A stretch of 64,000 bases of DNA from Candidatus Heimdallarchaeota archaeon. GTDB taxonomy: Archaea > Asgardarchaeota > Heimdallarchaeia > Heimdallarchaeales > Kariarchaeaceae. Position 1 is the stretch's first letter. Every line of letters begins with the position of its first letter. The stretch is taken from positions 372,001 through 436,000 of the forward strand of contig JASBSB010000006.1 of assembly GCA_030149205.1 (NCBI GenBank), in the 5' to 3' direction. The notes below the pieces were generated by a model. That model saw only the letters and a program-made list of their open reading frames with translations, did no database searches and was not told the DNA's origin. The position numbers and the translations under genes are program-made. This document shows positions 1 through 64,000 of the stretch, in pieces.

Positions 1-1076
1 CTTGTCCCAAAATTAGATCACACTGGAATCACCCTCTGAGCTCGGATTCTGTGGTTGTACCAGACCACAGAGCACAACAGGCTCTTCCGCTTGTTCTGAG
101 GCTTGTGATCTCGCAGGAGGCGTGGTCGCTGCTTCAGCTGACCAAACACATGCTCGACCTCTGCCCGGAGGTAGACCCGACAGTTCTTCGTATAGATCCC
201 CCGATGCTGGCTTTGCAGCCGAACCAATCGATCCATGGGGCTGGAGGTCCCATGATCCCTGGAGTTTGATTTCTTGGGGATCACCGCCTGAAGTGTCTCC
301 TGAGCCAACAGCCCGATGATGCTCTCACTCCAGTAGGCCCTGTCAGCATGAACACGCCTCAGAGGAGGGATCAGACGCCGATACAGCCCCTCCCAGAGCC
401 TGCCAAAGGCAGCAGCATCATGCTCGGGGGCGCTGGAGGTGCAGACACCGACGACAGCCCTGCTTGGCAGCCCGACCGCCAGGTGGAGCTTGACAAAGAT
501 GGGGGAGCTCTTGCTGAGGGTCTGCCTCCCCCACTTGAGCAGCCTCCAGAAGCTCCCCTCTGTCAGCTCAAAGCCTGAGCTGTCTATCGCCACATCTGTT
601 GTGTGTTGAGAGCAGGCAAAGCCCAGCTGCTTGATCAGGCTCTCCAGATTCGCCTGCGAGACCTCATCCCACGCCCTGTGAAAGGTGGACTTGCTGGGGA
701 TGTGTCTCAGGTACCCCGCTTCGATCAAGAAATCACAGAGCCTAAGCTTGGGGGGAAGGTCCCTCCAAACAATCTGATCCTGCAAAGATACAGATGGCGA
801 CCAGCACCCATCTGAGCCCCACCCGAGGCCTGCCTAGTTTTGAGGCTCTTTTTGCGTCTGGGAACTTGGGACGAAGGAAATCTTGATTTAAGATGAGAAA
901 TTCGGACAGTACATGGAGGTTAATGACCTGTGTTTGTGGCACTAGTCAGTTCTGACCCTCTACTATATATCTAGTTCGATTCTAGCCTAATCTCAGGCGA
1001 GGTTCTCTCTCATCTGAAAATCTTTAATCCATTGAGCCTGAGGGCTCAATGCTTGTCCCAGGAGTTTTGGGACAAG
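1..1076 (-). mobile_element. IS element, IS5/IS4-like DDE transposase, bounded by 12-bp inverted repeats
   Basis: CTTGTCCCAAAA at 1-12 and its exact reverse complement TTTTGGGACAAG at 1065-1076 flank the transposase ORFs; the left boundary coincides with the window edge. Confidence 0.8.
18..942 (-). pseudogene. IS5-family-like transposase in two overlapping frames (742-942 N-terminal part, 18-785 C-terminal part); programmed frameshift or disrupted gene
   Basis: GRPRVGLRWVLVAI in one frame continues as QDQIVWRDLPPKL in the other; DDE-like C-terminal part (VHADRAYWSESI, EVEHVFGQLK). Confidence 0.7.
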
Positions 1077-1508
1077 CTTACCCCATATTATTAATAAGTT
1101 AAGCTTTTAGCAAACCTTAGCTGTACAAATCATAGTTTATCAGAATAAATCGTAAATATTCTAAGATAAATATTGAAAATTCTGTTAGAATAATTAATGG
1201 ATTATATAAAATTGCATTAATTAGCAATAAATTTCATTCATAAAGACTATATAACCACCTAAACCATAAATTATGAATAAGGGCCTCCCTGTTTACTATA
1301 ATCACTCATAAGGTCAACAGAAACATCATAAGATGTTGAGGATGTTTGGTTGAATTTTTTCACCCAATCTGAGACTGTGAAATTTTTAAATGTAGCAGAA
1401 AATGTAAAACTGCCAATTAAATTTATACTGTGTAAAGTATCAATATTTTAAGTGAAATTGAGCATCTGAAGAATGAATAACATTCTATTCTCCGAAATAG
1501 ACTAGAAA

Positions 1509-2402
1509 TTAAAATCCATCAAAAGATGGAAGACTGGGTTTAAGCTCTTTTATATCCTTTACATCCTGTTCAGGTTTTAGAGGACCCTCCTGTACAAATA
1601 GTTCATTGAACAGTCTCTCGCTTGCTGTTTTGTATTGACGCTGACCAATGGTTTTTAGTGACACTTTCGCCAGTTCTTTTAGTACTCGTATATTCATAAG
1701 TATGGAATATTTATCAGCTAGTTTTTGGGTGATCATATCTTCAATCTCTTCGGTCTCAAGCTTCTTCTTTTTATCAGGGATATGGGCCTGGACAACTTCA
1801 GCTTCTTTGATTAGATTTTCTGTTACTATGTCTCCAACACGGGTTCTAAACTCACTTAGGGTCTCACCAATTGATAAAGCATACATAATTGAAGCTCCTT
1901 CTTTGTCTGTAATTGGCCCCATTATCTCTAAATTTTTCACCTTATTTGAGAATTCTTCGAGGAGGGTTGGAAAGTCCAGATCAAGGTCTTCTGCAAAATT
2001 TGATAAACAGTCCACATAGTTTCCTGTCAACCACTCTTCTGAGCCTTCTTTTAAAACTTCAACAACCTCATCTAAAATAGCCTGGGCTCCTAAAATCTTA
2101 AATTCAACCTTACCGATACGATCTGTGATGTAGTTGTCACCACGATAAAATTGTTGATACAAAAGGTCTTTAATGATATCTTCAAGCTCATCTAGAGTTA
2201 GAAACCTTTCACCAAGCTGTCCAGATTTCTGATTTAGATATTTGATATTTTTCTCAGTTTCGCGAGCTTTTTCTGCGATAAGAAAATGTCCTCTAATTCG
2301 AAAATTCATTTTGTCCTTTGGTTGGATATTTAACCGCTTTCTATATTTAGCAGGAACAACGATTTGACCCTTGTTACTTACTTTATGACCTTCTGACACC
2401 AT
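1509..2402 (-). CDS. AbrB/SpoVT-domain protein with long C-terminal region
   Basis: N-terminal KVSNKGQIVVPAKYRKRLNIQPKDKMNFRI is the swapped-hairpin AbrB motif. Confidence 0.7.
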   Translation of the reverse strand: MVSEGHKVSNKGQIVVPAKYRKRLNIQPKDKMNFRIRGHFLIAEKARETEKNIKYLNQKSGQLGERFLTLDELEDIIKDLLYQQFYRGDNYITDRIGKVEFKILGAQAILDEVVEVLKEGSEEWLTGNYVDCLSNFAEDLDLDFPTLLEEFSNKVKNLEIMGPITDKEGASIMYALSIGETLSEFRTRVGDIVTENLIKEAEVVQAHIPDKKKKLETEEIEDMITQKLADKYSILMNIRVLKELAKVSLKTIGQRQYKTASERLFNELFVQEGPLKPEQDVKDIKELKPSLPSFDGF

Positions 2403-2845
2403 TTGTTATATTAAATTTGACATCAATGAATATAAGGTAATCGGATTCTCTTTAGGAGATAAAGAAATGTTGAACCTTTTTTGCACAATTGTCTAATTTG
2501 GAGAATTAGCCATCGTAAATACAGAATTTTTGAGGCGTTGAACCGCTTGAAAAGTTGAACCCATCCAATATAGTAGACAAGAATTTACTTAAATTTAGTA
2601 GAACAGTATATAATTCCTAAGAGAGATTTATCTTGTACTAATCTAATATTTTGAATTCCATCTATCAGATGGGAAAAGAAGGTGATAAAAAGTAGATTCA
2701 ACTATCGGTGAAGACAGTCAAAATACAAACTGAGATTCAGAAGGAAATGTAATTAAGGTCTCAGAAATTCCTTACAACTGTTAGAGAAACAATCAAACTT
2801 TTTTTATTCTTACATAAATTACTAAGAATACCTACTAAGGTATTT

Positions 2846-2930
2846 GCTTTCGTAGCTCAGCTGGTAGAGCGGTTGACTTGTAAGTTTCAAAGAAATCAAC
2901 AGGTCGTGGGTTCGAGTCCCGCCGGAAGCT
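2846..2930 (+). tRNA. tRNA-Thr(TGT) with 12-nt intron at 37/38
   Basis: Acceptor GCTTTCG/CGGAAGC, D arm GCTC..GAGC, anticodon stem GTTGA/TCAAC, T arm GTGGG TTCGAGT CCCGC; anticodon 2879-2881; intron 2883-2894 (AGTTTCAAAGAA). Confidence 0.9.
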
Positions 2931-3003
2931 TTTCCATTCTTAAAAAAAAATTTGATGATAGCTTTTTCTTTATAGATCTGCAGGAGAATTAGACCCTGTA
3001 AAA

Positions 3004-3912
3004 TCAGATTGTGTTTAATATCATTCTTGGTTTGGTAGATGTTATTTCTTCTATGTCTTCAGCTACGCATTTGAGGAGTTCATAATCATGTGATGCTATG
3101 ATGCTATGCCCCTTCTTAAACTGATTAATCGGCAATTCATCCACATCTGAGCCCGAAAGTACCATAACATATCCTCCCATCTGTTCAATTAAAATTTTAG
3201 CTGCTGCAAAATCGTGAACTTTTACAACATTTCTTAGGTCAACAAAGAGTTGAACTTGTTTTGAAGCAACCATAGCTAACTCCCAAGCCACACTCCCTTT
3301 AGATTCTAATGAAAACTGTCCAGAAAATGATTTAAAGTATTCTTTGACCTTGGGGTTATAACTATAAAGGTGAATCTTGTTTTTTCTGGTCAGTCTGAGT
3401 TTTCTGCCTTTATAGATTTTGAGTGGTTTATCATTCATCTTTACTGGGTTGTAACCATCAGTTGATAGCATTTTCGGTGAATATAGATCAAGAAGAATCG
3501 CACTGTCAAGGTCACCCATTTTTGGATTTCTACGCAAGGGGCCATATGCTAATGATATACACCCAATCTGTATACCCTTGCTAAAGTTATTAGAACCATC
3601 CAAAGGGTCAAGCAACATTGCTACAGAATCTTCAGAGTAAACGTCACCGATTTTCTTTACTCCAGATTCTTCTGAGAATAAAATTCCGTTCACCCCATTA
3701 TCTGAAATATAATCTATGAAAGATTGCTCTGCAACAAGATCAGCACGAATCTGCTGTTGTCCGGCAGCATTAATGGATTCTTCGTGCTCTTTAAGTGAAA
3801 CATCACCATTTACAATAGATTTTTTTGATTCTATAACAGCATCAATCAAAATTTGATGAATTGAGTCAAACCGCTCTTGTAAATTATTTGCAAATTTTGA
3901 AAGTGCGACCAT
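3004..3912 (-). CDS. Inositol monophosphatase / archaeal FBPase family phosphatase
   Basis: LLDPLDGSNNFSKGI metal-binding motif; VKVHDFAAAKILIEQMGG. Confidence 0.85.
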   Translation of the reverse strand: MVALSKFANNLQERFDSIHQILIDAVIESKKSIVNGDVSLKEHEESINAAGQQQIRADLVAEQSFIDYISDNGVNGILFSEESGVKKIGDVYSEDSVAMLLDPLDGSNNFSKGIQIGCISLAYGPLRRNPKMGDLDSAILLDLYSPKMLSTDGYNPVKMNDKPLKIYKGRKLRLTRKNKIHLYSYNPKVKEYFKSFSGQFSLESKGSVAWELAMVASKQVQLFVDLRNVVKVHDFAAAKILIEQMGGYVMVLSGSDVDELPINQFKKGHSIIASHDYELLKCVAEDIEEITSTKPRMILNTI

Positions 3913-4135
3913 GTCCTGCCCTACCTAACGCTACATATTTTTTTGCTATATAATAGTTTATAATCACTTTGGAAAAAAGCACAAATTTTGTTTAGGTTCT
4001 AAATTTATAATCTACTATTGTTAACACAATAAATAATTCATTTGATCTTAGGCTGTTTTCCACGCCTTGTATTACCATTCTTAAAGATATTCTATTATGG
4101 TGGGAGCTTACAATTGAAAACAGTGGTGTCAAGAA

Positions 4136-5386
4136 TTAAGACACCACATCCAGCTTCCGTTGCATTTCAATGTAAAGACCCCGTATTGTCTTACCTGAAA
4201 CCATGGAAGTGCCATTCTGATTCCATTCAACTTGGTCGACCTCGCTGTTTTCATAAATAAAGCTTAGCAGACTTGGACTAACTTCTTCAAAAGTAAAATT
4301 AATAATGTCTTTTTGCAGTATTTTCGAGAGAGTGGATTTAAAAGCTGAAATTAGGGATTCAGGATCCTTCATTGTTACACTAATCACTTCTCTTGGAGGT
4401 ATCTTTTCGTCATTTTGAATATTTTGTATCCTTGACTCTATGGTTTCAGGGGAAGTAAGGTCGGATTTGCTAAGAACTATAATGAGACGAGGATCAGCCT
4501 GATTTCTGTTAATAAATTCTTGAATAGTTTTTTTAAGGTAATCAAAGTGTATCTTCCAAGCTTGGTCATCTAGACTAACATCAATCATTACTATTAGAAT
4601 TTTCGAGTTATAAATAGGATCAAGAAGTTGATTAAAGGCATTCAAGACAGTTGTAGGTAGGTCTACCAGACCCACTGTATCAACAAAGTCTACTGGAAAT
4701 CCTAATATTTTAGACCGGGATTGTTTGATAAACATTGTAGTGAATGCTTTTATATCTGTTTCCTGAGTCTCATTTCCAACCAAAATATTAAACAAAGTCG
4801 ACTTCCCTGCAGAATAAAAACCGATGATGGGGATTTTAGGAATACTATCGTCACCAGTTGTTGGTTGAGAACGGTTCTGAAGCTTTTTGCTTATTTGGCT
4901 TGATCGTTTCCTTATATCCGCACTCATTATATCCTTAAGTTGCTCTCCAATACCCCCAGACCTTGCCTGTTTCTCTCGAATGACCCCCTGCCTTAACCCC
5001 CGAGTAATTCGTGGCCTTGAGTATTGAATCTGTGCGAGCTCAATCTGAAGCTGTACCTCTTTTGAACTGGCTTTATTCTCAAATATTTCAAGGACTAGCA
5101 TAATTTTATCAAGAATTTCTTTATCAAATGTTTTCTCCAAAAATGCATACTGATAAGGTGTGACACCCTGATTAAGGAGGACATAATTGTAATTCATATC
5201 CTCCGTTTCTTCCAACACATCTTGAATTTTTGAATGTGATAGGAAGGTCTCAGGATAATATTTTTGAGTGATAACTTTCTTGTGGTAAACAATTTCATAG
5301 CCTCCTGCATGAGCTAGATCAATTATTTCATTTGTTTCCAAAGAAGGATGGCTATAATAAGAAAGGAGAATTGCAGTCTTCTGCAT
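4136..5386 (-). CDS. HflX-like GTPase
   Basis: GFYSAGKSTLFN (G1), VDTVGLVDLP (G3), LSKSDL (G4), and the HflX-type N-terminal region QLQIELAQIQYSRPRITRGLRQ. Confidence 0.8.
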   Translation of the reverse strand: MQKTAILLSYYSHPSLETNEIIDLAHAGGYEIVYHKKVITQKYYPETFLSHSKIQDVLEETEDMNYNYVLLNQGVTPYQYAFLEKTFDKEILDKIMLVLEIFENKASSKEVQLQIELAQIQYSRPRITRGLRQGVIREKQARSGGIGEQLKDIMSADIRKRSSQISKKLQNRSQPTTGDDSIPKIPIIGFYSAGKSTLFNILVGNETQETDIKAFTTMFIKQSRSKILGFPVDFVDTVGLVDLPTTVLNAFNQLLDPIYNSKILIVMIDVSLDDQAWKIHFDYLKKTIQEFINRNQADPRLIIVLSKSDLTSPETIESRIQNIQNDEKIPPREVISVTMKDPESLISAFKSTLSKILQKDIINFTFEEVSPSLLSFIYENSEVDQVEWNQNGTSMVSGKTIRGLYIEMQRKLDVVS

Positions 5387-5447
5387 TCAAATAATAATTT
5401 TGTGGAGGACTAAAAGAATTGTTGTGTATTGCACCTTAATTCTTCAA

Positions 5448-5570
5448 ATCCAGGTTCGGGATGTTGCTGGGTGGAGCACCTGCTCTATGACCGTGATCAA
5501 GTCACAGCGTGACGCCTTTCCCATACGCTCGCGCAGAATAGTACAGGGCTTTCCGAGGCAGGGCTTAACT
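5448..5570 (-). rRNA. 5S rRNA, circularly permuted gene order (3' half precedes 5' half)
   Basis: Minus strand reads AGTTAAGCCCTGCCTCGG AAAGCCCTGTACTATTCTGCGCGAGCGTATGGGAAAGGCGTCACG CTGTGA-CTTGA-TCACGG TCATAGAGCAGGTGCTCCACCCAGCAACATCCCGAACCTGGAT. All conserved archaeal 5S blocks are present but rotated; helix I, helix II (GAG CAGG / CCTG C CTC) and helix III (CCAG/CTGG) are all formable. Confidence 0.9.
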
Positions 5571-5634
5571 TTCTGGTAAGTTATTAAGCACCAATGAACT
5601 CGTAAGTTCGTTATAACATCCCAAGAAAGTTTCT

Positions 5635-5643
5635 CTATTTAAG
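5635..5643 (-). promoter_or_regulatory. Candidate TATA box for the permuted 5S rRNA gene
   Basis: Minus-strand CTTAAATAG about 60 nt upstream of the predicted RNA, in the intergenic region. Confidence 0.35.
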
Positions 5644-5698
5644 AGTTAAACTAGATAACAGTTAAAACAAAATGACTTTGGGTCGTTCTGTGAGTTGA

Positions 5699-5753
5699 AT
5701 GATGATTCTTTGTTATCCGTAACAGATTTGAGGTTCAGAACAGTATTAACTGA
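5699..5753 (+). ncRNA. Possible C/D-box sRNA (weak)
   Basis: Box C ATGATGA at 5699-5705 and box D CTGA at 5750-5753 with short flanking GTT/AAC complementarity; internal D'/C' boxes are poor. Confidence 0.2.
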
Positions 5754-5926
5754 ACATTGGCACCCCCTGTTGGCGCCAATATGAGCCTTCTTTATCCCCT
5801 AACCAATACGTTTATGGTGAACTGGAGATACTTTGCTTAGCTCTGAATGGTTGTCCATGTCGAGAAAACTTGGTAAATTGAATATAATGATAGATAAAGT
5901 AATTAACTCTGTTTATAATCTTCGTT

Positions 5927-6427
5927 ATGGAATGGGACAAGTACCTCTCAAGTGAATATCCTAACAGAGAGAAACCATTCAATAAAGCCGTTTTAGGAGG
6001 AACTTTTGATCGCTTTCATGATGCACATAGACTGCTACTAAAGACTGCTGCCTTGTTAGCAAAATCGTTGTTCGTTGGGGTGGTTGGAGTAGAGTTAGGT
6101 AAGAAAATGTTCCCTAATAAGAAACATGGTGATCGAATTCAGGATTATGAGACCCGAATTAGAAATGTTGAAACATTTCTGTCCAAATTTAATTCTACAT
6201 TTGAGGTGGGTGAATTAAAAGATCCTTGGGGACCAGCACCTTATGATAAGAATGCAGACCTAATTGTCGTTTCAGGGGAAACGTATTCATCTGCTGAGAA
6301 AATCAATCAAATGAGAGAAGAAAGGGGATTAGCACCTCTCACTATTGTAACAATTAACAGGGTTCTTGACGAGAAGGGAATCCCAGTTTCTTCAACTAGA
6401 TTACGAGAGTTAGAGGTCAAAAAATAA
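5927..6427 (+). CDS. coaD: Phosphopantetheine adenylyltransferase, archaeal/eukaryotic type
   Basis: AVLGGTFDRFHDAHRLLLKTA nucleotidyltransferase motif; VSSTRLREL C-terminal motif. Confidence 0.88.
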   Translation: MEWDKYLSSEYPNREKPFNKAVLGGTFDRFHDAHRLLLKTAALLAKSLFVGVVGVELGKKMFPNKKHGDRIQDYETRIRNVETFLSKFNSTFEVGELKDPWGPAPYDKNADLIVVSGETYSSAEKINQMREERGLAPLTIVTINRVLDEKGIPVSSTRLRELEVKK

Positions 6428-6464
6428 GCTGTATCTTAAGAGTTAGTTTAAATTTTAGATATGA

Positions 6465-6956
6465 TTGACAACCTTAATGGAAATAGGAAATCAATGGCCA
6501 CTGATAGTTTTACATAATGTCAATGCTTCAAGCAAATGTACAGAATTTGTCAGAATTGGGTCAGCATTTGGGTTCAGAACCTTAATAATCACACAGGCGC
6601 AGGGATCAGCTGCTCAGAATGGGATTCCAAGTGCACAAAAATTAGCTCTCAAGAATAAGCTAAATTTTTTGGCCTTATATTCAGTTGAAGATGTAATTGA
6701 GCTTTTTAACCCTGAGCAGGTTGTACTGATTGCGCCCCCTCCCTTTGGGAAAGAAAATCTCTCACAAGGTGTTATTGATGAGATCAAGGCTCAAAAAACA
6801 GTGGTGGTTTTCGGAGGAAATGACCCAGGTTTGTCAAGAAAGGATCTGGATTTAGGAAGAACGGTTCAGTTGTCTGTTGGGGATATTGGTTCGATTGCCA
6901 CTCTATCACTTACCTTAGCCCTTCTAAAACATGGAAATAATCTATTGCCTGAGTAA
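6465..6956 (+). CDS. Conserved archaeal protein, possibly SPOUT-methyltransferase-like
   Basis: VVVFGGNDPGLSRKDLDLGRTVQLSVGDIGSIATLSLTLAL resembles a SPOUT-type C-terminal cofactor region. Confidence 0.45.
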   Translation: MTTLMEIGNQWPLIVLHNVNASSKCTEFVRIGSAFGFRTLIITQAQGSAAQNGIPSAQKLALKNKLNFLALYSVEDVIELFNPEQVVLIAPPPFGKENLSQGVIDEIKAQKTVVVFGGNDPGLSRKDLDLGRTVQLSVGDIGSIATLSLTLALLKHGNNLLPE

Positions 6957-7127
6957 GAATCAATTTCAGAATCCATTAAATTAGATGAGAATGCAAGAAA
7001 TTTCAGCTAAATTAAATTGATTGGAAATCGGCTCTGAATTCTCAAATTTATTCGGTATAGTGTAACAATAGAATTCTTTAGAAGAATGATGGCTAAAGTT
7101 TATAATACTCTGTTCTCATGAACTCCT

Positions 7128-8117
7128 ATGTCACTTATGGGGAAAGAGGTTCTGGTCACAGGTGCAGGTGGTTTTATAGGTAGCCACCTGACAGAGGCAC
7201 TTGTAAAGGAGGGGGCAAATGTCTCTGTACTGCTAAGGTATACCTCGGAAAAAAACATTGGAAATTTAAGATATCTCGATAAAGACCTTTACGATCAAAT
7301 AGACCTCAATTTTGGAACTGTCGAAGACAGAACATTTGTCAATAGTTTAGCAAGGGACAAAGAGATTATTTTTCATCTCGCTGCACTAATAGGAATTCCT
7401 TATTCATATGTAGCTCCTGAGAGTTATGTGTCAACAAATATTATTGGCACTCTAAATTTCCTCAATGCAGCAAGAGAATTTGAACCTGACGTGGCTCTCT
7501 TCACCTCAACCAGTGAGGTCTATGGGACTGCAAATTATGTCCCAATAGATGAAAAGCATCCTTTAAAGGGACAATCACCCTATTCAGCAACAAAGATAGG
7601 TGCAGATAAACTGATCGAAAGCTATTTCCTCTCATTTGATTGCCCAATAGTTACTGTAAGACCATTTAATACTTATGGCCCAAGGCAATCCGATAGAGCA
7701 GTTATTCCAACCATAATCAGTCAGGCAATGTTTAATGATACAATAAGGTTAGGTGACCTCTCACCAACCAGAGATTATGTTTATGTAAGAGATACTGTGG
7801 ATGGATTCATTCAGTTGGCTAAGAAAAAACCATTTGGGGAGGTTGTGAACCTAGCCACAGGTAAAGAATTCAAAATAGGTGACATCGTTGATTTGGTACA
7901 GGAGAATCTAAACACAGATAAAAAAGTCGTTAGTGAATCTCAAAGAATGAGACCATCAAAAAGTGAGGTTCGACAACTACTGGGTGATGCAGGCAAAGCC
8001 AATTCCCTGGGGTGGTCACCGAAGTACAGTTTCGCGAAAGGTCTGGATGAAACAATCAAGTGGTTTAAACAGCATGAGAAATATTCTAAAAAGGATCAGA
8101 GCAGGTACAGTGTATGA
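7128..8117 (+). CDS. NAD-dependent epimerase/dehydratase (nucleotide-sugar extended SDR)
   Basis: VTGAGGFIGSHL Rossmann motif; YSATKIGAD (YxxxK); RPFNTYGPRQ. Confidence 0.9.
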   Translation: MSLMGKEVLVTGAGGFIGSHLTEALVKEGANVSVLLRYTSEKNIGNLRYLDKDLYDQIDLNFGTVEDRTFVNSLARDKEIIFHLAALIGIPYSYVAPESYVSTNIIGTLNFLNAAREFEPDVALFTSTSEVYGTANYVPIDEKHPLKGQSPYSATKIGADKLIESYFLSFDCPIVTVRPFNTYGPRQSDRAVIPTIISQAMFNDTIRLGDLSPTRDYVYVRDTVDGFIQLAKKKPFGEVVNLATGKEFKIGDIVDLVQENLNTDKKVVSESQRMRPSKSEVRQLLGDAGKANSLGWSPKYSFAKGLDETIKWFKQHEKYSKKDQSRYSV

Positions 8118-8830
8118 ATGAGATTAAACAGGCAGTGATTTTAGCTGGAGGAAAAGGGTCAAGACTAAGACCTTACACCCTCATTCTACCCAAACCCTTG
8201 ATGCCCTTAGGAGATTTTCCCATTTTGGAAATTTTAATAAAAAAATTAAGACATCACAACATAACGGATATAATCATTGCTACTGGGTACCTTTCACATC
8301 TCATAGAAGCATATTTTGGTGACGGGAAAAAATTTGGTGTAAATATTCGTTACTCACATGAGGATAAACCTTTAGGAACAGCAGGGCCACTTAAGCTCAT
8401 TCCAAACTTAGATGAGGATTTCTTGATAATGAATGGTGATCTATTGACTGACTTATCATTCAGCGAGATGATACGATTTCATGAGAGAACCCAGAGCGAT
8501 GTTACTATCTCAGTCTACTCAAAAAAGGTCAAAATAGACCTAGGTGTATTAAAACTCAATGAGAATAATCAGATTCTAGATTATATTGAAAAACCAACCT
8601 ATGATTTTGATGTAAGTATGGGGATGTATGTGCTAAATCGTAGGGTGCTAGAACATATTCCAGAAGATTACTTTGATTTCCCTGATTTGATTAAAATGTT
8701 AATAAAAACAGAATTAAAGGTAAATGCATTCAAGTTTGAGGGTACATGGTTGGATGTGGGGAGACCAGATGATTACACTCTCGCAATGGAATTGTTCCAA
8801 GGTGGAGATTCAGAGAAGTTTTTAACATAA
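8114..8830 (+). CDS. Sugar-phosphate nucleotidyltransferase
   Basis: AVILAGGKGSRLRPYTLILPKPLMPLGDFPIL signature; overlaps the preceding epimerase stop by 4 bp. Confidence 0.92.
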   Translation: MNEIKQAVILAGGKGSRLRPYTLILPKPLMPLGDFPILEILIKKLRHHNITDIIIATGYLSHLIEAYFGDGKKFGVNIRYSHEDKPLGTAGPLKLIPNLDEDFLIMNGDLLTDLSFSEMIRFHERTQSDVTISVYSKKVKIDLGVLKLNENNQILDYIEKPTYDFDVSMGMYVLNRRVLEHIPEDYFDFPDLIKMLIKTELKVNAFKFEGTWLDVGRPDDYTLAMELFQGGDSEKFLT

Positions 8831-8842
8831 GGACTGAAAACA

Positions 8843-9784
8843 ATGATTGTCGATGTGTGTTTTGGTGCAAATGGAGTTGTAGGGACAAAATTTGTTGAAT
8901 ATATATTGAATAATTCATCGCATGAAGTCATTGGTTTTGATATTCAAAAAAATCCAAATACAATCAACCCCCGATACACTTTCATCTCAATTGATCTATT
9001 GAGGTTGAAACCTGGAACAATCATCGAAGTTCTTGAAAACAAAAACATAGGTAGAATACTTTTTGCTGTTGGATACTACGGCATCAATTCGTTTCCCTTT
9101 CATTATAAAATAAATGCAAAAACCGCAAAAATAGTCTTGGAAGAGCTGTTTTGGGGAGAAATCCAATTTTCAAAACTATTTGTTCTTTCCAGCTCTGCTG
9201 TTTATGGAGAGGTGAAGAGTTCTGATTTACCCATTTCTGAGGATTATGAGATTTGTCCAGTCAGTGATTATGGAAAAAGTAAATTTGTTTTAGAAGACAT
9301 TTGTCTTTACTACACTGACAGGCTTAAAGGTGATCTTATCATAATAAGACCATCGAATTTTGTTGCTAAGTTCAATGATGACAGACTTTTAATAGGAAAG
9401 CTTGTCAATCAAATCAATAAAAGACATAACGATCATGAGATAAGATTAACCTTGTTTAACAAAACTGGGGAAAGAGATTGGATTTCACTCTCGTATTTCA
9501 TTCATCTCCTTATTGAACTTGGAAAAATTGATAGAGTTACCCCTATTTTAAATATCGGAAGTGGCTACTCATTATCTGTAGAGGATTTAACCGAAATTAT
9601 ATCTAAGGTAATTAATAAACCAATTGTAATTGAAACCACTGATGTTGAACCTTTAGAAGAGTATAAGTCTAACTATTTGAATGTATCGAGGTTTCTCGAA
9701 CTCCTTAGCCTAGACCCGAGAGACTATCAATCAATTACAAAGAACGAATTGGAGAAAGAATTTGAAGAAATCTTTGATGATTGA
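8843..9784 (+). CDS. NAD-dependent epimerase/dehydratase family protein
   Basis: VCFGANGVVGTKFVEYIL, VLSSSAVYGE, YGKSK; third gene of the sugar-nucleotide cluster. Confidence 0.8.
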   Translation: MIVDVCFGANGVVGTKFVEYILNNSSHEVIGFDIQKNPNTINPRYTFISIDLLRLKPGTIIEVLENKNIGRILFAVGYYGINSFPFHYKINAKTAKIVLEELFWGEIQFSKLFVLSSSAVYGEVKSSDLPISEDYEICPVSDYGKSKFVLEDICLYYTDRLKGDLIIIRPSNFVAKFNDDRLLIGKLVNQINKRHNDHEIRLTLFNKTGERDWISLSYFIHLLIELGKIDRVTPILNIGSGYSLSVEDLTEIISKVINKPIVIETTDVEPLEEYKSNYLNVSRFLELLSLDPRDYQSITKNELEKEFEEIFDD

Positions 9785-9858
9785 ATTTAGAGAAACCATA
9801 ATGTTATGTTTTCCGAATCATTGTAAAACTCTAAAATAGAAGACAGAAATAGGTTAGT

Positions 9859-10644
9859 ATGGACAAGTTTTGGGGTATTGTCTACAGTCAAGTGGATAAG
9901 TCTGATGTGGTACTTGAAGTTGTAGATGCAAGATTCCCCTCAATCTGCAGAAGTAACAGGCTAGAGAAGTATGTGTTAGACTCCGATTCCACCAACCTCA
10001 TTATTGCAATAAACAAAACTGACCTCATCCCCAGAGAAAGACTTGATCAATGGATATCTTGGTTCAAGGATCAAGGACTGGCAGCGGTGGGAGTATCTGC
10101 AAAAGAAAGACTTGGTACATCAAGAATAAGACAAACCATTCTTAGAGCATCCAAACGTAAAACTGCGGTTGTAGCTGTGGTGGGCTTCCCAAACACTGGA
10201 AAGAGTAGCTTGATTAACACGCTCCGCGGAAAATCTGCTGCTGGTGTTGCTCCGATCCCCGGAAAAACTCGATCAGAGCAAAAGGTCAGGGTAAGTAACA
10301 GCTTGTTTATGTTTGACACACCAGGTGTTATCCCTGCAAAACTGCCAGAGAAACACAAGATTCTTTTGGGGATTGTTTCAATTACCAAACTACAAGACCC
10401 AGAACATGCAGCTCTGGTATTATATCACCAAGGAAATCAACTGAATCCTGGAGCAATAGCTAAGTATTATGAGATTGAAGATAATGAGGAAGAGCTCCTA
10501 GAAATCCTCGCAGTCAAATTTAACAAATACAGAAAAGGAAAGGTCCCAAACGAGCGTGAAGCGGCGATGATTATATTAAAAGATCATGTAAGGGGAAGAC
10601 TACCAATTTTTGAGGTACCTGATAATCCACTTAGATTGAAATAA
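9859..10644 (+). CDS. Circularly permuted GTPase, YlqF/RbgA-like
   Basis: Motif order NKTD (G4) before GFPNTGKSSLIN (G1) and DTPG (G3). Confidence 0.88.
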   Translation: MDKFWGIVYSQVDKSDVVLEVVDARFPSICRSNRLEKYVLDSDSTNLIIAINKTDLIPRERLDQWISWFKDQGLAAVGVSAKERLGTSRIRQTILRASKRKTAVVAVVGFPNTGKSSLINTLRGKSAAGVAPIPGKTRSEQKVRVSNSLFMFDTPGVIPAKLPEKHKILLGIVSITKLQDPEHAALVLYHQGNQLNPGAIAKYYEIEDNEEELLEILAVKFNKYRKGKVPNEREAAMIILKDHVRGRLPIFEVPDNPLRLK

Positions 10645-10733
10645 GAAAATCAAACTTAAAGGTGAAAGCATTTTTATTCAAATTTGAAAAGAGATAAGCC
10701 CAAGGTATTTAACTAAGCAAGAAATTTTTACCT

Positions 10734-13499
10734 ATGGCTTCACGAGGGGAACTTGTAGAATTTAAACCAGGACTGTTTGGATTGGGGGAACCAAATAATT
10801 TCGGAATCTTTGTTAAGAGTTCAAAGAGAAAGAAAGGTGTTTTCGTTCAACTCTATACCTTAAAAGGGATACGGGAGACCAAACAAAACAATTTGTATAA
10901 AGCAAAATTTGGTTATTTTGTACAATTAAAGGGAGGAAGTTTACCTCCTGAAAAGGAATTAAAGGAAAGATTATCTGAATGGATCAAGTTGGTTCAGACA
11001 GAGAGAGGAAATTCAGGAGCTGGTTCAGAACTTGGGGCATTAACGGAGAGGACATTGTGGGATAAACTTATCAGGATAAATCCAAACAGGTTTGAATACA
11101 CAACTGAAGAAATGACGAAAATTTGGTATGAATCTGATGAGGTCTCAAGAACAAAGGTTAGAAAGATTCAGGAAGCGTTAAAACCATGTACTGATGTGGG
11201 ATTTGGGCATTTTACCTTGATTAATTCAAAGGAACAAAAGTGGAGGTTACTATCTCAAGAAGAGAAGAAATCGATTGGAAAAGAAATTGCTTTGCTTGGG
11301 ACAATACGTAATAAGTTGTTTGTATTTGTTGAGGAGGCGGATGAGGAAAATCCCGAGGAGAAAATCACAGTTAGGAAGTCAGTACCTTGGAATGACATAT
11401 CATTTAATGATGACGAATTAAAACTCGTCTCCAAACTTCAAAAAATAATGAGCCATTTTATTGAGTTTGACAACTGGGGTACCTTCGGGTTAGCAGGAAC
11501 AAGGAAGAACACTATCGATGGATTTGATTTGCATAAATTAGTAGCTTATTTAGCCGAAGATTGGGTCAATGAAGGAAGAACAACTATTGCAGATTCTTTT
11601 GTAAAGTTTCTATTGAACACTGCCTTTATTGGACAGGATGAAGCTTTGGTTAAAATTTCGAAAAGGGCCGTAAATCTGGCACCTGATTTCTCTTGGGAGA
11701 CACCAGAAAACATAGAGGAGGCTGCCAGAAGATTCGAAGAACCAAAAGAAACCCCTGAGGTGTTCGAAGGCAGATTAGATCTTAGAAAGATGGAAGCTTA
11801 TACAATTGACCCTCCGACAGCAAAGGATTTTGATGATGCAGTGACAGTGCTTGAAACAGATAAAGGTTTCGAGCTTTGGGTGCACATTGCTGATGTAGCT
11901 CATTATGTGGAAAAATATGGACTTCTTGATAAGCATGCTCAGCAAAGGGCGACAAGTGTATATCTTCCAACAAAAGTACTTCCAATGTTGCCAACCCATC
12001 TTTCAGATAACTTATGCTCACTAAGAGACACCGCCCCCAGGTTAGCCATGTCTGTTAAAATACCATTTGATAAGTCTGGTAAACGGGAGGGAGATGAAGA
12101 GGTGTACAACACCGTAATTCAGGTTACAAAAAACCTATCATACGATTACGTAAATGATGCAATAAGTAAACAGGTTGAACCTTTTATAAGTTATCACAAG
12201 CTAGCTACTCTTATCAATAACAATCGTAGAAGTTTAAACCTTGAAACACCTGAAGTTAAACTCCATCTCGGTGAAAAGATGAGTATTGCAATTAAAACAT
12301 CTTCTGCCTCGACAAAGATGATTGAGACATTTATGGTCTCTGCTAACGAGGCAATTGGGAATATATGCCTAAGAGCAGAGGTACCTGCGATTTATAGGAT
12401 ACATCCTTTACCAGAAAGGGAAAAGATCATAAAGTTCAATGGACAACTCAAGGTTGTTGATTTACAATATGAGATTGATTATCCTGAGAAACTATTTGAA
12501 AACAACGAAGATATTCAAGAGGAGGAGGATCCAGAGGAAATCTTTAGAAAATTAAAAGAACAGGGTGGGTTTAGTGGAGGAGGTATATCTATATCCTTTG
12601 GTGGAGGTTCCTCCTTAGGGGATCAACTCAAACAGAAAGAAAAAACTGAAGAAGTGAAAGAGAGGGATATCGGCACACCACTTGCGAAAGGATTAGCCCA
12701 ACTCTCCCCAGAAAAACAGGAAGAAGTATTACGTCCTTTTATCAAAATTCTTTCAGAGGTCGAAAAAATGACTGATGAAGAGTTGCAGAGACTGGTATAT
12801 CTACTGGTACTCAGAGTATTCCCACAGGCTCTATACAGTGCTGGAAACATTGGACATTTTGGGCTTGGAAGTCTGAAATATATCCATTTCACCTCCCCAA
12901 TTCGTCGATATCCAGATATTATTGCCCATAGGATCTGTAAACAACTAATCTTGGAGAAGAATGGAACTGGAAAATCAAGAGGGGATGAGCTTGTCTATCA
13001 GGCAGATGAGATTGAAGAACTTGCTCTCCATTGTACCGATCAGTCAATTACAGCAACCAATCTTGAGCGGCAGATAGTTGCTGCAGGATATTCATTTTTG
13101 GCAAAGAATGAATCTTTTGAAAACAGAAATGGAATTGTTTCCTCGGTATTTGGTGGATATGTCAGTGTACTCCTCCCCAATGGAATAGAGGCCAGGATAC
13201 CAATTCGAAAGATGACAGATCGCCCAACATTCATAGATGATTTTGAAAGTATGTGTTTTGTTGGGTCCAGAGACAAATTTGACATGACCAAGGAGATTAC
13301 CCCAGAAAACTACAAGGAACTATTACAGGATGATAATGAGATAGTTGAAGTGTTAGCTCAACTGGGTGATAAAATAGCCATTAGCTTTGACACCATTGAT
13401 CATATCGAGGGAAATATTCTGGCATTACCAATCAGAATCACAAGGAAGGATCATGTTGTGCATGATTTTGAAGCTGAGAAAGAGACAGAAATAGTTTGA
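10734..13499 (+). CDS. RNB-domain exoribonuclease (RNase II/R, Dis3-like)
   Basis: TIDPPTAKDFDDAVTV active-site motif; YIHFTSPIRRYPDIIAHR; C-terminal S1-like region. Confidence 0.92.
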   Translation: MASRGELVEFKPGLFGLGEPNNFGIFVKSSKRKKGVFVQLYTLKGIRETKQNNLYKAKFGYFVQLKGGSLPPEKELKERLSEWIKLVQTERGNSGAGSELGALTERTLWDKLIRINPNRFEYTTEEMTKIWYESDEVSRTKVRKIQEALKPCTDVGFGHFTLINSKEQKWRLLSQEEKKSIGKEIALLGTIRNKLFVFVEEADEENPEEKITVRKSVPWNDISFNDDELKLVSKLQKIMSHFIEFDNWGTFGLAGTRKNTIDGFDLHKLVAYLAEDWVNEGRTTIADSFVKFLLNTAFIGQDEALVKISKRAVNLAPDFSWETPENIEEAARRFEEPKETPEVFEGRLDLRKMEAYTIDPPTAKDFDDAVTVLETDKGFELWVHIADVAHYVEKYGLLDKHAQQRATSVYLPTKVLPMLPTHLSDNLCSLRDTAPRLAMSVKIPFDKSGKREGDEEVYNTVIQVTKNLSYDYVNDAISKQVEPFISYHKLATLINNNRRSLNLETPEVKLHLGEKMSIAIKTSSASTKMIETFMVSANEAIGNICLRAEVPAIYRIHPLPEREKIIKFNGQLKVVDLQYEIDYPEKLFENNEDIQEEEDPEEIFRKLKEQGGFSGGGISISFGGGSSLGDQLKQKEKTEEVKERDIGTPLAKGLAQLSPEKQEEVLRPFIKILSEVEKMTDEELQRLVYLLVLRVFPQALYSAGNIGHFGLGSLKYIHFTSPIRRYPDIIAHRICKQLILEKNGTGKSRGDELVYQADEIEELALHCTDQSITATNLERQIVAAGYSFLAKNESFENRNGIVSSVFGGYVSVLLPNGIEARIPIRKMTDRPTFIDDFESMCFVGSRDKFDMTKEITPENYKELLQDDNEIVEVLAQLGDKIAISFDTIDHIEGNILALPIRITRKDHVVHDFEAEKETEIV

Positions 13500-13517
13500 A
13501 CCAATTAAATATCTCCA

Positions 13518-14453
13518 TCAATATTCTAACTTTTCAATTTTAACCTTAGTGTAAATTTCTTCAATATCCTCAAGCTTACCAGGGGCTGTACCAATGGTCA
13601 TTATTGATGCTGTTGCGCAGGCAGTACCCCATCTAATTGCTTCAACAATGTCCTTGTTCAAAGAAACAGCATGCACAAACCCAGCAACCATTGCATCTCC
13701 TGCACCAACTGTACTTTTTGCATCTACTTTAACTGGTTCAACTCTGTAATATCTGTCTTTTGAGAAGAAATATGATCCTTCTCCTCCCAAGGAAACCCAC
13801 ATGTGCTCTGCACCAAAATTAAGGATTTCTCTACATTTATGAGGAAATTCAGGATCATCGAGTGATATACCAAAGCTTGCCTTTAACTCATCAACATTAG
13901 GTTTGATAAGATACGGTCTGGCCTTCATCCCCTCAAGTAGTAATTTCTTAGATGAATCTAAAATTACAGTTGTATTCGGAATTTCATTGACAACCTCTAT
14001 TATCTCTCTGTAGATGGTTTCTCTTGCCTTTTCAGGCACAGAGCCTGAGATGACCACAAAATCCCCCGGTAGAATGAGCCTCTGGAGATGATGAAACAGT
14101 TGGTCAAATTTTTTGGGAGGAACCACATGACCCTCTTGATTAACACCGGTGACCATATCCTTGATTTGGTCAATTACAACAATGTTGGTTCTGGTTTCGT
14201 TGCTAATTGGAATGAAATTTTGTAATACTATCGTGTTACTCAGTTCCTTGGCAATGAACTCCCCATTATGACCACCTAAGAATCCAGTCGCGATATTTGG
14301 CATATTCAAGTTAGCCAGGTTTCGTGAAACATTGATTCCCTTCCCTGTTGGGTCTTTACGAAAGTTGTTTGTCCTGTTTGAGCCACCTTCATTTAACTTC
14401 TTTACAATAAAAGTAATATCAACAGAAGGGTTTAATGTAATGGTAACAATCAA
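13518..14453 (-). CDS. PfkB-family sugar kinase (1-phosphofructokinase/tagatose-6-P kinase-like)
   Basis: ITLNPSVDITF N-terminus and STVGAGDAMVAGFVHA C-terminal PfkB signature. Confidence 0.88.
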   Translation of the reverse strand: MIVTITLNPSVDITFIVKKLNEGGSNRTNNFRKDPTGKGINVSRNLANLNMPNIATGFLGGHNGEFIAKELSNTIVLQNFIPISNETRTNIVVIDQIKDMVTGVNQEGHVVPPKKFDQLFHHLQRLILPGDFVVISGSVPEKARETIYREIIEVVNEIPNTTVILDSSKKLLLEGMKARPYLIKPNVDELKASFGISLDDPEFPHKCREILNFGAEHMWVSLGGEGSYFFSKDRYYRVEPVKVDAKSTVGAGDAMVAGFVHAVSLNKDIVEAIRWGTACATASIMTIGTAPGKLEDIEEIYTKVKIEKLEY

Positions 14454-14726
14454 TTCAAATCACTAACTTAATCTCCATATTTATTCGTAAAGATACATCC
14501 TTAATTCAGAAGAAAATTGTTCCTCGAAAATTAAGTGCTTGAAAATAACTTCTTTGGGTTACCAAATGAGTGTATGTTTCATCTAAGTGCATTAAATTTA
14601 TACTTCCATCAGAATTTTAGATATTCTTACAATAAATGAATATGTTGTTGCTCGTTACAATGTTCAAAATTAAATCCATGGTTGACTTGTAACACTCAAA
14701 TATAATCTTACGTATTTTTTTCCAAA

Positions 14727-16016
14727 TTACGTTTCTATTATCTCTCCATAGAGATAAGTTGGAGTTGAATCAATTACTTTAACATGTTGCCATGTTCCAA
14801 TCATAATATCATCCGATTCATCACTTAAGACTATCTGCTTGTATGATAGATTTCTTCCGACTAATCCACCTTTTTTACCATGCTCGGTCACCAGCATTTT
14901 TCCTTTCCATCCTATCCATTTTTGATTATCAATCCTCTGAATCTCCTTTGTTTGGATGTCAAGATCCTTCGATCTCTGCATTCTGACCTGATGCGAGAGT
15001 TGTTTTAGCAGGGCAGCAGGTGTGTTTTCTCTCTCCCAGTATCTACTAATGTTGGTTATTGAGGGTCTTGTTTTTAATATAGTCTGAACAGTCTCCAAAT
15101 AATCATCCTCAGTCTCAGTTGGATATCCAACTATCACATCTGTTGATAGGGTAAGCTCTGGGAATCTTCTCCTGAAACTTGTGACAATCTCCTCATACTC
15201 TTCTACTGTGTATCCCCTCTTCATATGTTTTAATACCTCATTGCTCCCACTTTGAACAGGCAGGTGTAAGAATTTGTAAATTTTGGGAGATTCAAAGGCA
15301 TCAATGACATCATCTAAAATTTTTATAAAATTATTTGGGTTTCCCATTCCAATTCTAACCCAAAATTTTCGCTCAATCTTGTCTATCTCAGAAATCAATT
15401 TGGATAGGTTATCTTTGATGTCAAATCCCCAGCAGCCTGTATCTTGACTGGTAAGCCATACCTCTGGCGTTGGAGTCTTTCGAATGCTTGAGATAATGCT
15501 CTCCCTAGAATATGACTGTAATCTTCCCCTTGCCAGTTTTGTTGCGCAGAAGGTGCAGGAATTTAAACATCCCTCATTTATTTGCACAATATGAAGATGT
15601 GGGTTCCATTGAGTACCTTCCATCATAGGTTTATCGAAAAAGTGTTCCTCGTTTAATGTGTTCACAGTCTTTAATTGTGTGGTCTCACCATTCACCTGTC
15701 TAAGCACCATAGGCAGAAACTTTGCAGCATTTATACCCATTACAGTGTAATCAGGATAACGATTCTCGATGAGCTCAGGATCTGACTGACTGAGACAGCC
15801 CGTGACTATCACATGCCCCTTTGTACGTAAGTCATCAAGTTTTCGGATGATCTTGTTTTCTGTTGGACTCTTGACTGTACATGTGTTGACAACCACCAGT
15901 TCTGCATCATTCTCGTCTACCAATTGATACCCATTCTTGAGAAGCTGTGCCTCTATCAGCTGAGAATCCTTCTGATTGTGGGTACATCCATAGGTTAGAA
16001 TTGATGCTGTCTTCAT
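14727..16016 (-). CDS. Radical SAM methylthiotransferase, e-MtaB/CDKAL1-like
   Basis: TYGCTHNQKDSQ UPF0004 domain; EGCLNSCTFCATKLARG CxxxCxxC cluster; C-terminal TRAM-like region. Confidence 0.9.
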   Translation of the reverse strand: MKTASILTYGCTHNQKDSQLIEAQLLKNGYQLVDENDAELVVVNTCTVKSPTENKIIRKLDDLRTKGHVIVTGCLSQSDPELIENRYPDYTVMGINAAKFLPMVLRQVNGETTQLKTVNTLNEEHFFDKPMMEGTQWNPHLHIVQINEGCLNSCTFCATKLARGRLQSYSRESIISSIRKTPTPEVWLTSQDTGCWGFDIKDNLSKLISEIDKIERKFWVRIGMGNPNNFIKILDDVIDAFESPKIYKFLHLPVQSGSNEVLKHMKRGYTVEEYEEIVTSFRRRFPELTLSTDVIVGYPTETEDDYLETVQTILKTRPSITNISRYWERENTPAALLKQLSHQVRMQRSKDLDIQTKEIQRIDNQKWIGWKGKMLVTEHGKKGGLVGRNLSYKQIVLSDESDDIMIGTWQHVKVIDSTPTYLYGEIIET

Positions 16017-16134
16017 TCCCTGATTCTCCAGCAGAATTGTTTTATTTATACTATAGTTTAGTGAGCCTTACAAAATTTTTGTGGCTTCTTAGAAACGTCA
16101 GTGCTTTTTAAAGTTAAAAAATGATTTCAGGTAG

Positions 16135-16455
16135 ATGGGACGAACTCTCCGAACCTATCGAACCAGGTTAAATGTCCAGCAAGGAAGGATCAGTAAGCGT
16201 CTGAGGGATTTAGGAGTGAAAAAAAGCATTGTGGACAGAATGTTTGCTCTGGCTCACAGACACTCTGCACCTGCTAGTAACATGCCATCTGCAAACACAG
16301 ATGCCGTGATCCTTCTCTCTGTTCTATTAGGGGCAGATTGTGATTTACAAGCTATTGAAAACAAACTAAGGGGTAATACAGAGAATGGTGAGAGTTTCAA
16401 GAATACCATCAATAATACGGATATCATTAAGAACGAAATCTCGAAGCTGAGTTAA
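16135..16455 (+). CDS. Hypothetical protein
   Basis: 106-aa ORF, basic N-terminus MGRTLRTYRTRLNVQQGRISKRLRDLG. Confidence 0.55.
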   Translation: MGRTLRTYRTRLNVQQGRISKRLRDLGVKKSIVDRMFALAHRHSAPASNMPSANTDAVILLSVLLGADCDLQAIENKLRGNTENGESFKNTINNTDIIKNEISKLS

Positions 16456-16599
16456 AGAATCAGCTGAAATCTTTGTAATAACATCAAATGCATTTCTCAG
16501 CTTGTAAGCATATATTATGTTAGGTAGTGACTTGATCTTCTCAAAGGTTGAATCTACACTCTGAGATGTACATTTGATCAAAACATAGGCTTGAGCCAT
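16366..16599 (-). CDS. Stand-alone Lrp/AsnC ligand-binding (RAM) domain protein
   Basis: MAQAYVLIKCTSQSVDSTFEKIKSLPNIIYAYKLRNAFDVITKISADSLTQLRDFVLNDIRIIDGILETLTIL. Confidence 0.75.
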   Translation of the reverse strand: MAQAYVLIKCTSQSVDSTFEKIKSLPNIIYAYKLRNAFDVITKISADSLTQLRDFVLNDIRIIDGILETLTILCITP

Positions 16600-16658
16600 A
16601 AGACGCTAAAGATATGACAGAATATTAACATTTTCGAGAGACACATTTGAATTCTAAC

Positions 16659-17405
16659 TTATTTTAGACCAAAGAGTTGTTTTGTTCGAGGATGAGACGG
16701 AGATTCAAAAATATCAGGTGGAATCCCAGATTCTAACAACTCTCCCTCACTGATGACATGAATCACATCACCTATCTGTCTGGAGATAAGAGCATCATGA
16801 GTTGTTACAATAATGATCAATCCTTCATTTTTCAACTGATTGATATGTTGAACAAACCAGTCTGAAGTCTCTTCATCCAAAGAGCTGAATGGTTCATCCA
16901 AAATGAGAATCCTTGGTTCGTGGATTACTGCTCTCAAAAAACAGGATCTCTGTTTTTCCCCCCCAGAAAGTTTCTTTGGAGAAAGGGAGGCTAATTCAGT
17001 AAGATTGAACTCTTTGAGCTTTGAGTCTATAAGTTTCCTCCGCGTCTCTTTTGGAATCTTTTGAAAAATCAGTGGGAGCTCAATATTCTTATACAGTGAA
17101 CCTGTTGTGAAGATCGGCTTTTGCCACATAAACCCAATTGACCTCCGTAATACTTCTTCTGGATAAGAGTATTTACCATCAATAAAAACAGGGGATGAGT
17201 CCCAGTGTATAGATCCTGAACTTGGTGGTTGCAGGATACCAATGATCTTGTTTAGACTGGATTTTCCTGCCCCATTTTTCCCAAAGAAAATGTGAACCTG
17301 GCCTGCACGTAGATTAAGAGAGACCTTGTCAAGTATAAGCTTATTCGAACTCTCTAAAGAAACTTGGGTAAGTTTGACTTCCTCAGGCATTATAAGGTCA
17401 GACAT
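16659..17405 (-). CDS. ABC transporter ATP-binding protein, possibly tungstate TupC-like
   Basis: FGKNGAGKSSLNKIIG Walker A, LSGGEKQR signature, ILILDEPFSSLD Walker B; compact single domain. Confidence 0.8.
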   Translation of the reverse strand: MSDLIMPEEVKLTQVSLESSNKLILDKVSLNLRAGQVHIFFGKNGAGKSSLNKIIGILQPPSSGSIHWDSSPVFIDGKYSYPEEVLRRSIGFMWQKPIFTTGSLYKNIELPLIFQKIPKETRRKLIDSKLKEFNLTELASLSPKKLSGGEKQRSCFLRAVIHEPRILILDEPFSSLDEETSDWFVQHINQLKNEGLIIIVTTHDALISRQIGDVIHVISEGELLESGIPPDIFESPSHPRTKQLFGLK

Positions 17406-17564
17406 ATCTTATTATAGACATCACGAGTTCCATATTATGTTTTCGGAAGTTAATTGGGAAAATTCGAGGTTCATTCAACCAAAGAATTCATACTTACATT
17501 TAGAGCAATATTCAAATAAATTTAATAAAATTTTTTTGACTTAGGTCTGGTATCATTATCTTTG

Positions 17565-17584
17565 CGTATAGGTATCCCTATACG
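17565..17584. repeat. Perfect 8-bp inverted repeat overlapping the LLM oxidoreductase stop codon
   Basis: CGTATAGG-TATC-CCTATACG. Confidence 0.6.
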
Positions 17585-18630
17585 TAATTATTCTCTGAGG
17601 ATTGCTCAAGATGATCATTGACATGGGGGATAACCTCCTCTCCAATCAACTTGATGGATCTGAGAATCTGTTCCTGTGTTAATCCCGCGTTATCCATCTG
17701 AAAAGTAAATCTGACAGCTCCACCTAACGCTTCACTATGCCTAAGTATTTTCTCTGCAACATTTTCTGGACTGCCAACGAGATATGCACCAGTTGGACCC
17801 GCTTGAAAATCAAATCTGTCTCTGGTGATAGGTGGCCAACCTCTCTCTCTTCCAATCTTGGAAAACATCTCTTCATAGCCTGGGTAGTATTCATCTCTTG
17901 CAATGCTGTCTGATTCTGCAACGTACCCAAGTGAATGAATACCAACAGTATAACCTCCTCTGTTATGTCCTGCTTCATTCCATGACTTTCGATACAAATC
18001 AATCAATGGACGAAATCTTCTTGACTCTCCACCAATTATTGCCACCATAAGAGGAAGACCCATAAGACCTGCTCGTTGAAATGAGGCAGGAGTCCCCCCA
18101 ACTCCCAACCAGATAGGAAGTGAGGTCTGGACAGGCCTAGGATAGATGGACTGATTGTACAAGGCAGCTCGAAACTTTCCTGACCAGTTGATTGTAATGT
18201 TATCTCTAATTCTAAGCAAAAGATCGAGTTTTTCTGCGAACAAGGCATCATAGTCATGCAGGCTGTACCCAAACAAAGGATAAGCCTCAGTGAATGACCC
18301 TCGGCCAGCCACAATCTCAGCCCTCCCGTTTGATAAAAGGTCAAGTGTTGCAAAGTTCTGAAATACCCTTACAGGGTCTGCCGTGCTTAAAACTGTAACT
18401 GCACTTGTCAATCGAATATTTTGGGTGACCTGTGAGGCAGCAGCAAGAATCATATACGAAGCTGAGTCTAGGAAATCCTCCCTGTAATGCTCACCAAGCC
18501 CATACACTGACAGCCCAAATTTGTCTGCCACCTTTATCCGCTCCAAAACCTCCTGCATTGATTGAACATTCAAAGAGACATCCTTTTGACCTCCCCGTGA
18601 TGCTGCAAAACTGTCTACGCCAATCTCCAT
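17578..18630 (-). CDS. LLM class flavin-dependent oxidoreductase
   Basis: Luciferase-like sequence: GLSVYGLGEHYREDFLDS, SGKFRAALYNQSIYPRPVQTSLPIWLGVGGTP. Confidence 0.88.
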   Translation of the reverse strand: MEIGVDSFAASRGGQKDVSLNVQSMQEVLERIKVADKFGLSVYGLGEHYREDFLDSASYMILAAASQVTQNIRLTSAVTVLSTADPVRVFQNFATLDLLSNGRAEIVAGRGSFTEAYPLFGYSLHDYDALFAEKLDLLLRIRDNITINWSGKFRAALYNQSIYPRPVQTSLPIWLGVGGTPASFQRAGLMGLPLMVAIIGGESRRFRPLIDLYRKSWNEAGHNRGGYTVGIHSLGYVAESDSIARDEYYPGYEEMFSKIGRERGWPPITRDRFDFQAGPTGAYLVGSPENVAEKILRHSEALGGAVRFTFQMDNAGLTQEQILRSIKLIGEEVIPHVNDHLEQSSENNYV

Positions 18631-18851
18631 AAATATAGATTCTAAACAGAGATTTAAAGACTGATTTTAACACTATTCCTCTTCAATCTCTCAACGGACA
18701 TCAATGAGTTTTAATTTCCTATAGTCCCTCCTAAAAATTTGATTACTCCTTTTCTTCTGTAAAACAAATAATTTTCAATTAAATTCATCAATCTTCAACA
18801 AGGCTAAATTGATTAAAATATAAATTAACATTAATAATAATCAAATCAAAG

Positions 18852-19498
18852 GAATTACACAAATACATTTCCGCACTTTGAACAGTAAGATCCTAGAGCT
18901 TCAACACCACAAATTGAGCAAAACCTGTCGTCAAATGAAGAGATATCATCTACTGAACTCTTAAATGAAGAGCCTAAAGCATCATTATCCAAAATTTCTG
19001 GTAAATCATATATGGTGTTTCGCGTATTTTTCTTTTTAATAAAAATTCATTTGCAACATCTGTATTAAGTAGATATAGAATATAAACTCCTGAAGAAAAG
19101 CCTGTAACAAATAAAACTAGGAACAAGAAATCAAGCACTGTATTTGGTACATTACTTAAAGCCTGAGTCCCAAATATAATAAGATTTAACGTTAATATTA
19201 GTAAAACGCCAACTGAAATCCTATAGTGACTTGCTTTATACTCCTGCTTTATAGGGGTAAGAAGAGATTCCAAGATTACTACCACAAAAAAAACAACCCC
19301 CAAAATTATTAGGGAGATGAATATGAAATATATTGCTGCAAAAATTGCTAGAAGGTCAGGTCTTCTCATGAACTGACTAATTGAATAAAATATCGCACCC
19401 ACGATAATAATCCATGGAAGTCCGTTCGAAACATAAAACACCCTGAATGTAAAAATTAATCTCTCTAAATTAGGGAACTCTGTAAAGTTATGTTTCAT
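18852..19498 (-). pseudogene. Four-TM membrane protein plus C-terminal zinc ribbon in another frame (apparent frameshift)
   Basis: ORF 18974-19498 ends ..KRKIRETPYMIYQKFWIMML*; the alternative frame after the A-rich run reads ..NTIYDLPEILDNDALGSSFKSSVDDISSFDDRFCSICGVEALGSYCSKCGNVFV*. Confidence 0.65.
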
Positions 19499-19634
19499 TA
19501 AAAATACATTACAGTGATTTTATAAAAACCTCACTTTTCACATTTAACTTAATCAAAAGCAAGTTAATGAATAAATTTTATGTTTAAATTAACAAACCAC
19601 TCAACATTTAAAAAACTGAATTTGAATTAAATTT

Positions 19635-19991
19635 ATGACATCAATGCCTTCCTTCACATTAAAATTAGAAGCGATAATTTTTTTTTTGTTCTCAATCTAT
19701 CTTTTTGGTCTCACAGGGTACCAATTGTGGATATTGATAGCTACTTGGATAACTCCTGATTTAGGCATGATTGGATATTTTTTCAATTCAAAACTGGGTT
19801 CACTGACCTATAATTTATCTCACAGTTATAGTTTTTCCTTTATTTTTTTAATCGTCGGATTTTCCATTACAAATAGTTTGATTATTGCAATCGGAGCGGT
19901 TTGGATTTCACATATTTCTCTTGACAGATTTCTTGGTTACGGGTTAAAGTACCCAGATAATTTTAAACACACTCATTTACAAGAAATTTGA
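19635..19991 (+). CDS. Small membrane protein
   Basis: 118 aa with several hydrophobic segments. Confidence 0.55.
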   Translation: MTSMPSFTLKLEAIIFFLFSIYLFGLTGYQLWILIATWITPDLGMIGYFFNSKLGSLTYNLSHSYSFSFIFLIVGFSITNSLIIAIGAVWISHISLDRFLGYGLKYPDNFKHTHLQEI

Positions 19992-20098
19992 ACAAAATTT
20001 TTGATTTATTATTGAAAATCTGATCAAAACCAAACTTTACTCAAATATTTTCTCGTTGGATTATTGGGCGACCAATATTTTTTGTAAGTCAAAAAATT

Positions 20099-21124
20099 TT
20101 GATCGGAAATTCAAAAGGGTTTTATAATATCATTCTTTTATCCTATTTGATGAAGCTTTTGAGCTTACTGCCACTTTTTATTCTCCTCATTATAGCTTTT
20201 GGTGGAGGAACAATGAAAGAGGTAAATAGTTCATCATTAAATCCAATTATTCTCGATAATCCTGCACCCAAACGTGGGATCTTCTACAAGGATAACAGGA
20301 CATATTATCTATCTTCTAAAACTTCTGGAACCTATCAGGTCGAATCAGTCTATAATAACGGGTCATTCTTGACAGTGCATGATCTGGGAAAATCTGAGCC
20401 TTGGAGCTTATCTGGATATGAAAACTCTCTTTACATCTCTTTTCTGAATGGGACTGTATTGGAGATGTCAACTGATGGTATACTTATACAAAGGCTTCAA
20501 GTTTCAAAACTTTCATATTATGGAGCAAATGTAATATATTTTTCGCATTATAACCAATCCTCTTACATCCTAGTTACTTCACACGGAAACATAACTTTTT
20601 TTGATTCCAGCCTCAATTTTATAAAAACCCGGAACCTCGTTGATATCAGCAACTACCCTAAAATTTCAAATAAAAACGAGAACAGCTTCACCAGTGGGTG
20701 GATGAATTCAACAACCTTGGTTATGATCGCACAACCAGGGTACCTATTTACGTTTAACAAGGGAAATTTTTCAATTGTGGATAATACGACAATATTAAAT
20801 CCCGTTAATGATCCATTGAAGACCTTCGTGGCATATCTGGGGATTAGTGTAGATCGAAACAGACTACTTGTGATGGTAGAGTCATTTGGAGGTTCACTTC
20901 AACACAGACTTTATAGCATAGAATATAAGAAGATTATGGGGCATAAAACAGTGTATCTCTCACAGGTATTGTACACACAGGTTCAATCAACAGTTAGTAA
21001 ACCGATTCCACCTGAAGGATTTAATAATATTATATACCTACTTATCGCTGCAGTAGTCTTAGGGGCAGTGACACTCATACTTTACATATATCGATCAAAC
21101 AAGGAGAAAGAAGATTCATCATGA
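20099..21124 (+). CDS. Exported protein with N-terminal signal/TM and C-terminal TM anchor
   Basis: LLSLLPLFILLIIAFGG N-terminus; YLLIAAVVLGAVTLILYIYRSNKEKE C-terminus; many N-x-S/T sites. An internal ATG at 20150 is an alternative start. Confidence 0.65.
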   Translation: MIGNSKGFYNIILLSYLMKLLSLLPLFILLIIAFGGGTMKEVNSSSLNPIILDNPAPKRGIFYKDNRTYYLSSKTSGTYQVESVYNNGSFLTVHDLGKSEPWSLSGYENSLYISFLNGTVLEMSTDGILIQRLQVSKLSYYGANVIYFSHYNQSSYILVTSHGNITFFDSSLNFIKTRNLVDISNYPKISNKNENSFTSGWMNSTTLVMIAQPGYLFTFNKGNFSIVDNTTILNPVNDPLKTFVAYLGISVDRNRLLVMVESFGGSLQHRLYSIEYKKIMGHKTVYLSQVLYTQVQSTVSKPIPPEGFNNIIYLLIAAVVLGAVTLILYIYRSNKEKEDSS

Positions 21125-22134
21125 GAAAATTATGGTTATTTGTGATTATTTTTATATTCCCATTTAACATCGTTGCTACACCTACTGATTTTAAACTCAT
21201 ATCTGATGGAAAAGATATAATTGGTGCAATAGGTCTACCTTCACCCTATTTTGGCCCTAGTGATCAAACAGCGGAATCAGACTTTCTTAAAGATTATGTG
21301 TATCCAAACTTGTTCAAGTACAACTCGTCATTGTCTTTTGGTCGGGATGGGGTGAACAGAGTCTTCTGGGTAGTACTTCGTCCGAACATCTGGATTGGGA
21401 ACACAAATAGCTTTCCTAATTTCTGGAATGCCTCAACTAATCCTTCTAATATCCCTTCAAATTACACTGGTATAAGCTTTACATTGAAATTTACCAATGT
21501 AGATATAAGTGCGATTACAACGACCTATATACCACAGAAGCTAACACCATGTTGTACAATTGGTGATTACAAATATGACAAGATTAACTTGAATGAAAAA
21601 TCAGATTGGTCTGACCTATTAACCATAACTGGAAATACAGTTAATGTAACCCTTAGAACTTTTCTAACTGCAGATGCTTTCGGTATTCCTTATGAGGTAA
21701 TAAAACACCCTGCATCAGTAAGTTTCATATTAAACGGGGATGGGATCCCAAAAATGAAGCAAATTCAGTTTTTACCAAACTCAATTATACTCCCAAATCA
21801 TGTATATTTAGGACATAATAGAAACATCAGTTTACCTACCGGTTCTACCATACCGTTGACAGAAAGTGTGTTAATAGGTGGGATTCCTGCTGGTTCTCCT
21901 TCAGCAGGAATAGATTTCTTCAAGGTAATCGATGGAGTGATCTCCCCTACCCTTGGATTGGCAACAACGATTGGGGTGTCAAGTACGAGCAGTACTTCAG
22001 CAGTCTTTGGGACAACTATCCTCCTGACCAGCTACCAATTGTTTGGGAAAAAGAGAAAGAAAGCAATTGCATCAGGAAAGGACAAAGGAGGTTATAATAC
22101 CATGATAAAGAATGCTTTGAGGATAAATAAATGA
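21121..22134 (+). CDS. Exported protein with C-terminal TM anchor
   Basis: Signal-like N-terminus; C-terminal hydrophobic segment followed by KKRKK; overlaps neighbours by 4 bp. Confidence 0.65.
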   Translation: MRKLWLFVIIFIFPFNIVATPTDFKLISDGKDIIGAIGLPSPYFGPSDQTAESDFLKDYVYPNLFKYNSSLSFGRDGVNRVFWVVLRPNIWIGNTNSFPNFWNASTNPSNIPSNYTGISFTLKFTNVDISAITTTYIPQKLTPCCTIGDYKYDKINLNEKSDWSDLLTITGNTVNVTLRTFLTADAFGIPYEVIKHPASVSFILNGDGIPKMKQIQFLPNSIILPNHVYLGHNRNISLPTGSTIPLTESVLIGGIPAGSPSAGIDFFKVIDGVISPTLGLATTIGVSSTSSTSAVFGTTILLTSYQLFGKKRKKAIASGKDKGGYNTMIKNALRINK

Positions 22135-24647
22135 GAAAAAAGATAAATCTGTTTATTTTGCTATTTTTGATTTTACATTTTTCTAATTCACATTTTGTCA
22201 CACAATTATCTGTTCAAGCGCAACAAAATGAGTCAATGATTAAGAATAAAAGCAAGGTGGCTCAAATTAAAACAACTAATACCTCTAGTGGAATTCCATT
22301 CAGTCTGTTGACTGATTGGTTACAGATACCATCTGTAAAATTGAATTCTCACTCCTTAGACATACTTGTCATGGGACAGCCTTTAGGAAACTATTCGACA
22401 ACCTATACCTTTAATTATTTTGATTATCAAAATATATCATCTGTTAGTCAGGAAACACTTGATTTAGCATATTATCTTTCATTCATTAATAATCAGACCC
22501 ACAAAAATTTAAATATTTCTTGGGTTGGTATTGATTTTTTAAACATCAACAGTACATCTTTGATCAAATATATTGATGGTAATTTTAACAGGTTTAAGTT
22601 TGATTTGGTTCTTGTATTTGGAGCTTACGTAGGATTGCCAAACGATAATCTTGCACAATTTTTTATTAAGTTTACGAATTTTGGCATCCCTGTCATTACT
22701 ACATTTCAAAACTCATTTCCAGGAGGAAGCGTTTATTCTCCAGCAAATATACCCTCAGTTACAAGCATTTTAGGTTTGACTATAAGTACCAACAAGTTTA
22801 GTGACCTTCTCAATCCAAATTTGTTTGGTTTTAAATTTACTCCTTCACCAGTGTTTAATCCAGACTATAAATTGTACCCCAACTTTCTGATTCCGGGGGT
22901 CAAATTACGGTTGATAAATTCTTTGGAAACTCCACAATATTTGTACTCAATACACTTACCAACTCTTACTTTTGCATTAGGATATATTACATTTCTATTG
23001 AATAATCCAGACCAATCTCCAAAGCAGATATTAGGTATTCTTAGTCGGAATGGTCATTTTATCTCAGACAAACCGGGTTCACAGCAGGGTTATGGGATAC
23101 CTCAGTTTTTAATTTCATCCTATTCAAATCTGAAATTGCTCCCTCTTGTACTAGATCCTTTAAGAACCCAATATAAAAACAACACTGTTAAAATGGCCCC
23201 TCTACAAACTGTATCCACTTATCTTCTTTTTAGCTCGGAAAATGCTGTAAACGTTAATTCTGTTAAACTAATCGATAAATCTAATAGAACTTATTTCGAA
23301 AGATATAATTTAAGGGCTACAACAGCTCCTGAGATTCAGGAAATTAACTTTACACTCTCCTTTGATAAGAACAGGTTACCCACAGGTCCAAGTTTTATAA
23401 AAATAAATTTTCAGATCCCTGATGTTAAAACCCCCTCGAATTTTTATTTTGAGGTTAATGCCACCTCCAATTCGGAGAATTCAGTTGCTTTGACAAACAT
23501 CACAGTGGATCCGACCTTAAAGTTATTGGGGTTCTCAAGTCTGTTTGAGAGAGATGGTTACTATAGACGAAATTCACCGTATTCAAGACATTACACTTTG
23601 TTTGAAATACTTTATAAGCAAGGTTATCGTTTTTCTAACTTTGATTCATCAAAAACTTTAGAAAATGAGTTAAGCAGCCCCACAGTATTATCGTTGTTAG
23701 TTATTGACCCAGAAAATGTTTCTTTCTCGTTTTTGAACTCTATCAATACGTATGGTGAACGAGGAGGAAACTTAATGATATTTCTTGACTATTTCAATGG
23801 GTCACAACCATTTAAAGGGCAGAGTAAATTTAGTATAGGTGAGTATCAGGTTGACCCAGAATTGAAATATTACTTCGCAAGAAAGGGGATTCAATTAAAT
23901 GAGCAGGATCTAAATCACTGGAATTTTTCAGTGGATGCTATAGATGATGGAGTAAGCAAACATCCATTTGTCCTACGTCCTTGGGTCTTTTCGAAAGGTA
24001 TAAACTCAAGTTTTCCACTCTTTCCGTTCCGCGGATATTACATTGATACAAAGAAGAGTAAACTAAATGAGAAGATGAGTCTTACTGATTTTTCTAGGAT
24101 AACAAAAATAGGATCAGCTTTACAAAATGGAGATGGAAAGATAATTTTAGTAGGTTCAATCTCGCCCCTCCTATCATATTTTTCTGATAAATATCAATTT
24201 ACGTTACCTAGTCCATCTACAGTATTTGAAAGGATAATTGAAAGGACAGAGAATTGGGGTGGTAAAATTCTAGAATTTAAACATATCCCCTCTTTAAACC
24301 CCTTAACAGACACTTTAGAATTTTCATACAAAGTTGCCATTGAAAAATCGTTAAGGTGGAGTATAGATATAATTTCAGGAGAGAGAAGAAATATAATAAA
24401 TCTAACTAACTCTGGAAATTTTGGGACTATAGCATTAAAATTTGATGGTTTTATGGAAGGGAACTTCAATATCACAATTAATCTAACATATGGTTCTTTT
24501 ATTTCTGACTCCAAATCCATTGAGGTGAATATCCAGTATAGTGTGTATAGATTGTCAATGTTAGTCCTATTATGGGTCTCAGTTCTAACGTACACAATTT
24601 ATAAGCTCCTGAAATACAGAGGAAGTGAAGGTAAAAATGGAAGATAA
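22131..24647 (+). CDS. Large exported, single-C-terminal-TM protein
   Basis: INLFILLFLILHFSNSHFV signal; many N-x-S/T sites; YRLSMLVLLWVSVLTYTIYKLLKYRG terminal anchor. Confidence 0.65.
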   Translation: MRKKINLFILLFLILHFSNSHFVTQLSVQAQQNESMIKNKSKVAQIKTTNTSSGIPFSLLTDWLQIPSVKLNSHSLDILVMGQPLGNYSTTYTFNYFDYQNISSVSQETLDLAYYLSFINNQTHKNLNISWVGIDFLNINSTSLIKYIDGNFNRFKFDLVLVFGAYVGLPNDNLAQFFIKFTNFGIPVITTFQNSFPGGSVYSPANIPSVTSILGLTISTNKFSDLLNPNLFGFKFTPSPVFNPDYKLYPNFLIPGVKLRLINSLETPQYLYSIHLPTLTFALGYITFLLNNPDQSPKQILGILSRNGHFISDKPGSQQGYGIPQFLISSYSNLKLLPLVLDPLRTQYKNNTVKMAPLQTVSTYLLFSSENAVNVNSVKLIDKSNRTYFERYNLRATTAPEIQEINFTLSFDKNRLPTGPSFIKINFQIPDVKTPSNFYFEVNATSNSENSVALTNITVDPTLKLLGFSSLFERDGYYRRNSPYSRHYTLFEILYKQGYRFSNFDSSKTLENELSSPTVLSLLVIDPENVSFSFLNSINTYGERGGNLMIFLDYFNGSQPFKGQSKFSIGEYQVDPELKYYFARKGIQLNEQDLNHWNFSVDAIDDGVSKHPFVLRPWVFSKGINSSFPLFPFRGYYIDTKKSKLNEKMSLTDFSRITKIGSALQNGDGKIILVGSISPLLSYFSDKYQFTLPSPSTVFERIIERTENWGGKILEFKHIPSLNPLTDTLEFSYKVAIEKSLRWSIDIISGERRNIINLTNSGNFGTIALKFDGFMEGNFNITINLTYGSFISDSKSIEVNIQYSVYRLSMLVLLWVSVLTYTIYKLLKYRGSEGKNGR

Positions 24648-26322
24648 GCTTATTGATAAAGTTTTAGGTCAATCAAAGGCTGTGGAGGTGATAAAACAAA
24701 CGGCAAGAAGCAAACGTCATCTCTTGTTAATTGGGTTACCTGGGACTGGTAAAAGTATGTTAGCAAAAAGCCTTTCAGAAATATTAGAGCATGGGAAAAC
24801 TCATGATATTTTGGCCAGAAATAATCCAAACGATGAAAATTCCCCGCTAATCGAGATAGTTGATACAGGATTAGGACCTACAATTATAGACAAAGAGAAA
24901 AGGGAAGCACGAAAATTGGTTCAGAAATATGATTTGGTAACTCAAATTGGTATATTAATTGTTGTTGGATCATTATTGTCTTTAATTTTATTGAGACAGC
25001 AATTTGGATTTATCGACTTTTTGTTTTCGGCTCTAATCCTTATTTCTTGGTTGATGTATAGAAGACAGGCGAGACCAGATGCTTTAAAGATAATCCCAAA
25101 TCTATTAATAGGAAACCAACTGGGGAAGACTCCGTTTATTGATGCATCAGGGTCAGCAAAAAATATTCTCTTGGGTGATGTAAAACATGACCCTTATCAA
25201 AGTGGTGGCTTAGAAACCCCACCTAACCATTTGTTAATTCCAGGATTAATACATAAAGCAAATGGAGGTGTGCTGTTTATTGACGAAATTGGAACATTAG
25301 ATGCTGAAACACAATTTTATCTCTTGACCGCAATGCAAGAGAAGCAATTTCCAATTGAAGGGAGAAGTCAGGGGAGCTCAGGTAGTATGGTTAAGACAGA
25401 ACCTTTACCTTGTGACTTTATTTTAGTCGCTGCAGGAAACATGGAAACCATCGAAAGATTACACCCCGCATTAAGAAACAGAATACAAGGATATGGAACT
25501 GAGATATTGATGGATAAAAGTATGAAAATTGACCAAATTACATCCATAATAATCAAAAATTTTCTTACTCAGGAAATAGGAGAAAATGTACTTATTCAAA
25601 ATAAAGAGGAAGTAATTGCAAGACTCGTTCAATATGCCGAGGTCTTGTCACAGAGAGATGGTTACATTACTCTTCAATTTAGAAGCATTGGTGGCTTGAT
25701 TAGAACAGCACTTACAATTTCAAAAGATAATATTTTGTCCCCAATAGTATTAAAAGAAGCTTTAAAGTTACAGATACCTCTTGAAGTACAAGTTGAGATT
25801 AATAAACTAAGTGAAATCTACAATAAAGGACAAAATTTTTGGTCAGCAGGGAAGTCTTGGTTTCTCATGGAAGATGAAGGAAGAAGTATTTTAGTAAATG
25901 ATTTTCTAGATTCTGAAGAAAAATCATCTCTTCTTTCAAGTTTTATAACAAAACTTTCTAAGAAATTTGCCTTTGTGGAGACAGATGATAAATATTCAGA
26001 ATTCTTAAATTCCTATGTTAAAGAAAAGAAATCAATACCCTCATCCTTTTTGGTTCAAATCTGGTCTAAAAGAACAAATGTCTGCATAAACCGAAATTTG
26101 ATCATTTTAGGTGACGTAGATAAAAATTCGATGGCTTTACCGTTGAACAATATTGCATACCTGATTGATTTAGCACAAAAAATTGGCTTTCAAGATGTAA
26201 TAGTATTGACAACATTGGATGAAAGATATAGTTCTCCTTTCACAAAGAAAGTTCATATTGTATATGATTTAAATAGTTTACTCGACTTAATCAGAAATGA
26301 ACATCTTGAATCTGATAGTTAA
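24625..26322 (+). CDS. LonB-like membrane AAA+ ATPase with divergent C-terminal protease region
   Basis: LIGLPGTGKSMLAKSL Walker A, GGVLFIDEIGTLD Walker B, two-TM insertion (ILIVVGSLLSLILL.., FLFSALILISWLMY). ATG at 24637 is an alternative start. Confidence 0.8.
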   Translation: MKVKMEDKLIDKVLGQSKAVEVIKQTARSKRHLLLIGLPGTGKSMLAKSLSEILEHGKTHDILARNNPNDENSPLIEIVDTGLGPTIIDKEKREARKLVQKYDLVTQIGILIVVGSLLSLILLRQQFGFIDFLFSALILISWLMYRRQARPDALKIIPNLLIGNQLGKTPFIDASGSAKNILLGDVKHDPYQSGGLETPPNHLLIPGLIHKANGGVLFIDEIGTLDAETQFYLLTAMQEKQFPIEGRSQGSSGSMVKTEPLPCDFILVAAGNMETIERLHPALRNRIQGYGTEILMDKSMKIDQITSIIIKNFLTQEIGENVLIQNKEEVIARLVQYAEVLSQRDGYITLQFRSIGGLIRTALTISKDNILSPIVLKEALKLQIPLEVQVEINKLSEIYNKGQNFWSAGKSWFLMEDEGRSILVNDFLDSEEKSSLLSSFITKLSKKFAFVETDDKYSEFLNSYVKEKKSIPSSFLVQIWSKRTNVCINRNLIILGDVDKNSMALPLNNIAYLIDLAQKIGFQDVIVLTTLDERYSSPFTKKVHIVYDLNSLLDLIRNEHLESDS

Positions 26323-26378
26323 AAACAAAATAATCCATCATTTCTGATTATTTGTTATTAAACAAAATTGAACCTCCA

Positions 26379-26601
26379 ACAATAGTTAAAGATTTATGAT
26401 CCTTAGGTTTTCATATACTAAATTTTAGACGTTATAAATTGAGTTCACGACTTAAATTATAGGTCTAAAACCTCCTGTATTGATTGAACATTTAAACTGA
26501 CATCCTTTTGACCTCCATGTGATGCTGCAAAACTATCTACTCCAATTTCCATTAGCATAGATTCTAATCAGAGATTTAAAGACTGATTTCATCACTAATC
26601 C
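26379..26601 (-). pseudogene. Chimeric duplication scar: 3' end of the HAAS-type gene fused to the 5' end/promoter of the LLM oxidoreductase gene
   Basis: 26379-26473 resembles 26740-26836; 26463-26601 resembles 18540-18683, including the start codon (MEIGVDSFAASHGGQKDVSLNVQSIQEVL). Confidence 0.85.
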
Positions 26602-26733
26602 CTTAAAGTCCGAATCACCATTTAGTACCAGAATTGTTCACACAACTTGATCTCTATAAATATAAATTCCTAGAATCTAAGGGTTAAATATTAAAATTAT
26701 TTTAAACTTTTATGAGACATCCACTCTCTTTAG

Positions 26734-27813
26734 TTATCCCACAATAGTTAATGATTTATGATCCTTAGGTTTCCATGTGCCAAATTTGAAGACATTATAA
26801 ATTGAGTTCACGACTTGAATTATGGCTCCAAAACCTAAGAGATATCTAAGATCCAAGTCATATGACCCAGTAACAGCTTGATAGAAAAATGTTCCAAACG
26901 TTTCATGGATCCACAAGTCCAGATTGAAGGGGTAGAACACAAAAAACATCGCCATAACTATTCCAGAACTGATGTCTACAATTCCATCAATCAACCTTGA
27001 AGCTTTTATCTCTCCCACGAACATTCTTATCATACCTCTGATGATATCCAATGATAATGCGAAAATTGTCAGGTAAATACCCATGGAATACCAAGTTGGA
27101 TTGAATACTGACAATGAAAGGATATAAGAGATGTAAAGAACGAAGATAATGGCTCCTGCATTCCATACAGCCTCTAGGAATCCGCTCAGATGAGCTCCAA
27201 AAGCGGATATTTTTTGCTTTCTTTTCTCCTTTAACTGCTCTGCTGGACTTTTAGGAACCTTTTCATCACCCCGTGCAAATCGATTACGAAGTCTTTTTAC
27301 CTGTCTTTCAAACTCTGCTCTATCCCTGTAATAGAGAGTTAGTGCAATTATTGGAATGACCACTACTACAAAACCAAGTCTGTCAAACAGATCAAAGGGT
27401 GCAAGACCAGGGGTGTAGATGCTGGCCACCCAAGATATTGCAAAAAGCAAAATTGTTGCAATAAGAGTGCCTACCCCTGATAAAATTATAATTTGACCTT
27501 CAGTCAACTGAGGCTCAGGAACAGGAGATTTGGTCTCTGCCCAATTTCCATATGTTCCCGTTCTTAACTCTGCCAAGAAGTCCTGTGCGAGAACCTTTGG
27601 ATCCTCCATTTGATCTAGAGCATATTGGAATGCCTCATCAACACCTGCCCCAGTTTTAGTTGAGTAGTTATTTGCGAGGTCCCAGATGTGGTTTTGTAGT
27701 TCCAAGACTATGTCATCTGCATCTGGGTGATTTTGAAGTGCTTGTCTCACCTCATTTATGAATTGATTTACGTTTGTATTAGACACTGTTTTCACCTTTT
27801 GTATTTGCTTCAC
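26734..27813 (-). CDS. HAAS/DUF1700-like membrane protein
   Basis: N-terminal INEVRQALQNHPDADDIVLELQNHIWDLANNY...AFQYALDQMEDPKVLAQDF followed by about 6 TM segments; next to PadR. Confidence 0.75.
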   Translation of the reverse strand: MKQIQKVKTVSNTNVNQFINEVRQALQNHPDADDIVLELQNHIWDLANNYSTKTGAGVDEAFQYALDQMEDPKVLAQDFLAELRTGTYGNWAETKSPVPEPQLTEGQIIILSGVGTLIATILLFAISWVASIYTPGLAPFDLFDRLGFVVVVIPIIALTLYYRDRAEFERQVKRLRNRFARGDEKVPKSPAEQLKEKRKQKISAFGAHLSGFLEAVWNAGAIIFVLYISYILSLSVFNPTWYSMGIYLTIFALSLDIIRGMIRMFVGEIKASRLIDGIVDISSGIVMAMFFVFYPFNLDLWIHETFGTFFYQAVTGSYDLDLRYLLGFGAIIQVVNSIYNVFKFGTWKPKDHKSLTIVG

Positions 27814-28237
27814 GCAGTTTCTTTAAGAAGTAGTAATGTCGATCCCATTCAAGACCAAGTGTATTCATCACAGAAACCCCTTGCTCAGTTAGAAAATAAT
27901 GCTTTCGCGGAGGTCCAACATCCGAAGGTTGAACCTTTGAAAAAATGAGTCTGTCCTTCTCTAATCTTCTAAGTATGGCATAAAAAGTTGCATTTGACGC
28001 ATCAAATTCACCTTGTGTAAGCTCAAGCAACTTTTCACTGATTTTGTACCCATAGACACCCCCTGTATTCTGATACAAACGGATTACAAGGAGAAGGGAA
28101 AGTCTGAGACTGCTGTTCTTCAGTGAGTCTAGCTCTTTGTGTAACCAGGTTGACTCTTCTAGGTTCACCACTACTATCAATATGATAATAGTTAAGATAG
28201 TATATAAGGATTTACAAATAGAGTTGTACTCTTTCAA
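27779..28237 (-). CDS. PadR-family transcriptional regulator
   Basis: TGGVYGYKISEKLLELTQGEFDASNATFYAILRRLEKDRLI..GPPRKHYFLTEQG. Confidence 0.88.
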   Translation of the reverse strand: MKEYNSICKSLYTILTIIILIVVVNLEESTWLHKELDSLKNSSLRLSLLLVIRLYQNTGGVYGYKISEKLLELTQGEFDASNATFYAILRRLEKDRLIFSKVQPSDVGPPRKHYFLTEQGVSVMNTLGLEWDRHYYFLKKLREANTKGENSV

Positions 28238-28393
28238 AGCAATCGATTTTATGGAAATCAGATCTTTTGAGTATCAACACTCTTGGATAACAAAAATTGA
28301 TCCTTAAAATAGAATAACAACGTATTGAACTTAATATTAAACCTAAAAAAGGTAAGATTAAACTGCTCAGTGTCTATTATGTATCAAATTTTA

Positions 28394-29185
28394 TTATTTA
28401 AAAGCTGAAAAAATGACCGACTCAAAGGGAACTTCTGTAAGGTTAATTTTTAAATTTTCAGTGAACGAATGTGAGGTTTGTACCTCTTGAAACCCTGCTT
28501 TATGAAGTCTTTCGATATATTCCTCCTTTGAATTAGCACCTCCAATACAGGCACAATAGAACTCATCTTTCTCTGCTTCAGGTATGTTTGAATCAAGAGT
28601 TATCATATCTGCGAACACCAATCTTCCTCCATCCTTAAGAACACGGTAAGCTTCTTTGAAGACTGTTTCTTTGTCCTCAATTAGGTTAATAACACAGTTA
28701 CTAATCACCACATCAAATTGCGCCTTCTCAAAAGGAAGATTTTCAATATCACCTTGCACAAATTCTACGTTTTTATGCCTTAAATTCTTCAGGTTTTCAT
28801 TTGCTAACTTGATCATATCTGATGAAAAATCAATCCCTGTTACTTGGTTGTTTGTTAAATCAGCAATTTTGAATACATCACTCCCAGGTCCAGAACCTAG
28901 GTCTAGCACACTCTCATTTTGTTGAAGGTTCACCTCGTCAATTAAATTTGTATTGCATCCAAATGATGGTACAGGGGTCACTTTTGAAGGAGTTGGTGTG
29001 GTTTTGCTTATTTCTTCTTCACCAGTACAGCATCCAGATTGTTCATCAAAGGTCTTTATTGCCTTAGTTACAGTTTCACAGCAATCATCATCACAGCATT
29101 GATCATCCTTTCCTGCGAGTAGATTCTTTGCCCTGTCAGAGTAAGCTTTTTTGACACGTAATTTAATTTCATCTGTCATAATCAT
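28394..29185 (-). CDS. arsM: Arsenite S-adenosylmethionine methyltransferase
   Basis: LDLGSGPGSDVF SAM motif; Cys-rich N-terminus CCDDDCCETV; YCACIGGANSKEEY. Confidence 0.85.
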   Translation of the reverse strand: MIMTDEIKLRVKKAYSDRAKNLLAGKDDQCCDDDCCETVTKAIKTFDEQSGCCTGEEEISKTTPTPSKVTPVPSFGCNTNLIDEVNLQQNESVLDLGSGPGSDVFKIADLTNNQVTGIDFSSDMIKLANENLKNLRHKNVEFVQGDIENLPFEKAQFDVVISNCVINLIEDKETVFKEAYRVLKDGGRLVFADMITLDSNIPEAEKDEFYCACIGGANSKEEYIERLHKAGFQEVQTSHSFTENLKINLTEVPFESVIFSAFK

Positions 29186-29308
29186 TTATTGTTGAATTTA
29201 ATTAATAAATCTTTATCCCAATAAATACCATGAAAAAGTACTAACTTTGCTTCATAAAAACACATTTTGTTATGTTAAATCAAACATTCACAGATAAGTA
29301 CATTTTAA

Positions 29309-30130
29309 TTGTATATTAACTGGATTCATCTGTTGATTTATCCAGATTCTTCCATTGACGAAATGTTTTCATTCCTTTATGACCCAATTTTTGAGTTTAC
29401 AAAATTAGAGGCTAAAATCCTATCATTCCTAATTAGCGAAAATGGGGATTTTAATGTTCCACAGCTTTCACATTCACTCAATGTGCATAATCCAAAGCTG
29501 TATCAAGCATTGAATTCTCTACACGAAAAATACTTGGTTCAGGTTGTTGAGAGTATAAGACCTAAAAGATTCAAGTTTACAGAGCCAGAACATCTACGAA
29601 TCTACCTAGAAAACAGATTGAAACAGGAGGTTTCATCTAAGACTAAGGTAATTGAAAGCATTCTGGAAATCTGCACTAAGCAGACCTATGTAAATGAACC
29701 TTCACAACTCTTATCACTCTTGAAAGGTAAGGAGTTAGAAAGGCACATCATAAGTCATATTAATTCCTCTCAAAAAGAGGTCAGGTTAATTTTGGGTACA
29801 GGATTCAAAAATATTATTGAAACGATTAAATTACCACTTAAATCAGCTTCTCAATTTGGGTCAAGAATTAAAATTGCCATACCAGCCATAAAAGAATTTG
29901 AAGAGATATTAAGGGAATTACCAGACTCAGTAAAAGTTAAGAAAAGTCAATTAGAATTCAACTCATACATCACTGTTGATAACAAGCGATTGTTGAAAAT
30001 CATGCATAATTCGAATGGGCATATAGGCTTACTGACAAATGATGATTTGTTTGTTAACTATATTGATACTTGCTGGAACAACACAGAATGCTGCATAGTT
30101 CCCCCAAATAAGATCAACCTTTCTTTTTAA
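29309..30130 (+). CDS. TrmB-like HTH transcriptional regulator
   Basis: N-terminal winged-helix FTKLEAKILSFLISENGDFNVPQLSHSLNVHNPKLYQALNSLHEKYLV and a TrmB-like C-terminal region. Confidence 0.7.
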   Translation: MYINWIHLLIYPDSSIDEMFSFLYDPIFEFTKLEAKILSFLISENGDFNVPQLSHSLNVHNPKLYQALNSLHEKYLVQVVESIRPKRFKFTEPEHLRIYLENRLKQEVSSKTKVIESILEICTKQTYVNEPSQLLSLLKGKELERHIISHINSSQKEVRLILGTGFKNIIETIKLPLKSASQFGSRIKIAIPAIKEFEEILRELPDSVKVKKSQLEFNSYITVDNKRLLKIMHNSNGHIGLLTNDDLFVNYIDTCWNNTECCIVPPNKINLSF

Positions 30131-30779
30131 GCTGTAAAGATGTTAAGGCAGAGATTATTGTGTAGCTAATAATTAAAAGAATAACACCATAAAAAATTGC
30201 CACCTCATAGCTCCCTTTGCTGGTTTCTGTAACAATTGCTGTGGTGAGAACCCTGGTGTAGCCTTTGAGATTCCCTCCAACAATTAATACTGCACCTACT
30301 TCAGAGAACGCCCTCCCAAATGCGGAGATTATCCCAATCAGTACTCCTTGTCTTGCCTCAGACCAGATATTCATTTGAATTTGTCTCTCTGTAGCACCCA
30401 GGGATTTCAACAGCAGTGGTATCTCATCAGAGATATCATTAACAGTACTTTTGGTGATTCCAGAAACGATTGGAAGTGTTAGAATAAATTGGGCAACAAC
30501 CATTGCCAAAGGTGTAAAAAGCAAATCAACAGATACCCATCCCAATGGACCCTGTTTGAATAATATGAGATAAATAACCAAGCCGACAAAGACTGGAGGA
30601 AGGCTCATAAGGGTGTTCAAAAGTGAAGTTGCCCAGAATCCATCATAACGCGTTGATCTTGCCATTCTGATTCCAAGGGGAACCCCTATTATTGTGGATA
30701 AGCCTACAGCGGTCAATGAGACTAAAAGGCTTAGGAATGTAATTTCGATGATTGAAGAGCTTACAATTAGATCTAACAT
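30114..30779 (-). CDS. tupB: Tungstate ABC transporter permease, TupB-like
   Basis: ATSLLNTLMSLPPVFVGLVIYL..SEARQGVLIGIISAFGRAFSEVGAVLIVGGN; start assigned at the MLDLIV ATG. Confidence 0.82.
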   Translation of the reverse strand: MLDLIVSSSIIEITFLSLLVSLTAVGLSTIIGVPLGIRMARSTRYDGFWATSLLNTLMSLPPVFVGLVIYLILFKQGPLGWVSVDLLFTPLAMVVAQFILTLPIVSGITKSTVNDISDEIPLLLKSLGATERQIQMNIWSEARQGVLIGIISAFGRAFSEVGAVLIVGGNLKGYTRVLTTAIVTETSKGSYEVAIFYGVILLIISYTIISALTSLQLKKKG

Positions 30780-30780
30780 G

Positions 30781-31614
30781 TTAATTAGCCTCCTTGAAAA
30801 ACACCTGCTTTCCATCTATTCTATAGTTTAGGATCATGGGGAGATATGATAAGAGGAAACTTAAAAAACTACTTGCCCCATGGAAATTTCTCCCGGGATG
30901 TAATGATGGTGAAACGATTGAATATGAGTATCTGTTGTATAATAATGATTCGTTCCCTGTATAAACCACTTTAAGATTTAGATTTGTGATACTTTCCATT
31001 CTAATAAATGTAGCCATATCTGTGAAGGTGTAGGCACCTATTTGACCTGCCAACCTTAAGGTTGCAGCCATACCAGAACCACTCTCTCTGTACCATCCCG
31101 ATCTGGTGTCAACTGTCAGGTTTAAGGATCGCCAGATTTCTAATTCTCTTGAATGTGTCCCAGAAGAATCACCTCGAGAGATAAATTGGATACTCTTTTT
31201 CGATCCTTGTTCATACAGGTATGAGAACGCATCTAAGATTGATTGAAAGATTTTACCCTGTTTTGGCCCAACAAGTAAAAAATAATTATGAAACAACCTT
31301 GTGTAATTTATCCCAAACCCTTGGGAAACAAATTGACTTTCTGCAACAGGGTCATGTGTCAAGATTGCATCTACCTCTCCATCTCGAGCAAGCTGGATAG
31401 CTGCCCCACTTCCCTTTGCAATAACTCTGACAATAGTGTGTGGATATTTCTGATGATATCCGGTGATAATATAGTCTAGCACACCAGAATTATCAACTGA
31501 GGTGGTTGTGCCAAGCAGAAGTACGTCTTTGTTCTGATATGACACACTAAGTGTTGCAAATATCAACAGAGATGTTATCATCACTGAGCTAAGGTACACC
31601 TTCGATACAAACAT
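30781..31614 (-). CDS. tupA: Tungstate ABC transporter substrate-binding protein, TupA-like
   Basis: LLGTTTSVDNSGVLDYII..AKGSGAAIQLARDGEVDAILTHDP. Confidence 0.85.
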   Translation of the reverse strand: MFVSKVYLSSVMITSLLIFATLSVSYQNKDVLLLGTTTSVDNSGVLDYIITGYHQKYPHTIVRVIAKGSGAAIQLARDGEVDAILTHDPVAESQFVSQGFGINYTRLFHNYFLLVGPKQGKIFQSILDAFSYLYEQGSKKSIQFISRGDSSGTHSRELEIWRSLNLTVDTRSGWYRESGSGMAATLRLAGQIGAYTFTDMATFIRMESITNLNLKVVYTGNESLLYNRYSYSIVSPSLHPGRNFHGASSFLSFLLSYLPMILNYRIDGKQVFFKEAN

Positions 31615-31665
31615 TTACCTAAACTATGGTTTGAGGTGAGATTTTTAATTTATGGATTAGGTGAA

Positions 31666-32562
31666 TCAAATATCCTTTGTTGGAAATTCTGAGGTAAGAG
31701 CCCATTTGTATCCTTTTTTTTCAAATAATTCAATAAATTTTTGTTTATCTTTTCCTCTGGTTCCTTTTTTATCAATCAAGAAAAACTTGTTCGGACCAAG
31801 TGTCTTGATATACGCCTGATCTATCAAAGATTCAGTAAAGTAGGCGTGATTGTGTTTTGGAACCACATGTCCCAACATAAACATCTTCTTTTCCACTCTT
31901 TTAATGAATCCAGGGCAATAATGTCCACCACCCACTCCAATTGCTGTAGTATCAGGCAATTCAAATTGAATTTTGTTTTCCCAATACTGAATTGTTTCTA
32001 AAATCACCTTTGCTACCACCAATGTTGCCTCCTGATCCTCCCACTCTGTTTTGGTCCCTCCACATTCAATAAATACTAATGGTGTACTCAGGCTTGTTGG
32101 CCCATGGTGAGTGCATTCAAAACCAATCCAGTATTCGTTCTCCTTTATTTCTGTAGCATGAATTTTTAGGTGATGAAAGGCAAAATATAGTACGTCAGCT
32201 GGAGTGTAAGAGAGCTGAGATTCTTTGCCACTGTTTCCAAACGTTGCTCCCCAGTTTCCAGTTGAATGTACAAGCAGAGCCTTCATTCCCGCTTTAGAAC
32301 TGTGTTTTGAAGCATATATGAGCAAATTTGCTGTCACACCCTGTTCAAGAAAATCGGATTCAATTTGAGATACTGGTATAGTTAATATCCCATTATTTGC
32401 AAGACTAGAAATATAGTAACTTCCTCTTGGCCAATGATTCGGAGGATCAAATTTTGTTTCTTTGGTGAAGTTTGCAAGTTCTAAAAGGTGATTCTTCATA
32501 TTTAAGCCTGCTTCATCAAGGGCTGAGACAATAATTAAGACATTGAATTCCATAGGTCTCAC
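31666..32562 (-). CDS. dtdA: D-aminoacyl-tRNA deacylase, archaeal DtdA/GEK1 type
   Basis: GFECTHHGPTSLSTPLVFIECG; GVGGGHYCPGF; LGHVVPKHNHAYF. Confidence 0.9.
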   Translation of the reverse strand: MRPMEFNVLIIVSALDEAGLNMKNHLLELANFTKETKFDPPNHWPRGSYYISSLANNGILTIPVSQIESDFLEQGVTANLLIYASKHSSKAGMKALLVHSTGNWGATFGNSGKESQLSYTPADVLYFAFHHLKIHATEIKENEYWIGFECTHHGPTSLSTPLVFIECGGTKTEWEDQEATLVVAKVILETIQYWENKIQFELPDTTAIGVGGGHYCPGFIKRVEKKMFMLGHVVPKHNHAYFTESLIDQAYIKTLGPNKFFLIDKKGTRGKDKQKFIELFEKKGYKWALTSEFPTKDI

Positions 32563-33485
32563 GGGATTAATTGATCCACAAACACATCTGCATTGAATTC
32601 TTTAAGATCATCATATGACTGTCCAACTCCAAGATACATAATTGGTTTTCCAATTGCTTTTGAAACAGAGAGTGTTGCACCACCTTTCACATCTGAATCT
32701 GCTTTGGTCATGATAACTCCGTCAATTCCTGCAACTTCATCAAATGTCTGTGCCTGACGAATAACATCATTTCCTGCCAAAGAGTCTCCAATGAATATTT
32801 TTATGTCAGGTTCTGTTTTCTCAACCAGTTTACGAAGTTCCTGCATCAGATTGTAATTATTCTGCATTCTTCCTGCTGTGTCAATCATAACAACATCTAT
32901 TCCTTTCGAATATGCGTGGTCTAAAGCATCTATTGCAACTGCAGTTGGGTCACCTCCCTTTTGGTGAGCTATGGTCTTAATTTTAAGGTTTTCTCCATGT
33001 TTGGTTAATTGGTCTATAGCACCTGCTCTAAATGTGTCTGAGGCAGAAAAAACAACTGAAAATCCCTTATTTTGTAACATATATGCCAGCTTTGCAAGGG
33101 TCGTGGTCTTTCCAGTTCCATTGATACCCATTATAACAATTACGTAAGGATCTCCTTCCTGAACCTTTTGCTTAACTTCAGCAACTAAGTCTCTCCTTTT
33201 TTCGGGTTCAATGATAGATCGAATTGACCTTCTGAGCCCTTCTTTCAGCATTGGTCTTGGGTCTCGGAATCTCTCATACTCTGTTTTATTCTGAATCAAC
33301 TCCTTCTTTAGTTTTTTACCAATTTCTTCGGCAACCTCAACTCCCACCTCATTTTGTATCATTAGATTGATAAGCTCCTGTACTGGTTCTCTAAGCGAAT
33401 TTTCATCCAATGTCTTGAATTTAAATTTGTTAATGAGCTTGTTTAAGCCATTTCTCAGTCTATCAAACATCTTTATTTGAATCAC
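32559..33485 (-). CDS. ftsY: Signal recognition particle receptor FtsY
   Basis: GINGTGKTTTLAKLA, ASDTFRAGAIDQL, DTAGRMQNNYNLMQEL, TKADSDVKGGATLS. Confidence 0.93.
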   Translation of the reverse strand: MIQIKMFDRLRNGLNKLINKFKFKTLDENSLREPVQELINLMIQNEVGVEVAEEIGKKLKKELIQNKTEYERFRDPRPMLKEGLRRSIRSIIEPEKRRDLVAEVKQKVQEGDPYVIVIMGINGTGKTTTLAKLAYMLQNKGFSVVFSASDTFRAGAIDQLTKHGENLKIKTIAHQKGGDPTAVAIDALDHAYSKGIDVVMIDTAGRMQNNYNLMQELRKLVEKTEPDIKIFIGDSLAGNDVIRQAQTFDEVAGIDGVIMTKADSDVKGGATLSVSKAIGKPIMYLGVGQSYDDLKEFNADVFVDQLIP

Positions 33486-33625
33486 TGAGATTTCCCATAA
33501 GAAGATTGTTGTAAAGTCTCAGAGATTTAATTTGTATACTGACGTCATTAGAATATCTCTTTTCTTCTGTAAAAATTTGTTATTCAACGAACTCTTAAAA
33601 AAAGGTAAAGTGTAAGGGGTGTTAT

Positions 33626-33883
33626 ATGACTGAGGCAAAAATCTATAGAGTACAAGGTCACTATAGAAAGAACAAAAGAAACATCCCGTTAACCATGGAC
33701 ATAAGAGCAACCAAGGAACGTGAAGTTCTTGAAAAGGTGTTTGCAGAAGTTGGTAGCAGACATGGTGTAAAAAGAAAAGATATCATGATACCAAAGAAGG
33801 GTGGCTTAACTGTCATCAAAGATCCTTCAGAATCAAGAATGAAAGAGTTTGAAGACCTAGATAGCGAAGATTTTGAAATGTGA
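33626..33883 (+). CDS. rpl18a: Ribosomal protein eL20 (L18a/LX)
   Basis: IYRVQGHYRKNKRNIPLTMDIRATKEREVLEKVFAEVGSRHGVKRKDI. Confidence 0.88.
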   Translation: MTEAKIYRVQGHYRKNKRNIPLTMDIRATKEREVLEKVFAEVGSRHGVKRKDIMIPKKGGLTVIKDPSESRMKEFEDLDSEDFEM

Positions 33884-33891
33884 TGTGTTAG

Positions 33892-34356
33892 ATGTCAAAC
33901 TTACCGCAAATTGACCCCAAAAAAATTAATGAACTGCAGGGAGCATTACAACAATTACAAGCCCAAAATAATGCGTTAGAAGAACAAAGAGAGTTTTTCC
34001 TCAGAAACATCTCGGAGCTTAATGTTACCTTAGATACATTAAGGGGACTTAAAGAGCCAGATTATAAACAAGATATAATGATCCCACTTCCAGGAGGTGT
34101 TTATTTAACTGGAAGGATCACAGATTGGGAACGTATGTTAGTAAATGTTGGGGCAGGCACACTACTTCCTAAATCACTTGATGACTCTATAAAAGTTGTT
34201 GAAGAAAGAATTAAAGGGAGTAAGAATTTGGTACAGAGAATAACAGAAGAGCTTGCTAAAGTTGCAGAACAGACAAGGTCTATTCAAGGGGAGATTCAAT
34301 CTTTGCAATCTGGTAACTTCGGAATTCAACCTGACACAAAAACATATTCTAAATAG
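33892..34356 (+). CDS. pfdA: Prefoldin subunit alpha
   Basis: Coiled-coil ends flanking DIMIPLPGGVYLTGRI..MLVNVGAGTLLPKSLDDSI; follows eL20. Confidence 0.85.
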   Translation: MSNLPQIDPKKINELQGALQQLQAQNNALEEQREFFLRNISELNVTLDTLRGLKEPDYKQDIMIPLPGGVYLTGRITDWERMLVNVGAGTLLPKSLDDSIKVVEERIKGSKNLVQRITEELAKVAEQTRSIQGEIQSLQSGNFGIQPDTKTYSK

Positions 34357-34413
34357 TTAAAGAATAATTATTCTTAATGATTAATTCTTAGGTAAGAAAA
34401 ACCTAGACTTTAT

Positions 34414-37338
34414 TCATATCTGTGAGCCAAATTTTCTGTAGATTAGTTTCATAAGTTCAAGAATCAGAATGGGGGACACTGCTGCAAGAATTACAAATAT
34501 CCAATCTACCAGACTTAGAGCAATTAAGGCAATATTAAGTCCTAGAATACCGAGTGTGTTCTGGAAAAATACAGAATACATGAGAATCACATGCATAGCA
34601 GGAGCGAATAGCACTAAAAACCAAATTAATAATCCACTTTGTTTCATTGAGGTAATGATATCTTGGTTTATCCTTCTAATTGAAAATATCATAAATGATT
34701 CTGAGAGATAAATAATCGTTATTAATATTGTTCTTGCCTTGGCTTGTTCATATGATACCGGTAATAGAGGATTATTATGCCCTGAGTATAATGTTGGGAG
34801 AAATCCAGAAAGGTTTTCCGCATTGACTGGTAAAACACCTGTGTATGTCAGGTAATAAGATAACCCAAGGATCAAGCTGAATGATAGTGCATAGATTGTC
34901 ATTGTAACAGTTAAATTTCGACTCAATATGTTGTCATGTTGCCGAGGTTTAAGCTTCATAGTATCATCCGCAATTGTGTCAACGATTAGGATCATAGGTG
35001 GAATCCCATGTACAATACTAAAAATATACGCACGTTGAATGTTATTCAGTAGAAATAGGTCTGGGATAAAGGAGGAGATAATGTATACCAACCCCTCAGC
35101 TATGTTTATTGCAATAAAGAAAAAGATTATCATCCTTATTTTCTCAAATAAGGCCCTTCCTTGTTCTACCCCATCCACCAGGCTTACGTAAGAATCATCT
35201 GCCAGTATTATGTCTGCTGCTTCTTTTGCAACCTCAGTTCCTGTTATACCCATGGCTATCCCTGCATCTGCTCTGGTTATAGCTAGTGAATCATTTACTC
35301 CATCTCCAGTCATAGCCACAATATCACCTCGTTGCTGATACTTGTCCACTATGACTAATTTATCCTGTGGTGAGACACGGGCAAACACAGACACCTTAAA
35401 GAAATCCTCATCGCTTAATTTTGAAATATCCTTTCCTTGGATTACGATTTCATCGGGATCTAGAACACCTACTTGTGTAGCAATTGTTCTTGCGGTATCC
35501 GGAGAATCTCCAGTGATCATTATCGGAAAGATTCCAGCACTATCTAATTTTTTCACAGCAATTTTTACATTTGGACGTGGAGGGTCTAAAAGACACACGA
35601 AGCCAATAAGTACTAATTCGTTCTCCATCCACTCTCGTTCCTCTTCTGGAGATTTGGCTTGTGGTTCCTCATAGAATGCTCTGTAGGCTATTGTTACGAC
35701 TCTGTAACCTAGGTTGGCAAATTGTCTGATATCGTTTAATATTGATTCTTTTGTGCTTTCTTCCAGCGGTTTGACATTTTTTGTTCCCTCATTGCCATAA
35801 TAAGAACACTTCGGGATCATTACTTCTGCAGCCCCCTTTGAAAATAACATCAAATCACCCTCTTCATGGTCTCTAAATAGCTTGCTCATCCTTTTAATTG
35901 AGGAATTAAATGGGTAAGACTTTAGAAGTTCGTATCTGTTGGTAATATAATTAATATCTAACTTTGATCTATAGCCAAGCACCAACAGAGCACCATCTGT
36001 TGCATTTCCAAATACTTCCCAAGAAGTTAATCCAGCCTGTCCATAGTTATCCTCAATAACTATGGTGGCATCATTGTTTAATGTAATGGAGGAAAGAATG
36101 AGTTCTAAAGAGGAGTTACGTGCAACTATATCCAATTCATCAATAACCAAGCCATTTGTACCATTGATATCGTATCTATTGTGCTCGTCAATCGGATAGA
36201 CATTAGCATTTCCCTCTGAGTTGAAGCTGACACCATAGTAATTTTCTGTGTCCCAAACCCGAGTAACAGTCATCTTTGATGTGGTCATCGTACCAGTCTT
36301 GTCAGAACATAACACAGATGTTCTCCCGAGAGTTTCAACCACTGATAGCTCTTTAACTATCACTTTCTTTTTAGCCATATTTAAAACACCAGTGATCAAG
36401 ATTATTGTAGTCAATAATGGGATATTAATTGGTATCACAGACATAGCGGTAGTTATACTCGAACTTAGGTCTCTGGCAAAGATCTCAATTGAATAGTTAT
36501 GTTTTGAACGCTCGTAGATTTTATAGATCATTGAAACAATTAGAAAAAACAACATAATTGAACCTAGTCTCTTACCTAGCAAGTTTATCCTTCTTCGGAG
36601 AGGGATGTCCATTGTTTGCATTTCAGAAATCTGGCTTGCAATCTGCCCAAGCTCCGTGTTATTTCCAATTTGTGTTACTATAGCCTTCGTCGATCCAGTT
36701 TGGACGAAAGTACCAAGATACAGCATATTTTTTCTTTCTGCCAATGGGGTATCTAGGGGGAGCCCTGCTTCGCCATCTTTTGCTTTGGTAACAGCTTTAC
36801 TTTCACCTGTTAAGGATGCCTCGTTTATGGTTAGGTCAGATGAACTAATGATTCGTAGGTCTGCTGGAATCCTGTCTCCTAAACCTAGCTCAATGAGGTC
36901 TCCTACGACAAGCTTAGTTGCTAAAACTTCCATTGGTTTACCATCTCGTATAACTTGGGTTTTTAGCGGAGCTAATTTTTTCAATGCATCCAATTTCTTT
37001 TGAGCTCTAAATTGTTGAAATATGGCAATTGCCATGTTAAATGAGATAATGAAAAACCAAAATGCAACCTGATTTATTATTTTTGGAACCCAAATAGAGA
37101 GAACAATCAGCACAGCTGTCATTATCAGGTAAATTGTGATTAAGGTGTCAAACAATGGTGCAAGGTAAATCTTCAATTTGCTTTGAGATTTAGTTACAAC
37201 TTCATTAGGCCCTAATCTCTTGGTTCGTTCATCCACATGTTTGTTAGTCAAACCATTTGATCGCTGAGTTTCTAATTTTTGTTCAATTTCTGATATTGAC
37301 AAATTATACTCATTATTAATTAATCTTAAACCCTTCAT
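34414..37338 (-). CDS. P-type cation-transporting ATPase
   Basis: VLCSDKTGTMT, MTGDGVNDSLAI, TGES motifs; 974 aa. Confidence 0.93.
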   Translation of the reverse strand: MKGLRLINNEYNLSISEIEQKLETQRSNGLTNKHVDERTKRLGPNEVVTKSQSKLKIYLAPLFDTLITIYLIMTAVLIVLSIWVPKIINQVAFWFFIISFNMAIAIFQQFRAQKKLDALKKLAPLKTQVIRDGKPMEVLATKLVVGDLIELGLGDRIPADLRIISSSDLTINEASLTGESKAVTKAKDGEAGLPLDTPLAERKNMLYLGTFVQTGSTKAIVTQIGNNTELGQIASQISEMQTMDIPLRRRINLLGKRLGSIMLFFLIVSMIYKIYERSKHNYSIEIFARDLSSSITTAMSVIPINIPLLTTIILITGVLNMAKKKVIVKELSVVETLGRTSVLCSDKTGTMTTSKMTVTRVWDTENYYGVSFNSEGNANVYPIDEHNRYDINGTNGLVIDELDIVARNSSLELILSSITLNNDATIVIEDNYGQAGLTSWEVFGNATDGALLVLGYRSKLDINYITNRYELLKSYPFNSSIKRMSKLFRDHEEGDLMLFSKGAAEVMIPKCSYYGNEGTKNVKPLEESTKESILNDIRQFANLGYRVVTIAYRAFYEEPQAKSPEEEREWMENELVLIGFVCLLDPPRPNVKIAVKKLDSAGIFPIMITGDSPDTARTIATQVGVLDPDEIVIQGKDISKLSDEDFFKVSVFARVSPQDKLVIVDKYQQRGDIVAMTGDGVNDSLAITRADAGIAMGITGTEVAKEAADIILADDSYVSLVDGVEQGRALFEKIRMIIFFFIAINIAEGLVYIISSFIPDLFLLNNIQRAYIFSIVHGIPPMILIVDTIADDTMKLKPRQHDNILSRNLTVTMTIYALSFSLILGLSYYLTYTGVLPVNAENLSGFLPTLYSGHNNPLLPVSYEQAKARTILITIIYLSESFMIFSIRRINQDIITSMKQSGLLIWFLVLFAPAMHVILMYSVFFQNTLGILGLNIALIALSLVDWIFVILAAVSPILILELMKLIYRKFGSQI

Positions 37339-37921
37339 TGTGCACCGGATTAGTTATTTCTTCATTTTGAATACCCTTTTTAATCACTCATACATTTATA
37401 TGAATTATCAATTAGTTTTCATATTGATACAAACAAGGTTGAAAAAATTTAGGCTTTTTTACCGTATCACCAATTGAATCTTGTTTAGTAATCACCCAGA
37501 AGGCGCCCTCTCGGCGATAGGTTAGATATTCCATTGAAAACCCAAAATATTAGGCATATAACCCCCTTAACAAGGTTTTACATCTTCAGCCAATTAGAAA
37601 CCATTCTAAAGGCATTTGACATCCCCCCAATATTTTGTTCATATATGGCTCAAACCGTTATTTTTCACTATGATAAATGCTCTAAATTTACGAAAAACAG
37701 ACTGTGAGCCTAAAATAGAAATAAATCAGTTTATACAATTTCTAAGCATTAAAACTGTATTTTTCCCACCTATATAAGCTACGGCTTATTGTAGTGAAAT
37801 GAGGAAAAAAAAATTACGAAATTAGTCTTTCACTGTCTAAAACTAGACATCAATAAAGTTTATATGTAAATTTGTCGTTAAAGACATAGGTAGTTTGTTT
37901 TTTCACAAATAATCTACCGAG

Positions 37922-38134
37922 GTGAACACAATGGCAAAAAAGAAAGCAAAAGCCCCAACAGAAATGCTTGTCGTACAAAGCAAAGTTAGAGAATACGTGA
38001 AGAGTCTTGGTGATTACAACATCGCCAGCGACGTCATGGAATCTGTCAGTCAGAGAGTAGGTGCTCTTCTAGCTGATGCAGTCCGACGAGCAGAACAAAA
38101 CGGAAGAAAAACAATTAAGGGAAGAGACTGTTAA
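37922..38134 (+). CDS. Small histone-fold protein (DUF1931-like)
   Basis: LVVQSKVREYVKSLGDYNIASDVMESVSQRVGALLADAVRRAEQNGRKTIKGRDC. Confidence 0.75.
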   Translation: MNTMAKKKAKAPTEMLVVQSKVREYVKSLGDYNIASDVMESVSQRVGALLADAVRRAEQNGRKTIKGRDC

Positions 38135-38151
38135 ATTTATTATCTAGACAG

Positions 38152-38454
38152 CTAAACGTTAACTAAGTTATCAATTTTGTTTATGATTAAAGCCCCCTCA
38201 CGTCCAAGTTTCTCAAAGTAATAATCATAATGATCAAGGTGAATGAGATGTAAGAAATCTCCTTCTACTGTACTTAGAGTTTGAAGTTTAATCTCGGACT
38301 GATAAAACTCCAAAACCCATCCATCATGTGTATACACCATAATTCGGTCATCTGTAATCAAGAGGGCTTCTTTGTCAATTTCAATTTCAAACAATACCTC
38401 TTCTTCTAGGTGAAGATTTTCTCTGAGGAGCTCAAGTCTGGGTGTACTTCTCAC
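38152..38454 (-). CDS. Hypothetical protein
   Basis: 100-aa ORF in a gap. Confidence 0.5.
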   Translation of the reverse strand: MRSTPRLELLRENLHLEEEVLFEIEIDKEALLITDDRIMVYTHDGWVLEFYQSEIKLQTLSTVEGDFLHLIHLDHYDYYFEKLGREGALIINKIDNLVNV

Positions 38455-38593
38455 TATAATACAAAATTAGATTCCTTTACGATTAATTTAAGCTTATGAT
38501 ATTTACAATGGACGAAGTGTCATAAATCAGTATCAATAAGACTCATCAACTAATATTTCACATTTAATACTCTCCTCTCTAGCTTATTAATAA

Positions 38594-38932
38594 GTGATCA
38601 ATTATGAAGTTATGATTTTAGAGAGAAAGTATCAGTATATGGATGACACCATTAGCACGGATCTGATATCCTTTTATGGTTCCAGTTCATTTAATCTTGA
38701 TGAGCAGAAGAGGATTGGAGAAGAGCTCAGAGAATACCTGATTAGCAAGATACTTGAAGATTTGATCACCTCAACTGATCTCAAACAAAAATTGAAGTTC
38801 ATAGACCAACTTAGTGAATGGGTGGAGCAGGGTGACACTCTGGTTGTCAATGAGTTAAAAAGGCTTGTAAGTCAAGAAAATTCTATTTCTGTTAAAACAA
38901 ATCTACAGGTTTTAATTGATATCATTTCCTAA
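38594..38932 (+). CDS. Hypothetical protein
   Basis: 112-aa ORF, charged helical composition. Confidence 0.5.
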   Translation: MINYEVMILERKYQYMDDTISTDLISFYGSSSFNLDEQKRIGEELREYLISKILEDLITSTDLKQKLKFIDQLSEWVEQGDTLVVNELKRLVSQENSISVKTNLQVLIDIIS

Positions 38933-38994
38933 TATTACTTTTGTCCTTAATTAGATGAATAGGATAATATGATACAAGAGACATGTAAGTTATA

Positions 38995-39825
38995 ATGGAT
39001 GATTCAGAACTGATTCAAAATTTACTGAGAGAGTACCAAATTCCCTCTGCACGGATAGGTGTCAAGTATGAAAATTCAATGAAGATATTAAGGAAGCTAG
39101 ATTTGAGTGAATTAAATCTTCAGACTTTTCCTGAAATGGAATCTCGTCATCTTCAAGTTCTTAATCTTTCACAAAACTCTATTGAAATAATTCCAAGGAA
39201 TGTTCTTGATAGATATCCTAAGTTGAAAATACTAGACTTGTCAAAAAATATGATAGAAGAGGTAGATATAAGTGTTAATGTCTTAAATCATGAACTTCAA
39301 AGATTAGATATTTCACAAAATCATCTTTCAAGCATAAATATCGAGAATAAATCCTTAAAACATATCAAATTTGTAGATCTTCATCGAAATAGAATCAACT
39401 CATTTCCTTTCATTAAAGCTATTAGGTCAGTTAAAGAGCTTGATTTAAATTTTAATGAGATCGAGGATGATTTAAGATTACTAGAAAATTACAAATCCTT
39501 GAGGGTACTTAAGCTCAAAGAGAACCGATTGAGAGAGCTAAACCTACAGTTTAACACAAATCTTACAAGTCTTGACTTATCATTTAATCAAATTTCAGAA
39601 CTTGTGGTTTCAGGGGATGAGCCGTCAAAATTAAATGAGATTAACCTATCAAACAATGAATTAACTTCAGGTAAGTTAATATCCCTTCTGAAACTACCAC
39701 ATTTGAATCAATTAGATTTAAGAGATAATCCCTGTGATGAAAAATTGGCAAGACTATGGTCAAAGTCTAAAATATCCGAATTATTTGAAATATTAAATAT
39801 GTATATTGGGAATATTGAAACTTAA
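38995..39825 (+). CDS. Leucine-rich repeat protein
   Basis: Repeats such as LQVLNLSQNSIEIIP, LKILDLSKNMIEEVD, LQRLDISQNHLSSIN, VKELDLNFNEIED. Confidence 0.9.
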   Translation: MDDSELIQNLLREYQIPSARIGVKYENSMKILRKLDLSELNLQTFPEMESRHLQVLNLSQNSIEIIPRNVLDRYPKLKILDLSKNMIEEVDISVNVLNHELQRLDISQNHLSSINIENKSLKHIKFVDLHRNRINSFPFIKAIRSVKELDLNFNEIEDDLRLLENYKSLRVLKLKENRLRELNLQFNTNLTSLDLSFNQISELVVSGDEPSKLNEINLSNNELTSGKLISLLKLPHLNQLDLRDNPCDEKLARLWSKSKISELFEILNMYIGNIET

Positions 39826-39852
39826 TTAATTTAAACTTTAAGTTGATGAGAT

Positions 39853-40596
39853 TTATTCTCTTCTGCTTCTTCCACGCTTATTACCAGTTCTTCGAGCAGC
39901 GATTAACCCTACTTTTCTGCCTGGTGGAGCATTTCTAGAAACAGTGGTAGCCCTCGGAGGACTCTGGTGAGCACCACCACCGTGTGGGTGACTCACTGGA
40001 TTCATTGCTGTTCCACGAACTCTTGGGTATTTGTGACCCTTGGCTCTGAGCTTGTGATATTTGGTACCTGCCTTTAAAAGAGGTTTTGAGGTTATACCTC
40101 CTCCTGCAATCAGTCCCACAGTTGCCCTTGCTTCTGGAGTAACTTTTCTAATTTTACCAGATGGAAGTTTGACAAAAATCCATTTGTCCGAGGCTGAGTC
40201 AATAATAGCACTTAAACCAGCTGATCGAACAAGTTTGCCTCCATCACCAGCTCTTAATTCAATATTGAATATTGGGGTACGAATAGGCATAAATTTCAAT
40301 GGCAAAACATTACCTGGTTGAATAGATGCATCCGCTCCATATACAATTTCTTGCCCTACAGATATTCCCTCAGCTGGAAGGATATATTTGTAGAGTCCAT
40401 CATCGAAAAGCACTCTGGCTAATGGTGCCCCTCTACCTGGTTCGTGGTGAAAAGATACTATTTTCCCTTTGAATGACCCAGTCAATTCCTCTCGTGAGAA
40501 TTTTCTGTATTTCACAGGTTCAATCCTTTTGTGACCTGCGGCTCTAAAGACAGGAGATCCTGTTCCTCTTCTTTGTACAATTAATTTTTTACCCAT
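39853..40596 (-). CDS. rpl2: Ribosomal protein uL2
   Basis: VRGTAMNPVSHPHGGGAHQSP. Confidence 0.95.
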   Translation of the reverse strand: MGKKLIVQRRGTGSPVFRAAGHKRIEPVKYRKFSREELTGSFKGKIVSFHHEPGRGAPLARVLFDDGLYKYILPAEGISVGQEIVYGADASIQPGNVLPLKFMPIRTPIFNIELRAGDGGKLVRSAGLSAIIDSASDKWIFVKLPSGKIRKVTPEARATVGLIAGGGITSKPLLKAGTKYHKLRAKGHKYPRVRGTAMNPVSHPHGGGAHQSPPRATTVSRNAPPGRKVGLIAARRTGNKRGRSRRE

Positions 40597-40605
40597 TTAT
40601 ATCAC

Positions 40606-40869
40606 CTAGAATAAGTTAAGGTCTGCAGCGAGATCAGAAGCCTTGTATTCCTTGGCTAATTGTACGATAGCTCGCTTTCTACCTCGAGGCGTAATCAAGG
40701 TGTTAACATGTTCTACAGTTACATTGTTATACAGTTCTTGAACAGCCTGTTTGATCTGAAATTTATTTGCGTTTTTATGAACTTCAAATAAAATCTTGTT
40801 CTGGTCTACAATGAGGTCATATACTGACTCAGAGAAGACAGGTCTTATAATTATTTCATGTGCTTCCAT
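40606..40869 (-). CDS. rpl23: Ribosomal protein uL23
   Basis: IIIRPVFSESVYDLIVDQNKILFEVHKNANKFQIKQAVQELYNN. Confidence 0.9.
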   Translation of the reverse strand: MEAHEIIIRPVFSESVYDLIVDQNKILFEVHKNANKFQIKQAVQELYNNVTVEHVNTLITPRGRKRAIVQLAKEYKASDLAADLNLF

Positions 40870-40871
40870 CT

Positions 40872-41645
40872 TTAGACCTCCGTTTCTAACAACTTTATTG
40901 CACTCTCAGTCCAGAGGGTGAGTCTTGCGGCGTCACCACCAGGTGCCAGCTGTTCAACACTTAAATTAGAAAGTCTGACAACTTCAACACCTAAAAGATT
41001 GGAACCAGCAGATGCCACATCAGAATCATCAGATGTGACTATAAGAGGCCCGGTTTTAGTACGATACTTTCGACCCCTACGCTTACCCTTTCCAGCTCGA
41101 ATAGATCTCTTGCTGCATCTTTTTACATCTTCACCTAAACCTATAGATTCTAATGTCTCTTTTAACTGAGATGTCTTTGAAACTTCCGTTAAAGAATCCT
41201 CAATGATCAGAGGGAACTCTAACTTTTCTGAGACCAAGTGTCCTCTACTCTCAACTAACTCTTTTTGAGCTGTTGCTGCAATAGCGGATCTAAGTGCAAG
41301 TTTGTGTTCTTTCTTATTGATTTTCTCAACAATAATTTTCTCAGTGCTTGGAGGAAATAGCATTCTTCCACCAACTGTACTGTGGATCAATGCACCTCTT
41401 CCAGAGTGATGAGAACCTTTCCCATGTGTTCGAGGTACTTTGGAAGTACCTCTTCCTGGACCCATCGAAGAAGCAGTTGTGAGTCTACCTGCAAGGGGGA
41501 ATCTCCCCTGAGGTTGTTTTTGTTTGCTTTGCTCACTTAAAACTGCTCTTTTTATAATATCTGGTCTGTAAGCAGTTGTGAAAACCTCTGGTAGAGTAAC
41601 GTCTTTTCGGGTTTTGTTTCCCTTTAGATTTAATACCTTTGTCAT
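40872..41645 (-). CDS. rpl4: Ribosomal protein uL4
   Basis: GRGTSKVPRTHGKGSHHSGRGALIHSTVGGRMLFPP. Confidence 0.93.
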   Translation of the reverse strand: MTKVLNLKGNKTRKDVTLPEVFTTAYRPDIIKRAVLSEQSKQKQPQGRFPLAGRLTTASSMGPGRGTSKVPRTHGKGSHHSGRGALIHSTVGGRMLFPPSTEKIIVEKINKKEHKLALRSAIAATAQKELVESRGHLVSEKLEFPLIIEDSLTEVSKTSQLKETLESIGLGEDVKRCSKRSIRAGKGKRRGRKYRTKTGPLIVTSDDSDVASAGSNLLGVEVVRLSNLSVEQLAPGGDAARLTLWTESAIKLLETEV

Positions 41646-41657
41646 TTTTTATCCTCC

Positions 41658-42659
41658 TTACATATGTGATGCCAAAGAGACATAACTAATCCTTGGCTCA
41701 ACAATTAGCTTATTTTGAGCCCTAATTGGCTCTCTTAACATTACCATTCTCTTCTTTGGCCCTGGTACTGATCCTTTCAAAACCACATATCGATTTTTGA
41801 CCTTACCATATCTGATAAAATCACCTCTGGGGTTGATTGAATCTGGATTCTCACCAACAATCATCACTCGTTTATTAAACTCAGTTCTCCTGAAATAGCC
41901 AAGTTGTCCATATCTAGGCAAAACCCATTGTACTCTTGCTGGAGTCCATGGTGCGATTGAACCGACACCTCTTTTTGTGTGTTTTGACTTCTTCTGTAGC
42001 AGAGTTACCCCGTGTCTTTTGACAACACCCGAAAAACCTTTTCCTTTGGTTATACCAACTACATCGAGGTAATGACCTGGTTTCGTGAGGTCTCCTATCT
42101 GAAGTTCCTGTCCAATTCTTTCTTTCAACCATTCAAAACCTTCTTTAAAGGTCTTACAACCAACCATGATCTCAAAGATGCTTGGCTTCTTGGTTCCAAC
42201 ACTTGTTAAATCGGGTTGGGTGTGAACGATTGCTCTTAATTGTACTGCATTCTCTAATGAATTCTCTACATTCTCAAGTTGAGTGTTATAAAGTTCCTCA
42301 TCAGGGAATCTCGTCCTTATCCTCCTTAAAAACTTTGAGGGGCTGGAGAGTTTCGCCTCTGCCAATATTTTTAATCCATAAGGGGTCTCATGGTAAGTTC
42401 TCATCCCCATTAACACAATGGGTGGGGTCTCAATGACTGTAACTGCTGTAGCTCTGTCAGTATTTGCAACATGTGACTTGGGGGAATCTTCCTTATAGAT
42501 AACCCTGGTCATTCCAGCCTTGTATCCAGGAAACGCGAGGATTTTAGGTTCACCTTCGTGATCTGGCCAACCGCGTACTCTTGGTTTATTACTACTCGCT
42601 CTTTTTCGTCTATAACCTAAACTACTTCGATGAGGTGCGTTTTTATTTCTTGCTGTAAT
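41658..42659 (-). CDS. rpl3: Ribosomal protein uL3, probable ATT start at 42659
   Basis: In-frame upstream extension ITARNKNAPHRSSLGYRRKRASSNKPRVRGWPDHEGEPKILAFPGYKAG matches the conserved uL3 N-terminus; AGGTGAT Shine-Dalgarno-like motif 5 nt before ATT; in-frame stop TGA just upstream. Confidence 0.88.
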   Translation of the reverse strand: MTARNKNAPHRSSLGYRRKRASSNKPRVRGWPDHEGEPKILAFPGYKAGMTRVIYKEDSPKSHVANTDRATAVTVIETPPIVLMGMRTYHETPYGLKILAEAKLSSPSKFLRRIRTRFPDEELYNTQLENVENSLENAVQLRAIVHTQPDLTSVGTKKPSIFEIMVGCKTFKEGFEWLKERIGQELQIGDLTKPGHYLDVVGITKGKGFSGVVKRHGVTLLQKKSKHTKRGVGSIAPWTPARVQWVLPRYGQLGYFRRTEFNKRVMIVGENPDSINPRGDFIRYGKVKNRYVVLKGSVPGPKKRMVMLREPIRAQNKLIVEPRISYVSLASHM

Positions 42660-42777
42660 AAAGCATCACCTGAAACCAGAGGCCTACAAGAATCTCAAGA
42701 GGCATAAGTTTCAAATTTTTCTGCTATTCAATCATTTAAAACTTTGGCATGATAAACGCGTGGATGCTTGTGGATAA

Positions 42778-43338
42778 TCACTTATTTTTGAGAAGTTCAC
42801 TTCCCGTAAGACCAGGTTTTGAGGGTTGATCAGATTCCACAACTGCCTGAAGCCTTTCTCGAATGTTCCAAGTCTTTATGAATAACTTGGTACTGTTTTC
42901 AATAGACTTCGAATATCCTCTCCCAGCTAAAATTTGTTCCCGAATTTTGGTTGATGAGAATTTTTCCCTTTCAAATACCTCAGTTCCACTTGTGGGAAGA
43001 TCTGCCTCTTCAAACAAACGTTTGGTGAAAGGATTGTTACTATACATAACATCAAACGCCGGGAGGAGTCTCCTCAAATGATGTACCCAAAGTGCATTGT
43101 CCAAAATATCTTGAACCGGGATAATATGTAAGCGTTCCAAATCAACCCCTTGGTTGATTAATGCAGATCTAACCATTTCATATCTTTCTCCTGCAGTTAG
43201 GGGATTTTGTAAGGTATGGCTTATCTGAGCTGCAGCAATGGCGATTATAAGCTCCTCCGTTTCTTTAAGAATTGATTTGATGACCTTAATGTGTCCTAGG
43301 TGAATGGGTTGAAACCTAGCAATAAATAGTCCTCTCAC
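42778..43338 (-). CDS. nadM: Nicotinamide-nucleotide adenylyltransferase, archaeal type
   Basis: RGLFIARFQPIHLGHIKVI; FSSTKIREQIL. Confidence 0.88.
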   Translation of the reverse strand: MRGLFIARFQPIHLGHIKVIKSILKETEELIIAIAAAQISHTLQNPLTAGERYEMVRSALINQGVDLERLHIIPVQDILDNALWVHHLRRLLPAFDVMYSNNPFTKRLFEEADLPTSGTEVFEREKFSSTKIREQILAGRGYSKSIENSTKLFIKTWNIRERLQAVVESDQPSKPGLTGSELLKNK

Positions 43339-43469
43339 ACGTTAAATCAGAGAAAATTAATTTATTAGTTTTCTATAACATAAGAAGAAAAAGAATCAAA
43401 AATTATTGAAGACACGCGTTTGTTTAAATCTATAATAAGAATATAATTAAGGCTAAAATTAATGGAGAT

Positions 43470-43883
43470 GTGATGGGAACTTCAAGAATTAGAGTGGTGG
43501 TCGGTAAACCAGGACTGGATGGTCATGATAGAGGGGCAAAGGTGGTTGCCCGTGCTTTACGAGACGCAGGGATGGAGGTAATTTACACTGGTCTTCACCA
43601 AACACCTGAACAGATAGTACAAACTGCGATTCAAGAGGATGTCGATGCAATTGGATTGTCAATATTATCTGGTGCCCATAACGCATTATTTAAGCGAGTG
43701 ATGGAACTCCTGAAACAGGAAGATGCAGAGGATATTTTTGTATTTGGTGGGGGGGTGATTCCAAATCAAGACATCCCTTACCTCAAATCAATAGGGGTTG
43801 CTGAAATTTTTGGTCCAGGAACACCATTAGATAAAATTATTGAATTTATCAAGAAAGAAGTTGCAAAAAAGAGGAACACTTAG
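43470..43883 (+). CDS. Methylmalonyl-CoA mutase, B12-binding subunit
   Basis: [43 protein letters not shown]. Confidence 0.93.
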
Positions 43884-43884
43884 G

Positions 43885-45456
43885 ATGAACAATAGCAAAC
43901 GATACACATTATCGGGTATAGAAGTACCAGAGTTTCTAGAAAATTATGATGCCTCAAGATCCAATCCTGGGGAGTATCCTTATACTCGGGGGATTTACCC
44001 ATCCATGTACCGTGGGAGACTCTGGACGATGCGTCAGTATTCTGGCTTTTCAACTGCAAAGGAGACTAATGAGAGATTCAAACTCTTGCTAAAAAGGGGT
44101 CAAACAGGGCTTTCCGTTGCTTTTGATCTGCCGACACAAATGGGTTTAGACTCAGATAATCCACTTTCATTGGGAGAGGTTGGCAAGGTTGGGGTAGCTA
44201 TAGACACAATTGACGATATGAAAGAGCTCTTTGATGGGATTGATCTATCGAAAATTTCTACTTCAATGACAATCAATGCCCCTGCCATGATATTGTTGGC
44301 AATGTATGTAGTTGTGGCTGAGGAGTCAGGAATTGATCCCAAGTTAATCTCAGGAACAATTCAAAATGATATTCTGAAGGAATATATTGCCAGAGGAACC
44401 TATATTTTTAAACCAGAACCATCCATGAGACTTATAGCAAATATTTTTGAGTATTGTACAAAAGAATACCCAAAATTTAACACCATAAGCGTTAGTGGAT
44501 ATCATATTCGTGAAGCAGGTGCGACTGCTGTTCAGGAGCTAGCATTTACCTTGGCTAACGCAAAAACCTACGTGAGGTATGCACTAGAGGCAGGTTTGGA
44601 GGTTGATGAATTTGCTCCAAGAATTAGTTTCTTCTTTAATGCGCATAATGATTTCATCGAAGAGATAGCAAAATTTAGAGCTGCACGCCAGATGTGGGCT
44701 AAAATCATGAAAGATGAGTTCAATGCCAAGAAAAAGAAATCACAGATGTTAAGATTTCACACCCAAACTGGAGGAAGCACATTAACTGCTCAACAACCAG
44801 AAAACAATATTGTGAGGGTTACATTACAGGCTTTAGCTGCAGTTTTAGGGGGAACACAATCATTACACACAAACAGTATGGATGAGGCCTTGGCCTTACC
44901 AACCGATAAAGCAGCTACAATTGCACTCCGAACACAACAGATCATCGCTAAAGAGAGTGGAGTAACTAATGCTGTTGATCCACTTGCTGGGTCCTATTTT
45001 CTAGAGTGGCTGACCGATAAACTGGAGAAGGAGGCAGGAGACCTCATAGATAAAATTGAGAAAATTGGTGTATTGAATGCCATTTCAGAGGGTGTTATCC
45101 AACGAGAGATCCAAGAATCTGCATACCAATATCAACTTGAAATAGACAGGAAATCCAAGGTTGTTGTTGGGGTAAATGAGTATGTACAAGAGAATGAAAT
45201 TGTTGATGTAGATATCCTTAGGGTTGACGAAAAGGTAGAAAGCGAACAGAAAGCGAAAATTAAGAGAATCAAAAAATCAAGAGATCAAGAGCTCGTTAAT
45301 AAATCATTGATTGCGCTCTCTGAGGCAGCTAATAATCCAGAGGTTAATCTCTTCCCCTTTGTTTTAGAATCAGTTCGTCGAAGATGTACAATAGGTGAAA
45401 TTTGTGAAATTCTCTTAAGAGTATTTGGAAAATACGAACCAACAATTACAATCTGA
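43885..45456 (+). CDS. Methylmalonyl-CoA mutase, catalytic subunit
   Basis: YTRGIYPSMYRGRLWTMRQYSGF; GLSVAFDLPTQMGLDSD; HTQTGGSTLTAQQPENNIVR; ATG at 43885 directly after the small-subunit stop. Confidence 0.94.
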   Translation: MNNSKRYTLSGIEVPEFLENYDASRSNPGEYPYTRGIYPSMYRGRLWTMRQYSGFSTAKETNERFKLLLKRGQTGLSVAFDLPTQMGLDSDNPLSLGEVGKVGVAIDTIDDMKELFDGIDLSKISTSMTINAPAMILLAMYVVVAEESGIDPKLISGTIQNDILKEYIARGTYIFKPEPSMRLIANIFEYCTKEYPKFNTISVSGYHIREAGATAVQELAFTLANAKTYVRYALEAGLEVDEFAPRISFFFNAHNDFIEEIAKFRAARQMWAKIMKDEFNAKKKKSQMLRFHTQTGGSTLTAQQPENNIVRVTLQALAAVLGGTQSLHTNSMDEALALPTDKAATIALRTQQIIAKESGVTNAVDPLAGSYFLEWLTDKLEKEAGDLIDKIEKIGVLNAISEGVIQREIQESAYQYQLEIDRKSKVVVGVNEYVQENEIVDVDILRVDEKVESEQKAKIKRIKKSRDQELVNKSLIALSEAANNPEVNLFPFVLESVRRRCTIGEICEILLRVFGKYEPTITI

Positions 45457-45481
45457 TTGAAAATTAAAATATTCTAATACT

Positions 45482-46498
45482 TTAAGATTTTGATTTTCTG
45501 CTTTTTAAAACCTCTTCTACATGAAAACATGCAACAAATCTATCTTCACTAAATTTCTCAAGAGTTGGTCTGGTTTTGCAAATTTCTGTTGCGAATTCAC
45601 ACCTAGGATGAAATCTACATCCAGGTGGAGGATTTATTAATTGAGGTACACTTCCAGGGATAGTTTTCAATTGTTTTTCCTTTCGATCAAATGCGGGTAT
45701 AGATTCTAAAAGTGCAATGGTGTAAGGGTGATGAGGATCCTTGAATATTTCTCTTGTAGGGCCAGATTCTACAACTCTTCCTCCATAAAAGATATGGATC
45801 CGGTCAGTGTTCTCACTTACGACCCCCAAATTATGAGTAATCAACATCAGAGATAATCCTAATTTTTCTCTCATATCTTTTATAATTTTTAAGACCTGAG
45901 CTTGGATAGTAACATCTAGAGCTGTTGTTGGTTCATCTGCAATCAGAAGATCTGGTTGTAATGCAAGGGCCCTTGCAATTAAGATTCTTTGTCTCATACC
46001 TCCTGAATACTGATGGGGATAATCGTCAATTCGTTGCTCTGGTTCAGGGATACCAACCTGCCTCATCATATTAATGGCCAATTCAGCTGCTTCACTCTCA
46101 TTGACCTTTCGATGAAGCTTAATGACATCAACCATTTGTTCTCGGATTGATAGAACCGGATTTAAAGCCGAAAGAGGGTCTTGGAATAATAATGCTATCT
46201 CTTTACCTCTCACAACTCTCATAAGGTGTTCTGGAAGTTTTAGTAAATCAACTCCCTTATAGAAAATCTGTCCAGCTACGGTTTCACCATTTTTCGGTAA
46301 AATGCGAAGAATAGATCTTGATGTGACGGTTTTTCCACACCCAGATTCTCCAACTATACCAACAGACTCATTTTCACGAATATCAAAGGATACACCATCT
46401 AATGCCTTCACAACACCACTCTCAGTCTTAAAATAGGTGTAAATATTTTCCACAAGGAGAATGTTCTTATTATGTTTTGATTTCAACTCTTCTGTCAT
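45482..46498 (-). CDS. oppD: Oligopeptide/dipeptide ABC transporter ATP-binding protein (OppD-like)
   Basis: [44 protein letters not shown] tail. Confidence 0.9.
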
Positions 46499-46499
46499 T

Positions 46500-47447
46500 T
46501 TAAACCTCCTTCTTTGGTACTGATTTATTATCAGTTATGTTCTTTGTCAACCAATCAATATTTTTATATTCTTCGGGAAGCTCTGTGGTTATATCCTTCA
46601 TTGATACACTCCTATGCTTCCAAGTCTGTAACAACACTTTTGAAGATTTATAACCGTTTTCTATTAACCCCATAACTATTATAGGAATAAATTGGTAGAA
46701 GAACAGTATTGTCATTAACATTAACGGAAAATATTGACCACTATAAACGACAAAAGTTTGATTCCTTCGCTCAGACAAAATACTTGGAATGAAATTCTGC
46801 CAGACATATTTGAAATTTGGGTCTGTCATCTTTGCAAATTCTACACCAACAAAATATGCAATTATTAAATTTATGATACTACGGGACACCAGCGATGTTT
46901 CTCTGCTAAGCCAATTTTTGTAATAAATTGTGATTATTGAAGAGGCAATGATTGGAAGCCATACAATCCCAATATAAAATAAATTTAATTTTGGAAAGAG
47001 AAAACTAATTTCAAACCCATAAACATCTTGATTAAAGAATGCAAATGAATTTGCCCCCTCTTGAGGTGAAAAGCCAGTACTGTTGAAAGCCCTTCCTGCA
47101 TTTGGAATCATAAAGAATGCCATGCCAAAGAATATAGCAAGATAAGGTGCAAATAAAGTCGTTAGAAACGGGTTCGTTAGAAGAGGAGACTGATAAGTGG
47201 AGCTGTTATTAAGTCCAAAATGTAGAAATAAGTTAGTATAATAATAAGGCCCACCAAAAATACCATCTTGATTTAATCCAACTCTTGCAATATTAAAGAA
47301 GACCATACTTAGAAGACCAAAAATGTATAATGAAACAAACCATACAGTTGTTGGACTGGTAGCCATTGATTTTAATATCCTTAAAAGTATTTTTAGGACT
47401 TTCTGACCCAAAGATTTCTCTAGAATGGTGGAATTAATAGAGGTCAT
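46500..47447 (-). CDS. Polytopic membrane protein in the opp cluster, function unknown
   Basis: About 5-6 hydrophobic segments; 4-bp overlap with oppF. Confidence 0.65.
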   Translation of the reverse strand: MTSINSTILEKSLGQKVLKILLRILKSMATSPTTVWFVSLYIFGLLSMVFFNIARVGLNQDGIFGGPYYYTNLFLHFGLNNSSTYQSPLLTNPFLTTLFAPYLAIFFGMAFFMIPNAGRAFNSTGFSPQEGANSFAFFNQDVYGFEISFLFPKLNLFYIGIVWLPIIASSIITIYYKNWLSRETSLVSRSIINLIIAYFVGVEFAKMTDPNFKYVWQNFIPSILSERRNQTFVVYSGQYFPLMLMTILFFYQFIPIIVMGLIENGYKSSKVLLQTWKHRSVSMKDITTELPEEYKNIDWLTKNITDNKSVPKKEV

Positions 47448-48550
47448 TTTTGCTCCTCCTTTACATCAAAAAAAATCACAGGTTCCATCTCGGGGAAAAA
47501 GCAAGCAGCCCACTGATTTTCGCTCATCTCAGTTAATATTGGTTCTTCTTCCTTACATCTCTCCTGAGCTTTATAACAACGTGTAACAAATCTACAACCC
47601 TTTGGAAGGTTGATTGGTGACGGAACATCACCTTCAAGTATTATTTCCTTCTTCTTGATATCAGGATCAGGGAATGGTATTGCAGATAATAGGGATACTG
47701 TGTAAGGATGGGCCGGCTTATCAAATACCTTGTCAGTTGGACCAATTTCGACAATTTTACCCAAATACATAACTGCAACCCTATCTGAAATATGTTTTAC
47801 CACAGATAGGTCATGTGCAATGAAAATGAGGGAAATATTAAATTCGTCCCTCAGATCAAGCATTAAATTTAGGATAGAAGCTTGAACTGAAACATCTAAT
47901 GCAGACACTGGTTCATCGGCTATAATAACTTCGGACTTTAGAATTAAAGCCCTGGCTAATCCGATTCTTTGTCTCTGTCCTCCAGAAAACTCATGTGGGT
48001 ATCTGAATGCATGATAATCTTCTAATCCAACTTTTTTCAAGATAGAATATACTTCTTCATCACGGTTCCCCTTTGCCAGTCCATGAATCTGTAATGGTTC
48101 TTTCAAAGTATCAATAACTAACCTTCGAGGGTTTAAGGAATTATAAGGATCTTGAAAAACCATTTGAACATTTCTTTGAAACGTTTTTATGCTTTTTCTA
48201 TCCTTAGTTTTGTTAAAATTAATGTCTCTATACCAAACTTCACCTGTTGTTGGTTTTTCTAAACCCACAATAGTTTTTGAAAGTGTAGATTTACCACAGC
48301 CAGATTCTCCAACTAACCCTAAAATTTCACCTTTTAATAGTTGTAGATCAACTCCATCAACTGCTTTGATTTGACCAACAACTTTTGAAAGGAAAATTGA
48401 CTGACTTTTGATTGGAAAATATTTCCTCAAATTACGTAATTCTAAAACCACATCCTTATCTTTTCCCGTGGGAGTCCCCGGGAAAAAATCAAGATCTTGA
48501 TCGTGATTGATTTGAGGCATATTTTCTTGGCTAGAATCCATTAATGGCAA
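47444..48550 (-). CDS. oppF: Oligopeptide/dipeptide ABC transporter ATP-binding protein (OppF-like)
   Basis: [44 protein letters not shown]. Confidence 0.9.
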
Positions 48551-48597
48551 TCTGAATATAATCTTATTAAACGTTTGTTCAAACCAAAAAATATTCC

Positions 48598-48978
48598 TTA
48601 ATTTAGAAGTTGATTTATGATTTTGAGAAAAGGCTCAAATAAAAATATTAGTGTTAAACCAGAAATTACAGTTCTGGCAATTCCTTTATAAAAATCTAGG
48701 GGATCATCAAATTCTTTAATTGTGATAATTTTTCCTATGGTCTGTTTGTAACTGGGTGAGTCGACAAACCATAATGATAGACCACCACGTAATATTTGCA
48801 TCCCTGCAAACAAACCATAGATAACCGGTATATACAGAAAGAACAAAAATGAAAATATATTTGAACTCAACCAAGCCAATAATATAAATACAAGCCAAAT
48901 AAAAATCCCGTAGATTAGCCCAATGAAAATATTTTGTAGAAAAAATTTACGATAGGTTGTCAGCTCGATTTTATTCAA
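48598..48978 (-). CDS. Small membrane protein in the opp cluster
   Basis: 126 aa, hydrophobic segments. Confidence 0.55.
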   Translation of the reverse strand: MNKIELTTYRKFFLQNIFIGLIYGIFIWLVFILLAWLSSNIFSFLFFLYIPVIYGLFAGMQILRGGLSLWFVDSPSYKQTIGKIITIKEFDDPLDFYKGIARTVISGLTLIFLFEPFLKIINQLLN

Positions 48979-48984
48979 TCTTTT

Positions 48985-49914
48985 TCACTGTTTTAATTTG
49001 GGATCTAACGCATCTCTTAAGGCATCACCAAACAGGTTTGCTGCTAAAACGACAAAAAATATAGCAAAGCCAGGAGCGAGAGCTTGTTCGGGATTAACAT
49101 ACAAGGTTCCTTGAGATTGAGAAACCATAATTCCCCAACTTACAGTGTTGGCAGGGTCACCTAAACCAAGAAAAGCTAATCCAGCTTCAGAAAGTATAGC
49201 ACCTGCCACGAATAATGCACCTAATACAATGATTGGGGCTAGAATATTAGGAAATATGTGAACAAATAGGATTCTAAGGTCATTTGCACCCATAACTCTA
49301 GCAGCAGAAACGTATTCTAAGGATGAAACTTGTTTAACGTTTGCTGTCACTAATCTAGCCAAACCTGCCCACCCAAACAAACCAATAACATATGTGATGA
49401 CCATTACAACAGGTATATTTGCTAAAAATTGAGCTTTCCCTGACGTGATTAAATTAACTAATAGTAGTGCAATTAACAGGAATGGTACAGCAAGAAAGAG
49501 ATCCACAATTCTCATTAGAATTTCTTCTATGCTTCCTTGATAGTAACCAGCGACCATACCTACTAGTACCCCGATAACCAATGAAATAAGGGTTGCAACT
49601 ATACCAACAGTCATAGAGGTTTCTGAACCTACCAACAACCTGGAATACCCATCTCTTCCTTTTATGTCTGTTCCAGCTGGATATTTTAAGTTTGGAGAAG
49701 CATTGGCTCCACCACCATATTTACTGTTTCTTGCTGGTGCAATAGAAGTTGGATTAAAACTGATTAAAATTGGATAAAATACTGAGATTAAAATAGTTAA
49801 AATTAGAAAATATAGTGCTATCATTGCGACTTTATTTCTCTTAAGTCTTTTTCCAACGACTATCCACTGATTTTCCGATTTGAATTTTTTAATATTAGAA
49901 TTTACTTCTGTCAT
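48985..49914 (-). CDS. oppC: Oligopeptide/dipeptide ABC transporter permease (OppC-like)
   Basis: PAGTDIKGRDGYSRLLVGSETSMTVG; LGLGDPANTVSWGIM. Confidence 0.9.
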   Translation of the reverse strand: MTEVNSNIKKFKSENQWIVVGKRLKRNKVAMIALYFLILTILISVFYPILISFNPTSIAPARNSKYGGGANASPNLKYPAGTDIKGRDGYSRLLVGSETSMTVGIVATLISLVIGVLVGMVAGYYQGSIEEILMRIVDLFLAVPFLLIALLLVNLITSGKAQFLANIPVVMVITYVIGLFGWAGLARLVTANVKQVSSLEYVSAARVMGANDLRILFVHIFPNILAPIIVLGALFVAGAILSEAGLAFLGLGDPANTVSWGIMVSQSQGTLYVNPEQALAPGFAIFFVVLAANLFGDALRDALDPKLKQ

Positions 49915-49925
49915 AAACTAACCTC

Positions 49926-51596
49926 TTAAAGTGAAATCCTCGGGTCTAAATATGTATAGACAATATCTGTCAACATATTTGCAATTAATATCATAATTGT
50001 AATAATCAACACCATTGCCATCACCATATTGATATCAAAGGAAAAAACGGCTTTAACGTAAAGTTGTCCCAACCCAGGCCAGTTAAAAACTGTTTCTGTA
50101 ATTGGTGCACCCGCAAGAAGACCACCAATACTTAATCCCAAAAATGTTATTATGGGAAGCATCACATTTGGAAGGGCATGGTTCATGATAACTGAACGCT
50201 CAGATAAACCATTTGCTCTTGCTGAAAGTATATAATCCTCTCTCATAACCTCTAACATTGTCCCTCTTGTCAACCTTGCAAAGGTGGCCATGGTAGCAAA
50301 CGCTAGAGTTAGAACTGGTAGAACTAAATGCCAGATAGAATCATAGGTATACCAGAAAAATATTTGAAAATAGTCCATCCACCATGATAAATTGGAATAT
50401 TTTGACCCAATGTTTTGAGAAAAGAAAGACGATGGATCTGGTCCACAGACCCCACAATATCTCTCCTGTAATACAGGAACAAAATGTGCACCTCCATTTG
50501 GAAACCAGTTTAATCCAATTCCTCCAAAAATTAACAATGCAAGAATCCCCGTCACAAATATGGGCATGGAGAGACCTAACAGGGCTATCATAGAGACCAA
50601 TGAATCAATGAAAGTCTGATGATAATACGCAGCAAGAACTCCAAGTAAAACACTTATTGTAAAGGCTATAATTAAAGAAATAACCTGCATTTTTAATGTC
50701 TCCCAAATGAAGGGACCTATTATACTTTGCACTGGTTGCTTAGAGATGTATGAGAGCCCATAATCGAAATGTAGGAAACCATAAGTCCAGGTCATAAATC
50801 TATCCCATAATGTGTATGGCTTATAAGTGACTGGGTCAATGAATCCGAAAAGAAGCTTTAGCCTTGTCGCTTGTTGATCTCTTCCAATTCTGATATTCCC
50901 GAGTAATAATTGAATGGGGTCAGTTATGGTGTTAGAAATAAAAAATGTAAACCAAGCGATGGCAATAAACATTAACATAATTGCAAAGACTCTTCTTATC
51001 GAAAAAATTACTATCCTATTTTCAAAAAAAGATTTCATATCCCCATATTTTAGGTAATACCAATAAATCAGTGGGGTATACAAACCGATTGTAATTCCAA
51101 CGACCCAGTTATTATTAGTGAAGTTCATTACAAACCACAGAAAGCTTATAAGAAATATTAGAGTTCGTAAAGTAATGTGTGAGCTTGTTTTTTCTTTTAT
51201 GACTATTGGAATTGAAAGATAAGAAAGAACGATAAGAAGAATGATTGAAAATTGAGATATAAGAAATGAATTACTTGATTGATTGTAGATTACGGTGTAG
51301 CCAGAACTTCCAAAAATGTTTTGAATTTGAAAACTCATTCCAGTAGTAAAGCCTCTAAAAAACTGAAATGTGGGTAAAAGTGAAAATTCATAAAATACTG
51401 TAGATAAACTCTTCCCAGAAATTATTCCTCCAAATGAGTTACTCATCCATCCAACAAATTGGTTGAAATATAAGAGAGGTGCAAAGTATAGGAATAATAA
51501 GATAGCCTCTAAAATTGCAAACCTTTTAACTATTTCAGATAAAGTAAGTGGTTCTTCATGGTCAGAGGCATCCATAATCAGCGTTGTATCATCCAT
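49926..51596 (-). CDS. oppB: Oligopeptide/dipeptide ABC transporter permease (OppB-like) with extra N-terminal membrane domain
   Basis: C-terminal region FARLTRGTMLEVMREDYILSARANGLSERSVIMNHALPN; about 190 additional N-terminal residues with several TM segments. Confidence 0.88.
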   Translation of the reverse strand: MDDTTLIMDASDHEEPLTLSEIVKRFAILEAILLFLYFAPLLYFNQFVGWMSNSFGGIISGKSLSTVFYEFSLLPTFQFFRGFTTGMSFQIQNIFGSSGYTVIYNQSSNSFLISQFSIILLIVLSYLSIPIVIKEKTSSHITLRTLIFLISFLWFVMNFTNNNWVVGITIGLYTPLIYWYYLKYGDMKSFFENRIVIFSIRRVFAIMLMFIAIAWFTFFISNTITDPIQLLLGNIRIGRDQQATRLKLLFGFIDPVTYKPYTLWDRFMTWTYGFLHFDYGLSYISKQPVQSIIGPFIWETLKMQVISLIIAFTISVLLGVLAAYYHQTFIDSLVSMIALLGLSMPIFVTGILALLIFGGIGLNWFPNGGAHFVPVLQERYCGVCGPDPSSFFSQNIGSKYSNLSWWMDYFQIFFWYTYDSIWHLVLPVLTLAFATMATFARLTRGTMLEVMREDYILSARANGLSERSVIMNHALPNVMLPIITFLGLSIGGLLAGAPITETVFNWPGLGQLYVKAVFSFDINMVMAMVLIITIMILIANMLTDIVYTYLDPRISL

Positions 51597-51667
51597 TTCT
51601 TATTTCACAATTAAACTGTGCTTATAATGGTTATTACTAATGCATATTTTTTAGGGGTTTGATAAAT

Positions 51668-53179
51668 TTAATGTTCTTCAATAAAATCTTTTAAGTTTAT
51701 TTCGTGAGGTAAGAGGGCTCGCTCTACTTTGGGTTTTTTAATTTTTCTGATTCCCCCGATTGCAAGTCCACCGATCAAGGTAAAACCAAGAATGGAGTAC
51801 ACTAGCCCTAAGCCTGCTCCACCTTGAATTTTAACTGCTGCTAATGCACTATACTTGTCTAAGGTATGAATTGTGTTATTGGTTTTCAAGCTATAAATTT
51901 CTATTCTATTGTTTACCTTGTTTTCTCTTACAACTGGGTAGGTATGTTCTATGTTGAGAGAATTCGTCACAGGAAACAAAACGTAAGATTTAATATCCCC
52001 CTGGAAGTTTGTGTATTTTGCCATTGAAATATCAAAGGTAAATCTCCCAGTTGCTGAATCAAAAACATCTTTTATTGACCAAGTTAAATAAATATCATTA
52101 CCTGAGGTATGAACACCTGTCATCGACCTTACTTCACGGTTATCTCTTGATGGATCAAACTTAACAGATGACCATTGATCCCGGGCCGTTAGTGAATTTG
52201 TTTCTGGCTTTACAGAAGTATCAGGAAGGTAAGTTGCCCAAGTGTTTCCAGAAAACCAAGAACCTCCAGCAATAAAAACTCCCTTATTTATTGGAAAGAT
52301 AACCGGTCGGGTAAATGTAGATCCAATTGACTGATAATCATAGGCATCTGGAAAAATTACCGTTTTATATGTTTCTGGAGTACTGTTTAAGAATTGAGTA
52401 GGATTATTTGGAATCATTAAAAATTGGATATTAATTTGTCTAGCCAAATTTATCTTATTCGTAAAAGCTATGTAACTTGTACCATTAACAATTGTCATAC
52501 CAGGATAATATACGTCTATCAGCTGCCTGCTTTTAGAGTAAAAACCTCCAATATGATTTCCTAATAAATCAAAATGCCTCCATTGTCCATTTAATAATGC
52601 TGCATAATGAATAGAAGTGTAACCTTGAACGTTAAATTGTGAGTTGAAATAGTCTTTTGAGTTTTGATTATATATTACAGAATAAACAATTCTGGGGGAT
52701 CCACTGGCAGTAAGTGCAATATAAGGAGACATTGCATACCAGTTTGAAGGTGTTGTAATTGGAACAGACATCCAATTATTTATTCCCAAACGTTTTGCAA
52801 AAAATAAGGTGTAATTTTGAGTAACATAACTTGTATATATTGAACCATTGGAGGCTATTACAAAATTATAGTGATAAGGATAAACAGGGGTATCTGTAAC
52901 ATTTTCTGTATGTAGACTACCATTAGTTTGAAGAACTGCAAATTTAAAGATATGCTTGCCAGTTAAGTTTTCTCCACGAGGCTCATTTACGTTTAATGGA
53001 CCAACAAGGTATGAAAAGAAAGTTTGACCATTGCTCCCATTTTTTAAATCCAATCGAGAACTGTTCGCTGGAACTTTAGTTAGAGCCTCACTCGAGAATT
53101 CCCTTAATTGTCCGTGGGTAGGAATTAAAGAAATAAAAAGCATAAATACTACAATGAATGCAGTTAACTTGAATTTCAT
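51668..53179 (-). CDS. Exported protein with C-terminal TM anchor
   Basis: KLTAFIVVFMLFISLIPTHG signal; GLGLVYSILGFTLIGGLAIGGIRKIKK anchor. Confidence 0.65.
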   Translation of the reverse strand: MKFKLTAFIVVFMLFISLIPTHGQLREFSSEALTKVPANSSRLDLKNGSNGQTFFSYLVGPLNVNEPRGENLTGKHIFKFAVLQTNGSLHTENVTDTPVYPYHYNFVIASNGSIYTSYVTQNYTLFFAKRLGINNWMSVPITTPSNWYAMSPYIALTASGSPRIVYSVIYNQNSKDYFNSQFNVQGYTSIHYAALLNGQWRHFDLLGNHIGGFYSKSRQLIDVYYPGMTIVNGTSYIAFTNKINLARQINIQFLMIPNNPTQFLNSTPETYKTVIFPDAYDYQSIGSTFTRPVIFPINKGVFIAGGSWFSGNTWATYLPDTSVKPETNSLTARDQWSSVKFDPSRDNREVRSMTGVHTSGNDIYLTWSIKDVFDSATGRFTFDISMAKYTNFQGDIKSYVLFPVTNSLNIEHTYPVVRENKVNNRIEIYSLKTNNTIHTLDKYSALAAVKIQGGAGLGLVYSILGFTLIGGLAIGGIRKIKKPKVERALLPHEINLKDFIEEH

Positions 53180-53246
53180 AGACTTGCATTTTTTAAGAGA
53201 TTAAAATAATTACTGTTAGAATTTAATTAATACTTAAATTTATGAT

Positions 53247-55133
53247 TTACTTTCTAACTTTTCTTTTTAAAGTAATTGCAATAAATATCGACACAAATGT
53301 TACTATGAAAGGAACAAGTGATACCGGTGTTGGGGTTGAGGTAGTAGTGGTACCAGTCGGAGTACTTGAAGTTGTAGTTGTCGACTTAAAAGCCACATTA
53401 CCCCATTCTAAGGAAGAGGTTGATAACAATAATGCGTCTATTCCTGTTAAGGTATCAGACCAGGCCCACTGGGATTTAGGGTATACAATTGGGATCACTG
53501 GTAAGTCCTGATGAATCAATTGTTGAACTTTAACTGCCCATTCTGTTCTCTTTACTGGATCTAAAGTTGACGTGTAATTGCTGATTGCGTTCTCAAGTGT
53601 TCTGTTGTTATAGTTATAGAAGTTTCCACCAACAGGTCTCCAGTTAGATTTCTCATATAATCCAGTTGGATCCCAGTCCAGACCCCAACCATAACCTACG
53701 AAGAAAACATCAAATCCTCCCTTATCGTATGATTTTGGAGGTACATCTGAACCAAATGTTCTAGGTTGAATATCACCCCAACCAGTGCTTACATGTTTAG
53801 TAACACCAATTCCGATCTTTGGTAATTCTGCTGCAAAGTTATCACTCCATTGATTTCTGGCTGGGTTTGTGTTGGGTGATAAAACAGTCACATTGAAAAA
53901 GAATTTGGGATAGACGCCTGTTTTATTATTAGGTGTTCCAAGTTTTGAATAGTCATAACCTGCCTTTGTCATCATCTCTTTTGCCATTGTTATATTGAAT
54001 GGATCTGGTTTGATGTTTGCATCCCAGCCAAAAGCACTAGATGGCATGGTTGAAGCTGCTGGTTGTCCCAGACCCTGTAAGATCTGATTTGCAGCTAAGC
54101 TTCGATCAACTATTAATGACATAGCATGTCTAACGAGTCGTCCACGACTTGCATTCAGAGCAACAGAGTCACCAAATTTACTTGCTGGGCTGCCTGAGCC
54201 ATTTCCAAAGTATGGGTTGAAGTGATTAAGTGAGATTTCTTGGTGAGCCGGGTCTCCAACGATTGTTGCTGTTATTCCTCTAACTAATTTCAATTCTGAT
54301 GGGTAAGGAACATATTGAGAATCCATTAAATTGATGGTTCCAGATGCTAGAGCACCAAGAGCTGCTGCTTTGCTACTTACTTTTTGAAATACGATGGAGT
54401 CCAATTTAGTGTTTGCTGCATCCCAATAGTTTGTATCTTTTACAACAGTTACAACCATATTGGTAGTATCAATTTTTTGCACTTTGAATGGACCAGTGGA
54501 AGCTACATCTGAACCATCTGAAGCATCCCAGTTACAAACTGTAGCATTTTTTGTTGAAACACAGGAGTCATACCTACTTTGGAAATGACTTTTTTCAACA
54601 ATTGTTGAAGCTAATAATCCTAGTGCAAATGCATAAGGTCTGGTTAAATTGAAAAAGACAGTTGATGAATCTATTTTACTCACAGATGAGTTTGTCATAT
54701 ATTGTGAGGCAATTGGATAAACACCTACATCAATTAGAGGGGTTAAACGAGCCTTAAAGCTAAAAACAACATCATCTGCCGTAATGGGAGTACCATCAGC
54801 AAATTTGAGGTTCGGCTTTAACTTTACTGTGAACTGTGTGCTATTTGCAGATACAGTTGGCATCGAAGCTGCTAAATCAGGCACCCAGTCTCGACTATTT
54901 GCTGCGCTTCTTTTAAAGAGCCCAGAAGTAACTGCAGAAAGCCATTGGGCAGTTGCGTAACTTTGAACTGTGAACGATGAAAACTCAGTGAAATCATATG
55001 GCAGAGCATAGATTAAAGTTTTCGAATTTTGGTTTAAAGAAGGGTTTGCAAACCCGAGCTGGATGATTGAAACACTGCTAACTAGAAGAAGAGCAGTGGT
55101 GATCATGAAATACAATTTTGTTTTACTTTTCAT
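53247..55133 (-). CDS. Extracellular solute-binding protein, family 5
   Basis: VKLKPNLKFADGTPITADDVVFSFKARL; Thr-rich linker and C-terminal TM anchor. Confidence 0.9.
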   Translation of the reverse strand: MKSKTKLYFMITTALLLVSSVSIIQLGFANPSLNQNSKTLIYALPYDFTEFSSFTVQSYATAQWLSAVTSGLFKRSAANSRDWVPDLAASMPTVSANSTQFTVKLKPNLKFADGTPITADDVVFSFKARLTPLIDVGVYPIASQYMTNSSVSKIDSSTVFFNLTRPYAFALGLLASTIVEKSHFQSRYDSCVSTKNATVCNWDASDGSDVASTGPFKVQKIDTTNMVVTVVKDTNYWDAANTKLDSIVFQKVSSKAAALGALASGTINLMDSQYVPYPSELKLVRGITATIVGDPAHQEISLNHFNPYFGNGSGSPASKFGDSVALNASRGRLVRHAMSLIVDRSLAANQILQGLGQPAASTMPSSAFGWDANIKPDPFNITMAKEMMTKAGYDYSKLGTPNNKTGVYPKFFFNVTVLSPNTNPARNQWSDNFAAELPKIGIGVTKHVSTGWGDIQPRTFGSDVPPKSYDKGGFDVFFVGYGWGLDWDPTGLYEKSNWRPVGGNFYNYNNRTLENAISNYTSTLDPVKRTEWAVKVQQLIHQDLPVIPIVYPKSQWAWSDTLTGIDALLLSTSSLEWGNVAFKSTTTTSSTPTGTTTTSTPTPVSLVPFIVTFVSIFIAITLKRKVRK

Positions 55134-55457
55134 TTATATCATCCTCACGAAGAATTTTCAATATTTTGGTTTGAAATCCATCGCTAGTTATTGTGAATTT
55201 ATTTGGAAGTTTATGAATTTATCCAGCAGAAATTTCTCAATTTTCAAATTCTGAGAATAAATCATGCATTTCTTCAAATCAATTTATTTGAGATTTTACC
55301 TTTTAATTAAAGATTTTAGCACTTTATTTTGATAATTAATGCCAATTTTTCCACAAATATCGTCGGTAAAATGCACAAATGAACTAAGAGTTAAAATGTA
55401 ACAATTTGTTTAGTCTAGTAACAATTCTCCCAAAGTATATTGGTAAGTGTTTCAATA

Positions 55458-57080
55458 TTATCTCATGTATGCGTACGAAAAGTCCTTAGGTGGGCTAAAG
55501 GTCTCCTTAATTGCTTGGACACTCACCCATCTGATAAGATTTAAATAGGAACCAGCTTTATCGTTAGTTCCTGATGCTCTTGCTCCACCAAATGGTTGTT
55601 GGCCGACTACAGCAGCAGTGGGTTTGTCATTGATATAAAAGTTTCCTGCGGCGTTTTTAAGGGTATGAGTCATGTATTTGATGACACTTCTCTCTTTTGC
55701 AAAAATCGAGCCTGTGAGAGCGTAAATTGAGGTAGTGTTACAAAGATTGAGTGCTTCATCAAATTTATTATCATCATATACATATACTGTAAGAACAGGG
55801 CCAAAAATCTCTTCTTGCATTGTTTTGAATTTAGGGTTTGTTGTCTCAACTATCGTTGGGGGGATGAAATATCCTCTGGAAGAATCAGCTTTTCCTTCAG
55901 TGATGACTTCTGCTTCTGTGGACTCCTCAACATAGGATATGTATGATGTGATTTTTTCATAGGCACTTGCATCAATGACTGCATTCATCATTGTAGTAAC
56001 ATCTTCAACATCCCCTTGTTTAAATTCTTTAAGCTCATCAAGCATAATTTTCTTGATTTCTGACCAGCGGGATTTTGGTACATACATTCTTGATGCTGCA
56101 GAACATTTCTGACCACAATATTCAAATGATGCTCGTAAAGCAGCTATTGCAACCTCTCTGGAATTAGCTGAGTTATGTACAAAAATAAAGTCTTTCCCGC
56201 CAGTTTCTCCAACTATTCTGGGGTAACTCTTATAGGTAGCTATATTTTCTCCAATAACCTTCCACATTTGATGAAATGTTGAAGTAGAACCTGTAAAATG
56301 AATACCAGCCAGATCTGGATGAGGCAATATAATCCTTCCAACCTCAGAACCCTTTCCTGGTAAGAAATTTATAACACCATTAGGTAACCCTGATTCTTCA
56401 AACAGTTCCATCAAGAAGTGGGCTGAATAGACAGCTGTAGATGCAGGTTTCCAAACAACTGTATTACCCATAATTGCTGGAGATGTCGGTAGATTACCAG
56501 CAATACTAGTGAAGTTAAAGGGTGTCACAGCAAAGACAAATCCTTCTAGTGGTCTATAGTTTACAGAATTCCACATCCCACGAGGGGAATATGGCTGATC
56601 TCTGTAAATTTCTTGCATATAATATGTGTTAAATCTGTAAAAATCTATCAACTCACAAGCGGAATCAATTTCAGCTTGGTAAATATTTTTTGACTGTCCC
56701 AACATTGTAGATGCATTCAACACTGGTCGATATTTCCCGGCTAGCAAATCAGCCATTTTTAAGAAAATAGCAGCCCGATCCTGCCAATCAAAAGATTCCC
56801 AGACTTCTTTTGCCTCCATAGCAGCCTCAATTGACATCAAGATATGCTCTTTACTAGCCTTTGAATAATACCCAAGCACATGCTGATGATCGTGAGGTAT
56901 GACTATTTTTTCTTTTTCGTCAGAATATATTTTTTTTCCACCAATAACCAATGGGACTTCTATTTTCTGATTTTTGAGGGATTGAATCTCTGCCATCAGG
57001 GTTTTTAACTCAGGAGAATCTGGAAGATACCCCAGCACTGGCTCATTGGATGGTTTCGGTACACTTGGAATTAGATTCAT
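55458..57080 (-). CDS. L-glutamate gamma-semialdehyde (1-pyrroline-5-carboxylate) dehydrogenase
   Basis: ALDH motifs TPFNFTSIAGNLP, GIHFTGSTSTF, GETGGKDFIFVH, YCGQKCSAASRMYV, GQQPFGGARASGTNDKAG. Confidence 0.9.
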   Translation of the reverse strand: MNLIPSVPKPSNEPVLGYLPDSPELKTLMAEIQSLKNQKIEVPLVIGGKKIYSDEKEKIVIPHDHQHVLGYYSKASKEHILMSIEAAMEAKEVWESFDWQDRAAIFLKMADLLAGKYRPVLNASTMLGQSKNIYQAEIDSACELIDFYRFNTYYMQEIYRDQPYSPRGMWNSVNYRPLEGFVFAVTPFNFTSIAGNLPTSPAIMGNTVVWKPASTAVYSAHFLMELFEESGLPNGVINFLPGKGSEVGRIILPHPDLAGIHFTGSTSTFHQMWKVIGENIATYKSYPRIVGETGGKDFIFVHNSANSREVAIAALRASFEYCGQKCSAASRMYVPKSRWSEIKKIMLDELKEFKQGDVEDVTTMMNAVIDASAYEKITSYISYVEESTEAEVITEGKADSSRGYFIPPTIVETTNPKFKTMQEEIFGPVLTVYVYDDNKFDEALNLCNTTSIYALTGSIFAKERSVIKYMTHTLKNAAGNFYINDKPTAAVVGQQPFGGARASGTNDKAGSYLNLIRWVSVQAIKETFSPPKDFSYAYMR

Positions 57081-57144
57081 TTGTTATCATTGGTTCTACA
57101 ATAGTCATTTTATGAAACCTTTTAAATTACCCCTGACAGTTTGC

Positions 57145-60100
57145 TTAATTTTCTTTATCCATTAGTTCCTCATTAAGTTTAATCTTTTTGAGTTCATTAT
57201 CAAAAATGATAACACCTTTTCCTATTTTTCCATCTATGTAGATAACAAGAGGATTCTCAGAATGAACCCACTTTATATATTCACCTTCCTTAATTGTTGC
57301 AAGTGTGTTTAACCTCTCCCAATCAATCTTTGACTCTTGATGATGAAAAGGAACAGAAAAGTAGCTCTTCTTACTCGATGTAATATTCAAAAAGAAATGT
57401 TGACCTGAGGATGCATCTACCTGAAAATTTTCCATACCATATTCAACTATGGATTGAGAATTGTCTATGTCATGCCATTGAACTGGGATGCCCAGGTAGG
57501 GATCCTGGGTTCCCCATCTCCCTGGTCCAAGCAAAATATATGGTTTTTCTGATCCCAAAAGCTTGTTAAATTTACTTACCTCATCTTTAATGTCAAAGGT
57601 GTGATTGGTACTAAAGGTCTCAGGTTTTACAAAAACCACATCAAAGATTTTTGAACGTTTCCCGTTTCCAAGTACTGTATCTGAGTATATTATTGAATTA
57701 TCCACAAGTTTGGAAATATTTATGTCTACCTCTTCAAAATCAGTTATTAAAGGACGCATTTGTAACAAGTAGAAATTTAAATGAGTTTCATCAGGCCTTT
57801 GATCTAGTGTCACTGCATATTCAAATTCCACTTCACAACCAAAGCTCATCCTTCCAACTTGAATAATTGAGTTGAGTAGTTCAAGGAAAGGGACTTTGTT
57901 ATATTTCAACAGGTATGCAAATGTTACAACTAATGGACCTTTCTCTTCTACTCGATCTATGATACGGTCGTTATGACCATCGTATGTAGAGGCTAACCAA
58001 CTCAATCTCTTAGATGCTCTCAGCTTATCGATTGGGAGTTCTAGTAAATTTGAAAGTTGACCACGTTTAAAGTTTGAATCGGTCGAAGAGGTGTCTAAAG
58101 CAAAGAAATGTGTTTGAGAATTATCAAACATATCTTTCGTGTTCGAATACTGTGGTAGAATTCTTGGATATTTAGGACTAAATCTCAATGATTTATGTCC
58201 ACTGGTAATCTGCTCTCCTAGACCCACTGCTATCTGACTTGTACCCTCTTCAGGCCTCATATATGAGACTGGATAGAAATTGTAGCTTTGACCAACACCT
58301 GCAAAATCTGGAAAAAATATATGATCTGTAAATTTTCCGACAATTTTTTGAATAATCACTGCCATTTTTTCAAGTTCTGGTTGTTGACCTGAGGATAGAA
58401 GATAACTTCGGGCAGTTTGGGTAAAAGTTGACATGTAGACCAATTTTACTGCTTTCTGTAAAGTTTCTGCTCTTGTCTTTGCTTTAGGATGGTTATTTGG
58501 TAACATAAATGTTGCATAAATCCCTGCGAATGGTTGAAATTGTGAATCCTCAAGTAAGCTAGAAGACCTTACTGCAAGAGGTGATTTGACTTTCCGGGAA
58601 AACACATTCAAAACTCGTAGTAAAGATTTAGGGAGTTTGGCATCTAAAAATTTGTTACGAAGCTCATCATCAGATAAATCCTTTAGAATAAGGTCCTCAA
58701 AGTGATTAATTTCAATGAACTCATCAAAGAACGAGGTGGTTAGTACTAAGGTTTTAGGCAGTTTCACAGAAATGTTTGAGAACCTGCTTGCCAGTTTGGT
58801 TTTGAAAATTAAATTGTTTAGGAATGCTAATCCTCTGCCCTTCCCACCAAGTGAACCACTTCCAGCTTTCATAAACGGCTTTAGTTCATAAAATGAATCA
58901 GGGTTAAATTCAGTGATGACTCCTTCTGTTTGTACCTCTTGTGTCATTTTAAAGAAATGGATCAAAAATTCTCTGATTTGTTCACCGTCATCAAACTGTT
59001 TAACTGAGATGTCACGTAGTTGATAGGCAAGATGAAATTCTCCACGTGTGAACAGCCAATTTGAAAAATCATTCCTCGATGCATGAAAAACTATTGACTC
59101 AACTGGTATCTTCTTTATTACACGAATAAACTCTCTTAGATCATGTGCTCTGGCGATTTCACGACCACTGGCTTCTGCACGAAACACAAAATCACCGAAT
59201 CCGATGTAAAAGAGAAATCTTACAAGTGAGTGGAAAAACTTTTGTGACCTCTTATGAACAAACGAAATACCTAACTGTCTTGAACGATCCTGATTCTTTA
59301 ATTCAGAAGATTGGAGTAATATTGGCATGTTTGGCAGTTGATCTCGTATAAATTCGGTTAAGTCGAAACCCGCTTCTAAATCTTTCTTACCATCTTTTGG
59401 AAAACCAACATCAGAAATCAGAGCAAGGAGGTTGTTTTTATAAATCGAAATTAGCTCTGTTGCTTCTTCATAAGTTCTTGCTAAAAGAATCTTAGGCCTC
59501 CCCCTATAAAGCAGCAGTTTGTGGACGTGATTGACTCCTTCAGCCATGATTTTACGAGTTTGCCTTAGGATTTCTCTATATAAAAGTGGGAGAAATCTTG
59601 AATAATAGCTGATAGAGTCTTCAATGACAAGAATTATTCTTACCAACCCATAATCTGCATCAAATGGGGCATTTATCCGATCTTCAATTAGTTTGATCAT
59701 GGTAAAGAAGATCCCTGAATCACCAGTATATGTGAAAACTGCATCTACAGAACCTTGCTCTTCAATCGCAGGTAAATTTACCAATTCAGATGGGTTAGTA
59801 ACTAACATAACAATTGAAATGACTGGAAATTCCTCTTTAATCATGTTTGCTATTTCAAATCCGTCGAGTCCTGAAATTCTCCTGGTAGTTATAACAAGAT
59901 CAAACTTGTGCCTTCTCAATAGGTCTAAGGCCTCATCTAAATTCGAGACACGTGTGACTCGAGGGGGAGGTGAAGTTAATTTTAATTCACTGTACTCTGT
60001 GAAAAATTCTGTACCTTTTCCATCTTCTTCAATAATAAAATCATCATAAAGTGTTGAGATGAGAAGAACTTCCTTAACCTTAAATTTCATGAGATCATAA

Positions 60101-60180
60101 AACATGTCATACTTAGTCTCGTAATCATGTTGGACATCCTTAAAATTGAAGACCTCATCTCTGTAGGTTTGTTCTTTCAT
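57145..60180 (-). CDS. PEP/pyruvate-binding (PPDK_N-like) domain protein with N-terminal receiver-like domains
   Basis: SGSLGGKGRGLAFLN, AVRSSSLLEDSQFQPFAGIYATFM; N-terminal KFDLVITTRRISGLDGFEIANMIKEEFPVISIVML receiver-like. Confidence 0.75.
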   Translation of the reverse strand: MKEQTYRDEVFNFKDVQHDYETKYDMFYDLMKFKVKEVLLISTLYDDFIIEEDGKGTEFFTEYSELKLTSPPPRVTRVSNLDEALDLLRRHKFDLVITTRRISGLDGFEIANMIKEEFPVISIVMLVTNPSELVNLPAIEEQGSVDAVFTYTGDSGIFFTMIKLIEDRINAPFDADYGLVRIILVIEDSISYYSRFLPLLYREILRQTRKIMAEGVNHVHKLLLYRGRPKILLARTYEEATELISIYKNNLLALISDVGFPKDGKKDLEAGFDLTEFIRDQLPNMPILLQSSELKNQDRSRQLGISFVHKRSQKFFHSLVRFLFYIGFGDFVFRAEASGREIARAHDLREFIRVIKKIPVESIVFHASRNDFSNWLFTRGEFHLAYQLRDISVKQFDDGEQIREFLIHFFKMTQEVQTEGVITEFNPDSFYELKPFMKAGSGSLGGKGRGLAFLNNLIFKTKLASRFSNISVKLPKTLVLTTSFFDEFIEINHFEDLILKDLSDDELRNKFLDAKLPKSLLRVLNVFSRKVKSPLAVRSSSLLEDSQFQPFAGIYATFMLPNNHPKAKTRAETLQKAVKLVYMSTFTQTARSYLLSSGQQPELEKMAVIIQKIVGKFTDHIFFPDFAGVGQSYNFYPVSYMRPEEGTSQIAVGLGEQITSGHKSLRFSPKYPRILPQYSNTKDMFDNSQTHFFALDTSSTDSNFKRGQLSNLLELPIDKLRASKRLSWLASTYDGHNDRIIDRVEEKGPLVVTFAYLLKYNKVPFLELLNSIIQVGRMSFGCEVEFEYAVTLDQRPDETHLNFYLLQMRPLITDFEEVDINISKLVDNSIIYSDTVLGNGKRSKIFDVVFVKPETFSTNHTFDIKDEVSKFNKLLGSEKPYILLGPGRWGTQDPYLGIPVQWHDIDNSQSIVEYGMENFQVDASSGQHFFLNITSSKKSYFSVPFHHQESKIDWERLNTLATIKEGEYIKWVHSENPLVIYIDGKIGKGVIIFDNELKKIKLNEELMDKEN

Positions 60181-60286
60181 CAGTCAATTCTCAAAATCAG
60201 GCTTCTTATCTTTTTAGAATCTGTGTGGGAATAATGTGTTTAATTATTTTTCCAATATTAAGATGAATAACCATTATATTTAGACC

Positions 60287-60787
60287 TCACATGAATCTAG
60301 AGAGTAGCTTTACTTCTTGGTTATCATCATTATATTCTACTAACCCAGCATTTCTTAGGTCAAAAACCGCTTGCCTAACCTCCAATCCTCGTAGTCCAGA
60401 AGCTTTTGTTAGTTCATCTAATGTATAGATTTCTTTCTCCCCGTGAAGTATAAACAAGATACGTACATGAGACCCAGAATTGAATACTTCTCCTACTAGA
60501 ACTAAATAAATGTCCAGAAGTTTTAATGCATCTAAATCTCTTTTGTCTTCAGTTTCGAGGTCTTTCAATTTTGTCAATGTCTCTTCCATCTGTTGATTAA
60601 TCTTTTGAAATTTGGAGTTAAGGGTATCATTTTCAAATTGAAGTTCATCTATTTTTTTTTCGAGGGTCTGTACTTCAACCTTATGTGACTTTTTAAGTTC
60701 TGTCATCTCGTTATCAATCTCCACCCAGACTTGATTTAACTGGTTTATTAATCCAGAAATTTGACTTTGTCGTGTTTCACTCATCAA
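60287..60787 (-). CDS. Coiled-coil plus winged-helix-like protein
   Basis: Heptad-rich N-terminal half, C-terminal YTLDELTKASGLRGLEVRQAVFDLRNAGLVEY. Confidence 0.6.
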   Translation of the reverse strand: MMSETRQSQISGLINQLNQVWVEIDNEMTELKKSHKVEVQTLEKKIDELQFENDTLNSKFQKINQQMEETLTKLKDLETEDKRDLDALKLLDIYLVLVGEVFNSGSHVRILFILHGEKEIYTLDELTKASGLRGLEVRQAVFDLRNAGLVEYNDDNQEVKLLSRFM

Positions 60788-60858
60788 ACAGTCTTAATTA
60801 CACCCTATATTATTTTTGTTTATAATTGATAAATTATTTTATTAAATTTATGAAAATA

Positions 60859-60960
60859 TGCACGAGCCGGGAATTTCGTAGTTTACACTATTTCGAACCC
60901 GGGCCCCCTGCGTTCTGCAAAAATTGGCAGGCAGGCATACTACCACTATACTACTCGTGC
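60859..60960 (-). tRNA. tRNA-Gly(GCC) with two introns (12 nt at 37/38 and 19 nt at 59/60)
   Basis: Acceptor GCACGAG/CTCGTGC; anticodon stem CCTGC/GCAGG; anticodon at 60926-60928; intron 1 60913-60924 with CTGC/GCAG central helix and 3-nt bulges CAA and AAC; intron 2 60873-60891 with TTCG/CGAA central helix and 3-nt bulges AAA and ATT; spliced T arm CCGGG TTCGAAT CCCGG. Confidence 0.93.
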
Positions 60961-61063
60961 CCTGCTTCCGTAGAAGCAATTTTAATCTAAATGGAATTAA
61001 CTTAAATTTTGTTATGTTGTACATTGATATTATCTAGTAATTCATTGTATGAAAAAAGGATAA

Positions 61064-61741
61064 CTAACCCAATCTACCGTTTGAAATTCTTACAACTCTA
61101 TCTGCATACCGTCTCAGTTCTTCATTATGTGTTGCAATAATGACAGCAGTTCCCAATCTGCATACCTTTTTCAATAGTCGCATAATTGTCTCTCCAGTTT
61201 CTTGATCCAAATTTCCTGTTGGTTCATCTGCGAATATTATCTTTGGTTCCTTCACTAGGGCTCTGGCAATTGCCACCCTTTGCTGTTCACCACCAGAAAG
61301 TTCCTTTGGAAAATGATTTTCCCTGTCATATAAATCCAATTGTCGTAAGGTTTTGAGAGATTTTGTTCGGAGCTCTCCACTATCCAATTTTGATGGGTAC
61401 ATGGGACTCTCAACATTCTCTACTGCAGTCATATGATCAATTAATTCCCAGCTTTGAAACACATAGCCAACTTCGTCCCTTCTGAAGGTAGTTAGCTCTT
61501 TATCAGTCAAAGTCGTAATTTCTTTGTCTTCATATTTAATTGACCCAGATGTGGGCTTTTCAAGTCCAGATAGAAGATGAAGCAATGTGGATTTCCCAGA
61601 TCCAGAGGGTCCAAAAATTAGAACCATCTCAGCAGGGTCAATCTTAAAGTTAACTTCAGTCAGGGCATGCACCACTTCGGCTCGTCCTCTTTTGTAGGTC
61701 ATTGAAAGGTTTTCCGCCTTTAATATATTTGTTAAACTCAT
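61064..61741 (-). CDS. ABC transporter ATP-binding protein (LolD/MacB type)
   Basis: [56 protein letters not shown]. Confidence 0.92.
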
Positions 61742-61747
61742 TTTTTA

Positions 61748-62986
61748 TCACCTATCCCTAAAGAGGTTCATTGGAGAAACTCTCAATGCCTTCCATGTAA
61801 CGATCAGTATTCCAATGAGTGTAAATAAGACCACTATCAAGAATGATGCTAGTATCGATTCCCATCTTAATAAAGCTGATGTTCTGAAATTCCCAAGATC
61901 CTGAAGGCTTAAATAAATTAAGATCCCATTAACACTTAATATACCGACTATAAAACCAGAAAGAGATGTTGTGAGTATCTCACCAATAAGTGCTAATCGA
62001 ATTGCATTATTTGAATAACCCATAGCTTTGAGAATCGCAACCTCTCTGCTTCTAAGTCTGGAAAGCAGATATGAATACATTGCAACGAGCACAGCACCTC
62101 CAATTAAACCGTAGAAGAAGGAAGAAAGATCTAGATTACTCTTTTCCTTCTTTTCTCTAATGGTGGACTGGGCTACTTGAACCCACTTCCCGAATTGGCT
62201 TGGTTGATTTAGAATAGTATCTGTTATCTTCTGTTTCAAATCAGCAACATGATCATAATCAGATGAGCTTGGAATTATTGGATTTTGGGTTTTCACAGTA
62301 ATTGATGCAGAATACACATACACATTTGATGCACTTATACCGAAGGCTGCTATTAGCTTATCAAACCCAAAATCAGGTACAAACACCCATAAACTGTTCC
62401 TTTTACCACTTCCAAACTTAGCCCCATCAAATAGGCCAGAAACTGTAAAGGACACTTTAGGAACTGCATTTGTTGCATTGGGGGGGGTGTCCCAAACGCT
62501 AAATTTACTTCCTACTGCCACAGTGGAAGAGATAAAGACACCATTAGACTGTTGAACCTGAACATCCCCATATGGGATCAACGCTTGGTTGGTTGATGAT
62601 GGAAAACTACCATCAATCACCAGAGAAGGATTAATCCAGGGATTTAACCAAGGGTTACTTAAATTCAGACTGAAAATTCTAAGATTGTTCCCAACATCGA
62701 AATATCTATACAAGACTGCATCCTGAATTGAGTAATTTACTTTCAGTACCCTAACTGCATCGATTAATTTGTTCCCTTCTGCTTGAGTCACTCCATAGGT
62801 TGTTGATTGTGTTAGGAACATACCTCTCTGATCCAAATAATTTGTGGTAACGTAAGAATCTAAGGTATTCACAAAAAAGGCCACAAACGTAGCAGTGAGA
62901 CCAAACATAAGTAGAAAAACAATAAATCTTCTTTTATTTCGTGTGGTGAACCTGATAGATCGACGAAATACTCTGAGATTTCCCAT
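61748..62986 (-). CDS. ABC transporter permease (FtsX/MacB type)
   Basis: RLRSREVAILKAMGYSNNAIRLALIGEILTTSLSG; 4-TM architecture. Confidence 0.85.
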   Translation of the reverse strand: MGNLRVFRRSIRFTTRNKRRFIVFLLMFGLTATFVAFFVNTLDSYVTTNYLDQRGMFLTQSTTYGVTQAEGNKLIDAVRVLKVNYSIQDAVLYRYFDVGNNLRIFSLNLSNPWLNPWINPSLVIDGSFPSSTNQALIPYGDVQVQQSNGVFISSTVAVGSKFSVWDTPPNATNAVPKVSFTVSGLFDGAKFGSGKRNSLWVFVPDFGFDKLIAAFGISASNVYVYSASITVKTQNPIIPSSSDYDHVADLKQKITDTILNQPSQFGKWVQVAQSTIREKKEKSNLDLSSFFYGLIGGAVLVAMYSYLLSRLRSREVAILKAMGYSNNAIRLALIGEILTTSLSGFIVGILSVNGILIYLSLQDLGNFRTSALLRWESILASFLIVVLFTLIGILIVTWKALRVSPMNLFRDR

Positions 62987-63220
62987 CTTATACTCAAAAT
63001 TGATAAGAAGTTAAAAAGTTTTAACTTTCCATTTAAAAAAAAACATAGTTTATACGCATTGCTTACCCTTTTATTACATTATCTTCCATAAGGTTAAACG
63101 AAATAATTCAAATATAATGTAACAAATTTTTACGAAATCTGATAATTTCTTAGCATAATTTATATAGTTAAAATAAAACTTCAAATTAGCTTTAAAAAAA
63201 ATAGCAAAGGTGTCAGAATT

Positions 63221-63949
63221 ATGTTTATAAAAAACGTAGTAAAATTTCTATTGGGATTAACTATATTTGCAGTTATATCCCTATTGTATGCATTGTTTAG
63301 TTCTCCTGGTGGATTTAAAATGGGGGGAATGCAGACCAGTACGTTTGACCTTTCAAAATGGTCTATTGTTCAATTCAGCTTATTTTCAATACAATTCGGT
63401 CTTGTTGTATTCTTAGTGATTTTATATTTTGGGTTTGCACGAAAATCTCTTGAAAATGAAGTCCCAGAAGAGACCCACAAAAAGATCGAAGTGTTTGAGA
63501 AAAAATATTTTTGGATCGCAATAAGCATTTTATTAGTTATGCTGCTTCTAACTGTCGCTATACCTCTCACGACAAATCAACTTGCACAGGCCAGAGATAA
63601 TAGAACCAGAATTAGCTCATCGGATACTCTAATATACGCTCATGCGTTTCAGTTTGGGTTTGAATTTAAGACCAATGGAACTGGTTCAGTAACGAATAAC
63701 ACATGGATGCCCACATTGACATTAATTAAGGATAAACTCTATGAATTTGTTCTGTTTACCTCAGATACAACCCACGGGTTTGGAGTGTACTCACCACAGA
63801 ACTTGCTTGTAGACCAATCACAAATTGTCCCTGGATATAACACGCACTTCCTGATGAAATTTACTGAGACAGGAGTATATACAATTAGATGTATGGAATA
63901 TTGTGGAGCAGGGCATCAAATTATGGAAACCACAATCACAGTGGCTTGA
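63221..63949 (+). CDS. Cytochrome c oxidase subunit II (CuA domain)
   Basis: TSDTTHGFGVYSP..GVYTIRCMEYCGAGHQIMETTI has the CuA ligand set (H, C-x3-C, H, M). Confidence 0.88.
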   Translation: MFIKNVVKFLLGLTIFAVISLLYALFSSPGGFKMGGMQTSTFDLSKWSIVQFSLFSIQFGLVVFLVILYFGFARKSLENEVPEETHKKIEVFEKKYFWIAISILLVMLLLTVAIPLTTNQLAQARDNRTRISSSDTLIYAHAFQFGFEFKTNGTGSVTNNTWMPTLTLIKDKLYEFVLFTSDTTHGFGVYSPQNLLVDQSQIVPGYNTHFLMKFTETGVYTIRCMEYCGAGHQIMETTITVA

Positions 63950-63959
63950 GGTGAACAAT

Positions 63960-64000
63960 ATGGAAGAAAAAGATTTTATTAAAGAAGCAAAAGAATTATC
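63960..64000 (+). CDS. Start of next CDS (truncated by window), possibly another oxidase subunit
   Basis: ATG at 63960: MEEKDFIKEAKEL..., just after coxII. Confidence 0.5.
   Translation, partial: MEEKDFIKEAKEL

Follow-up and report, generated by a model that had tools for sequence, protein, structure and literature searches.

A permuted 5S rRNA gene in Asgard archaea and its predicted maturation into a circular RNA

Can an archaeal chromosome carry a 5S rRNA gene with its two halves exchanged, and how would the transcript of such a gene mature? This question is raised by a locus in the window, the stretch of 64,000 nucleotides from a Candidatus Heimdallarchaeota genome that was analyzed here, for which an earlier note had claimed a circularly permuted 5S rRNA gene. 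Few RNAs are as conserved as 5S rRNA. In the full-text literature searched, which leaves most subscription papers and preprints outside, we found no case of a permuted or circular 5S rRNA in cellular genomes. We consider it probable, at roughly 87%, that the locus is a functional, permuted 5S rRNA gene whose transcript is cut at a bulge-helix-bulge (BHB) motif and ligated into a covalently closed 5S circle.

On the minus strand, the 3' half (AAAGUUAAGCCC...GGGAAAGGC) comes first and is followed by the helix I hairpin and then by the 5' half (CAUAGAGCAGG...CCCGAACCUGG), as the note had stated. From 5572 to 5448 the strand reads AAAGUUAAGCCC...GCGCGAGC...GGGAAAGGCGUCAC-GCUGUGA-CUUGA-UCACGGU-CAUAGAGCAGG...CCACCCAGCAACAUCCCGAACCUGGAU, and the gene is composed as follows:

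5448-5572, minus strand: permuted 5S rRNA gene (covariance-model match, 134.5 bits; about 123 nt after predicted splicing)
5508-5569, minus strand: former 3' half of 5S, from GUUAAGCCC via helices V and IV to the 3' strand of helix I (sequence and partial HMM match)
5450-5507, minus strand: rest of helix I and former 5' half, i.e., helix I hairpin, GGUCAUAG, 5' strand of helix II, helix III with loop C (CCGAAC) and the end CUGG (sequence and partial HMM match)
5490-5508, minus strand: helix I hairpin GCUGUGA-CUUGA-UCACGGU, in which a 5-nt loop on a 7-bp stem seals the former 5' and 3' ends

The score of 134.5 bits comes from a covariance model, R1, built from six permuted copies, one of which is the window copy itself. 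As an independent test we used an HMM whose 30 training sequences were conventional 5S genes of the phylum, none of them from the genome of the window; one of the 30 (L003) later proved bacterial. Once rotated, the window copy matched model positions 3-119 of this HMM with 37.6 bits, in agreement with the note's claim that rotation restores a near-consensus 5S. Left unrotated, it gave two partial matches, to positions 50-119 (17.7 bits) and then 2-50 (9.1 bits), i.e., in swapped order. The five related copies behaved in the same way, with scores of 34.4-45.4 bits after rotation and two partial matches in swapped order before it; all six rotated copies cover at least model positions 3-106. None of the shuffled controls, 20 per sequence, was listed by the HMM. 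A near-full-length match to 5S is therefore obtained after rotation only, and the 5'-before-3' order and the free helix I ends of a 5S gene are absent. The breakpoint coincides with a conserved AA that separates helix III from GUUAAG; the new ends that the note had placed between CUGG and AAGUU are supported. Judged by its sequence, the locus is a 5S rRNA gene in which the 3' half precedes the 5' half and helix I is closed.

The conserved structure points in the same direction. In the aligned copies 90.3% of the helix cells are paired, both partners have changed in 30 of 32 pairs, and compensatory changes occur in all five helices. The covariation score reached 0.738, as compared to 0.213 for shuffles and at most 0.152 for slid structures; this alignment was fitted to the model, and a free alignment of the six copies gives the same picture. 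The five helices are arranged round a three-way junction together with the loops GGYCAUAG, CCGAAC, and GUUAAGC, and unconstrained folding of the predicted circle yields the three-arm shape of 5S. The linear precursor strand (166 nt) shows no excess folding energy over shuffles (z = 0.69). Helix I, whose ends the note had described as joined in a hairpin, is 98.6% paired, with compensatory changes. Its cap measures 3-9 nt in 81 of the 82 copies scored (4 nt in 63, very often UUCG) and exceeds 9 nt in one, so that no remnant is left to excise at the former 5' and 3' ends. Three copies of family f7 are about 30 nt longer and carry an extra hairpin, located in the helix IV arm in L159 (G113) and L151 (G192) and in the helix I cap in L154 (G064); these are possible 5S expansion segments.

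Does the organism have a conventional 5S gene as well? Rfam model RF00001 found zero 5S in the whole genome (3.3 Mb), whereas the same search, run as a control, detected 5S in 11 of 14 control genomes. The window locus is invisible to Rfam at the gathering threshold, and the two partial Rfam matches in swapped order that the note had expected did not appear even at E<=10. The permuted locus is thus the only type of 5S gene in this organism. Within the phylum, ordinary full-length 5S genes are present in five families (f8, f13, f15, f19, and f22), whereas in families with the permuted gene a conventional match is either a weak one that overlaps this gene or bacterial contamination. Apparent conventional genes in f7 (G089, G128) proved to be bacterial contamination with a bacterial 23S alongside, and those in f4 (G070, G118) overlap contig-end copies of the permuted gene. 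Conversely, permuted-model matches of 28-40 bits in f13 and f19 are cross-matches that overlap the conventional gene. The L003 contig, a contaminant binned with the Asgard genome G089, also contains a group I intron in its bacterial 23S (2054-2368, minus strand).

The locus could alternatively be a pseudogene, an assembly rearrangement or a mobile fragment in a genome that holds a divergent conventional 5S elsewhere. The metagenome-assembled genomes (MAGs) are incomplete (93.5% for the window's own genome), which leaves some room for this explanation, but we regard it as extremely improbable: the arrangement is maintained with covariation in 21 families, and conventional models give nothing beyond weak matches over the permuted gene or contaminants by bacterial 23S. 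Misassembly, which the note had named as a potential refutation, fails as an explanation because the arrangement is not only kept across these families but also occurs twice (L057 and L095) in the complete circular genome CP084167.1.

BHB motifs are the substrates of the splicing endonuclease. Neither this motif nor the phylum-wide distribution of the gene was part of the earlier note. At the window locus, the sequences flanking the breakpoint are predicted to pair as a BHB:

5570-5576, minus strand: leader side, core strand CCAG (5576-5573) and 3-nt bulge AAA (5572-5570), pairing with CUGG at 5453-5450
5447-5453, minus strand: trailer side, core strand CUGG (5453-5450, identical with the helix III 3' strand) and 3-nt bulge AUU (5449-5447)
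5577-5580, minus strand: outer helix, leader side CUUA, weak in the window copy
5442-5446, minus strand: outer helix, trailer side UGAAG with one bulged G, weak in the window copy

The core helix is formed by the 4 nt of leader before the breakpoint and the 4-nt 3' strand of helix III; it is bordered by a bulge on either side, and the outer helix lies beyond. This core covaries: it is CCAG/CUGG in the window, CAAG/CUUG in G112, CGGG/CCCG in G091, and CGAG/CUCG in another relative, and by family CGUG/CACG in f9-f12, f17, and f18, CUGG/UCAG in f7, and UCAG/CUGA in f2. Cognate leaders and trailers pair at 10.15 of 12 positions on average, as compared to 7.44 +/- 1.23 for partners mixed between families. 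A BHB with a 4-bp core is found in most families, including f2; upon inspection, no clear motif was seen in f3, f24, f25, and f27. The outer helix is paired at 5 of 8 positions in the window copy, at 7 (G106) and 4 (G021) of 8 in the same genus, and at 7-8 of 8 in many relatives, where it is often perfect over at least 8 bp (e.g., GGUAGUAUCG/CGAUACUACC in G003). In several families the leader bulge comprises 2 nt instead of 3 nt.

The usual cleavage site in a BHB lies between bulge bases 2 and 3. Cutting the canonical 3-4-3 motif of f9-f12, f17, and f18 at this site would produce ...CACGGA|AGU(U/C)AAG, which is the order of conventional 5S; in f9 the junction would read ...CACGGA|AGUUAAG. In the window copy, with the predicted junction ...CUGGAU|AGUUAAG, and likewise in f1 and f4-f7, the ligated RNA would exceed conventional 5S by one nt. 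Family f2 (Heimdallarchaeum and relatives) has the same BHB further upstream, e.g., in the L061 leader CTAGTAAGG-TCAG-ATA-TACATCTGGATGCGTTCCAGATGATCGGG, with a segment of 28-29 nt containing a conserved hairpin between the BHB cut site and AAAGUUAAG. In this family the 5S may thus be expanded at the breakpoint, or its maturation may require a further step.

Based on this motif, we propose the following maturation pathway. A precursor would be transcribed from the gene's own TATA promoter, and the 3' strand of helix III would first pair with the leader and thereby form the BHB. The splicing endonuclease would cut both bulges, at AA|A and AU|U, and RtcB would join the two new ends, ...CCUGGAU to AGUUAAG.... 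The freed CUGG could then pair with its proper partner in helix III, and the product would be a covalently closed RNA of about 123 nt that folds like ordinary 5S. Because the gene has helix I sealed from the start and contains no linker in need of excision, this circle is probably the mature form that is bound by uL18 and uL5. The sequence itself establishes the gene, its permutation, the lack of a conventional copy and the BHB pairing, whereas we infer the cutting and ligation of the transcript and the use of the circle in ribosomes.

Two other fates of the transcript were considered. A nuclease other than the splicing endonuclease might trim the flanking stem of a real 5S gene product and leave a linear, permuted RNA with open ends at the junction of helix III and loop B. 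Such an RNA could fold, given that helix I is sealed, and its linear form does adopt the 5S structure in silico; moreover, brown algal mitochondria possess a permuted 5S (Valach et al. 2014, as cited in PMC10085705; also PMC11528492). Simple trimming, however, has no need for flanks that in most families form a BHB whose 4-bp core covaries, and the genome encodes both RtcB and splicing endonuclease, so we judge this outcome unlikely. We attach still less credence to a scheme in which the ends are ligated and a later cut in helix I turns the circle into a linear 5S of the conventional form. Permuted tRNA genes mature in this manner according to the summaries in PMC10085705 and PMC7758197, but the 5S copies offer no linker to remove, and the loop of helix I is kept short and stable in almost all of them. 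A circle produced by the splicing endonuclease and ligase remains our preferred reading, although the weak outer helix of the window copy, the families with an unclear BHB or a 2-nt leader bulge, the extra nucleotide in f1 and f4-f7 and the unremarkable folding energy of the linear precursor speak against it.

The window's own genome encodes RtcB, two splicing-endonuclease genes, and the 5S-binding protein uL18 (family PF17144). A candidate promoter element lies upstream of the gene:

5636-5643, minus strand: putative TATA box CTTAAATA, 71 nt upstream of the 5S match

This distance implies a putative transcribed leader of several tens of nt. A perfect TATA-like 8-mer at -130..-45 is present in 37 of 88 copies, as compared to 10.4 +/- 2.6 in shuffled upstream DNA. 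Downstream, an HflX-type GTPase gene (PF01926, PF13167, PF16360; 4136-5386, minus strand) adjoins the 5S gene on the same strand. A tRNA gene at 2846-2930 on the plus strand, to which ARAGORN assigned the anticodon gtaa and no type, has about 14 extra nt in its anticodon arm, which are probably an intron and hence another substrate of the splicing endonuclease. A marginal SNORD36 match in a DUF2122 reading frame (6661-6715, plus strand; 31.4 bits, E 0.49) is probably due to chance.

Asgard archaea are the closest known relatives of eukaryotes. The earlier note had suggested looking for the arrangement in relatives, and DNA similarity revealed it in five of them, from the genus, the family and, with one genome, the order. 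Running R1 over 228 genomes of the phylum gave matches in 114, of which those in G007, G024, and G039 are weak cross-matches over conventional genes. The permuted gene is thus present in about 111 genomes from 21 families (f1-f7, f9-f12, f17, f18, f20, f21, f23-f27, and f29), with Heimdallarchaeota, Kariarchaeota, and Freyarchaeota among the carriers. The MAGs of this set are incomplete; two sequences that agree with the permuted form are the single contig of G003 (1,418,269 bp) and the complete chromosome of Candidatus Heimdallarchaeum endolithica PR6 (G044; CP084167.1, 3,326,783 bp), which has the two copies mentioned above. When all genome contigs were scanned with a strict pattern, the matches other than chance ones came from Asgard records only. 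Pattern matches in Blautia, Rheinheimera, Merdimmobilis, and Amylibacter have neither an R1 nor a 5S match and were dismissed as chance.

Mapped onto an RpoB tree, gene order (permuted or conventional) requires five changes, and the permuted form appears on both sides of the deepest drawn split. This suggests that the permuted state is ancestral in the phylum; we leave it at a suggestion because the root is a midpoint with a long branch. All permuted copies share one breakpoint, which favors a single origin. In principle, tandem duplication of a permuted gene could regenerate a conventional one, and no remnants of tandem intermediates were seen beside the conventional 5S genes. A tandem permuted pair does exist in G171 (L135, 251-368 and 408-525), about 40 nt apart and each with its own BHB, and tandems of this kind are a plausible route between the two orders. 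In f4, permuted copies are located at contig ends with differing neighbors (C90, C132, and C106 in G070; C365, C374, and C302 in G118; L163-L168); the gene is therefore multi-copy in this family and breaks assemblies. Tentatively, and at slightly less than even odds, we extend these observations to the phylum: the ribosomes of most Asgard lineages, among them the Heimdallarchaeia as those nearest to eukaryotes, would contain a covalently closed, circular 5S, the permuted gene would be ancestral, and the conventional genes in f8, f13, f15, f19, and f22, and perhaps also in the line to eukaryotes, would be secondary reversions or replacements.

The model predicts that the closest known relatives of eukaryotes have ribosomes with a circular 5S. 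The permuted gene also provides a new trait for Asgard phylogeny, and annotation or genome-quality rules that demand a 5S match wrongly score its carriers as lacking 5S. Permutation explains why existing HMMs failed to predict 5S genes in the complete Heimdallarchaeum genomes, as the authors of these genomes reported (PMC8813620).

How does the Asgard gene relate to known systems? Once it is rotated, its conserved positions, five helices and loops are like those of conventional archaeal 5S (RF00001), from which it differs by the opposite order of the halves, the sealed helix I and the BHB of leader and trailer. The brown algal mitochondrial 5S (Rfam RF02547, mtPerm-5S) has the swapped order found here but is organellar. 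We know of no BHB pathway for it. RF02547 gave no match in any of 57 genomes, all of the window's own class, and none in the control genomes, so that support for its absence is weak.

The permuted, circular SRP RNA of two Thermoproteus species, whose gene had previously been called missing, is likewise a universal RNA with swapped halves, sealed former ends, a TATA box, and a short leader (PMC4731332). There, too, leader and trailer form a BHB, and circularization by endonuclease and ligase has been demonstrated experimentally by RNA-seq in Thermoproteus tenax (PMC4731332), whereas for 5S the circle is predicted; on the other hand, permuted 5S extends over 21 Asgard families. Circular 23S rRNA occurs in archaeal ribosomes, and archaeal processing of 16S and 23S, but not 5S, often involves circularization (PMC12918454). 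In circular 23S (PMC12918454) and in the permuted 23S of Pyrococcus (PMC7758197), BHB, splicing endonuclease, and ligase circularize an rRNA that is used by the ribosome, as proposed here, from genes of normal order, unlike the swapped 5S. If the circle is real, 5S joins the archaeal RNAs that are circularized by the tRNA-splicing enzymes.

Follow-up and report, generated by a model that had tools for sequence, protein, structure and literature searches.

The question raised by this locus, which lies in the 64,000-nucleotide stretch of Candidatus Heimdallarchaeota DNA analysed here (the window), is whether a tRNA-Gly(GCC) gene interrupted twice, once in the anticodon loop and once in the T loop, can be a working gene, and what its two inserts would demand of the splicing endonuclease. 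Direct reading of the minus strand gives perfect acceptor (GCACGAG/CTCGTGC), anticodon (CCTGC/GCAGG) and T (CCGGG/CCCGG) stems, and removal of 31 nt of introns from the 102-nt pre-tRNA leaves a standard cloverleaf with stems of 7, 5 and 5 bp, respectively, 71 nt long including the discriminator A and with the T loop TTCGAAT (Table 1). The preliminary description had proposed exactly this gene, with introns of 12 nt at 37/38 and 19 nt at 59/60, and its coordinates are right to the base; the 71-nt product and its T loop are likewise borne out. The interrupted gene is called neither by ARAGORN nor by the Rfam tRNA model at its gathering threshold; after deletion of the T-loop intron, ARAGORN identifies it as Gly-GCC. 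The covariance model R1, which was built from 13 tRNAs broken by T-loop inserts, matches the gene with 73 bits (E = 3.6e-13), the gene itself being a member of the training set. Judged from its sequence, the locus is almost certainly a functional, apparently single-copy gene with two archaeal introns that would be spliced by protein enzymes.

Table 1. Layout of the tRNA-Gly(GCC) gene in the window
Feature	Coordinates	Strand	Read by
Whole tRNA-Gly(GCC) gene; pre-tRNA of 102 nt, ending in the discriminator A (60859)	60859..60960	minus	direct reading, R1 covariance model, ARAGORN
Exon 1 (positions 1-37)	60925..60960	minus	direct reading
Intron, 12 nt at 37/38, relaxed BHB (bulge-helix-loop); CTGC/GCAG central helix, 3′ bulge AAC	60913..60924	minus	
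Exon 2 (positions 38-59)	60892..60912	minus	direct reading
Intron, 19 nt at 59/60, T loop, strict BHB; TTCG/CGAA central helix, bulges AAA and ATT, inner helix TAGT/ACTA	60873..60891	minus	
Exon 3 (positions 60-73)	60859..60872	minus	direct reading

The T-loop intron, ATAGTGTAAACTACGAAAT, begins directly 3′ of A59 and forms a full BHB motif, in which the T stem is followed by the bulge ATT, the central helix, the bulge AAA and an inner helix, the last being the TAGT/ACTA hairpin remarked on previously. The anticodon-loop intron, ATTTTTGCAGAA, begins directly 3′ of A37 and has a central helix with four of four pairs and a 3-nt bulge on the 3′ side, its 5′ side being an open 8-nt loop, CAATTTTT; lacking an inner helix, it takes the relaxed bulge-helix-loop form and not that of a two-bulge BHB. 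The earlier assignment of a 4-bp central helix with two 3-nt bulges to each intron thus holds in full at 59/60, whereas at 37/38 the helix and the 3′ bulge stand and the 5′ bulge has to be given up. The minimum free energy fold of the gene contains both central helices (-37.1 kcal/mol, z = -2.6).

Neither intron is a chance match. Among 57 tRNA-like candidates with any insert between positions 59 and 60 in the gathered loci, the insert itself being unconditioned, 53 have a central helix of four pairs in the exact BHB register, two bases before the exon, and the other nine registers tested give such a helix in at most five of the 57; because the loci were partly collected by patterns and a model that include YGAA, the central helix itself is enriched by selection. 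Base 57, however, covaries with its partner in the intron, the two matching throughout the 53 (34 TTCA/TGAA, 16 TTCG/CGAA and 3 TTCG/CGGA), and the combinations TTCA/CGAA and TTCG/TGAA do not occur among them. This match was not demanded by the patterns; the T-loop scan did exclude an A-C pair at this place, and the 57-candidate test did not. The inner helices of the 22 T-loop introns amount to 89 bp in total, whereas 5000 shuffles average 14 bp and never exceed 36. For the anticodon introns, a central helix with all four pairs lies at the BHB register in 13 of 24, with none at five other registers and with shuffles yielding a mean of 0.5 and a maximum of 4.

The T-loop intron of tRNA-Gly(GCC) exemplifies a trait of the genome as a whole. 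The host genome comprises 3.3 Mb in 12 contigs and is 93.5% complete, and the Rfam tRNA model scores 22 of its tRNA genes above the threshold and gives nine weak matches, several of which are tRNAs broken by T-loop inserts. The genome was searched again with R1, and ARAGORN reads the T-loop-interrupted genes when their T-loop inserts are removed; a loose T-loop pattern, too noisy alone (146 matches versus 107 in the control), was filtered by the T stem and the acceptor stem. The 43 tRNA genes identified in this way include 22 with an intron at 59/60, all in one and the same BHB register, 25 with an intron in the anticodon loop, 11 with both and 7 with none, the anticodons of two genes (L012 and L017) having been read by eye only. 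The total is 47 introns, or 1.09 per gene, a count in which a few anticodon-loop inserts of 28-53 nt may each contain two introns, and 22 of the 47 lie at 59/60, almost all of them as strict BHB motifs. All three glycine isoacceptors found (GCC, CCC and TCC) carry a T-loop intron. Elsewhere in the window, a tRNA-Thr(TGT) gene (2846-2930, plus strand) has a 12-nt anticodon-loop intron, and ARAGORN, run without introns, reports for it the four-base anticodon gtaa.

Relatives at the level of genus, family, order and class also have T-loop introns, of approximately 22-39 nt. The Gly-GCC gene of the sister species (G001) has a T-loop intron of 30 nt and no anticodon intron, and that of a further genome (G009) has a T-loop intron of 29 nt, so that the T-loop site of Gly-GCC is shared and the anticodon intron varies between species. 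A strict T-loop pattern, which misses some T-loop introns and therefore gives lower bounds, occurs one or more times in 148 of 228 Asgard genomes, its matches in a reversed control being few; the host genome ranks highest of the 228 with 21 matches and none in its reversed control, as compared with 11 and 14 in two fully complete genomes of family f26. Among T-loop introns close to 30 nt long, many that belong to different tRNAs and species (for example, L149, L152, L174, L177 and L179), have a TTGTG- or TTGCG-like hairpin loop in common, and copying between genes could account for this resemblance.

The preliminary description had left the subunit composition of EndA to be established. The host genome has separate genes for a catalytic alpha subunit (L001), in which Y130, H138 and K169 are present, and for a non-catalytic, structural beta subunit (L002), which aligns to EndA and by inspection lacks the KFG..Y..H motif of alpha; most relatives also have two genes. 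An RtcB gene is present as well (E = 9e-167). The nearest named relatives of EndA alpha are from a Heimdallarchaeota MAG (64% identity), a Kariarchaeota MAG (54%) and Heimdallarchaeota RS678 (54%), a placement in the Heimdallarchaeota/Kariarchaeota group that rests on one gene and agrees with the earlier supposition of an Asgard genome. Maturation, as the pre-tRNA is predicted to fold, would start with a transcript whose T loop and anticodon loop are each paired with an intron (TTCG/CGAA and CTGC/GCAG, respectively); an EndA probably assembled as (alpha-beta)2 would then cleave every 3-nt bulge 3′ of its second nucleotide, and RtcB would ligate the exons into an ordinary tRNA-Gly of 71 nt.

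From the two introns, the preliminary description had deduced, on condition that the genome is Asgard, an endonuclease with a broad substrate range. EndA alpha aligns without gaps with the EndA of Aeropyrum pernix across the Crenarchaea-specific loop (CSL), a loop of 15-18 residues with a conserved lysine, K44 of Aeropyrum corresponding to K49 of L001. Lysine occupies this position in all 79 related EndA alpha sequences (L001 and L195-L274), which are mostly from Asgard archaea, with some from Methanomethylicota and others, and in the host enzyme K49 would be expected to lie near the active site. The CSL lysine has been linked to broad specificity of EndA (PMC6379350, PMC12397907). Because the enzyme has two subunits and its alpha subunit has the CSL with the conserved lysine, broad substrate specificity is plausible, and the genome's relaxed introns at 37/38 also point to it. 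The T-loop intron, by contrast, is a strict BHB, which according to the literature any archaeal EndA should be able to recognise, and it therefore needs no special enzyme; it is the relaxed intron at the canonical position 37/38, and not the T-loop intron, that requires a broad-specificity enzyme.

The reading of the locus as a functional gene has to be weighed against other explanations of the inserts. They might be insertions in a decaying copy of tRNA-Gly, with an intact copy elsewhere, and it is true that the gene escapes the standard finders and that a second Gly-GCC could sit in the missing part of an incomplete genome. Such decay is nevertheless highly improbable, in view of the perfect stems, the same kind of insert in the CCC and TCC isoacceptors, the conservation of the insert position in the sister species and the fact that neither the Rfam tRNA model nor R1 finds another Gly-GCC gene in the available genome, a second intact copy being what the preliminary description had named as evidence for a pseudogene.

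Alternatively, the T-loop insert might be retained, so that mature tRNAs would have an extended T arm, in which the hairpin could be structurally tolerated. Retention is very improbable, because the universal contact between the T loop and the D loop would be lost in half of the identified tRNAs and because a retained arm would not need the BHB register and the pairing of base 57, both of which are kept; the genes for EndA and RtcB also speak against it. An artefact of assembly or sequencing would fit the 12 contigs and the incompleteness, which are consistent with a metagenome assembly, but is most improbable of all, as 22 genes of this genome share the architecture and it recurs in independently obtained genomes at the level of genus, family, order, class and phylum. 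Splicing of both introns by protein is accordingly the preferred reading of the locus.

Position 59/60 is among the listed sites of archaeal tRNA introns (review PMC4090602). The non-canonical introns of Thermoproteales, other Crenarchaeota and Nanoarchaeota resemble those of the host in being short, in occurring several per tRNA, in having BHB or relaxed BHB motifs and in being accompanied by a two-subunit EndA (PMC4090602); in contrast to those lineages, the host belongs to another one, and nearly half of its introns are concentrated, almost all as strict BHB motifs, at a single position. Its intron load per tRNA gene exceeds the mean of 0.84 for Thermoproteales, among which Pyrobaculum calidifontis has 71 introns in 46 genes (PMC8450103). 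Among Asgard archaea, Atabeyarchaeia and Freyarchaeia have introns in 92-95% of their tRNA genes, often non-canonical and multiple, and the parts of that report consulted name no T-loop bias (PMC11291895), whereas the host is of the Heimdall/Kari group. In the literature searched, which included few subscription journals, no paper on tRNA introns of the Heimdall group was found. EndA alpha shares with the CSL enzyme of Aeropyrum pernix (3p1z/3ajv) the catalytic tyrosine, histidine and lysine as well as the loop, and differs from it at residue 45, which is isoleucine in the host and proline in Aeropyrum. Since the CSL and its lysine occur throughout Asgard archaea and in Methanomethylicota, they are not restricted to Crenarchaea.

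Publications thus already exist on archaeal introns of the BHB type at 59/60 and on Asgard tRNAs rich in introns, and the kind of intron found here is ordinary; what appears to be new, and is new to us, is the concentration of introns on one non-canonical position, an unusual extreme. It is conceivable, although rather doubtful, that 59/60 is a preferred and maintained site in this lineage because the universal TTCRA loop provides half a BHB, and that introns at this site could spread from one tRNA gene to others and could break the 3′ tRNA target of integrating elements, with a protective or regulatory role and not a neutral one. Only three tyrosine-recombinase matches were obtained, none near a catalogued tRNA gene. 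In a genome of the Heimdall/Kari group, standard tRNA finders can overlook about half of the tRNA genes identified, with consequences for the counting of tRNAs and for codon analyses in such genomes. The extension to Asgard archaea of a CSL-type EndA that was thought to be crenarchaeal also bears on the ancestry of the eukaryotic tRNA-splicing endonuclease.

Two other features of the window are on the plus strand. At 6661-6715 there is a marginal hit to the C/D box RNA family SNORD36, scoring 31.4 bits where the threshold is 30 (E = 0.49); it could be an archaeal C/D sRNA or a chance match. An open reading frame at 63221-63949 contains the motif CMEYCGAGH, which by eye is like the CuA site of cytochrome c oxidase subunit II and suggests a capacity for oxygen respiration.
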